Source: Nitrospinae bacterium CG11_big_fil_rev_8_21_14_0_20_45_15 (GTDB lineage Bacteria > Nitrospinota > Nitrospinia > Nitrospinales > VA-1). Taken from it: 36,867 bases of DNA. The notes below the pieces were generated by a model. The model was not told the DNA's origin and ran no database searches. It saw only the letters and a program-made list of their open reading frames with translations. The stretch is from positions 1-36,867 of the forward strand of contig PCWG01000012.1 of NCBI GenBank assembly GCA_002787235.1, read 5' to 3'. This document shows, in pieces, positions 1 to 36,867 of the stretch. How positions within the stretch are numbered: the first letter of the stretch is position 1; each line of letters opens with the position of its first letter. The translations under genes were made by a program, and so were the position numbers.

Positions 1-264
1 CCCCATGAGCTTCATCCAGGTTTTGTTGAGCTGTTCCTGATTCCCGTCGAGGCCACTCATGACCTCTTCGTAGTCCACCTGATTCTCCAGCTTGTCCAGC
101 CATGCTGGTCGTTCCACGCCATTTTGTTTCAGGTCGCTTGCATGCGAACCGTGGCCATGATTGGCAACGATACCAGCAAATGCAGGGACCGAGACAACCA
201 GCAGGAACAACAGTATGACCAGCCCGTGCCATAGCTTCTGGCACTTACTGAGACGATCAACCAT
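1..264 (-). CDS. Exported histidine-rich protein, N-terminal 88 residues only (runs off left edge)
   Basis: An open frame on the minus strand begins at an ATG at 264 and has no stop before the window edge, so only 88 residues are visible. A strong ribosome binding site (GGGAGGG, 6 bases before the ATG) supports the start. Residues 1-10 are polar with two lysines and an arginine, residues about 11-28 are hydrophobic (LVILLFLLVV), and a signal peptidase site is likely after AFA near residue 30. The mature start is His-rich (NHGHGSH), followed by a charged, probably helical segment. I do not recognise the family. The His cluster could bind metal, but that is inference. It is transcribed away from the HtrA gene and not obviously linked to it. 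Confidence 0.6.
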   Translation of the reverse strand, partial: MVDRLSKCQKLWHGLVILLFLLVVSVPAFAGIVANHGHGSHASDLKQNGVERPAWLDKLENQVDYEEVMSGLDGNQEQLNKTWMKLMG

Positions 265-409
265 GTGTTACCCTCCCTTTTAAGTTCCGTCTTTTCAAAC
301 GGATGTTAATAAACTTCCTTTTTCAAACTACCTATAGCCCTCTCTCCCAAGAGAGCTTACATCTTAATAAAAACGCCTAAAATTTTTGGCAACTCTACCA
401 TTATTAATT
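265..409. other. Short intergenic gap with a weak hairpin
   Basis: This gap lies between the HtrA gene's stop and the start of the exported protein, both on the minus strand. It contains the ribosome binding site of the latter and a small CTCTC/GAGAG hairpin at 342-355 with a 4-base loop. No T-tract follows the hairpin on either strand, so I do not call it a terminator. Confidence 0.3.
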
Positions 410-1765
410 TTATCGTACAAGAGTCAAATGGACTTTTTCCTCATTGCGCTGTAGTAGTAAAACGACAGGACTCCCTACTGTTATTTCTTTCAATATTTTT
501 TCTAATTCCCATTTACCGGAAAGATTTTGTCCATTTAAGGCCATGATCAAGTCTCCTTCCTGCATACCTTTTTGAGCCGCAAGACTGTCTGTCAGCAATC
601 GGGTCACAACGACTCCTTGTAAACCTTTGAAATAATGTTCTTTCCCCGCAATCCCACCCAAATCTTCTATTTCTATTCCCCAAGAATACAAAGGATCACT
701 TGCTTTTTCTCCGGGTTTGACCAATTCACCCAAAACAACGGAAAAAGATTGCCGTTTTCCATCACGCAGTATATCCAACCGTACGGTTTGTCCTGGGGTG
801 ATAGCACCTACCATACGAATCATCTTATTCGGGGAATCTACGGGTGCCCCCCCTATTTTAAGAATGATGTCCCCGGCTTTGATTCCTGCTCGTTCTGCAG
901 GATCGCCTGCGTAAACAGAATGGACAACGACACCGGATTCATTTTTAATGCCTAATTTACGTGCTTCATCTATTGAAAGTGAATCTATACCTACACCGAG
1001 CCATCCGCGTTGTACTTCTCCAAAATTCATTAGCTGAGCAATGACTTTCTGAACAATATCTGACGGAATGGCAAATCCAATGCTTTGAGCGTAATTAATA
1101 ATTGCTGAATTGATACCGATGACGTTTCCATCGAGATCAATAAGTGGTCCACCACTGTTGCCGGGATTGATAGATGCGTCAGTTTGTATGAAATCTTCGT
1201 AACGTGAAAGGTTTATGTTTTCTCGATTCAAGCCACTCACAATGCCGAAGGTGGAGGTATCGTTCAAACCATAGGGATTGCCAACTGCGATGACAAATTG
1301 CCCGACTTTTAACTTCGAAGAATCGCCAAATGTTAAAGAAGGTAATGGTTTGTCTACCGGGATCTTAACTATTGCCAAATCGGTGTCTTCATCGGCCCCA
1401 AGTACCTCTCCAACGACTTCTTCTCCACCAAACAGGGTGACTTGGATTTTCTGAGAATTTCTGACAACATGGCTGTTGGTGACAATGAGCCCTTTCTTAC
1501 CATCCAGTATGACGCCAGAACCTGCATTGGCCGCCCGGCCACCTTCTTGTTCCTGAAGTCGGATCGATGGGGAGGGGGGAACATAGGGTGACAAGCTGAC
1601 AACCAAAGGACGGGCCTTATCCGTCAACTCAATCAGCTCCTTTTCCATTGTTTTTAATAGACTTGAACTACTTGCATGGGTTGAAAGGGGGAGCAGGCTA
1701 AATAAAGCAACTGCTGTCGAAATTTGAAGAATTCGCTTCACATATTTTTTTACAAGTTTCGACAT
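410..1765 (-). CDS. Periplasmic HtrA/DegQ-type serine protease with two PDZ domains
   Basis: This is a trypsin-like S1C protease of the HtrA family, expected to degrade or refold damaged proteins in the periplasm. From the ATG at 1765 it is 451 residues. A signal peptide spans about residues 1-32 (VALFSLLPLSTHA). The catalytic triad is readable: His99 in TNSHVV, Asp129 in DTDLAIVK, and Ser204 in GNSGGPL. Two PDZ domains follow, about 250-345 (GWLGVG opening) and 355-450. Length and order match the DegP/DegQ/DegS-with-two-PDZ family; which paralogue it is cannot be decided, so no symbol is given. A TTG at 1774 is an alternative start, but the ATG leads directly into the basic signal-peptide start. 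It is divergent from cysH across a 225-bp gap and appears monocistronic. Confidence 0.93.
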   Translation of the reverse strand: MSKLVKKYVKRILQISTAVALFSLLPLSTHASSSSLLKTMEKELIELTDKARPLVVSLSPYVPPSPSIRLQEQEGGRAANAGSGVILDGKKGLIVTNSHVVRNSQKIQVTLFGGEEVVGEVLGADEDTDLAIVKIPVDKPLPSLTFGDSSKLKVGQFVIAVGNPYGLNDTSTFGIVSGLNRENINLSRYEDFIQTDASINPGNSGGPLIDLDGNVIGINSAIINYAQSIGFAIPSDIVQKVIAQLMNFGEVQRGWLGVGIDSLSIDEARKLGIKNESGVVVHSVYAGDPAERAGIKAGDIILKIGGAPVDSPNKMIRMVGAITPGQTVRLDILRDGKRQSFSVVLGELVKPGEKASDPLYSWGIEIEDLGGIAGKEHYFKGLQGVVVTRLLTDSLAAQKGMQEGDLIMALNGQNLSGKWELEKILKEITVGSPVVLLLQRNEEKVHLTLVR

Positions 1766-1865
1766 GGTGTTCAATTTACAAAATGAGGAAGTCGCCGTAT
1801 GATGTATATTGGGACTTCTGCTTGGGTGGGAAATTAAAATGCATAAAAATCAACTTCCCCAAGTA

Positions 1866-1898
1866 AAAACCTTTTACTAAACGCCTACGGCAGGTTTT
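1866..1898. other. Inverted repeat between the HtrA gene and cysH
   Basis: AAAACCT (1866-1872) pairs with AGGTTTT (1892-1898), and an inner GCC/GGC stem (1883-1885 with 1889-1891) closes on a 3-base loop. It lies in the divergent intergenic region, about 100 bp upstream of the cysH start. It could be an operator-like dyad or leader hairpin; function is unknown. Confidence 0.25.
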
Positions 1899-1999
1899 GC
1901 ATACAAGTTGGCGAATTATTGATTTCCCTTTGTTTAATGTCAAGAGAAAATCTTTTCGGCATTTTCACGGGGATTGTTAAGTGACAGGGAGTTTTTTTT

Positions 2000-2704
2000 A
2001 TGTCTTTAGATTCAGATATTTATGAAGGAAAATCCGCTCAGGAGGTTTTGCAGTGGGCTTTGGACTCCTACGGCACTAAAGCGGGACTTGCCTCAAGTTT
2101 TGGCATGGAAGACATGGTTTTGATCGATATGATCAGTCGTTTGAACGGAGATCTTACCGTATTCACCTTAGATACGGGAAGACTGCATGAAGAAACCTAT
2201 GAGATCATGGAAAGAGCCCGCAATAAATATGGAATCAAACTGAAAGTTTATTTTCCCGATCGAGCTGATACCGAATCTCTGGTTCGTGAAAAGGGGTTGT
2301 TTTCTTTTCGGGACAGTGTCGATAATCGTAAGGAATGTTGCTTGATTCGCAAAGTCAAACCTCTGAATCGGGCTTTGGGTGAACTGTCTGCCTGGATCAC
2401 GGGGCTCCGGCGCGATCAAAACGTCACACGCACGGATGTCCCGAAGGTCTCAGAGGATAAAGATCGGCCTCCGATGATTAAAATCAATCCGCTGGCGGAC
2501 TGGTCTTTCGAACAGGTGATGGATTACATCAAAGTTAACAAAGTCCCCATAAATGCATTGCACTCTCAAAATTTCCCAAGTATCGGATGTGCGCCTTGCA
2601 CTCGTTCTGTTGCAGAGGGGGAGGATATTCGCGCGGGAAGATGGTGGTGGGAGAACCCGGAACATAAGGAATGTGGACTCCATTCAGCGAATCGTCGAGG
2701 CTAA
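2000..2704 (+). CDS. cysH: Assimilatory adenylylsulfate (APS) reductase, iron-sulfur type
   Basis: This enzyme reduces APS (or PAPS) to sulfite with thioredoxin or glutaredoxin in assimilatory sulfate reduction, in the cytoplasm. The 234-residue protein has the PP-loop-type nucleotide region (SSFGMEDM at 33-40, LDTGRL at 57-62) and ITGLRRDQ at 133-140. The cysteine set that binds a [4Fe-4S] cluster in APS reductases is present: Cys113-Cys114, and Cys197 and Cys200 in GCAPC. The catalytic C-terminal Cys225 sits in ECGLH. The cluster cysteines favour APS over PAPS as substrate (known for the family). The start has AGGGAG upstream of an ATG across a T-run. No other sulfur genes are visible; the next gene is convergent. 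Confidence 0.95.
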   Translation: MSLDSDIYEGKSAQEVLQWALDSYGTKAGLASSFGMEDMVLIDMISRLNGDLTVFTLDTGRLHEETYEIMERARNKYGIKLKVYFPDRADTESLVREKGLFSFRDSVDNRKECCLIRKVKPLNRALGELSAWITGLRRDQNVTRTDVPKVSEDKDRPPMIKINPLADWSFEQVMDYIKVNKVPINALHSQNFPSIGCAPCTRSVAEGEDIRAGRWWWENPEHKECGLHSANRRG

Positions 2705-2753
2705 GGTACAAATGTGATTCGGGGTTTATTGAGATTTTTATATAAGGAATACT

Positions 2754-3416
2754 TTATTTGTTTGATTCTCCTTTGATGTAATTCTGAGGATTTTTTAGAA
2801 TATTTGCAAGTAAAGGTATGATTTTGTACCCGATTTCGATAGCTCTCTTGAATGGATTGTTAGGAGAGCTGTCGATTCCACCCTTTTGTTTGCTGAATTC
2901 TGTCTGCAGTACCACTAAAAGTTGTGGAAAGATCAACCAGGCTAAAAAGAATACTCTCGCACCTTCTTCGATGATGCTGTCTTTAAGCTTTAAGGTTATA
3001 ATCCAACGTTCAAGAGTTTTATGAATTTCTTCAATGGGAGTCGTCTTCATGACAGCAAGCGAAATCAGGAACATTGACGCCAGCTTCGATCCGGCTAATA
3101 ACGACGCATGCACTCCTTCGTAACTGATCGGTAATTCAACACTGCTGAAAATCAAAACTGGTATTCCGGGATAAAATATCAGTGGAACCACCATCATGAC
3201 AAAAAAGAACCAGGAAAAACGCCTCAACTGACGTCCTGCTTCGGCAATTGATTCCCCCGCAGATATCCAGACAAGCCCCGCTATCAGACCGAAAAGAAAT
3301 ATTCTCTCCCCATTCGCTGTTCCGGTAAGTACCAGGAGCAAGAAACATGTGATCAGCTTGACCTCTACCGAAATTTTACGCATTAACTCTCTCATAGACG
3401 GCGAGGACTCCTGCAC
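2754..3416 (-). CDS. EcfT/CbiQ-like membrane protein, orphan
   Basis: This 220-residue hydrophobic protein has about five membrane segments, including KLITCFLLLVL, FLFGLIAGLVW, FFFVMMVVPLIF, and SKLASMFLISLAV. A long amphipathic cytoplasmic region follows, containing EEIHKTLERW and EEGARVFFLAW. This layout matches the EcfT/CbiQ transmembrane coupling subunit of ECF vitamin/metal transporters, which join an S-component to two ATPases. No S-component or ATPase gene is visible, so the assignment rests on fold-level resemblance. The frame opens with GTG at 3416; an ATG at 3395 with AGGAG 12 bases upstream is a credible alternative (213 residues). It converges with cysH across 49 bp. Confidence 0.55.
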   Translation of the reverse strand: MQESSPSMRELMRKISVEVKLITCFLLLVLTGTANGERIFLFGLIAGLVWISAGESIAEAGRQLRRFSWFFFVMMVVPLIFYPGIPVLIFSSVELPISYEGVHASLLAGSKLASMFLISLAVMKTTPIEEIHKTLERWIITLKLKDSIIEEGARVFFLAWLIFPQLLVVLQTEFSKQKGGIDSSPNNPFKRAIEIGYKIIPLLANILKNPQNYIKGESNK

Positions 3417-3919
3417 TTGACAGAGATTTCCCTCGGAACATATAAAAAAATATGTCTTATAAAATAGACATTAGCTTCACTTTAACACCTTCCCCTTGAA
3501 GCTTCATCCTCACTTGAAAATAAAATTACTGATAAGGTTGAGAGAAAAAAAAACAACACCAACAAACCGCAAACCATTGCTTAAGATAATTGCTGCAAAA
3601 TATACTTTAATAATTATAATTACTTTTTATATTCACAATGCTTAAAAGATTTCGTTTTTAATTCCTCAAAGATTTTCTGATACATATTATGAATCGAACT
3701 TCTGTATGCATGAGCCCTCCTTTTAATTTGCCCCCAATGACTAAAATAGGTTAGAATCGCCCTACTTTTTTAAACCCAGTTCAAGGAATCCCCTATTTTA
3801 AGGATTCTTCCATTCACATCAATCTACAATCATTAACGATTGCAGGCACTTAATATCGTTTAAAACATTTAACAGATCGCCTGAGAAAAAACATTGATTT
3901 ATCAGGTGAAAGATAATCT
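3417..3919. other. AT-rich intergenic region, 503 bp, no gene seen
   Basis: The region separates the divergent EcfT-like gene and the fbp operon, so promoters for both must lie here. It is strongly AT-rich around 3597-3660. It holds an imperfect inverted repeat, GAATCC (about 3785-3790) with GGATTC (about 3801-3806). The longest small ORF I noticed (about 21 codons near 3690) lacks a ribosome binding site. No RNA gene or confident promoter was found. Confidence 0.5.
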
Positions 3920-4915
3920 ATGGAAAAAACCACTCTCGTACAGCATATCCGTAAGCAGGAGCGCCAAACCCCATTAGCAACGGGTGAATTTACAGAATTG
4001 ATGACTGAAATCATGGTCGCTTCGAAGATTATTTCCAACGCCGTGAATCGGGCAGGAATCGGAGAAGATATTTTTGGAATAACGGGCCAAACAAATGTAC
4101 ACGGTGAAAGTGTTCAAAAATTGGATGATTTTGCCAACTGCACTTTCGCTAAAATCATCGGTCAGTCAGGTACAGTTTGTGCGATTGCTTCGGAGGAGAT
4201 GGAAGCCCCAATGATCATTTCTGCTGAAGAGAATCCTGGAAAATACATTTTCATGATGGATCCATTGGATGGTTCTTCCAACATAGATGTGAATGTCAGT
4301 ATCGGTACCATTTTTTCAATTTACCGCAAGGTCAGCAAGGGATCGGAGGTAACGCATGAAGACCTGCACCAACCGGCCAGTCAACAAGTTGCGGCAGGAT
4401 ATGTGATTTACGGTCCCAGCACGCTGTTTGTTTATACTTCAGGGGAAGGTGTTCATGGCTTCACGCTTGATCCCTCATTGGGCGAGTTTTTCTTATCACA
4501 CCCTGATATCAAAATTCCAGAACAGGGTTCTCTATACAGCATCAACGAGGGCAATACCACGATCTGGAGTGAAAAACAAAAACAACTGGTTTCATGGTTA
4601 AAGGGTCAGGAACCGGGCTCTCCGCAAAACTATAGATTACGCTATGTGGGGACTCTTGTATCCGATTTTCACAGAACTCTTTTGAAGGGCGGTATCTTCA
4701 TGTACCCGGCAGATGAGAAAAGCCCCAAAGGGAAACTTCGTTTCTCTTACGAAGCGGCTCCAATGGCTTTCATAGTCGATCAGGCAGGTGGTGACGCAAC
4801 GGATGGTCTCAAGCGCATTATGGATTCTCAACCCAATGATATTCACGAATGCACGCCTCTTTTTATTGGTAGCAAGAAGGATATTGAAATTTCCAATAAA
4901 TTTCTTTCCGAATAA
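3920..4915 (+). CDS. fbp: Fructose-1,6-bisphosphatase, class I
   Basis: It hydrolyses fructose 1,6-bisphosphate to fructose 6-phosphate in gluconeogenesis or the Calvin cycle, in the cytoplasm with Mg2+. The 331-residue length is normal for class I. The metal-binding signature is clear: ASEEME near residues 91-96 and the MDPLDGSSNID motif near 112-122. The C-terminal active-site motif is KLRFSYEAAPMAF near 275-287. AGGTG precedes the ATG by about 11 bases. It is the first gene of a unit with hisS (15-bp gap) and fur. No carbon-fixation genes are nearby, so the pathway cannot be settled from this window. Confidence 0.96.
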   Translation: MEKTTLVQHIRKQERQTPLATGEFTELMTEIMVASKIISNAVNRAGIGEDIFGITGQTNVHGESVQKLDDFANCTFAKIIGQSGTVCAIASEEMEAPMIISAEENPGKYIFMMDPLDGSSNIDVNVSIGTIFSIYRKVSKGSEVTHEDLHQPASQQVAAGYVIYGPSTLFVYTSGEGVHGFTLDPSLGEFFLSHPDIKIPEQGSLYSINEGNTTIWSEKQKQLVSWLKGQEPGSPQNYRLRYVGTLVSDFHRTLLKGGIFMYPADEKSPKGKLRFSYEAAPMAFIVDQAGGDATDGLKRIMDSQPNDIHECTPLFIGSKKDIEISNKFLSE

Positions 4916-4930
4916 CAGGTATCTTTTCTG

Positions 4931-6223
4931 ATGAAAATCAAAAGCATTCGCGGTGTTAAAGACATTCTTCCTGACGAAATAGATAAATGGCAGTGGGTTG
5001 AAAAAAAAGCCCATGAGATTTTTTCTCTCTACGGATTCAAGGAAATAAGGGTTCCTATTTTTGAGAGTACCAAGCTGTTTCAAAGGGGAATCGGAGACAC
5101 GTCGGATATTGTTCAAAAAGAGATGTATACTTTCGAAGACAAAGGAGGAGAGCAAATCACTTTGCGCCCTGAAGGAACAGCGGGTGTCGTGCGTAGCTAT
5201 GTCGAGCATAAGCTCTACAATCCACCGTCTTTGCTTAAAGTTTTTTACATAGGTCCCATGTTTCGCTATGAACGGCCACAGGCGGGACGGTTTCGGCAAT
5301 TTTATCAAATTGGTGTCGAGGCAATGGGGTCGTCCAATCCTTCGGTAGATGCCGAAGTCATGACGATGTTGATGGATTTTTTTTCAAATTTAGGTTTGAA
5401 AGACCTGTGTCTGGAAATCAATAGTCTGGGTTGCCCTGATTGCCGTCCCAAGCACAGAGAGGTTTTGAAAAATGCCATTCGGGATCAGCTCGATCACCTC
5501 TGTGGCAATTGCAATGAACGTTACGAACGGAATCCTCTTCGCGTACTCGACTGCAAAAATGAAACCTGTTCAAGCATTGCCAAAGCTTTGCCTAAAACTG
5601 CGGAACATTTATGTGAGGTCTGCTCGGGAAATTTCCAGCAGGTGCAGAAATATTTAACCGATGTTTCTGTCCCTTGGAGGCTCAATCCTATTTTAGTTCG
5701 CGGACTGGATTATTACGGCCGCACGGCTTTTGAAGTGAAATCCAGCTCCCTGGGTGCGCAAGATGCTATATGCGGTGGTGGGCGCTATGATTATCTGGTT
5801 GAAGAATTTGAAGGCCCTGCAACACCCTGCTTCGGCTTTGCTCTAGGATTGGAGCGTTTGATATCACTGGTTCCTTTTGAGCAGATGGAATCTATCGAAC
5901 GCAATCCTGATTTATATCTGGTATGCTTGGGCGAAATAGCTCAAGCCAAAGGATTTCAATTAGCCAACGAATTGAGACGAAATGGAATTTTTGTCGATAG
6001 AGATTCTGAAGGCGCAAGTATGAAAAGCCAGATGCGCAAGGCCGATAAATCAAAATCCCGATTCGCCCTTATCATCGGTGAAAATGAAATCCAGAGTGGG
6101 AAATTTGTTCTGAAATCAATGGCAGACGGAAAACAGGAAGAGATTGACATTTCTAAAGACTACATTGAAACTTTAAGACAACACCTAAAACCACAAACCG
6201 TTTCCGAGACGACTCATGGTTAG
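4931..6223 (+). CDS. hisS: Histidyl-tRNA synthetase
   Basis: It charges tRNA-His with histidine (class II aaRS, cytoplasm). The 430-residue protein shows motif 2 (FRYERPQAGRFRQF at 111-124), the histidine A motif (RGLDYYGRTAFEV, 257-269), and GGGRYD for substrate binding. An anticodon-binding domain occupies about 330-420. The insertion domain carries eight cysteines: Cys168/171, Cys191/194, Cys208/213, and Cys228/231. This arrangement suggests one or two structural zinc sites, which I recall in some bacterial HisRS lineages. It sits between fbp and fur; its last eight bases overlap the fur start, so translation is probably coupled. Confidence 0.97.
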   Translation: MKIKSIRGVKDILPDEIDKWQWVEKKAHEIFSLYGFKEIRVPIFESTKLFQRGIGDTSDIVQKEMYTFEDKGGEQITLRPEGTAGVVRSYVEHKLYNPPSLLKVFYIGPMFRYERPQAGRFRQFYQIGVEAMGSSNPSVDAEVMTMLMDFFSNLGLKDLCLEINSLGCPDCRPKHREVLKNAIRDQLDHLCGNCNERYERNPLRVLDCKNETCSSIAKALPKTAEHLCEVCSGNFQQVQKYLTDVSVPWRLNPILVRGLDYYGRTAFEVKSSSLGAQDAICGGGRYDYLVEEFEGPATPCFGFALGLERLISLVPFEQMESIERNPDLYLVCLGEIAQAKGFQLANELRRNGIFVDRDSEGASMKSQMRKADKSKSRFALIIGENEIQSGKFVLKSMADGKQEEIDISKDYIETLRQHLKPQTVSETTHG

Positions 6224-6644
6224 TAAAGAAATGGAAGTTTTGCAGGACTATATCACGCAAAATAATTTAAAAATCACCAAGCAACGACGCGCTGTGTTGA
6301 ACGCATTTCTGGAATGTGAAAATCATGTCAGCGCAGAGGAGCTATACAAACTGGTATCGGAGAAGGAACCCAAAATTGGTCTCGCAACAGTATACAGAAC
6401 CCTTGCCTTGCTGACACAAAGCCAATTGGCGCATGAGCTGGATTTTGGCGACGGTCAGAAACGCTACGAACATCAATTCATGCACAGCCATCACGACCAC
6501 ATGATTTGCACTGAATGTGGTAAAATCATTGAGTTCACACATCCACTCATTGAAAAGTTTCAAGAAGAAGTTGCCGCCCGCAATAGTTTCACCATCACCT
6601 CGCACAAACTTCACCTGTTTGGTATCTGCTCTGGATGCCGATGA
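6216..6644 (+). CDS. Fur-family metal-responsive transcriptional regulator
   Basis: This is a DNA-binding repressor of the Fur superfamily, 142 residues. A winged-helix domain at about 10-80 includes ITKQRRAVL and the recognition-helix motif LATVYRTLALL. The dimerisation and metal domain has HSHHDH (90-95), a CTEC pair (Cys98, Cys101) and a second CSGC pair (Cys138, Cys141), which form the structural zinc site in this family. The spacing is typical of Fur/Zur/PerR. Which metal it senses cannot be told, so no symbol is given. Its ATG lies inside the hisS end (CATGGTTAG), giving an 8-base overlap. It converges with the polysaccharide locus across 34 bp. Confidence 0.9.
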   Translation: MVSKEMEVLQDYITQNNLKITKQRRAVLNAFLECENHVSAEELYKLVSEKEPKIGLATVYRTLALLTQSQLAHELDFGDGQKRYEHQFMHSHHDHMICTECGKIIEFTHPLIEKFQEEVAARNSFTITSHKLHLFGICSGCR

Positions 6645-6678
6645 AGAAAAGAAAAAAAGCTTCAACAAGTTTCTTCAC

Positions 6679-7590
6679 CTAGAAAAAACTGCGTGGTATG
6701 TGGATGATGTCACCAGGTTCTAACAAAATATTCTTTGTTAAATCCCCCTTCACGATGACTCTCTCCAAATCGATCCGAATCCTTTTGGTGTATTGTTCCC
6801 CTCTTTCATCGAACATCTTACGATAAATATGTGTTTCCTCTGGCTTGGCAATATCAGTCAATCCATCCGCCAACAAAACAGCATCCAGAATTGTCATATT
6901 GTCTTTATACGTCAATACCTGTGGGGCTCCCACTTCACCCATGATGTTTATTCGACTACTGAAATTATCATGGATAAATATAAAGTCATTTGCTTTCAAT
7001 AATATATTTTGCGAAAAATCATCCCGTTTGACCAAGGCATGTATATTTATGTTTATTTTTTTACCATCTCTCAATATATAAGAATTTTTTAAATCTGCGG
7101 TGTCCTTGAGACCCTGCACCATAGAAAAAATCTGCAAAAGTGTGATCGGTCGATTTAATTTAAAAACGCCTGGCTCCTTGACCTCACCCGCCACGTAAAT
7201 TTTTATACTGTTTATCTCTCTTACAATGATGGCTACATTCGCCGCTTTAATATACTTTTTCAGCTTAAACGCTATGTCTTGACGGAGTTGATCTAATGTC
7301 TTTCCGCCAGCAACAACATCTCCAATCAAGGGGAAAGATATATACCCATCAGGGCGAACTGGCATAATGGTTCTCAGTTCTGGATTTTCCCAGACAGTGA
7401 TTTCGATGATATCTTCAGGTCCTAACTCGAATCCCGCTTCCAAATTTTGCGCGGGAAGTTTTTTGGAGTCCTGCAACATTGTTTTCGTATTGTCCTGACC
7501 CGAAAGATTTGCAGTGGATTCCTTTGCAACAACAAAAGAGGTTACGGGTAAAAACATAACAATGATTAATAAAATGATTTTGGATTTCAT
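6679..7590 (-). CDS. Wza-like polysaccharide export protein (Poly_export/SLBB), signal peptide without lipobox
   Basis: It is likely the outer-membrane or periplasmic export channel subunit for the polysaccharide made by this locus. The 303-residue protein has a signal peptide at about 1-22. The Poly_export domain covers about 50-135 (LGPEDIIEITVWENPEL, RPDGYISFPLIGDV). Two SLBB-type beta-grasp segments follow, opening near IKIYVAGEVKEPG and INIMGEVGAPQV. Classical Wza is a lipoprotein, but no cysteine follows the signal peptide here, so acylation is unlikely. AAGGCG precedes the ATG by 6 bases. It is the last gene of unit B, 72 bp after the O-antigen ligase gene, and ends close to the convergent fur gene. 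Confidence 0.88.
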   Translation of the reverse strand: MKSKIILLIIVMFLPVTSFVVAKESTANLSGQDNTKTMLQDSKKLPAQNLEAGFELGPEDIIEITVWENPELRTIMPVRPDGYISFPLIGDVVAGGKTLDQLRQDIAFKLKKYIKAANVAIIVREINSIKIYVAGEVKEPGVFKLNRPITLLQIFSMVQGLKDTADLKNSYILRDGKKININIHALVKRDDFSQNILLKANDFIFIHDNFSSRINIMGEVGAPQVLTYKDNMTILDAVLLADGLTDIAKPEETHIYRKMFDERGEQYTKRIRIDLERVIVKGDLTKNILLEPGDIIHIPRSFF

Positions 7591-7662
7591 AAAGTTCGCC
7601 TTAGATCTATCTGTAAATACTCAAAATAAAATTTAAAACAACGGTATTTTCAAAGGTTCCTT

Positions 7663-9825
7663 CTAAATCTTTTCCCTGATTTTAATGAGTGGTTTCCCTG
7701 TTGGACCTTTTTTCTCTGCGAAAACCAAGCGATCCAATTCCTCTGAAGAAAAATAACTCTCCATCGCCTCGCGAATTTCATTTTCTCTTGCTGAATTGAG
7801 TCCGTATATTTTTGACAGCAAGCCAATCACGGCTATTTTTGTATTTGCCAACGCTTCTGTTTTATTCCGATCCACCCCTAACCAGGCTTTCAATCTATTA
7901 AGAATGTCACCACTGTATCCGGGCTGATACTGCAATGTTGAATGATAAGCTTGAACAGAAAGTGCCAATAACTCTCCCCTTCTCTCAGGCTCTTTCAGGC
8001 TTTTAAAAAAATACTCATTTCCCAATAGATAATAATACCTACCCTGAGCCGGATTCAGGGTAATCGCCTTCTTTATGATCTGCGGACTGTTTTTGACATA
8101 GTTGGTCTGAATCAATTCTCCCGATTTTGTTGTCTCGTAGGTGGAAGCCAATTTGATCAAACAATCAGAATTCAATGGCTCCATTTTCAAAGCTAATATA
8201 ATTTTTTCAGGGACACGTTGGTGATCAAAAATTAAAGTTTTGTTTTTTTGAGTCGGACAATTCAACTCAGCAACAAATCTTTTCTCAATCTCTTGATAAT
8301 ACAAGAAACCCACCAGCAATGATGCAAATGCCAAGGGAACACAAATAATTTTAGGAGCTCCAATGGTATTAACCTCTGACAACACCGATTCCCCTTCTTT
8401 CGTCAATTCATTGTTCAATGCCGAATAACCGATCCCAAGAATCACAACGTACAAGAATGCGTTTGCGGGAATATGAAAATTAAAATCCACCAGACCATGA
8501 AAACTCATCGAAGCGGTCGCCCCCATCACTCCCAGACCAATGCCAACAGGAAATGAATCGTTTCTTTTAAGCCAGGTGCGTATGAAATGATAAAAATAGG
8601 CCACCAACCCGCAGACCAATATCAAGAAACCAATGAAACCCGTTTCAATGGCTAATTCCAACCAATCGTTGTGCGTGTGTTCTAAAAACTGCTCAATGAA
8701 TTGCGGTTGATATTTGGGGTATATATCAGAAAATGTACCCAAACCTGTACCCACCAATGGAAACTCTTCCACGATGGGTATCGCCGTAAGGTAAACATTT
8801 TTCCTGACTGCTTTTTCTGACAATCCTGTTTCTAGTAAAAGCTCATAACGATGGGTCACCCAATCAATCTTGTCTTTACCTATTCCTGAGCCATACATGA
8901 ATAAAATAGACACAATAAAAGCGAGTAAAAAAAGCAGTCCCCCTAGTTTGAGACGTTGCGCTGAAAATGCTAAAAATACGCCAAGCCCTATCAGAAATCC
9001 CAACATGCCACCACGGGATGCTGTTAAAAACAACGCGACAAACAAAATCCCCAGCGAATAAAAAATCAGGGACATTTTATTGTACTTCTGAGCTCGCATC
9101 ATAAAACCCGGCAAGTCCTTGTACCATGGCCGCCGCGATCCATGTTTTTTCCTGGTTCTGCTTCTACCGAATGTAAAGGAATAACCCAGGGTAATCATTA
9201 ACGCCATTTCTAAAAATCCGGCCAGATGATTTGGGTCAAGGTAGGATCCCGTCAAGCGAGTGGCAACCATTGGGTATTCCAGCCACATAACGCGTGGAGG
9301 ATCGGTGAACATCGCGTACATGCCATAAGCGGCTTCCATCAAACCCGCTAAAATGATGGAATACAAAACCAAATTGATATTTGCCCGGCTCCGAATATGA
9401 TTGATGATGTAAAAAAATATCCCAAAATATGCAATTAATTTTATTAATTCAATGCGTGTTTTATGTGGATTCAATGATATCGGAAAATCACTGGACGATG
9501 TTTCGTTGCCATAATTAGCAACCGCATTGCTATAAATTTCAAATGTTTTTGGTGAAAAAATTTGATGAACTTCACTGGGTAAGAGAATCATTTGAAAACA
9601 AATCAAAACTCCGAACAGTGTTAACCAGAAATATGCAGGATTATAAATCCACTGGATACCGGAACGGTTCCAGAATATCCCTGCCAATCCCAAAGTGCCT
9701 ATCAACATTGCGCCAAATTCAAACAACGAATAGGCCCACACATGTATCGCTCCAAATGTTAAAGGAACAATAAATATGAGTAGAATTAAAATCAAACGCG
9801 GCAAAACGTTTAGGATGAAGTTCAT
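7663..9825 (-). CDS. O-antigen ligase/polymerase-family membrane protein with periplasmic C-terminal domain
   Basis: This is a polytopic protein of the WaaL/Wzy superfamily, which joins lipid-linked glycans to an acceptor or polymerises them on the periplasmic face. Of 720 residues, about 1-510 contain 11-12 membrane segments. The superfamily marks are TASRGGMLG (268-276, Arg271) and the large periplasmic loop with GTGLGTF and HTHNDWLELAIETG (383-396). SFHGLVDFNFHIPAN follows (441-455). Residues about 515-720 are soluble and helical, TPR-like (for example NPAQGRYYYLLGNEYF), resembling proteins in exosortase-type EPS loci (from memory). Unit B contains a second, distinct polymerase-like protein at 16437-17780, so the division of labour is unclear. 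Confidence 0.88.
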   Translation of the reverse strand: MNFILNVLPRLILILLIFIVPLTFGAIHVWAYSLFEFGAMLIGTLGLAGIFWNRSGIQWIYNPAYFWLTLFGVLICFQMILLPSEVHQIFSPKTFEIYSNAVANYGNETSSSDFPISLNPHKTRIELIKLIAYFGIFFYIINHIRSRANINLVLYSIILAGLMEAAYGMYAMFTDPPRVMWLEYPMVATRLTGSYLDPNHLAGFLEMALMITLGYSFTFGRSRTRKKHGSRRPWYKDLPGFMMRAQKYNKMSLIFYSLGILFVALFLTASRGGMLGFLIGLGVFLAFSAQRLKLGGLLFLLAFIVSILFMYGSGIGKDKIDWVTHRYELLLETGLSEKAVRKNVYLTAIPIVEEFPLVGTGLGTFSDIYPKYQPQFIEQFLEHTHNDWLELAIETGFIGFLILVCGLVAYFYHFIRTWLKRNDSFPVGIGLGVMGATASMSFHGLVDFNFHIPANAFLYVVILGIGYSALNNELTKEGESVLSEVNTIGAPKIICVPLAFASLLVGFLYYQEIEKRFVAELNCPTQKNKTLIFDHQRVPEKIILALKMEPLNSDCLIKLASTYETTKSGELIQTNYVKNSPQIIKKAITLNPAQGRYYYLLGNEYFFKSLKEPERRGELLALSVQAYHSTLQYQPGYSGDILNRLKAWLGVDRNKTEALANTKIAVIGLLSKIYGLNSARENEIREAMESYFSSEELDRLVFAEKKGPTGKPLIKIREKI

Positions 9826-9862
9826 GTTTCCAGCATTTTGAATGTTCCAACAAATAGATGTA

Positions 9863-10507
9863 TCAAACGGTTTTCAATTCATAACTGCTATAAAAAACAA
9901 GTTTGAAGTATTCCAGAAAAATTTGTTTGATGCCTTCTCGCGTTTTCCACCATCCATCGATCGGTATGTCTGGATCATAGGCAGGGTAAACCATTAGCTT
10001 GATGTCATTCCCACCCGAGGCGATCAATCTTTGATAAACCGCATGAGATCTTCTTGTATGATATCCCGAAGTAACCAAAATCATAGATTTAATGCCGTGA
10101 GCCCTGAGACTTGCAAGATTTTCCACAGCTTCTCCGATGGTGCTTCTGTCGTGCTTGAGAACCTGAGTTATGATTTGACTTTCAGGAAGTCCTCGTTGAA
10201 CCGCGTAGTCTTTCATAAAATGATGCGTGAAAACTCCTGGATAAACCTGCACTCCGCTGAATACAAGAAATTTCCCGTAGCCCTTCTGCATCAGTGATAC
10301 CGCCTCCCTGACTCGATTACCGGAAAAAGATCCTGCCAGAACGACGATTGCATCCGCAGGTTGCAAAGTATCTTGTTTGACCAAATTTTTCCCGATGGAA
10401 AGCAAGAACCATTCTGGATATAAAGAAATCGCTACAATCAAAATAAAAAGGCTCATCAACAAAAGTTTGATTATGGACATCTTGCCAGACCTTGAGTTTT
10501 GCATCAT
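9863..10507 (-). CDS. YdcF/ElyC (DUF218) family membrane-anchored protein
   Basis: A single N-terminal membrane segment (LLLMSLFILIVAISLY) is followed by a DUF218 domain. Family motifs are DAIVVLAGSF, GYGKFLVFSG, STIGEAVENL and LVTSGYHTRRS. ElyC and SanA relatives affect envelope and polysaccharide precursor handling, but the biochemical activity is not established; proximity to polymer genes fits an envelope role. The frame can start at a TTG (10519), ATG (10507), or ATG at 10480, which has AAGG 9 bases upstream and leads straight into the membrane anchor. The exact start is uncertain. It lies 37 bp upstream of the O-antigen ligase gene. Confidence 0.82.
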   Translation of the reverse strand: MMQNSRSGKMSIIKLLLMSLFILIVAISLYPEWFLLSIGKNLVKQDTLQPADAIVVLAGSFSGNRVREAVSLMQKGYGKFLVFSGVQVYPGVFTHHFMKDYAVQRGLPESQIITQVLKHDRSTIGEAVENLASLRAHGIKSMILVTSGYHTRRSHAVYQRLIASGGNDIKLMVYPAYDPDIPIDGWWKTREGIKQIFLEYFKLVFYSSYELKTV

Positions 10508-10584
10508 TTTATTTATCAAACTTTCTGCGCGTGCACACAGCTAGAAAATGAATCTGGATTTTTATCATCGGAACAAACCGTCCT

Positions 10585-11562
10585 TTATATATTCCACTCT
10601 TTTATCACTTGAACAATGGTTTCACGGGTTGGGTAATAAATATCCTCCAACACCTTGCTGGATGGAGCTGGAGCATTGGGTAAAGTGATCCGTTTGTATT
10701 GAATATTTTTCGAACTCTGACTCATCTGAACGGCAACCGAAGCGATCACTTCTCCTGCCATACCGCAGGATTCCCAACCTCCATCTACAACGCACAGTGA
10801 TCCGGTTTTACTGACCGAATCAATGATGGATGTAACGTTCAATGGATTGAGCACACGTAAATCCACCACTTCGCATTGGATTCCTTCTTCAGACAAAGCC
10901 TGTGCGGCCTCAAGACATAGTTGAACGGAATATCCTGATGCGGCCAAAGTTGCATCCTGTCCGTTGCGAAGAATCTTTGGCAATTGAAGGGAAAGATCTT
11001 TTTCTTCAATTTCGGGTAAATCGTCTTCGAGTTCATACAGCCAACGGTCATCAATATATATAACGGGATCATCACTGAGCACGGCTGAAATCAAAAGATC
11101 ACGAGCGTCTAGTACCGTCGCTGGCATAACCACTCGCAAACCGGGAATATGCGCAAACCAGGCGTGCAAAGCCTGTGAATGTTGTGCTCCCTGTTCGCCG
11201 CCACGATTGATCACACCTCTAATGGTTACGGCAGGATGGGTCTCACCACCCAGCATATGAGACCATTTGGCCGCTTGATTTACAATTTGATCCATTGCCA
11301 GAATCATAAAATCCATCCGTGGATGAACAACAATCGGACGATACCCGCACAGTGAAGCCCCTATTCCGGCACCTGTACAAGCCGCTTCCGAAACGGGGGT
11401 ATCCATTACGCGGTCTTTCCCAAACTCAACTTCCAAATCATTCATTGAGTTTCCAACATACCAGGGACTCCATAAGCCCTGCCCCATGACAAATACATTC
11501 GGATACGTTTTGAGTAGATACTGAAATGCGGAACGAATGGCTTGAGCGTAAGTTATTTTCAT
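10585..11562 (-). CDS. TPP-dependent dehydrogenase E1 beta-like subunit in a polysaccharide locus
   Basis: This is the beta subunit of an alpha2beta2 2-oxo-acid dehydrogenase E1-type enzyme, 325 residues. It has the transketolase pyrimidine-binding domain (DTPVSEAACTGAGIGASL, 54-71) with the TPP-activating Glu in VSEA. DFMILAMDQIVNQAAKW and the GAQHSQ segment with the active-site His follow. A C-terminal transketolase domain covers about 200-320 (VVDLRVLNPLN). Its ATG overlaps the E1 alpha stop by four bases and has AAGGGCG 8 bases upstream. Members with an E2/E3 complex oxidise pyruvate, acetoin or branched 2-oxoacids, but no lipoyl E2 or E3 gene is present here. The real substrate is unknown. 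Confidence 0.88.
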   Translation of the reverse strand: MKITYAQAIRSAFQYLLKTYPNVFVMGQGLWSPWYVGNSMNDLEVEFGKDRVMDTPVSEAACTGAGIGASLCGYRPIVVHPRMDFMILAMDQIVNQAAKWSHMLGGETHPAVTIRGVINRGGEQGAQHSQALHAWFAHIPGLRVVMPATVLDARDLLISAVLSDDPVIYIDDRWLYELEDDLPEIEEKDLSLQLPKILRNGQDATLAASGYSVQLCLEAAQALSEEGIQCEVVDLRVLNPLNVTSIIDSVSKTGSLCVVDGGWESCGMAGEVIASVAVQMSQSSKNIQYKRITLPNAPAPSSKVLEDIYYPTRETIVQVIKEWNI

Positions 11563-12617
11563 CGGGATACGCCCTTATTGTTTTTATAAACTGCGGACAA
11601 TAGAAACGATTTTTCTGGATAGGGGTCCTTCAAACTTGCATCCAATGCAACATTAATTTGCGTTACGACTTTCATTTCAAGAGAGTGATAATCCTCGCTT
11701 GTGATAAGGCTGGCCTCTAACATGCCATCTTTTAAACGTCGAATGGGATCACGCTTCTTCCAGGCCAGAAGATCCTCTTTTTTTCTCCTCAAGCCAACGT
11801 CAACATTCTCATCCGGACCCACATGCCCCAGCCATCGGTAAGTCACCGCTTCGAGAAAACCCGGTCCTTTACCGCATCGGACAGATTCCAAAAGTTCTTT
11901 CGTTGCCATTGCTGTCATCACCACATTATTGCCATCGACAACACGCGCAGATATTTTGTGTGCGTCTGCAAAACGGGAAATTTTATCACTGGGTTGTCGT
12001 AAATGAATGTCTAGATGGCTGGAATAGAAATTATTTTCACACACAAATAATATGGGTAATTTGAAGTTAGACGCAAAATTAAAAGATTCCTGAACCATGC
12101 CCTCTTCCACCGCCCCATCCCCAAAATAACAAACCGCAATATTTCCTTTTCCATCCTTTTGACAGGCAAGCCCGGCACCAATTGCAATGGGAACGGTTCC
12201 GCCAACAATGGGTGCCGATCCTATAAAGCCCTTTTCTGGTTGGAAAAGATGCATCGACCCGCCCATCCCCTTGGAGCAACCTGTCGATCGACCCAAAACC
12301 TCTGCCAATAGACTCCTGATACTGCCTCCAAGTGCCAAAAAGTGTGAATGCGAACGATGTCCCCCAAATACCTTATCATCCGATGTGAGATTAGTAGAAA
12401 CCCCCACAGCAATCGCTTCCTGACCTGTTCCTAGATGACAGGGGCACTTTACTTTATTATCTTCAATCAAAGATGCGATGCATTCTTCAACCTTACGAAT
12501 AACAAGCATCGACTCTAATTTTAAAAGTAAAGCATCCCGGCTATATTCCCCAAGGTTCAATGGCCCCGTGTGTTTTGAAGAATCTGCCCAAGTACCAAGT
12601 TCTGAGGGTGCTACCAT
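11559..12617 (-). CDS. TPP-dependent dehydrogenase E1 alpha-like subunit in a polysaccharide locus
   Basis: This 352-residue protein carries the diphosphate-binding half of a heterotetrameric E1 enzyme. The TPP motif runs from GDGAVEEG (166-173) to CENN (193-196). FGGHRSH (84-90) and the GMGGSMHLF stretch (117-125) match PDH E1 alpha. The phosphorylation-loop equivalent reads YRWLGHVGPDEN, where PDH and acetoin enzymes usually have GHS followed by Asp, so the loop is altered. GGGAG lies 8 bases before the ATG. It is four-base coupled to the beta subunit and follows the aldo/keto reductase by 75 bp. The pair could act on a 2-keto group of a nucleotide sugar or a small keto acid used for decoration; this is inference. 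Confidence 0.88.
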   Translation of the reverse strand: MVAPSELGTWADSSKHTGPLNLGEYSRDALLLKLESMLVIRKVEECIASLIEDNKVKCPCHLGTGQEAIAVGVSTNLTSDDKVFGGHRSHSHFLALGGSIRSLLAEVLGRSTGCSKGMGGSMHLFQPEKGFIGSAPIVGGTVPIAIGAGLACQKDGKGNIAVCYFGDGAVEEGMVQESFNFASNFKLPILFVCENNFYSSHLDIHLRQPSDKISRFADAHKISARVVDGNNVVMTAMATKELLESVRCGKGPGFLEAVTYRWLGHVGPDENVDVGLRRKKEDLLAWKKRDPIRRLKDGMLEASLITSEDYHSLEMKVVTQINVALDASLKDPYPEKSFLLSAVYKNNKGVSR

Positions 12618-12692
12618 CTAATGACTCCCGCTAGTTTGATTCGTATAGTTTAGTTAAAAGAAAAAAATAATTTAGAAATCAAGAAACTCTCG

Positions 12693-13649
12693 TCACTTGC
12701 CAAAGCAGGAGTTATAAGTTTTATCAAGAAAATCAATATCCTGTTTTTGCAATTTCCAATCCAATGCACCGACATTCTCCTTTGCCTGTTCAGTGGTTTT
12801 CAGACCGGTCAGAACAACGCTCATAGGAGCGCGATCCAAAATCCAACGCAAAGCCAGTTGAGCAAGAGTTCTTCCCGGATAATTCTGGAGACACTGTTTG
12901 GCCTGACTGATAAATTTTAAATTTTGTTTGAACCGTTCACCGTGAAAATTCTTATACACAAGACGACTTCTTCTGTCACTTTCATCAAAACAAGTTTGAG
13001 AATCAAATTTACCTGAAAGCATACCTTGCCCAAGACTTCCCCATGCAAAGAAAATCCATTTATTTTCTTCGCAATTATTTAAAATTGTTGCTTCGTGTTC
13101 GCGATGGATCAAACTGTATTCGTAAGTGAATGCAGACATGCCTGAATATCCCTTACATTCTGCTAATTTTTCATGGCTCAGATTGGATACTCCCCAATGA
13201 CGAATCTTCCCCTGTTCTCGTTTCAATTCCAGCCAGGAATAAATTTCCTCAAGCGGCGTGACTCCATCCCAGTAATGTAAAAAGTACAAGTCGATGTAAT
13301 CGGTATCCAAACGTTTTAAAGACGCTTCAAGAGCTTGCTCCCCCCAGTGCGTCGAACTGTCATAAAACGTTTTCTTTGATGAATCTTGTCTGACACCATA
13401 TTTCGATGAAATGACAGCACTCTCACGTCGTCTCTTCAAAATCTTACCCAAACGTCTTTCTGATTCTCCCAATCCATACACATCTGCGGTATCCAACAAA
13501 TTCACACCCTGACCAAGCGAATACAAAATGGCATTCTCCATTTCACGCTCATTGATCTTACCCCAGCCATGCCCACCCAAAGGACAACAACCCATTCCCA
13601 AACGAGAAATTCTCAATCCATCGTTGCCGAGTTTTATCGATTCAGTCAT
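12693..13649 (-). CDS. Aldo/keto reductase
   Basis: An NADPH-dependent carbonyl reductase of the AKR TIM-barrel fold, 318 residues, cytoplasmic. The catalytic tetrad is readable: Asp53 and Tyr58 in DTADVYGLGE, Lys83 in SSKYG, and His125 in YFLHYWD. AKRs of this type (near AKR11/YajO-like) occur in sugar-modification clusters and could reduce a keto-sugar intermediate, but the substrate cannot be read from sequence. ATGA overlap (4 bases) couples it to the upstream phosphoglycosyl transferase. The E1 alpha/beta genes follow 75 bp downstream, suggesting the three act in one branch. Confidence 0.9.
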   Translation of the reverse strand: MTESIKLGNDGLRISRLGMGCCPLGGHGWGKINEREMENAILYSLGQGVNLLDTADVYGLGESERRLGKILKRRRESAVISSKYGVRQDSSKKTFYDSSTHWGEQALEASLKRLDTDYIDLYFLHYWDGVTPLEEIYSWLELKREQGKIRHWGVSNLSHEKLAECKGYSGMSAFTYEYSLIHREHEATILNNCEENKWIFFAWGSLGQGMLSGKFDSQTCFDESDRRSRLVYKNFHGERFKQNLKFISQAKQCLQNYPGRTLAQLALRWILDRAPMSVVLTGLKTTEQAKENVGALDWKLQKQDIDFLDKTYNSCFGK

Positions 13650-14263
13650 CCGCTGTTTTTTTTTGGAGATTTTATTTTTTTGACAATCCCCCAGAGAGTT
13701 AAAAAAATAAGTTTTATATCCAATAGAAAACTTTGTTCATTGACGTACTTGATCCGCAAATCATTTTTTCTCGCAAGAATTTTTTCTTCAAAGATTCGAT
13801 CCACATCGACTCGACCGACCATCTCCTCCAAAGCAACAAATTCCATTGAACTGTAGTCTGTGATTCCGGGACGAACGCTTAAAATCTTTTTCTCTTCCCC
13901 CTTAAATAGATTCGTGTACTGCAATAACTCAGGTCGAGGCCCCACCAGACTCATGTCTCCCCGAATAATATTGATCAACTGGGGAAATTCATCCAGCTTG
14001 AATTTTCTCAACAAGGAGCCCACGCGGGTGATACGTACGTCATCCAAAGCGGTTGTCCCTCCCCCGAGTTTTTCAGCATTCAACACCATTGTCCTGAATT
14101 TAAAAATTTTGAAAGGGACGCCATACCTGCCCGCTCGAACCCCTCTATAAAATACGGGCCCCGGACTGTCCAGTTTGATAGCAATGCCTGCAATAATAAA
14201 AAAGGGGAACAATACAACCAGCCCCATCAACGAAGCAGTCACATCAAACATGCGTTTCAACAT
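13646..14263 (-). CDS. PglC-type initiating phosphoglycosyl transferase
   Basis: It transfers a sugar-1-phosphate from a UDP-sugar to undecaprenyl phosphate, starting the repeat unit at the inner membrane. At 205 residues it is the short monotopic form, like PglC, without the WcaJ/WbaP N-terminal membrane domain. The re-entrant helix is at about 10-31. Key motifs are KLDSPGPVFYR (30-40), FKFRTM (54-59), the catalytic Asp91-Glu92 pair in KLDEFPQL, and RGDMSLVGPRP (101-111). GAGGA lies 11 bases before the ATG. The 4,6-dehydratase at 26899-28887 could supply a 6-deoxy-amino sugar precursor, which would fit a QuiNAc- or bacillosamine-like first sugar (inference). Confidence 0.92.
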   Translation of the reverse strand: MLKRMFDVTASLMGLVVLFPFFIIAGIAIKLDSPGPVFYRGVRAGRYGVPFKIFKFRTMVLNAEKLGGGTTALDDVRITRVGSLLRKFKLDEFPQLINIIRGDMSLVGPRPELLQYTNLFKGEEKKILSVRPGITDYSSMEFVALEEMVGRVDVDRIFEEKILARKNDLRIKYVNEQSFLLDIKLIFLTLWGIVKKIKSPKKNSG

Positions 14264-14288
14264 AAGCAGATTTGTCCTCGCTCATTCA

Positions 14289-15098
14289 TCAGTGCTTGAC
14301 CAGTTGAAACGTTATTTGCCAGGCCAAATGTTTGAATAAGGGAAGTCTTAAAAAAATTTGATCCATCGCATCGAATAATCTCAATGCTGAGGGAATATAA
14401 GCACCGATGATGCTGAAAAAATGCCATCGCCGTATGTCTCTTACTTCAAAAAAATTACTCGCAAGTTTCAGGTCGTCATAGGAAAAAATATGTTCCACCT
14501 CCCAGGCAGTACGAATATGCGGTGTCAGCTTTCGATAAAGCTGAATGAGTGGATTGTAGGCCAATGGCTCCTTTGCCAACACGATCCCTCCCGGCTTCAG
14601 TATTCTCTTCAATTCAGGAAATGCGGAATTCAATTCCATGTGATGCAATACGCCGCTACAATAAATCAAATCGATGCACGCATCAGGCAATCCTGTATTC
14701 TCACAATCCCCAAGAAGAAAACGGCAGGTTGCGCCGACGCCTTCCTCTTCCGCATACTTTTTCGCATTCTGCAAAGAAACCGGGCTCAGGTCGATGCCAA
14801 CCACAAGACCCGCACCCATCTTGGCCGCCAAAATGGTATTTTCCCCATTGCCACATCCGTAATCCAGAATAGCCTTACCCGGTGCATGCGTCTTCCACCA
14901 GTCTTCAAGATAGCGGTCAGACAATTGCGTGGTTTTATAAAACTTTTCGTTGGAATATTCTTCATCTCGACCTGGATCACGAATAAAATCCTGATGTTCT
15001 ATTTCTTCTCTCTTTCGCCCCTCCAGGTTCTCAACCCAAAGAGCATCAGCCTTTTTATCCAAGTCCTCTAAAATTGAAATCAACACCGAATGATCCAT
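14289..15098 (-). CDS. SAM-dependent class I methyltransferase
   Basis: A Rossmann-fold methyltransferase, 269 residues from the ATG at 15098. Motif I is ILDYGCGNGE (about 77-86), motif II GIDLSP, the acidic adenine contact GDCEN, and motif IV IYCSGVLHH. A C-terminal region with hydrophobic helices may contact membrane-bound lipid-linked sugar. It probably methylates a sugar hydroxyl or a related group of the polymer. A GTG at 15149 would add 17 residues and sit 3 bases after the upstream stop. I prefer 15098, which has AGAGG 10 bases upstream and resembles relatives I recall starting at this point. It belongs to unit B between two glycan enzymes. Confidence 0.85.
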   Translation of the reverse strand: MDHSVLISILEDLDKKADALWVENLEGRKREEIEHQDFIRDPGRDEEYSNEKFYKTTQLSDRYLEDWWKTHAPGKAILDYGCGNGENTILAAKMGAGLVVGIDLSPVSLQNAKKYAEEEGVGATCRFLLGDCENTGLPDACIDLIYCSGVLHHMELNSAFPELKRILKPGGIVLAKEPLAYNPLIQLYRKLTPHIRTAWEVEHIFSYDDLKLASNFFEVRDIRRWHFFSIIGAYIPSALRLFDAMDQIFLRLPLFKHLAWQITFQLVKH

Positions 15099-15152
15099 CA
15101 CAAAACAGCCTCTATTTTTTATTCCCATCGCTATAGAAATTCTCACCACGCA

Positions 15153-16394
15153 TCAACGTCTTCCCATTTTCACAACTTTCTCAATATGATCGATATAAGC
15201 GGGATAAATAGTATCTGCGTCAAACTTTTCACGAAAAATTTTCAGAGCATTCATTGAATATTTTTCACGCATCATCGAATCGTCCGCAAACCTTAGAATT
15301 GCAGCGTAGAATGAAGAGATATCACCCGGTGGATAAGAAAGCCCTATTTCATTATCGTCTATGATCGCTTCCATCTCACCTCGAAGTGAAGAAAGCAAGG
15401 GCAAGCCGCGTGCCAGATACTGCATGGGCTTCGTCGTTACCGCTCCCTGCATGTGCCAACAGGGCACCAATCCGACATGTGACACAGACAATAAATGGGT
15501 CATTTCATCTTCATTCAACCATCCAGTCAAGGTCAGATTACGAGTCGATTCTCTGGAAATTTTATCGAATTTTTCTCCCGTGCCCGCCAAAACAAATTGA
15601 ATATCTTCCCTGCCTTGATCGATCAATTTTTTTGCCACGGCTACAACAAGTTCCAAATCATAAGACTGACCAAAGGAACCGATAAAAGCAAAAACCATTT
15701 TCCCTGCTAACTTGTTGATCGTCCGCTCAAATTCTGGACGCGGCTGATAATCTTCGGAAAGTTCTTTCTTGCTAAATCCTATATAATAAGTGTGATCCCT
15801 ATCCTCTATTTCTCTATTTGCATAGGCCAGAGCCCAATCTAAAAATCCATCGGATACCGAAACGATGCCATCCGCCATTCGTAAAGAACGACGGGTCGTA
15901 TAAAAATCATAACTCAATGTCAAACGAGCCAATCCTCTCAATGCTTTCGGCAAATGATTTAAAAAATCATCAGGCCACAAATCCATAACATCAATAATTA
16001 CAGGAATGTTCCACGCTTGGCCCAAGCGAACTGCTTCATAATTCAGCTCATAATTGGGCAATGACGACACGATAATGTCCGGTCGGTTGATCTCTTTGGA
16101 TGCCTGTATCTGAAAATTCCTTGCAACTATTTTGTGATGACAATAACGCCGAAATGAAACATTTCTCTGATAACCCAAGCCTTCAAGCAAGCGAATCTGG
16201 TAATGAGGGTTGACTTGAATCTCTGTGTATTTATCAAATAAAAACTCTTTCTTGTGATGATAAAAATTTGCCCCCCACCATACAATGTCGTGACCTCTTG
16301 CATTCAATGCCGACGCCAAGTGTCCGGTTCTGATTGGGGAAGAACCAACTTGAAAAGGGTAACACTCTCCAATTTCAGTCAACCAGATTTTCAT
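15153..16394 (-). CDS. Glycosyltransferase, GT4-like (WbuB type)
   Basis: A GT-B-fold glycosyltransferase of 413 residues, cytoplasmic or peripheral. The N-terminal domain has the glycine-rich acceptor loop (GSSPIRTGHLASAL) and VMDLWPDDF, which matches the DLWP motif of WbuB-like enzymes. The C-terminal domain has FAFIGSFGQSYDLE, VLAGTGEK, LTGWLNEDEM and KPMQYLARGLPLLSS. In most relatives the last motif reads EY(L/M)A; here the Glu is Gln, and the Glu eight residues earlier is Gly, so the EX7E pair is not conserved. Activity may still be retained. It is 42 bp downstream of the Wzy-like gene in unit B. Confidence 0.88.
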   Translation of the reverse strand: MKIWLTEIGECYPFQVGSSPIRTGHLASALNARGHDIVWWGANFYHHKKEFLFDKYTEIQVNPHYQIRLLEGLGYQRNVSFRRYCHHKIVARNFQIQASKEINRPDIIVSSLPNYELNYEAVRLGQAWNIPVIIDVMDLWPDDFLNHLPKALRGLARLTLSYDFYTTRRSLRMADGIVSVSDGFLDWALAYANREIEDRDHTYYIGFSKKELSEDYQPRPEFERTINKLAGKMVFAFIGSFGQSYDLELVVAVAKKLIDQGREDIQFVLAGTGEKFDKISRESTRNLTLTGWLNEDEMTHLLSVSHVGLVPCWHMQGAVTTKPMQYLARGLPLLSSLRGEMEAIIDDNEIGLSYPPGDISSFYAAILRFADDSMMREKYSMNALKIFREKFDADTIYPAYIDHIEKVVKMGRR

Positions 16395-16436
16395 AAAACT
16401 TTAATTCTTTCTTAAAACACTCAATCAGTTCTATTC

Positions 16437-17780
16437 CTAATCACTGTTTCGACGATGAAAACCAGTTTTTGAATACATCATAGCTGTTTCTTTTGCCATC
16501 TCTGAAGGGTCTGAATAACCTAGGGGTTCCAACTGTTTGACCTGCGACCAATACAGATAATAAATTGAAAGCACATAGGTAAAAACAATGGAGTTGTAAC
16601 CAAAAAAAGATCCTCCAAACAGGGCCAGATTCACATAGCAGGCGACCAGGAAAATACAGTATTGAGATTTTCGCCCTTCAACCACCCTGCCATAGGCAAA
16701 CCCCATGACAAATCCATAGATAAGCCACCATCCAAAAGATCCTCCCAGTCCAAAATCGTCAATCGGCGGACGAAAACCTGTATAAACATTGGACTCAACA
16801 TCTTCAACCACGATCATATTATCGAAACGCGTTCTCGGTGCAATTCCAAACAATGAAAGCGGTCCTGAGAAAATCACCTCACCCCAACGAGGTTCTGCAG
16901 GCAAATCCCAAGCAAGCGAAAAATAACTGGAAAAGAAATAAACATTGCCGAACACCAGATATTTAAATTTATCCCACCCGTCTAAAAAGCCCGTTACACT
17001 GGCCGCATTAAGAAATACGTAGAACTTGTCACTGGCGGAGAACATATCTCCTGTCCGCACACTGCGAAACAAATGTAAAATAACTCCCAAAAAAATAAAA
17101 ACTATCAAAAAGAAAAAACCACCCAGCACATTACGTACTGAAATAAATTTATAATTGCCTCGGGTATAAAATACTTTGATGGCAAAATATCCCGCAATCC
17201 AATAGAAGATAGGCTGTAAAATCTGGCTCCTTCCCGTAAACAAAACTGAAAGAGTGGCAGGAGGAATCAACGGCAAATAGCACAATAATTTTCGATAGGA
17301 CGACAGGCAACCTGAGGAATAAATGATCCCTCCAAGCAAAGGCCCCAGATACAAAAAAATCAAAAATACTTTTGCGGGCAATGGTAAATAATGCCCAATC
17401 TCGCTGATATTAACATTACTGGATTCAACATAAATGACATAGCCCATCCCAAACAGGGTACACAACAGCAATACCGCCGTGGGCTTGTAAAATTCCAATC
17501 TTTTATCAAAAGCAATTGAGCTCGTGATCTTATTGAATCCTGTTTGACCTGTCATTTTGCCCCAGAAACTCCCGATCACCATTACCAGAGCACTAAAAAA
17601 TATCCACCAAAGTGCTCCATCCCAAACAGGAAAGCCCGGTAATAAAACAGGCATACAGGCATACACACTCCAGACTAATGGAAACACTGCACCCGGGAAA
17701 TACCAGCTTTTAGCAAAAAAACGTGCGAATAAAGCCAGCACAAACAGGAAACCTATCGGAACATAATTTTCTAAGGGCAT
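16437..17780 (-). CDS. Wzy-like oligosaccharide repeat-unit polymerase
   Basis: A polytopic inner-membrane protein of 447 residues with about 11 predicted hydrophobic spans, including GFLFVLALFARFF, LLLCTLFGMGYVIYV and NVLGGFFFLIVFIFLGVIL. A large periplasmic loop (about 265-345) contains FSSYFSLAWDLPAEPRWGEV and the RTRFDN segment. This size and plan match O-antigen/capsule repeat-unit polymerases, which are recognised by topology more than sequence. The ATG at 17780 has GGAG 8 bases upstream and is preferred over a TTG at 17786. It is the first gene of unit B, about 100 bases below the promoter at 17891-17920. Alternative: an exopolysaccharide-specific membrane protein of other role. Confidence 0.72.
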   Translation of the reverse strand: MPLENYVPIGFLFVLALFARFFAKSWYFPGAVFPLVWSVYACMPVLLPGFPVWDGALWWIFFSALVMVIGSFWGKMTGQTGFNKITSSIAFDKRLEFYKPTAVLLLCTLFGMGYVIYVESSNVNISEIGHYLPLPAKVFLIFLYLGPLLGGIIYSSGCLSSYRKLLCYLPLIPPATLSVLFTGRSQILQPIFYWIAGYFAIKVFYTRGNYKFISVRNVLGGFFFLIVFIFLGVILHLFRSVRTGDMFSASDKFYVFLNAASVTGFLDGWDKFKYLVFGNVYFFSSYFSLAWDLPAEPRWGEVIFSGPLSLFGIAPRTRFDNMIVVEDVESNVYTGFRPPIDDFGLGGSFGWWLIYGFVMGFAYGRVVEGRKSQYCIFLVACYVNLALFGGSFFGYNSIVFTYVLSIYYLYWSQVKQLEPLGYSDPSEMAKETAMMYSKTGFHRRNSD

Positions 17781-18078
17781 GACCAAACTCCATCACGCCA
17801 TGCCAATGGCCGTGGATTTGATTTGAGATAGGATCTGGTCATACTTCTCCTAATGAAAACAGTGACTTTATTAATTCAGGCAATCTTTACATTATAGAGC
17901 GATAAGTCCTTTTTTATCAATGGAAAGAAAGCAATTACCTTATAAACTTCAAACTAATAAAGCAAATGGAATGGGCTATGATAGACTTGAAAACGCAATC
18001 GGTTCAAAATCTATTTACAAGGCATCAAGACAGATTAAAGGAGATACATCAGTGGTGCAAACAATGGGGAATTGCTGA
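17781..18078. other. Divergent intergenic region between the two polysaccharide units
   Basis: About 300 bp separate the minus-strand unit B from the plus-strand glycosyltransferase. The region holds the unit B promoter described separately and the ribosome binding site for the plus-strand gene (GGGGA). A TATGAT at 17977-17982 could be a plus-strand -10 element, but no matching -35 is present. No ORF or RNA gene was seen. Confidence 0.5.
17891..17920 (-). promoter_or_regulatory. Sigma-70-type promoter for unit B (17780 to 6679)
   Basis: Read on the minus strand, the -35 element is TTGATA (17915-17920; five of six consensus bases), followed by an 18-base spacer and a perfect TATAAT -10 element (17891-17896). 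Transcription would begin near 17884, leaving a leader of roughly 100 bases before the ATG at 17780. It is the closest to consensus of the promoters I found in the window. Confidence 0.6.
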
Positions 18079-19206
18079 GTGAAACTATTAGTGATAACGA
18101 CCGAATTCCCTCCAAAAATTGGTGGCATTGGGAAGTACGCTTACAATATGTGTCTTGGATTGAAAGCAAATGGCTGGGAAATTACCACACTCACCTCCGT
18201 ACCATTAAAAACACATGAATCAATCACCGAATTCAAAGTTTACCGGATTCCAAAGTGCTTGAATAAAAAATACCTCAAAATCATTCCCCTCATTTTAAAA
18301 TCTATTTGGATTCTGATTAAATTTCGCCCTGATAAAATACTCGCCCTGACATGGACACATGAGGGAATCGTCGCATGCTTACTCAAGTTGATTCTGAAAA
18401 TTGAATATGCTCTGGTCGTGCATGGAAGTGAAATATTAATGCATCGCAACAAAGCCATCCGACATCAATTGATGATTGCCACCCTGAAAAACGCTTCCCA
18501 AATCGTCGTCAACAGTCGATACACACACAAACTTGTTGCTGAGCTTGGTTTTGAAGATAAAGACATCACCGTGATCAATCCCCCCATTGTCCCACCGCCT
18601 TGCCCTTCAGATGAAGATTGGAAATCTTTTGAAGAAAAATTTTCTCTCGCCGGTAAAAGGGTCCTGCTAACGGTTTCCCGTATGACCGAGCACAAAGGGC
18701 ATCTGGAAATTTTGCTATCGCTGGCTCAGCTTAAAAAAGAATTTCCAGATATCCTTTATGTCATGACGGGTAGCGGAGAGTATTTATCCTATCTGCAAAA
18801 AATTATTTTGAAGGAAGGTCTTGAAGACTTCACACGGACACCGGGCTTTATTTCAGAAGAGGAAGTTGCCTTTTTGTTTCATCGCTGTGAAATCTACGTG
18901 TCCCCTTCCTATGAGCATCAAATGGACATTGAAGGTTTTGGCATGTCATTCGCTGAAGCCAGTGCTTGCGAAAAACCTGTTATAGGGGGAAATTCCGGCG
19001 GTGTCTCAGATGCCATTCTGGATGGGAAAACAGGATTACTGGTACCTGCGCCTGATATAAATCAATTGCAGATAGCTCTGGAAAAACTTCTTCGTGACGA
19101 AGAACTGCAAAACAGTTTGGGAAGAGAAGGCAAACGTTGGGCTGAAACTGCTTTTTCACCCAATTTTCTAGGGAAGAAAATGACCGCCGTACTCCAGAAA
19201 AATTAA
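18079..19206 (+). CDS. Glycosyltransferase family 4
   Basis: A retaining GT-B glycosyltransferase, 375 residues, and the only plus-strand gene within the polysaccharide locus. The N-terminal acceptor domain has FPPKIGGIGKYAYNM. The donor domain has VSRMTEHKGH, VMTGSGEYL, and an intact EX7E (EGFGMSFAEASACEKPVIG). GNSGGVSDAI then leads to GKTGLLVP, all hallmarks of GT4. The start is GTG with GGGGA 9 bases upstream; no ATG serves better. Its stop overlaps the stop of the opposing glycosyltransferase gene at 19203 by four bases. Opposite orientation suggests separate regulation or later insertion into the locus. Confidence 0.93.
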   Translation: MKLLVITTEFPPKIGGIGKYAYNMCLGLKANGWEITTLTSVPLKTHESITEFKVYRIPKCLNKKYLKIIPLILKSIWILIKFRPDKILALTWTHEGIVACLLKLILKIEYALVVHGSEILMHRNKAIRHQLMIATLKNASQIVVNSRYTHKLVAELGFEDKDITVINPPIVPPPCPSDEDWKSFEEKFSLAGKRVLLTVSRMTEHKGHLEILLSLAQLKKEFPDILYVMTGSGEYLSYLQKIILKEGLEDFTRTPGFISEEEVAFLFHRCEIYVSPSYEHQMDIEGFGMSFAEASACEKPVIGGNSGGVSDAILDGKTGLLVPAPDINQLQIALEKLLRDEELQNSLGREGKRWAETAFSPNFLGKKMTAVLQKN

Positions 19207-20228
19207 TTTTCCCCACTGGATACGACAAAAATATCGTCAAGAATCTTTTGCATTCTATCTTCATGTCGGTAACCCGAATGCAGACATCTTTGTCGGCCTG
19301 CAAATGCAACCTCCTTGCGTATGCGATCATTCTCCAAATAAAATTTAGTTTTATCAACAAGTTCATCGAGTGAAGCAAAATATTCAGCCTCTTTGCCTTC
19401 CTCAAAATACGAGCAATGTTCATCTGTGCGCTCCGCCAGCAAAAAACCACCGATCGCCGGAATTTCAAACGTACGACTCATCGATTGGTTCTTGTTCCAC
19501 TTGGATAGAATCCCCAACCCAATTTTTGCACCGGCAATAAGTTTGACATAATCCTCACCAAAAACAGGACGAATACTCATTCTATCTCTCAGACTTTTTG
19601 CATTGTACCATCCGGGACCTCTCACACAAACACGAATGCCTTCACCCCTCAGGTGAGCGATAATTTTTTCCGTGGCCGGCTCCCAGTGCCCGATAAATAT
19701 TATATCGTTTGAAAATTGTTTTTCCTCATCGAGATTCCAAACAGGTGGTAGATGCAAGAGAGGATCATAGGCAAATTCTGAAAGAATGATCTTCCTGGCT
19801 TTTTTTTCTCTCAATTTTGGAATAACCAGGCGATTCGTAATGACATGGGCATCGAACTGATCCACAACTTTATAAAAATGACGGTAGGTGTATTCGTTCA
19901 CTTTAAAATATTCAGAGGTAAAATGAACCAGTTTCGCCGAATGCTTCGCCAGTTGTCGAATCGTTTCAGGCCAAAGACTCAAACCGTGATCGATATAAAT
20001 CAAATCTGGATGGAAGGCACCTGCCTTTTGACACAATATGGAATTGTACTCAGCCATGCCAGGCCCTATATGTAAATGCAGTTTGACTTTACGCAACCAT
20101 GCAGGGCCAGTATCTAAAAAAACACTCCGGTCAACGGTTTCCACCTCATGACCCAAAGACAAGAGAGCCAATCGTCTTGCCTCCGTCAGGCTTCCAACTC
20201 GACAGCTTCCGGTATATAAAATTTTCAT
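19203..20228 (-). CDS. CgeB-like glycosyltransferase
   Basis: A 341-residue GT-B-type protein resembling the CgeB/DUF3880 group. The N-terminal half starts MKILYTGSCRVGS and has DLIYIDHGLSLWPET. The C-terminal half has FIGHWEPATEKI and the diagnostic SMSRTFEIPAIGGFLLAERT, the counterpart of RTFEIPACGGFLLTE in relatives. It is the last gene of unit A, 28 bp after the flippase gene. The end overlaps the convergent GT4 gene by four bases. It likely adds one sugar of the repeat unit; donor and linkage cannot be predicted. Confidence 0.82.
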   Translation of the reverse strand: MKILYTGSCRVGSLTEARRLALLSLGHEVETVDRSVFLDTGPAWLRKVKLHLHIGPGMAEYNSILCQKAGAFHPDLIYIDHGLSLWPETIRQLAKHSAKLVHFTSEYFKVNEYTYRHFYKVVDQFDAHVITNRLVIPKLREKKARKIILSEFAYDPLLHLPPVWNLDEEKQFSNDIIFIGHWEPATEKIIAHLRGEGIRVCVRGPGWYNAKSLRDRMSIRPVFGEDYVKLIAGAKIGLGILSKWNKNQSMSRTFEIPAIGGFLLAERTDEHCSYFEEGKEAEYFASLDELVDKTKFYLENDRIRKEVAFAGRQRCLHSGYRHEDRMQKILDDIFVVSSGEN

Positions 20229-20256
20229 AACAAAAAATGTAAAAAATCAAACCGAT

Positions 20257-21816
20257 TCATTTTATTAGCAAAGATTTAGCAAAAGAAATGCACCTGGCCG
20301 TCTCGTCTTTTCCCGCAACAAAAACGAACAGTGGGTAGACAATCAGCATACTAAACAAACAATAGGCACCAATGCCACTCCAACCCGCAAACAAACGAAA
20401 ACAAATATAGGCAACCACACCCAATGGGACGATACCCATCATTGCCCACAATATTTGTCCAAATATTTTTATAGAGCTGACTTCTAAAAAATCAGCAGCC
20501 AGATAGGGATACAATAAAAAACCAAAAAACAAATCGGCAAGAATGCCCGCAAATGCGATCCCCTCAATGCCCCACTGGGGAGCAAACCACAATGCCAGGA
20601 GTATTGTTGTGATCGAATTACCAAGAAAAGCAAAGGCCACGGATTGATGACGATTCACAGCAATCACTCCCCAACAAGCTGTCTGCCATCCCGCCGCCAG
20701 TACTGCCTGAACCAGTAGGATTCCCAGTAATACATAAGATATTTGCAGTTCTCCGCGCGTCCATCCTTGATAGATTTGCGGCGTGAGCAACCACACAAAG
20801 ATTGCAGACGCTCCGGTTAAAAATACAACGATGCGAATCCCTAAAAAAGAAATCCTTTTCAAGTCATCCATACGTTTTTCTGCCCACAGGAAACTCAATT
20901 CAGGCAAAGCTGGCCCCTGAAATAAAACCCCAATGTACCCGGAAAGATTGGACAAAGTTCTGTGAGTCGTTAATACAGCCACAAGTGCCGGTGGTAAAAA
21001 ATAGGCGGCAACCAGCAAAACACCTTGATTTTTTACCGTTTGAGCCAGAGCCATCAACCAAAAATAGAGCGAACCATTGAAATGTCGGAAGCCCTGTTTG
21101 AACGAAGACCACTCGATCGATAACTCTCGACACACCGGAATGACTCGTCGCGAATCTCTTATAAGAACAACAGCGGTGAGAAGACTCACAAGCACAACAC
21201 CAACTGCAAATACAACCGCAGAAACTTTAGCTACCAAAAGGATCAAGGAAATCAGGATGCCAAGACCTCTGATAAGATTACCCAGCATCGTTCCTCTTGC
21301 GTACAAACCTGTCGCCCGATAGACACTCCCATAAACGCCACAGGGAATCTGCAAAAATAATAATTGAAATCCTAACAGTACAAGTACCCAAACTTCCCAT
21401 GATTCCAAAGTACGACCCAAGCCGGGCGTGGGATAAATAGAAAATACCCACATTCCGCCTAAAAACACGATCAAAGCAGCCGTTCCAACAAATAGAAACA
21501 GCGAAACACCTTCGGAAAGAACTTTTGAAAATTCTTTCCAATCTTTCTCAGCATGCTTGATGGCTAGAAGATTGGCGATATAAGCTTGTCCGCCAAGATC
21601 CAATAAACTCAAATAAGAGATGAAAGCAGACAATGCCAGCCATCTCCCATATCCATCGGCTCCCCAGGCTTCAAGAAAAAAGGGGACCAGTAAGATATGT
21701 TGCAGGACCAATATGAACTGGGCAAAAGCAGAAGACCCCAGCCCCTTAAGCATTCGTCCTCGGATTCTAAAGGTTGAATCACTTTGCAAATTTTCTGAAG
21801 TGGGATCATTCACCAT
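20257..21816 (-). CDS. Wzx-type flippase (MOP superfamily)
   Basis: An inner-membrane protein of 519 residues with about 12-14 hydrophobic spans, beginning with a polar N-terminus (about 22 residues) and then GLGSSAFAQFILVLQHILLVPFF. The pattern of paired helices, a conserved LLDLGGQAYIANLLA stretch and a long C-terminal helix bundle fits Wzx/RfbX-type lipid-linked oligosaccharide flippases. It moves the undecaprenyl-linked unit to the periplasmic face for polymerisation. The start overlaps the upstream glycosyltransferase by seven bases, indicating translational coupling. It is the only flippase in the window. Confidence 0.87.
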   Translation of the reverse strand: MVNDPTSENLQSDSTFRIRGRMLKGLGSSAFAQFILVLQHILLVPFFLEAWGADGYGRWLALSAFISYLSLLDLGGQAYIANLLAIKHAEKDWKEFSKVLSEGVSLFLFVGTAALIVFLGGMWVFSIYPTPGLGRTLESWEVWVLVLLGFQLLFLQIPCGVYGSVYRATGLYARGTMLGNLIRGLGILISLILLVAKVSAVVFAVGVVLVSLLTAVVLIRDSRRVIPVCRELSIEWSSFKQGFRHFNGSLYFWLMALAQTVKNQGVLLVAAYFLPPALVAVLTTHRTLSNLSGYIGVLFQGPALPELSFLWAEKRMDDLKRISFLGIRIVVFLTGASAIFVWLLTPQIYQGWTRGELQISYVLLGILLVQAVLAAGWQTACWGVIAVNRHQSVAFAFLGNSITTILLALWFAPQWGIEGIAFAGILADLFFGFLLYPYLAADFLEVSSIKIFGQILWAMMGIVPLGVVAYICFRLFAGWSGIGAYCLFSMLIVYPLFVFVAGKDETARCISFAKSLLIK

Positions 21817-22904
21817 CTTAGATAGGTTCGTCGAAGGAATGATTTAAGAGCAAAGGCGAGGTACAAACAACGGCTGATATTTTGCGTGGCTTCCCTGCCT
21901 GCAAGTTTGAGCATTGTATTCACATATCCGGCACGTTCGTAATAAGAACCATAAATTCGGACACGGTTGGATTCACTCATCTGGCGTATGGGTGCCAGAG
22001 TCTCATTCGATGCCAAAGTAATTTTCTCAAGCAGACCTTGTAGCCGGATTTCCAAAGTGTGATTTTTTAAAACCTTATCTTTTCCAGCCTGGGCAATGCG
22101 CAAGCGTTCATCTTCATTCTTTAAATAATAATCTACTTTTTCGAGCAATTCATTTTCAGAATCATAGGCAACATAATGCACATCTTCTTGGCACAATTCC
22201 TCCTGCCCATTATTCAACCTTTCAGTAACTAATAAAGATCCACATGAGATTGCTTCAAAAAAACGGAAGTTCAAATCACCACGAATAGGAATATTGACCG
22301 TTATTTTCGACCGGGAATAAATTTCAGAAATCTCACTTTGCTTATACACACGTTGCTCATTGACTCGATATTTTCTGGAAAGCACATCAAGAATTTTTCT
22401 TCTCCGTGTATGCCCGCTTCCCGTCTGACCTACAAACCCTATATCCAAATCTCTTGGGATTTCCATGTCACGAAAAAAATTAACGTCACAGGCATAGGGC
22501 ATCCAATGAACAGAAGGATGAAATTTGAATGCGTCTAAAAAGTTTCGTTGATAAATAAAAACATGATCAAAAAGTTTTCCCAATGAGATTCGAGATGGAA
22601 GGTTCAGGTGACAATCAGACAAAATACAGGCGGTGGGCATAGGAGCCGATTCCATACCTTGCGGGATCAGTCCAAAAGGCTCAATATACAAAAATAATTG
22701 AGCAGGACCCGTTTGTTCAAGCAACTCCGCTATATGAAGATCGCCCGGATAACCGCACACAAACGTCCGTTTCGATCTCATTCCATCTGAACAAGCCGCA
22801 ACATTCACAATAACAACTTCATGTCCCATACGGCGCAATACATTCACATAATGGATGCCCTCACTTTTATCGTGTTCAGAAGAGTAGCTTAATATTATTT
22901 TCAT
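21810..22904 (-). CDS. CgeB-like glycosyltransferase
   Basis: A 364-residue GT-B protein, second of the CgeB-like pair. The donor-domain marks are IGFVGQTGSGHTRRRKIL, ITVNIPIRGDLNFRFFEA, and ISCGSLLVTERLNNGQEEL, with a predicted acidic C-cap; the N-terminal domain starts IILSYSSEHDKSEGIHY. The C-terminal 70 residues (about 295-364) extend beyond the family core as basic helices that could sit at the membrane. GAGGAGAA directly before the ATG is a strong ribosome binding site. It overlaps the GT2 gene upstream by four bases and the flippase downstream by seven. Confidence 0.82.
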   Translation of the reverse strand: MKIILSYSSEHDKSEGIHYVNVLRRMGHEVVIVNVAACSDGMRSKRTFVCGYPGDLHIAELLEQTGPAQLFLYIEPFGLIPQGMESAPMPTACILSDCHLNLPSRISLGKLFDHVFIYQRNFLDAFKFHPSVHWMPYACDVNFFRDMEIPRDLDIGFVGQTGSGHTRRRKILDVLSRKYRVNEQRVYKQSEISEIYSRSKITVNIPIRGDLNFRFFEAISCGSLLVTERLNNGQEELCQEDVHYVAYDSENELLEKVDYYLKNEDERLRIAQAGKDKVLKNHTLEIRLQGLLEKITLASNETLAPIRQMSESNRVRIYGSYYERAGYVNTMLKLAGREATQNISRCLYLAFALKSFLRRTYLRW

Positions 22905-23902
22905 TTCTCCTCTACCTCATACGAATCAGCTACGTGCCGACCTTTCCACCATGCGACATATTTTGCGCTAAGACATTCGCCCCAGGAAAAAGGAAATATC
23001 GCCAGTGATGCCACCAGAATACGCCCTAATAAATGAATGAATTTACGCGTCCCGACTTTATCTTCCTTGCTCCACTTTTGCCGACTGTAAAAAAGTTTAT
23101 TCGCACGATAACGGAACACATTCCAAACTTTCGCACATTCAAACACAATACGATCAAAACAGTATCCTGGTGAAAAACCTTTATGCAGAAGATTCCAATG
23201 ATCTTTATGAATCGAATCAAGACACAATTGAGATTCCCAATGTTTATCATTGAGAAAATGTTCATTTTCGCGTTCTCTCATTTTCAGCAAAGGCTCACGA
23301 ATATATCCCACATCACCCTTTGAGCAAAGTGTCATCCATAAAGGAATGTCTGCATACCACCAATAATTGGATGAAAAAGGAGGATCGTAATTTTCTAAAA
23401 TACTTTTACGGATCACAGTGGTGAGAGAACAGGGACAAGTCAGACGGACTAAAAGTCTTCGCAACATTTCTTTACCCGACACCCAATCTTGAAAGGGGTG
23501 CAGAAAACGTTTTGTGGTTTTTCCCTGCTGATCGATCAAATCAATGCCTGTAAAAGCAAATACAATATTTGAATATTTATCAAACAGTGGTAAAAGCTTT
23601 TCTAAATATTTTGGATCTAACAAATCATGATCTTCCAGCAAACACACCAGCTCGCCCCTTGCCAAAGAAAAAACACGATTGTAGTTTTCGGGAACCCCTA
23701 AATTGGTTTCATTTTTATAATAACGGATTCTTTCATCCTTAAATTGCTTAACAATTTCTTCTGTGGAGTCTGGCGAGGCATCATTCAATATAATGAGTTC
23801 AAAATCTGATTCCGTCTGATTCAAAACACTGCGTATCGTATCTGCAATGAATAAGCCTCGATTATAAGTCGGAACACATAAACTGATTTTGGGAAGTTTC
23901 AC
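22901..23902 (-). CDS. Glycosyltransferase family 2
   Basis: An inverting GT-A glycosyltransferase, 333 residues. The N-terminal nucleotide-binding motif is SLCVPTYNRG with RSVLNQTESDFELIILNDASPDST. The metal-binding DXD equivalent reads LLEDHDLLDP, so His lies between the two Asp. A second domain of about 120 residues follows, with a hydrophobic segment LGRILVASLAIFPF near residues 295-308. The start is GTG without an obvious ribosome binding site. A 105-bp gap, holding an inverted repeat, separates it from the kinase gene; it overlaps the downstream CgeB-like gene by four bases. Confidence 0.88.
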   Translation of the reverse strand: MKLPKISLCVPTYNRGLFIADTIRSVLNQTESDFELIILNDASPDSTEEIVKQFKDERIRYYKNETNLGVPENYNRVFSLARGELVCLLEDHDLLDPKYLEKLLPLFDKYSNIVFAFTGIDLIDQQGKTTKRFLHPFQDWVSGKEMLRRLLVRLTCPCSLTTVIRKSILENYDPPFSSNYWWYADIPLWMTLCSKGDVGYIREPLLKMRERENEHFLNDKHWESQLCLDSIHKDHWNLLHKGFSPGYCFDRIVFECAKVWNVFRYRANKLFYSRQKWSKEDKVGTRKFIHLLGRILVASLAIFPFSWGECLSAKYVAWWKGRHVADSYEVEEK

Positions 23903-23919
23903 GAATGTGACATGGTGAA

Positions 23920-23974
23920 AGCATTTATGAAAAATCAGGTCCTAATTCAGCAAATGACCTATATCAAAAATGCT
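23920..23974 (-). other. Nested inverted repeat between kinase and GT2 genes
   Basis: AGCATTT (23920-23926) pairs with AAATGCT (23968-23974), and inside it AGGTC (23937-23941) pairs with GACCT (23956-23960). The only sizeable gap inside unit A lies here. It could be an RNA-processing or attenuating hairpin, but no T-tract follows the downstream arm on the minus strand. Confidence 0.3.
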
Positions 23975-24007
23975 GTGAATAATTCGTCTATTAAATAGAA
24001 TAAAGAT

Positions 24008-24994
24008 TTACCATTCAGCGCGAGAATAATTCAAAATGATCTTGGAGCCAAAAGGTTCGATAGAAAAAGGCATTTCGCGATAATCTTCCATAATCTTCAG
24101 AAGTGATTCGCGTGCCGAGGCCGGACAATATACCAGTAAAAATCCTCCTCCACCTGCGCCGCTTATTTTTGCGCCCATGGCCCCTGCTGACATCGCAAGC
24201 GTGTGCATATCATCAATCTTCGGATTGCTGATTGAAGTGGCTAACGTCTTTTTGATCGCCCAATTTTCTCTCAATACTTTTCCCACGACATCCAAATCCC
24301 CTCGCCTCAATGCTTGATCAACATCAACGGCGAGAGATTTTATCACTTTAAGTTGATCCATGTTTGAATCCGTACGTTTGTTCTGTTCGGATAAAATGAT
24401 GTTGCTACTTCGGGTCAGATTGGTATAAAACAAAAACAAACGGTCAGATAAATCTCTCAGGCATTTACGAGGTAATGACAGCGGCTCGACCTCTACCTCT
24501 CCAGATTTTAAAAATTTAAATGATTGAACTCCTCCGTATGCGGCGATGTACTGATCCTGTTTCCCAATGGGCTTACCACAAACTTCTATTTCAATTTTAC
24601 AAGCTTCTTCCGCTAATCTTTTTGCAGATACCTGAATACCTTGATAATGATACAGAACATTGAGCAGGCCCACTGCAAAACTACTGGAAGAACCCAAACC
24701 CGAACCCTGAGAAGGAACGTCTGAAAGCAATGTGATCTCTATTCCCTGTTTGACACCTGTGATCTCCATGGCTGAGCGCACAAGTTCATGTTTCACCTGA
24801 GAAACGTTATCAACAATTTCTTTCTGAGAATAGTTGACATAGATTTTGTCATCGTAGCGTCGAGTCGCAATGACAAATACATATTTGTCAATCGCAGAGC
24901 TGACGACAAAACCATCTTCCCTTTTATAAAACTCCGGAAAATCCACACCACCACCTGCGAGGCTGATTCTGAGTGGTGTTTGAGAAATGATCAT
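24008..24994 (-). CDS. GHMP-family sugar kinase (heptose-7-phosphate kinase-like)
   Basis: A small-molecule kinase of 328 residues that phosphorylates a sugar or sugar phosphate at C1. Family motifs are visible: RISLAGGGVDFPEF (9-22), the phosphate-binding PSQGSGLGSSSSFA (about 94-107), and KISGAGGGGFLLVYCP near 278-293. This size and motif set matches HddA (D-glycero-alpha-D-manno-heptose-7-phosphate kinase); fucokinase-like GHMP enzymes are the alternative. GAGGA lies about 7 bases before the ATG. It overlaps the nucleotidyltransferase by four bases. No GmhA isomerase or GmhB phosphatase is visible, so the heptose pathway would be incomplete here. Confidence 0.85.
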   Translation of the reverse strand: MIISQTPLRISLAGGGVDFPEFYKREDGFVVSSAIDKYVFVIATRRYDDKIYVNYSQKEIVDNVSQVKHELVRSAMEITGVKQGIEITLLSDVPSQGSGLGSSSSFAVGLLNVLYHYQGIQVSAKRLAEEACKIEIEVCGKPIGKQDQYIAAYGGVQSFKFLKSGEVEVEPLSLPRKCLRDLSDRLFLFYTNLTRSSNIILSEQNKRTDSNMDQLKVIKSLAVDVDQALRRGDLDVVGKVLRENWAIKKTLATSISNPKIDDMHTLAMSAGAMGAKISGAGGGGFLLVYCPASARESLLKIMEDYREMPFSIEPFGSKIILNYSRAEW

Positions 24995-25701
24995 TTGGTT
25001 CCTCTTTGTAACTCAGCCCATTCTTTCTGAGCCTTTTCATAACTCATTGCATCACCTATATCGCGGAGATATTCTTTTAATTCGTAACTTCCCATTTTTC
25101 CACTTAATTTCGGCAGAATGTCTTTGCCCAAATCACAGGGAATTTTTTCTGGAATCCATTCAAATAATTTTGGACTGGCAACCATCAACCCACAAAAAGC
25201 TAAATTAGATTTTGGTTCTTTTGGTTTTTCTATGAAATGAATCACCATTCCATTTTCATCTACCTCAGCGATGCCACATGCTTGTGGAAACTCCGTTCGG
25301 AAAAGTCCCAGAGTCGCAACATATTCTCCCTCTCTATGTTTTTTTGCTAAAGCAGTCAAGTTTGCATTGGTCAGATTATCTGCATAGACCACCAAGAATT
25401 CATCCTCACCTTTAACAAATTCTTTATTCCGCAAAAGTGTTCCCGCACTTCCCAATAATTTCTCCTCATAAACCAATTGCACTTCAAATTCAGGAGAAAT
25501 TGTCTCAACATAGCGAATCATCGCATCATGCAAGTGATGGCTGTTGATGCACAGTGAGTTGATGCCATGACTCAAAAACAATTTCAGCCAATGGTCCATT
25601 AAGGGTTTTCCATCAATGGCTATAAGGGGTTTTGGAATTGTATCCGTTAAGGGTTGCAGGCGCGTCCCCAATCCCGCCGATAAAACAAATGCTTTTTTCA
25701 T
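24991..25701 (-). CDS. Sugar-1-phosphate nucleotidyltransferase
   Basis: It activates a sugar 1-phosphate to an NDP-sugar; 236 residues, cytoplasmic. The signature LSAGLGTRLQPLTDTIPKPL (8-27) is the Rossmann NTP-binding loop with the catalytic Lys in PKPL. FLVVYADN (about 103-110) is the metal-binding region and GIAEVDENG follows. The length fits the short HddC/RmlA-type without a beta-helix tail. With the neighbouring kinase it forms a two-step kinase-transferase pair, as in GDP-heptose synthesis; the nucleotide used cannot be read from sequence. It overlaps both neighbours by four bases, so the three genes are translated as a cassette. Confidence 0.88.
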   Translation of the reverse strand: MKKAFVLSAGLGTRLQPLTDTIPKPLIAIDGKPLMDHWLKLFLSHGINSLCINSHHLHDAMIRYVETISPEFEVQLVYEEKLLGSAGTLLRNKEFVKGEDEFLVVYADNLTNANLTALAKKHREGEYVATLGLFRTEFPQACGIAEVDENGMVIHFIEKPKEPKSNLAFCGLMVASPKLFEWIPEKIPCDLGKDILPKLSGKMGSYELKEYLRDIGDAMSYEKAQKEWAELQRGTK

Positions 25702-26831
25702 GTTGATTTTGTATCGCGAAGAACGTTTAGTTTTTTCATATTTTCATTCGCAGTAGTCAAAACATCTTCCACCTGAGCTTGTTCTTTCAACCATTTCACA
25801 TAATCAATCACACTTTTTTTTGGTGAATTTCCAGGGTTCCATCCCAGTGCTTTCAATGCTGAGATATCTGAACAAATATGACGCGTGTCGCCGAATCTAT
25901 ATTTTTTAGTAAACTCAAGCTGAACTTCCTCAGTAAATACTTCAGCTACAATATTGGCAAATTCAAGTATCGTATGAGCCTTTCCCCCGCCCACGTTGTA
26001 CGCTCTATAATTTGTTTCTTGATTTTCCAAAGCGAGAAGATTTGCGGAAACAACGTCTTCAATATTGATGAAGTCGCGCACCTGAGCACCATCTTCATAA
26101 ATCGACAAAGACTTCCCCAACAATGCGGAAAGACAAAATATTCTGCATGCTCCAGAATAGGCGTTGAAGAGTGATTGGCGTGGGCCTTGCACGATGGAAT
26201 AGCGATACGCTGTTGTGGGGATTTCATAACGCCTGCCCAAACGCAATGCGGTCAGTTCTTGTGAATATTTAGATATGGCATATGCATTTTGTGGATTGAT
26301 CCGACTTTCATCGGTCAATGTCCATGTGATTGCAGAATCACAATCTGGACATAGAGGATCCCAAATACCCTCTTCAAGTCTATTTTCTGGCCTCAGTTCA
26401 GGGAATACTTTGCCATGTTCAGGACATTGATAGGTACCCTCACCATAAACAGCCTGAGACGATGCAACAACAACCTTCTGAACAGGAATATCTTTTTCAA
26501 CAATCAATTCATACAACAATGCTGTGCTCACGACGTTGGTATGAAAAAATGTACTGAAATCTGGAAGATAATCCTGGTATGCGCAAAGATGAAAAACATA
26601 ACTCACCCCTTGAAGCGCAGATCCAAGATCAAGCCGTTGAGTGGCGTCTCCTTTAATAAATTCAATGTCTGATGAAATCCAGTCCGGCAGTCCATTGGGA
26701 TGGATTCGAGGGTGTAGATTATCCAGTATTCGAACATGGTATCCCCTGGATAGTAAAGCTTCACAGGTATGGGAACCTATGAACCCAGCACCGCCTGTAA
26801 CCAAACAAATTTTATTTTTTGAAGGGATCAT
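25698..26831 (-). CDS. NAD-dependent epimerase/dehydratase with a Cys/His insertion
   Basis: An extended SDR enzyme of 377 residues acting on a nucleotide sugar. The NAD motif is TGGAGFIGSH (about 12-21). Catalytic residues are readable: Ser in VASSQAVYGEG and the YxxxK of NAYAISK (Tyr184, Lys188). After GEGTY an insertion carries Cys136-x2-His139 and Cys161-x2-Cys164 (CPEH, CPDC), a likely zinc knuckle. I recall a similar Cys-rich insert in dTDP-L-rhamnose 4-epimerase-like enzymes, so C4 epimerisation is a candidate, but a GDP-heptose enzyme is equally open given its neighbours. The track start GTG (26834) precedes the ATG by one codon. It overlaps the nucleotidyltransferase by four bases. 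Confidence 0.87.
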   Translation of the reverse strand: MIPSKNKICLVTGGAGFIGSHTCEALLSRGYHVRILDNLHPRIHPNGLPDWISSDIEFIKGDATQRLDLGSALQGVSYVFHLCAYQDYLPDFSTFFHTNVVSTALLYELIVEKDIPVQKVVVASSQAVYGEGTYQCPEHGKVFPELRPENRLEEGIWDPLCPDCDSAITWTLTDESRINPQNAYAISKYSQELTALRLGRRYEIPTTAYRYSIVQGPRQSLFNAYSGACRIFCLSALLGKSLSIYEDGAQVRDFINIEDVVSANLLALENQETNYRAYNVGGGKAHTILEFANIVAEVFTEEVQLEFTKKYRFGDTRHICSDISALKALGWNPGNSPKKSVIDYVKWLKEQAQVEDVLTTANENMKKLNVLRDTKST

Positions 26832-26898
26832 CACATGGCAACAATTTTAACAAACAGGTCTGTGCTGGATTTTTGCAGATCAATCAAACGAAATATTA

Positions 26899-28887
26899 TC
26901 ATTGAAGGTGTGTCAGAATTTGATCCTCCGTCCCATTATTTTTTTTGATAACAGTTTTAGAAACTGATTTAGCATCGCATGAATTGAGGTGCTGTTCACC
27001 AAGGAGAGACATACCATCGACCAAACGTTTCAATCCGGCGGAATCACCTTTTTCAGAGATTTTGAATAAAGCTTCCAATTCTAGTGGTAATTCGACAACA
27101 ACCGGTTGATCCGTTATCAAAACCTTCACCTTTTTATGAATTGTATCAACAATCTGCTCTGATGAAATCGTCAGATCTTCCGTCAAGTTTTCTCCGGGAC
27201 GTATACCAACAATTTTAATAAAAATGTCTTTGTCTGGAGTCAACCCATAGAGAGAAATCATTTTCCGTGCCAACTCCATGATCTTTACAGGTTCTCCCAT
27301 TTCCAAAAGAAAAACTCCGCCTCTCTCTCCCAAAGCCGCAGACTGAAGTATCAATTGTGCCGCTTCGGAAATGAGCATGAAGTATCGGCTCATTTCTGGA
27401 TGTGTAACCGTAACGGGACCACCGTCTTCGATTTGTTTTTGAAAAATTGGGACGATACTTCCCATACTACCGAGAACATTTCCAAAGCGTACTATCATAA
27501 AACGGGTTTGGCTTTTCTTATTCATATACTGAATATACATTTCAGCGACTTTTTTAGTCATTCCCATGACGCTTTTAGGCCGAACCACTTTATCCGTAGA
27601 AACCAAAACAAATCGCTTGGTGCCATATTTATGGGCCATATCTGCCGTAACCTTGGTGCCATAAACATTATTCTTTACGGCTTCATCCACATTCGATTCC
27701 ATCATAGGAACATGCTTGTATGCCGCCGCGTGAAACACCAGATCCGGAGTGTGTTCGCTGAATATTGTTTCTAGTTTTGTACGATTCGTCACAGAACAGA
27801 ATTTGAATATGGCTTGAGTAGAAGACTTGGGTTGTAATGACATACTCAGGTTGAAAAGATAATTTTCACAATTATCGACCATCACCAAATCGGATGGTTC
27901 AAATTGAATAATCTGTCTACACAGTTCAGAGCCAATCGACCCCCCTGCCCCGGTAACCAATATCTTTTTCCCACGTACTAAATCTTCAATCCCTTTAATA
28001 TCCAAAGAAACCGGTTCGCGTCCCAAAAGATCTTCTATATCAATTTTTTTGAGGGAAGAAATGAGGACTCTTTCAGAAGAAATATCCATAACAGAACCGG
28101 CGATTTTATATTGAAGTCCACAGTTCTTGCAAATTTCTACAATCGCATTCAAACCCGCTTTGTCAATTCGATTACAGGCAATCAATAATTCTTCTATTCC
28201 TAATGTAACTGCCAGACGTGAAATAGCATTCCTGTCGCCCAATACTTTTACATGCCCCAACATCTGATCCAGTTTATTGGGATTATCATCAATAAAACCC
28301 ACAACCGCGTAGGGTTCCCCTTCCAACCTTATTCGTCCATACAATGCGGCTCCCGCATCTCCTGCCCCAAAAATCAGAACCTTTTTCAATCGTCTTTCCT
28401 GCAGATCGAATATTTCAGAAGATTTTTTTCTTTCTCTGAACAATCGCCAAGACAAACGAGATCCACCAAGGAGAAGCGTCAATCCCATGAAGTCGATCCA
28501 AAGTACTGCCAGTAATTCACCTGCAGAGTCACCCAAAACTCCAAAGCTTAAAGTACTAATGCACATCAATAGGGAGCCTAAAAAAACTGATTTGGTGATT
28601 TTTATGAAATCCTCTACACTCGCATATTTCCAGAAACTGGAATAAAAACTGAAATACAAATATGTAATCGTCCTGCACAAAATCATAACGGGTAGCAATA
28701 CAACAAATAATTCCAGAGCAGAAGCAGATGAGCTTAAATTCCCTATCAAAAATACGGCGATTGCCAATGAGGCCGAACCCAGTAAACAGTCAATCGTAAA
28801 CAGAGCAATTTTACGGCAGAATATGTTTTTCCATATCCCACGGTATTCTTCTAAAGAATTTATGAACACCATGACATTTTTCAACAT
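26899..28887 (-). CDS. CapD/WbpM-type NDP-sugar 4,6-dehydratase
   Basis: A membrane-anchored dehydratase of 662 residues that converts UDP-GlcNAc to UDP-4-keto-6-deoxy-sugar at the inner membrane. About 25-145 hold four membrane segments. A cofactor-binding-like domain follows with LIFGAGDAGAALYG (171-184), and the catalytic SDR domain opens with TGAGGSIGSEL (312-322). STDKVVRP (430-437) and MGMTKK (441-446) match the WbpM/FlaA1 motif in which Met replaces the usual catalytic Tyr. Residues about 600-662 are a non-conserved tail. It probably supplies the sugar for the PglC-like transferase. No 4-keto reductase or aminotransferase for this product is visible in the window. Confidence 0.93.
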   Translation of the reverse strand: MLKNVMVFINSLEEYRGIWKNIFCRKIALFTIDCLLGSASLAIAVFLIGNLSSSASALELFVVLLPVMILCRTITYLYFSFYSSFWKYASVEDFIKITKSVFLGSLLMCISTLSFGVLGDSAGELLAVLWIDFMGLTLLLGGSRLSWRLFRERKKSSEIFDLQERRLKKVLIFGAGDAGAALYGRIRLEGEPYAVVGFIDDNPNKLDQMLGHVKVLGDRNAISRLAVTLGIEELLIACNRIDKAGLNAIVEICKNCGLQYKIAGSVMDISSERVLISSLKKIDIEDLLGREPVSLDIKGIEDLVRGKKILVTGAGGSIGSELCRQIIQFEPSDLVMVDNCENYLFNLSMSLQPKSSTQAIFKFCSVTNRTKLETIFSEHTPDLVFHAAAYKHVPMMESNVDEAVKNNVYGTKVTADMAHKYGTKRFVLVSTDKVVRPKSVMGMTKKVAEMYIQYMNKKSQTRFMIVRFGNVLGSMGSIVPIFQKQIEDGGPVTVTHPEMSRYFMLISEAAQLILQSAALGERGGVFLLEMGEPVKIMELARKMISLYGLTPDKDIFIKIVGIRPGENLTEDLTISSEQIVDTIHKKVKVLITDQPVVVELPLELEALFKISEKGDSAGLKRLVDGMSLLGEQHLNSCDAKSVSKTVIKKNNGTEDQILTHLQ

Positions 28888-28939
28888 AAAAATAAGTTAT
28901 CCAGTTTGAGCGATAAAAAATTAAGTCGTATCAATTTAA

Positions 28940-31168
28940 TCAAACTTCTGCTTCTATTTTATTCAAGATAATGCCTAGAATTTTGGAACCACCACCTCTT
29001 CGCGGAGGCAAAGCATCATCTTCATCATTCCCCGCACTCATTTCCATCGCATGAACTTTTGATCTCATTGCGCTTGATTCGGCAACCATTGAGATTTGTC
29101 TGATTGCACGAAACACATCATTCTCGTTATTATTAGCCGCATCTATAATGAAGATCACCCCATCGCAATAATCCGTCAATACCGATGCTCCTGTAAAATC
29201 GAGCGCAGGTGGAGAATCAACGAGAATCACATCAAACTTGTCCCGCAAAAAATCGAGTAATCTTGAAAATTTTTTCGAACTAACAATTTCCGTAATGTTT
29301 GACCCCACATCTCCTTTTGGTAGAAACCACAGTCCTTCAACATTTGTTTTATGAATGCACTCCTGCAATTCATTTAAATTATTGATGACCTCAACCAATC
29401 CCGGCCTGTCACTGATATCAAATTCAATTTTTGGGCTTGACGATTGCAGATCAGCGTCAACGACCAAAACATTTTTCCCCAATTGAGCTAGAGAAATAGC
29501 TAAATTAACCCCAAGCGTAGTTTTCCCTTCTGCCGACCGCGCACTGGTAACCATTATGATTTTTTTTGGATTATCAGGACAGGAATGGAGTAAATTTGTA
29601 CGGGCAATCCTAAGCTCCTCTGCACGTTTCGAATTTTGACTGTCGATAAGAGGAAATTTTTTCCCATCGTCCAGAACAGCAAGAACTCCAAGAAAAGGAA
29701 ACGGGAATCTGGATTCTACGTCTTCTGCGCTTCGAATGGTTTTATCCAACGACTCCAGTAAAAACACCATCCCAATTCCTCCTAAAAGACTGCCAAAGAA
29801 ACCAACAATGATATAAAGCAGCTTATTCGGCCGAACAGGGACTCTGGGAATCTCAGCGTAATCAACAATTCTAATATTGCTTTCGATACTTTTAGATGAA
29901 ATATTCGTTTCACTGAGTTGTTTTAATAAAATATTATAAAGATTGTTGCTACTCTCAGCTTCACGCTTTAAGGCATGGTATTCAATTTCTGCCTGATCCA
30001 GACTCATGACCAACTGTTTCTGTTCCTCAAGTCGATCGTTCAAAGAATTCTCTTCTGATGATATCGCCTGATAATCCAATTCCAGAGTGTGTGACAAGCT
30101 CTCGATCTCGCGTGGAATTCTCTTTAAAACAGCTGACAATTGTCCATTGATATCGATCATGGAAGGATGGCTTTCGCCATAGACCTTTGACATTCTTTCG
30201 TATTGATTCTGTAATTCTCGATACCTTAAATCCAAAGTCTGAATGGCTTCAGATTTCATCGAATCGGGTATTGTCTGCATCAAAACTACCGGGTTGTTCT
30301 TCAACTTTTTAAGTTGTAACCTCAATGCTCCCAAGCGCAAGCGCTCGGTTTTAGCACGTATGACCTCGGTATTGAGTTGTTTTAATTCCTCAGTTGCAAT
30401 GTCTCTTTTTTCTTCAAATTCGACAATATTTTTATCCTGTTTGTATTTCTGCAACTTAAGCTCTGCCTCTTCCAACTTTAATCTTGTTTCGACAATTCGC
30501 TTCTCAAGCCAAACGCTGGCATTTTCCTCCGCAGAACTTCGTTGCGTAACATTTTGCTGGATATACATTTCCGCAGTTGTATTGGCAATTTGAGCTATCA
30601 GCTCGGGTGACTGTCCTTCATAAGCTACATCAACCACACGACTGTTACGAATGGGAATAATATGCAAATGTCGCAGGAACTTGTTTACGATGAGGGTGTA
30701 AGGATTCGGTGGATTTTTTTCCTCTGTCACACGAAACCGAATGCCCATTTCTTTCAATTTCGCTTGAATGATCCTGAAAACGCCAGGCAGATCGGATACT
30801 TCAGACAATTCCTCTTTGCTAAGCGCAAATTCAGGATGCGTTTCAAGTCCCAATTTTTGAATGACTGATTTAGCCAGAGATCGGCTTTGCAATAGCTCGT
30901 ATTGAGTTTTGTAAAAATCTTGAAAAGCAGTGTCCCCAGCCATGACTTCTTTCATGGATACAGGTTTGGGAGCTTGACGATCAATAATGAGCTTGGTGGT
31001 CGCCATATATACAGGGGTCATCTTAAAACCATAAATAACAGATGCAATCACCCCTATGATTAAAATATTAAAAACAACAAAATTGCGTTTTTTTATAATT
31101 TTGATATAGCCAGAAATCGGATTTTCCGGTGATCCCCTTAAATGATCTGTAGTTCTTCTACCCCTCAC
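28940..31168 (-). CDS. Wzz/GumC-Wzc fusion: chain-length regulator with BY-kinase-like domain, no tyrosine tail
   Basis: It controls polymer length and export at the inner membrane. Of 742 residues, TM1 is about 29-48, a periplasmic coiled-coil region fills about 200-435, and TM2 is 450-471. The cytoplasmic P-loop domain has Walker A SAEGKTT (545-551), Walker A-prime VLVVDADL (567-574) and Walker B VILVDSPPAL (647-656). Known BY-kinases carry a C-terminal Tyr cluster; this one ends ILNKIEAEV with none. Residues about 703-728 are an extra acidic/Gly-rich insert (GNDEDDALPPRRGGGS) not expected in the family. DADLRRP is replaced by DADLQSS. The GTG start has AAAGGCG 5 bases upstream. It lies 71 bp after the barrel gene. 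Confidence 0.92.
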   Translation of the reverse strand: MRGRRTTDHLRGSPENPISGYIKIIKKRNFVVFNILIIGVIASVIYGFKMTPVYMATTKLIIDRQAPKPVSMKEVMAGDTAFQDFYKTQYELLQSRSLAKSVIQKLGLETHPEFALSKEELSEVSDLPGVFRIIQAKLKEMGIRFRVTEEKNPPNPYTLIVNKFLRHLHIIPIRNSRVVDVAYEGQSPELIAQIANTTAEMYIQQNVTQRSSAEENASVWLEKRIVETRLKLEEAELKLQKYKQDKNIVEFEEKRDIATEELKQLNTEVIRAKTERLRLGALRLQLKKLKNNPVVLMQTIPDSMKSEAIQTLDLRYRELQNQYERMSKVYGESHPSMIDINGQLSAVLKRIPREIESLSHTLELDYQAISSEENSLNDRLEEQKQLVMSLDQAEIEYHALKREAESSNNLYNILLKQLSETNISSKSIESNIRIVDYAEIPRVPVRPNKLLYIIVGFFGSLLGGIGMVFLLESLDKTIRSAEDVESRFPFPFLGVLAVLDDGKKFPLIDSQNSKRAEELRIARTNLLHSCPDNPKKIIMVTSARSAEGKTTLGVNLAISLAQLGKNVLVVDADLQSSSPKIEFDISDRPGLVEVINNLNELQECIHKTNVEGLWFLPKGDVGSNITEIVSSKKFSRLLDFLRDKFDVILVDSPPALDFTGASVLTDYCDGVIFIIDAANNNENDVFRAIRQISMVAESSAMRSKVHAMEMSAGNDEDDALPPRRGGGSKILGIILNKIEAEV

Positions 31169-31239
31169 GTTTTCGCCTTTATTTTTGGCTTTGCAAACCC
31201 GTCTGAAATCACGATGGATTCATTGCCCCATGTGCAAAT

Positions 31240-33111
31240 CTAAAACGCCATTTTTAATGTCATAAACACAGAATTTTTTTCAAAATCCAGTTCATTAAAA
31301 TTGGAATCATTTTTATTGAATCTATATTCCAGTTCTGCGCGTAAAGTTTTCTGTATCTGATACGATGCCGCCAGATCAAGGTTGAATCCATTATCCGATC
31401 TTTGCTTCAGGCTACCGCCTGAGTTCTTCGTGTCCGCCACTTTCTCACTATAGTCTTGGTTTTGAAAACCTATCGTAGACTTCGTCGAAATTTTACTCGT
31501 CCAGTCCTGATTCCAGGTAGCACTCACAGCTGTAAAAACATAAGCATTGATCGTCGAAAAAGAAGAATCCTCTATACTCCTTCTACCTCCAAAAGAAAAT
31601 CTAGTCCGATCGGTGAGCTTGTATTCAAGATCCATAAGAAAACGGATACTATCTCGTCCCGCCGTGGAGCCAATAAATTCCCGCGTAACATATCCCAATT
31701 CAAACGTCCCACTTATAAGAGCGGTTGGCTCAAACTCCACAGCTAGAGACGCACTATGTGTGTTCGAATCCAAGTTGAACGTAGAGTTTGAGTTATAATG
31801 CAAATTTCTATAATCGTACTTAACACCCAACCGCGTTAAAGGCGTCCATTTCCAGAAGGTGCTTAGTGATGTGTTAAAATCTTCTCGATCTTCAGTTTCC
31901 AAAGAGGGTTCAAAATTGATATTTCGTAAATAAGTAAGCAGTCGAAAAAGAAACCGGTCGCTCTTGGAAAAATCGACACTGGTACCAAATTTATAGTCCG
32001 TGCGACTCGTCCTTGGATTGAAGTTGGTCGCAATGACACTGGATGATTCTACCGCTTGAAGCTTATCAAACGAGGATAAGTCTTGAGTCTGCAAGAAAGT
32101 TGTAAATAATTTGCCTCTGATTCGATTCCCACGAAGAGAAAAATCCAACTCACCCCGCGCATCGTGTTGCAAATTATCCAATGCGCTCAAATCTGCAAAT
32201 TTTTCCTGATTTGCACGGTACAAAAGACTCAGTCCAAAACGCTCTCCCGCGGCACGCTTTCGTATGATTTTTATATAAGGTGAAATAACACTGATCAAAT
32301 CTTCTGACTTCCCCTCACGGGTACCATTTGCAAATCGTTTGTCGGCTTCATAAAAAATATTATCATCGTATTTTTGCTTCAGTTCCAAACCCGGTGTGAC
32401 TTGCAATCGTCCAAAGCGAATATTGCCATCCAACTCTTCGCTATTTCTTCGTTGGTCCCGTTCTAACTTTATTTGTTCCCCAAGATACAAACGTCTCGCT
32501 TTCCTCTTCAGTTCTCGATCTGTAACCGTTTTAGTCTTACCAGGTGATTGTTGTAATTCTTCATCCTCACCTCTTTTAAATTCGTTTTCCTGAATCGGCT
32601 CTTCTCGATAGGAATTTTGCTTATCTGCACCCGTCGTATCAACGCTTTCTATCTGTTTGTTTTGATCGAACGCTATTCGCTTCTTTTCTTCTTCTTGCAG
32701 TTTAATTTCTTCGGCTAAGAGAGACTTTTCCTTCTCGAAAAGTTCATTTTCAATTTCATCAAGCAGTTTGATTTGCCTGTTCTCTTGAGATGATGGTACT
32801 CCAAGAATTTCCTTGTTATCACGAATCTTTTCTTCGAGCCGCGTTCGCTTTTTCAAGACGAGTCTTCTTTTCGTCTTGATTCGATTTTTTTTTCCTTGGA
32901 TGCGTTCTTTTTCTTTTTTTATTTGCTCGACGGTGAGTGGTTCAGAAGATGAAGGTTGCAAATTTTGCGCGACCTCTGGATTCGATGAAAATGTAAACCA
33001 ATCAAAAATCCCCGCTTCAGCACTTGAGATATTCAAAAAAAGTACCGATATACTGATCAGAGGCCCCAGCACATACGAGCAATAAAACAAGCTTTTTGGT
33101 CTTAAAACCAC
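31240..33111 (-). CDS. Outer-membrane beta-barrel protein with N-terminal coiled coil (EPS-locus type)
   Basis: A secreted protein of 623 residues. A signal peptide covers about 1-33 (SISVLFLNISSAEA). Residues about 55-165 form a highly charged coiled coil (for example KKEKERIQGKKNRIKTKRR). Residues about 230-623 are a long run of alternating beta-strands, starting FGRLQVTPGLELKQKYDDNIF and ending with a terminal Phe (FMTLKMAF), the usual C-terminal signal for barrel assembly. The DDNIF motif near the barrel start is typical of EPS-associated barrels in exosortase-type loci (from memory). It probably forms the outer-membrane exit or anchor. The GTG start has GGAG 8 bases upstream. It is the first gene of unit A. 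Confidence 0.85.
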   Translation of the reverse strand: MVLRPKSLFYCSYVLGPLISISVLFLNISSAEAGIFDWFTFSSNPEVAQNLQPSSSEPLTVEQIKKEKERIQGKKNRIKTKRRLVLKKRTRLEEKIRDNKEILGVPSSQENRQIKLLDEIENELFEKEKSLLAEEIKLQEEEKKRIAFDQNKQIESVDTTGADKQNSYREEPIQENEFKRGEDEELQQSPGKTKTVTDRELKRKARRLYLGEQIKLERDQRRNSEELDGNIRFGRLQVTPGLELKQKYDDNIFYEADKRFANGTREGKSEDLISVISPYIKIIRKRAAGERFGLSLLYRANQEKFADLSALDNLQHDARGELDFSLRGNRIRGKLFTTFLQTQDLSSFDKLQAVESSSVIATNFNPRTSRTDYKFGTSVDFSKSDRFLFRLLTYLRNINFEPSLETEDREDFNTSLSTFWKWTPLTRLGVKYDYRNLHYNSNSTFNLDSNTHSASLAVEFEPTALISGTFELGYVTREFIGSTAGRDSIRFLMDLEYKLTDRTRFSFGGRRSIEDSSFSTINAYVFTAVSATWNQDWTSKISTKSTIGFQNQDYSEKVADTKNSGGSLKQRSDNGFNLDLAASYQIQKTLRAELEYRFNKNDSNFNELDFEKNSVFMTLKMAF

Positions 33112-33388
33112 TCCAGTTTCTCCAAGTCAGAACAGATCCACCGTCTCCTCATCTAAAAAAGATAAGTGCCTGATCGGGCGGATTTGTATTAAAAGTCCAG
33201 AAAAAAGAATCCAGAACAACCGTTTTCTATTCGCCTGAACCTTTAAAATTCGTTAAATTTTTGATTGAGCCACTAGAGTACCTCTAAGTCATTAAAAAGT
33301 CAAGAGTTTCAGCGTTTCACCTTGTTATTGGGTTATTTTGAATAAAAAACTCATTCAAACTCGAACAATCCGACTGTCTTTATCGTGC
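33112..33388. other. Intergenic region upstream of unit A, no gene seen
   Basis: It separates the barrel gene from the M48 lipoprotein gene, both on the minus strand. It contains the candidate promoter and dyad described separately. A T-rich stretch lies about 33235-33262. No RNA gene or credible ORF was seen. Confidence 0.45.
33274..33303 (-). promoter_or_regulatory. Candidate promoter with dyad for unit A
   Basis: Read on the minus strand, TTGACT (33298-33303; five of six -35 bases) is followed by a 17-base spacer and TACTCT (33275-33280; three of six -10 bases). The -10 lies inside a perfect 13-base dyad TAGAG-TAC-CTCTA (33274-33286), so a regulator could sit on the -10. Placement upstream of the barrel gene (33111) leaves a leader of about 160 bases. 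Confidence 0.4.
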
Positions 33389-33985
33389 TCAAGTTCCAGC
33401 TATTAATAAAGCTTTGAAAGAATTGATCCTTTTGGATATCTCGGCTTCCGGATTTTCATTACCCGCCGCAAACCATTTCAGCATCTCTAAATAATGGGCT
33501 GGATTGATTCCAATCTTTCGTATGTATTTCAAAGCCAAACGATCTGCTTCTATTTCTTGATCTTCTCCAAACCCTTTTGGAGTCATATTCGAACCATCCG
33601 AAAACTCACCCGCACCAATATTGTCTGAATCGACAATAATGATACCTATCCTTGAGTAATAATGATTCAGCTTCAAGTGGGCCAATTCGTGAGCCGCCAC
33701 ACTCAAGCGGAAGGTAGGATTGAGCTTCTTTAGAAAACTCTCCGTAACGTTCACCTCTCGACCTCTTGTCACCCAGGCATTGTCGATACGATCCTGCCAA
33801 ATTACGGCTTTGTAATACCCCAATTCATCTGGAAAATTGGACAGAGCAATTGTATCTATAGACTCCTGCCAAAGATTGAGTGATTTTTCACAGTCCAGAC
33901 ATATCGCCCGGGGATACTGACAGGCCCCCAGAAACAGAGTCAAAATGAATATTCCAAATCCACGAAGAAACCATTCCAATTTCAA
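33389..33985 (-). CDS. Lipoprotein M48-type metallopeptidase
   Basis: A small zinc peptidase of 198 residues. A signal peptide with lipobox LGAC (Cys22) makes it a lipoprotein. The zinc motif HELAH is at 99-103, with EIEAD (144-148) supplying the third ligand, as in M48 family enzymes of BepA/Oma1/HtpX type, but the chain is shorter than BepA and has no TPR domain. It may process or check outer-membrane or surface proteins. The start is TTG at 33985 (no upstream ATG fits; it leads straight into the signal peptide), with AGAGA just before. It lies 81 bp downstream of the giant repeat protein on the same strand. Confidence 0.85.
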   Translation of the reverse strand: MKLEWFLRGFGIFILTLFLGACQYPRAICLDCEKSLNLWQESIDTIALSNFPDELGYYKAVIWQDRIDNAWVTRGREVNVTESFLKKLNPTFRLSVAAHELAHLKLNHYYSRIGIIIVDSDNIGAGEFSDGSNMTPKGFGEDQEIEADRLALKYIRKIGINPAHYLEMLKWFAAGNENPEAEISKRINSFKALLIAGT

Positions 33986-34066
33986 TTCTCTTTGTAAAGG
34001 ATAAACAAGAACACCATATTTAAACCTTTTTGCTTTAATCTTTCGTCCGATTCTTACTTCCCCATC

Positions 34067-36867
34067 TTAGTGCTTATCTGGTTTTTTATCCTTGCCTTTG
34101 TCGTTATCCTTGCCTTTGTCGTTATCCTTGCCTTTGTCGTTATCCTTGCCTTTGTCGTTATCCTTGCCTTTGTCGTTATCCTTGCCTTTGTCGTTATTGT
34201 GCCGTTTTATTTTGCCACCCGCTGTAAGATCCATCGTGTCGGCCGTCACATGACGGGAAATACTGATATCATCTCCAGCGTTAATTGTCAGGTCGCCTAA
34301 ATCCAGATGACCTTTCAGAGTCACATCGTCGCCAGCAACAAGGTCGGTTTCAGTACTCACCGTGAGATGACCTTTGATTCGAATGTCATCACCCGCATTA
34401 GCTTCTAAATTGACAAAAGAAGATAACCCTTTCAGATCAATATCATCCCCCGCGTTCAAACTCACTTGCTGAGCGGTCAGACCCTTGTCTATTTTGATAT
34501 CATCTGCAGCAATCATTGAAATATTGTTAAAGCTCGAAGCATTACCGTTAAAACGTATATCTTTACCCGTTTTAGAAGCTACAAGTGTTACGAGTGGAAG
34601 ATTAGCAATATTTGCCAAGCTTACATTATCGACTTTAATACCATCATTGTTAGCTCCTCCAATGATCAAATTGCTCGCACTGATGTTTTGCAATTCTGCA
34701 CCGCTGATCTGAGCATCACCCGCAGCGTCTCCAATACCAATAGTACCTCCTACAGACAGACTCAGACTTGTGGTCGCCGTGCCGCTATTGATCGTACCGC
34801 CGATAATAAAATCGTTGGCCGTTATCGAAATGTCATGGCCCTGGGAATCAATCAGAATTCCTGCGAGAAGCTCAAAGTCGCCCACTCCATTGAGGTCTGC
34901 ATCGGCGTCAATGAGAACATTACCGTTGTTATTGATATTTTGAGAAATTATAATTCCGTCGTTCGCTGAGATGATCAAAGGCCCACTCGTCTGAGTATTG
35001 CCATTCAATCCTATAGAACCACCTGCTACCAGATTACCAATCAAGTCGATAAATTCTGCTGTAATAACGATATCATTCGCTGAACTGAGCGTTGTTCCAC
35101 CTGCCAGGCTGAAATTTCCACTCAAATTCAAGTCAGCATCCGCTACCGCTATAAAGTCGCCCAGAACCGTCGTTAAATCCGTATTGACATTAATGTCGCC
35201 ATTCGCGGTCAAATTCAGAGCATTGAAGCTGGAAGCATTGTTATTGAAATCAATATTACCTCCCGTATTGATGAACACAGTACCTATCCCTGCGCTATTT
35301 GTGGGAGTCACACCATCCACAACAACATTCCCACCCAGTAAATTTCCCAGTACCAGATTTGCTGAAGTTATATTTTGCAGTTCTGCACCATCAATCGTCA
35401 TATCCCCTATGGCATTGCCAACACCGATCGTGCCATTATCCGATACTTGAATCGTGATCGTGCCCGCTCCAGAAGAAAGCGCACCATTGAAGACTAAATC
35501 ATTCGCAGTGATGAATGAATCACTGTTTCCAGTATCCAGACTCCCCGCAACTGCAATTGTAAAATCTCCTGTACCATCAGCATTAGAATCTGCATTTAAA
35601 TGCGTAACTCCTCCAGCAACAACCGCACCATTGACAGTGATTCCTTTAGAAGCGGTCATATTCAAAGCTCCGCCAGCACTCACTCCCCCAGCACCTACCG
35701 TAATTAAATCATTGGAAGTAAGATCAACCAATCCGCCAGAATTACTGCCTGTCGCCGTCAACGCACCTGTATTGTTGATCAAAACTGATCCGATACCCGA
35801 GTTATTAAAGCTTACAGAAGAAACCGAAGTTTGAATATTCGTTCCATTTACAGAGCTGGTATTTAAATTATTGCCATGAATAAGGCCTGATCCATTGATA
35901 CTGCCACCTGAGTTAAATGCGATATTGCCGGATGCAGTGGTTGCAGAATTGATATCAATGTTGCCGGTAGAGCTGAAGTCAATGTCTGTAGCATTCAATA
36001 CAGCAGAAACATTGATTCCTGAGCTGTTGTTGATGGTCAGTAAATGAAAAGTCGAAGAATCGCCGGTAAAATTAACCCCTGAATTTGTATCAATAATTAT
36101 TTTACCGATGTTCTGACTATCACTAGCAGTAACACCTTCAACTGTTACTGCCCCGTTGCTGGAAAGAATCAATTCAGCCGATGTCATACGACTCAGTTCA
36201 TCTTGGTAAATCGTCATATTGCCGATAGACAAACCGACTCCTATCGTTCCATTGGTAGAACTTGTAATCGTAGTACTGGCTGTACCCGTATTTATAAAAC
36301 CCGTAAAGGCAACCTCATGAGCCACTATGTCCAAAAGATTGTCATGCGTATTTAAAGTTCTTACTGTCCCACCGACTTGACCTAATTCAAACAATCCAGT
36401 TCCATCGTTCGAATCGGTATCTGAATTAATGGTCAAATTTCCAAAAGCATCAAGATCGGAATCAACAAGAATTGAGTCCGTCGCGCGCAAGGTCAAGGCT
36501 CCCAAAGCAACGATACCACCTGTTTCTGAATTCAGATCAACCCGACCGTTTGTGGTCTCAATCGTTACACCCGATGAAATCGTCAAAGTATCTGAACCAT
36601 CGGCAATACCATTGGCATCGGCATCAAGAACGATATCACTTGCAGAAGTCACGTCGCCGTTCAATGTGATTCCATTATTGGCATTCATGACGATTCCATC
36701 ATTTGATACCAAACCATTCGTCAAAAGAATCGCATTGCCCGCATTGAGTGTGATTGAATCCGATGATTCCATCCCCACGGTCGGGGAATTCAGGATGATC
36801 GATCCGGCTGAGGTCAGGGTCGGATTGGTGAAGAAAATAATGCGATCGTTCAATCCGACATTATTGG
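34067..36867 (-). CDS. C-terminal 933 residues of a giant filamentous-haemagglutinin-like repeat protein
   Basis: The frame is open to the right edge, so the N-terminus, signal peptide and secretion domain are off-window. The visible chain is almost wholly beta-helix sequence rich in Asn, Gly, Ser, Thr and Asp, with very few Cys. A broad super-repeat occurs three times, each carrying GTIG(V/I)G and an (A/D)ELQN(I)-like strand, about 229 to 272 residues apart. The last 100 beta residues show AGDD motifs every 19-20 residues (genomic 34214-34513), typical of FHA-type rungs. The final 46 residues are Lys/Asp-rich with six NDKGKD units. It probably is a two-partner-secreted or surface adhesin/matrix protein; the partner transporter is not in the window. 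Confidence 0.85.
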   Translation of the reverse strand, partial: NNVGLNDRIIFFTNPTLTSAGSIILNSPTVGMESSDSITLNAGNAILLTNGLVSNDGIVMNANNGITLNGDVTSASDIVLDADANGIADGSDTLTISSGVTIETTNGRVDLNSETGGIVALGALTLRATDSILVDSDLDAFGNLTINSDTDSNDGTGLFELGQVGGTVRTLNTHDNLLDIVAHEVAFTGFINTGTASTTITSSTNGTIGVGLSIGNMTIYQDELSRMTSAELILSSNGAVTVEGVTASDSQNIGKIIIDTNSGVNFTGDSSTFHLLTINNSSGINVSAVLNATDIDFSSTGNIDINSATTASGNIAFNSGGSINGSGLIHGNNLNTSSVNGTNIQTSVSSVSFNNSGIGSVLINNTGALTATGSNSGGLVDLTSNDLITVGAGGVSAGGALNMTASKGITVNGAVVAGGVTHLNADSNADGTGDFTIAVAGSLDTGNSDSFITANDLVFNGALSSGAGTITIQVSDNGTIGVGNAIGDMTIDGAELQNITSANLVLGNLLGGNVVVDGVTPTNSAGIGTVFINTGGNIDFNNNASSFNALNLTANGDINVNTDLTTVLGDFIAVADADLNLSGNFSLAGGTTLSSANDIVITAEFIDLIGNLVAGGSIGLNGNTQTSGPLIISANDGIIISQNINNNGNVLIDADADLNGVGDFELLAGILIDSQGHDISITANDFIIGGTINSGTATTSLSLSVGGTIGIGDAAGDAQISGAELQNISASNLIIGGANNDGIKVDNVSLANIANLPLVTLVASKTGKDIRFNGNASSFNNISMIAADDIKIDKGLTAQQVSLNAGDDIDLKGLSSFVNLEANAGDDIRIKGHLTVSTETDLVAGDDVTLKGHLDLGDLTINAGDDISISRHVTADTMDLTAGGKIKRHNNDKGKDNDKGKDNDKGKDNDKGKDNDKGKDNDKGKDKKPDKH
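34088..34195 (-). repeat. Six perfect 18-bp tandem repeats encoding NDKGKD
   Basis: The plus-strand unit ATCCTTGCCTTTGTCGTT occurs six times without a mismatch. In the minus-strand gene each unit encodes NDKGKD. The unit is a multiple of three, so copy-number change would lengthen or shorten the tail without breaking the frame. Confidence 0.95.
34214..34513 (-). repeat. Beta-helix rungs of 19-20 residues near the C-terminus
   Basis: Within the giant protein the motifs IAADDI, NAGDDI, NAGDDI, VAGDDV, NAGDDI and TAGGKI recur at spacings of 19, 19, 20, 19 and 19 residues. This period is that of FHA-type parallel beta-helices. The rungs are diverged in DNA sequence, unlike the perfect 18-bp array that follows them. 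Confidence 0.8.

Follow-up and report, generated by a model that had tools for sequence, protein, structure and literature searches.

A pyruvate dehydrogenase-type E1 pair in a Nitrospinota exopolysaccharide locus is probably an E2-independent carboligase for branched sugars

Two-chain E1 enzymes and sugar branching

Sugar-branching enzymes that resemble the two-chain E1 component of pyruvate dehydrogenase (PDH) were grouped as alphaKADH2 in a 2025 review (PMC12247030). The members named are KbDH-alpha/beta (kibdelomycin), the enzymes of aldgamycin and kosinostatin, AviB1/AviB2 of avilamycin and Pau11/Pau12 of paulomycin. AviB1/AviB2 and Pau11/Pau12 have been proposed to add acetyl branches to sugars, and in paulomycin the resulting branch ketone was shown to be reduced by Pau7, an aldo-keto reductase (AKR) (PMC4753412, PMC4425429). 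KbDH-alpha/beta couples pyruvate with ketones in vitro and is limited to pyruvate, the sugars credited to alphaKADH2 all carry C2 branches, and the later steps on the branch are reduction or transamination (PMC12247030). These enzymes are assigned mainly to specialised natural products and antibiotics, whereas YerE-like enzymes, which as a family use donors of up to C8, are assigned to cell structures such as LPS; split transketolases have been proposed for the branching of miharamycin and amipurimycin (PMC12247030).

The E1 pair described here is likened to alphaKADH2 by description, being a two-gene PDH-type E1 alpha/beta in a sugar pathway. Unlike the known alphaKADH2 cases, which belong to actinobacterial antibiotics, it is found in the exopolysaccharide locus of a Gram-negative bacterium, beside a gene for a sugar transferase that acts on undecaprenyl phosphate. 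With YerE (yersiniose, erwiniose) it would share a C2-or-longer branch on a 4-keto sugar for a cell-surface polysaccharide. However, YerE is a single-chain AHAS-like decarboxylase and a TPP flavoprotein, whereas the pair has an E1_dh chain and a Transket_pyr/Transketolase_C chain and belongs to another TPP superfamily. A search of the literature for E1 genes of the PDH type within O-antigen loci or exopolysaccharide loci returned nothing specific, and a polysaccharide structure from this genus was not found either. Most likely, the pair adds a C2 branch from pyruvate to a sugar, a role that has been credited to enzymes of this kind mainly in antibiotic biosynthesis.

The E1 pair, its locus and the absence of E2

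The window, by which we mean the whole stretch of 36,867 nucleotides that was analysed, encodes an E1 alpha of 352 aa (11559..12617) and an E1 beta of 325 aa (10585..11562), both on the minus strand and overlapping by four bases. As the initial annotation had stated, both halves of an E1 are thus present and coupled, and the TPP motif is readable: alpha contains an intact GDG...NN motif and a GHVGPDEN loop, and matches Pfam E1_dh with 189.5 bits against a cut-off of 22. Beta carries Transket_pyr (92 bits) and Transketolase_C (90 bits), both far above the cut-off, so that the pair has the make-up of a two-chain E1. The NCBIfam PDH equivalog models all scored the pair below their own cut-offs (TIGR03182, 283.1 versus 393.85; PRK09212, 251 versus 321; PRK11892, 240 versus 454), and among solved structures it is closest to human PDH E1 alpha and beta, with matches of about 180 bits.

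The surroundings are rich in glycan enzymes, as had been noted before, and by its gene content the locus is an exopolysaccharide locus. All of the following genes that are given with coordinates lie on the minus strand. An AKR gene (12693..13649; Aldo_ket_red, 204.8 bits) ends 75 bp before the start of alpha, which confirms the earlier reading; by their positions, D53, Y58, K83 and H125 may form the usual AKR tetrad. It overlaps by four bases with the gene for a small initiating sugar-phosphate transferase of the PglC/WcaJ C-terminal type (13646..14263; Bac_transf, 185.8 bits). Then come a class I SAM methyltransferase (14289..15149; Methyltransf_11, 82.7 bits), a family-4-type glycosyltransferase (15153..16394; Glycos_transf_1) and a Wzy-like oligosaccharide repeat-unit polymerase (16437..17786; TIGR04370, 54 bits, above the cut-off of 40). 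A WbpM/FlaA1-type nucleotide-sugar 4,6-dehydratase is encoded at 26899..28887 (Polysacc_synt_2, 364.9 bits; 149 bits, below cut-off, with a PseB-like model). The locus also encodes an XrtA-type export protein (above cut-off), a chain-length/tyrosine-kinase protein, an O-antigen-ligase-like protein and several glycosyltransferases. A GHMP kinase (HddA-like, 162 bits, below cut-off) with an adjacent nucleotidyltransferase (24008-25701) suggests that an activated heptose or related sugar may enter the same polymer. At 34067-36853, a large repetitive and probably surface-located protein is encoded, whose C-terminal (GKDNDK)n tail consists of charged repeats.

No ORF for an E2 or E3 was found in the window, in agreement with the initial annotation, which had remarked on the lack of a lipoyl acyltransferase and a dihydrolipoyl dehydrogenase there. 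The whole-genome search that it had called for returned two E1 alpha/beta pairs, namely the window pair and one on contig C18, and no E2. Neither the E2 catalytic core (PF00198, 2-oxoacid_dh) nor the E1/E3-binding (peripheral-subunit) domain (PF02817) had a match in this Nitrospinaceae genome of 3.37 Mb, which is 97.5% complete; the same searches were positive in 10 of 14 control genomes. No E2 was found in the sister genome (G076) either, and within the Nitrospinota the window pair had a close orthologue in the sister genome only. Any E2 was present in only 6 of 77 Nitrospinota genomes, and a true E1 beta (more than 120 bits) in about 21. Three POR_N proteins, which are pyruvate:ferredoxin-type oxidoreductases, are encoded in the window's own genome, which therefore has another way to oxidise 2-oxo acids.

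The second pair (C18:23454-25454; L001, L011:11362-13470) is likewise E2-less and lies in another sugar cluster, together with genes for a radical SAM protein, an SDR, a GHMP kinase, a nucleotidyltransferase and a probable aminotransferase. Pairs from several further genomes of the Nitrospinota group with it.

Phylogeny and residues of E2-less pairs

Relatives of the pair were sought in 84,980 species genomes, which yielded 80 loci. The closest one, from a Nitrospinaceae MAG (L012), reaches 77% in alpha, followed by loci from Legionellaceae (L013, 56%), Coxiellaceae (L014, 50%) and Magnetococcales (L015, 52%). All four have Bac_transf and a family-4 glycosyltransferase near the pair, and L012 and L014 also have an AKR. 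The window AKR has an orthologue in L012 and relatives in L014, L017, L039 and L047, and homologues of the window glycosyltransferase are found in L012-L015 and L017. All E1 and E2 genes were searched for in the host genomes of 30 loci, and 25 of these genomes contained an E2, located beside other E1 pairs. The same hosts therefore provide an internal control set.

A tree was built from the concatenated alpha and beta sequences of 124 pairs (FastTree, LG+gamma), of which 25 were classed as E2-type because an E2 lies within 5 kb. The E2 label required 3 changes on this tree, whereas none of 500 shuffles needed fewer than 17. The window pair falls inside a clade of 95 leaves with no E2, apart from the 25 E2-type pairs. 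Support for the 95-leaf node is low (0.37), but it is 1.0 one node further out (101 leaves, 3 of them E2-type), as it is for the 23-leaf subclade that contains the window pair and for a tight group of 5 leaves. It should be noted that similarity to the window protein guided the choice of relatives, so that sampling determines how far the clade extends; E2 absence was not a selection criterion, and the tree contains none of the characterised alphaKADH2 enzymes AviB, Pau11/12 and KbDH. The 23-member subclade spans Nitrospinaceae, Legionellaceae, Coxiellaceae, Magnetococcales, Nitrospira and others. A position among housekeeping PDH E1s, which had been named beforehand as the outcome that would speak against a free-standing enzyme, was not seen. 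Together, the separate phylogeny and the genome devoid of PF00198 and PF02817 strongly support the earlier proposal of a free-standing E1, and we regard it as very likely that the pair is independent of E2.

Certain residues set the pair apart from the PDH E1s (human PDHA1/PDHB, Geobacillus E1p), with which it shares the fold family, the TPP motif and the active-site His and Glu. Human residue numbers in this comparison were set by counting along the alignment with human E1. The window pair and the 23-member subclade have kept the GDG...NN motif, the alpha His (human His63), beta Glu59 and beta His128. The only checked catalytic residue to have changed is that at human beta Glu28, which is Glu in all 25 E2-type pairs and Gln in the window; catalytic details may therefore differ. 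The initial annotation had correctly read that GHVGPDEN deviates from the GHS of PDH and acetoin enzymes, and this proved to be a clade-wide feature. The residue after GH is V in all 22 readable subclade members and V, C or G in the remaining E2-less pairs, and across the 95-member clade it is never S or T, whereas E1s with an adjacent E2 have GHS or GHT in 23 of 25 cases. In beta, a GE[DE] motif present in 25/25 E2-type pairs is replaced by GQG in 23/23 subclade members, where it is followed by a PWY.G signature (23/23; GQG...PWYVG in the window). The column aligned with human beta Asp289, which we take to be a contact to the E2-type binding domain, is D in 17 of the 25 E2-type pairs; in the E2-less clade it is almost never D and mostly K or R (K in most of the clade), with N in the window. 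A literature search on the role of human beta D289 in E2 contact found nothing. Judged from the aligned sequences, the 95-member clade has lost both the GHS/GHT motif and the acidic E2-contact position, and with its GHV and N the window pair lacks these two features of the E1s of PDH, BCKDH and acetoin complexes.

Several other loci deserve mention. In Candidatus Naiadarchaeum (L022:12620-14347), an E2-less E1 pair shares a cluster with an ORF pair resembling a split transketolase. On the Streptomyces griseofuscus plasmid pSGRIFU1 (L202:9983-12029), a pair of the same E2-less clade apparently belongs to something other than a sugar pathway, its neighbours being genes for SARP regulators, a carrier protein and a protein with a condensation domain. 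On an Arthrobacter plasmid (L211:758-2842), E1 alpha and beta are fused into one protein, and the adjacent genes encode a small lipoyl protein, an aldolase, and a kinase and an ABC transporter for sugars, which is likewise an uncommon context for an E1. Two actinomycete plasmid loci (L209 and L210) were considered as alphaKADH2 candidates and rejected, as they encode complex E1s with an adjacent E2.

Gene linkage, proposed reaction and significance

For the 23 subclade loci and the 25 E2-type loci, we counted the genes lying up to 6 kb from alpha. Bac_transf was present in 19 of the 23 subclade loci and in none of the E2-type loci, and the same contrast was found for the DegT aminotransferase (17/23 versus 1/25), the WbpM-type 4,6-dehydratase (11/23 versus 0/25), the family-4 glycosyltransferase (9/23 versus 0/25) and the AKR (6/23 versus 0/25). 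A class I methyltransferase was near the E1 in 10/23 subclade loci. An AKR and/or a DegT occurred in 21 of the 23 loci, but both together in only 2, and the hypergeometric probability of such a low co-occurrence (2 or fewer) is about 0.02 by a hand calculation that ignores kinship. In about ten loci, DegT directly follows beta. Genes for DegT, SDR, sugar kinase and nucleotidyltransferase proteins adjoin the E2-less pairs on C18 and on annotated plasmids of Solidesulfovibrio and Azospirillum. Of the expectation that the pair would always be accompanied by AKR and PglC-like genes, the PglC-like part thus largely stood, this gene being usual though not universal, while the AKR turned out to be optional, with DegT being the commoner partner.

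As the window contains an E1 pair, an AKR, a dehydratase and an initiating transferase, we read the pair as an E2-free carboligase for a hydroxyethyl-branched octose. By analogy with alphaKADH2, it is probably an E2-independent alpha2beta2 enzyme that attaches a C2 branch and thereby yields a C-branched octose for the exopolysaccharide. TPP on the pair would decarboxylate pyruvate to a hydroxyethyl/acetyl-anion equivalent, which would add to the ketone of a nucleotide- or lipid-bound 4-keto-6-deoxy sugar to give a C-acetyl branched sugar. The acceptor is plausibly the product of the WbpM-type dehydratase, which, with a substrate assigned by inference, is a candidate source of the 4-keto sugar. 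Its gene belongs to the same cluster as the pair, as it does within 6 kb in 11 relatives, but the distance of 14 kb in the window speaks against this reading. The AKR would then reduce the branch ketone to a 1-hydroxyethyl group, and in most relatives a DegT aminotransferase would take its place to give an aminoethyl branch. Finally, the adjacent phosphotransferase would put the octose on undecaprenyl phosphate, and transferases and the polymerase would build the polymer. In alphaKADH2 clusters, another cluster enzyme reduces or transaminates the branch ketone, and the alternation of AKR and DegT among the relatives would mirror these two outcomes, which favours the carboligase reading. The window AKR and Pau7 are likened at the level of the AKR family.

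The initial annotation had left the reaction unassigned, while suggesting transfer of an acyl or ketol unit onto a sugar, perhaps followed by AKR reduction, or synthesis of a decorating keto acid. Acyl transfer followed by reduction matches the route described for AviB1/B2, Pau11/12 with Pau7, and KbDH (PMC4753412, PMC4425429, PMC12247030), so that the reaction class is not wholly unassigned, although the AKR step is optional among the relatives. The keto acid suggestion found no support.

Other roles for the pair were weighed against these data. Family models label it as a PDH E1, its nearest solved structures are PDH E1s, and the checked catalytic residues are kept except for beta Glu28, all of which would suit an ordinary pyruvate or acetoin dehydrogenase E1 with E2 and E3 encoded elsewhere. 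This role is largely refuted and has a nearly negligible chance of being correct, given that a 97% complete genome has no E2 core or binding domain, that the sister genome has no E2 and that the pair scores below the equivalog cut-offs, branches separately and has lost the motifs of complex E1s. It is also very improbable that the pair is a split transketolase-like enzyme that passes a ketol (C2 hydroxyacetyl) unit from one sugar phosphate to another or attaches it to a sugar. There are weak matches to transketolase and DXS models, and the proposals for miharamycin and amipurimycin offer a precedent, but alpha scores 189.5 bits with E1_dh compared to 22 bits for transketolase models, and three other transketolase-type loci in the genome (C21, C37 and C32) have stronger PF02779 matches. 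We rejected both of these roles.

A free-standing E1 carboligase could also use another donor or acceptor, such as a longer 2-oxo acid, an aldehyde or an acyl carrier, for side-chain extension or acyloin-type decoration. The setting of the Streptomyces pair of the same E2-less clade, beside a carrier protein and a condensation domain, implies that acceptors vary; the donors of up to C8 in the YerE family and the E2-less pairs that adjoin heptose-type or NUDIX/kinase genes without Bac_transf point the same way. The pyruvate-only KbDH and the uniformly C2-branched alphaKADH2 sugars argue against such a donor or acceptor, as does the linkage of the window subclade to a dehydratase, an aminotransferase or AKR, and Bac_transf, and we consider this alternative rather unlikely for the window pair.

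If the preferred reading of the pair as a C2-branching carboligase is true, E1-type carboligases would be common in the surface-polysaccharide loci of environmental bacteria, where they would form a wider source of enzymes that make tertiary alcohols from ketones, and branched sugars would be predicted in polymers still to be analysed. The choice between AKR and DegT predicts a hydroxyethyl or an aminoethyl branch, which can be checked by NMR. More tentatively, a distinct clade of E2-free E1s (GHVGP in alpha, GQG...PWY.G in beta) may have spread across many bacterial phyla by exchange of polysaccharide loci. Its products, C-branched octoses and octosamines with an aminoethyl branch, would be the undecaprenyl-linked sugars with which surface polysaccharides begin. 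This would represent a second route, besides YerE, to branched cell-envelope sugars, with a swappable reductase/aminotransferase slot setting the chemistry of the branch. The PDH label that family models give to such pairs misstates central metabolism, for example in the Nitrospinota with their few E2-containing genomes.
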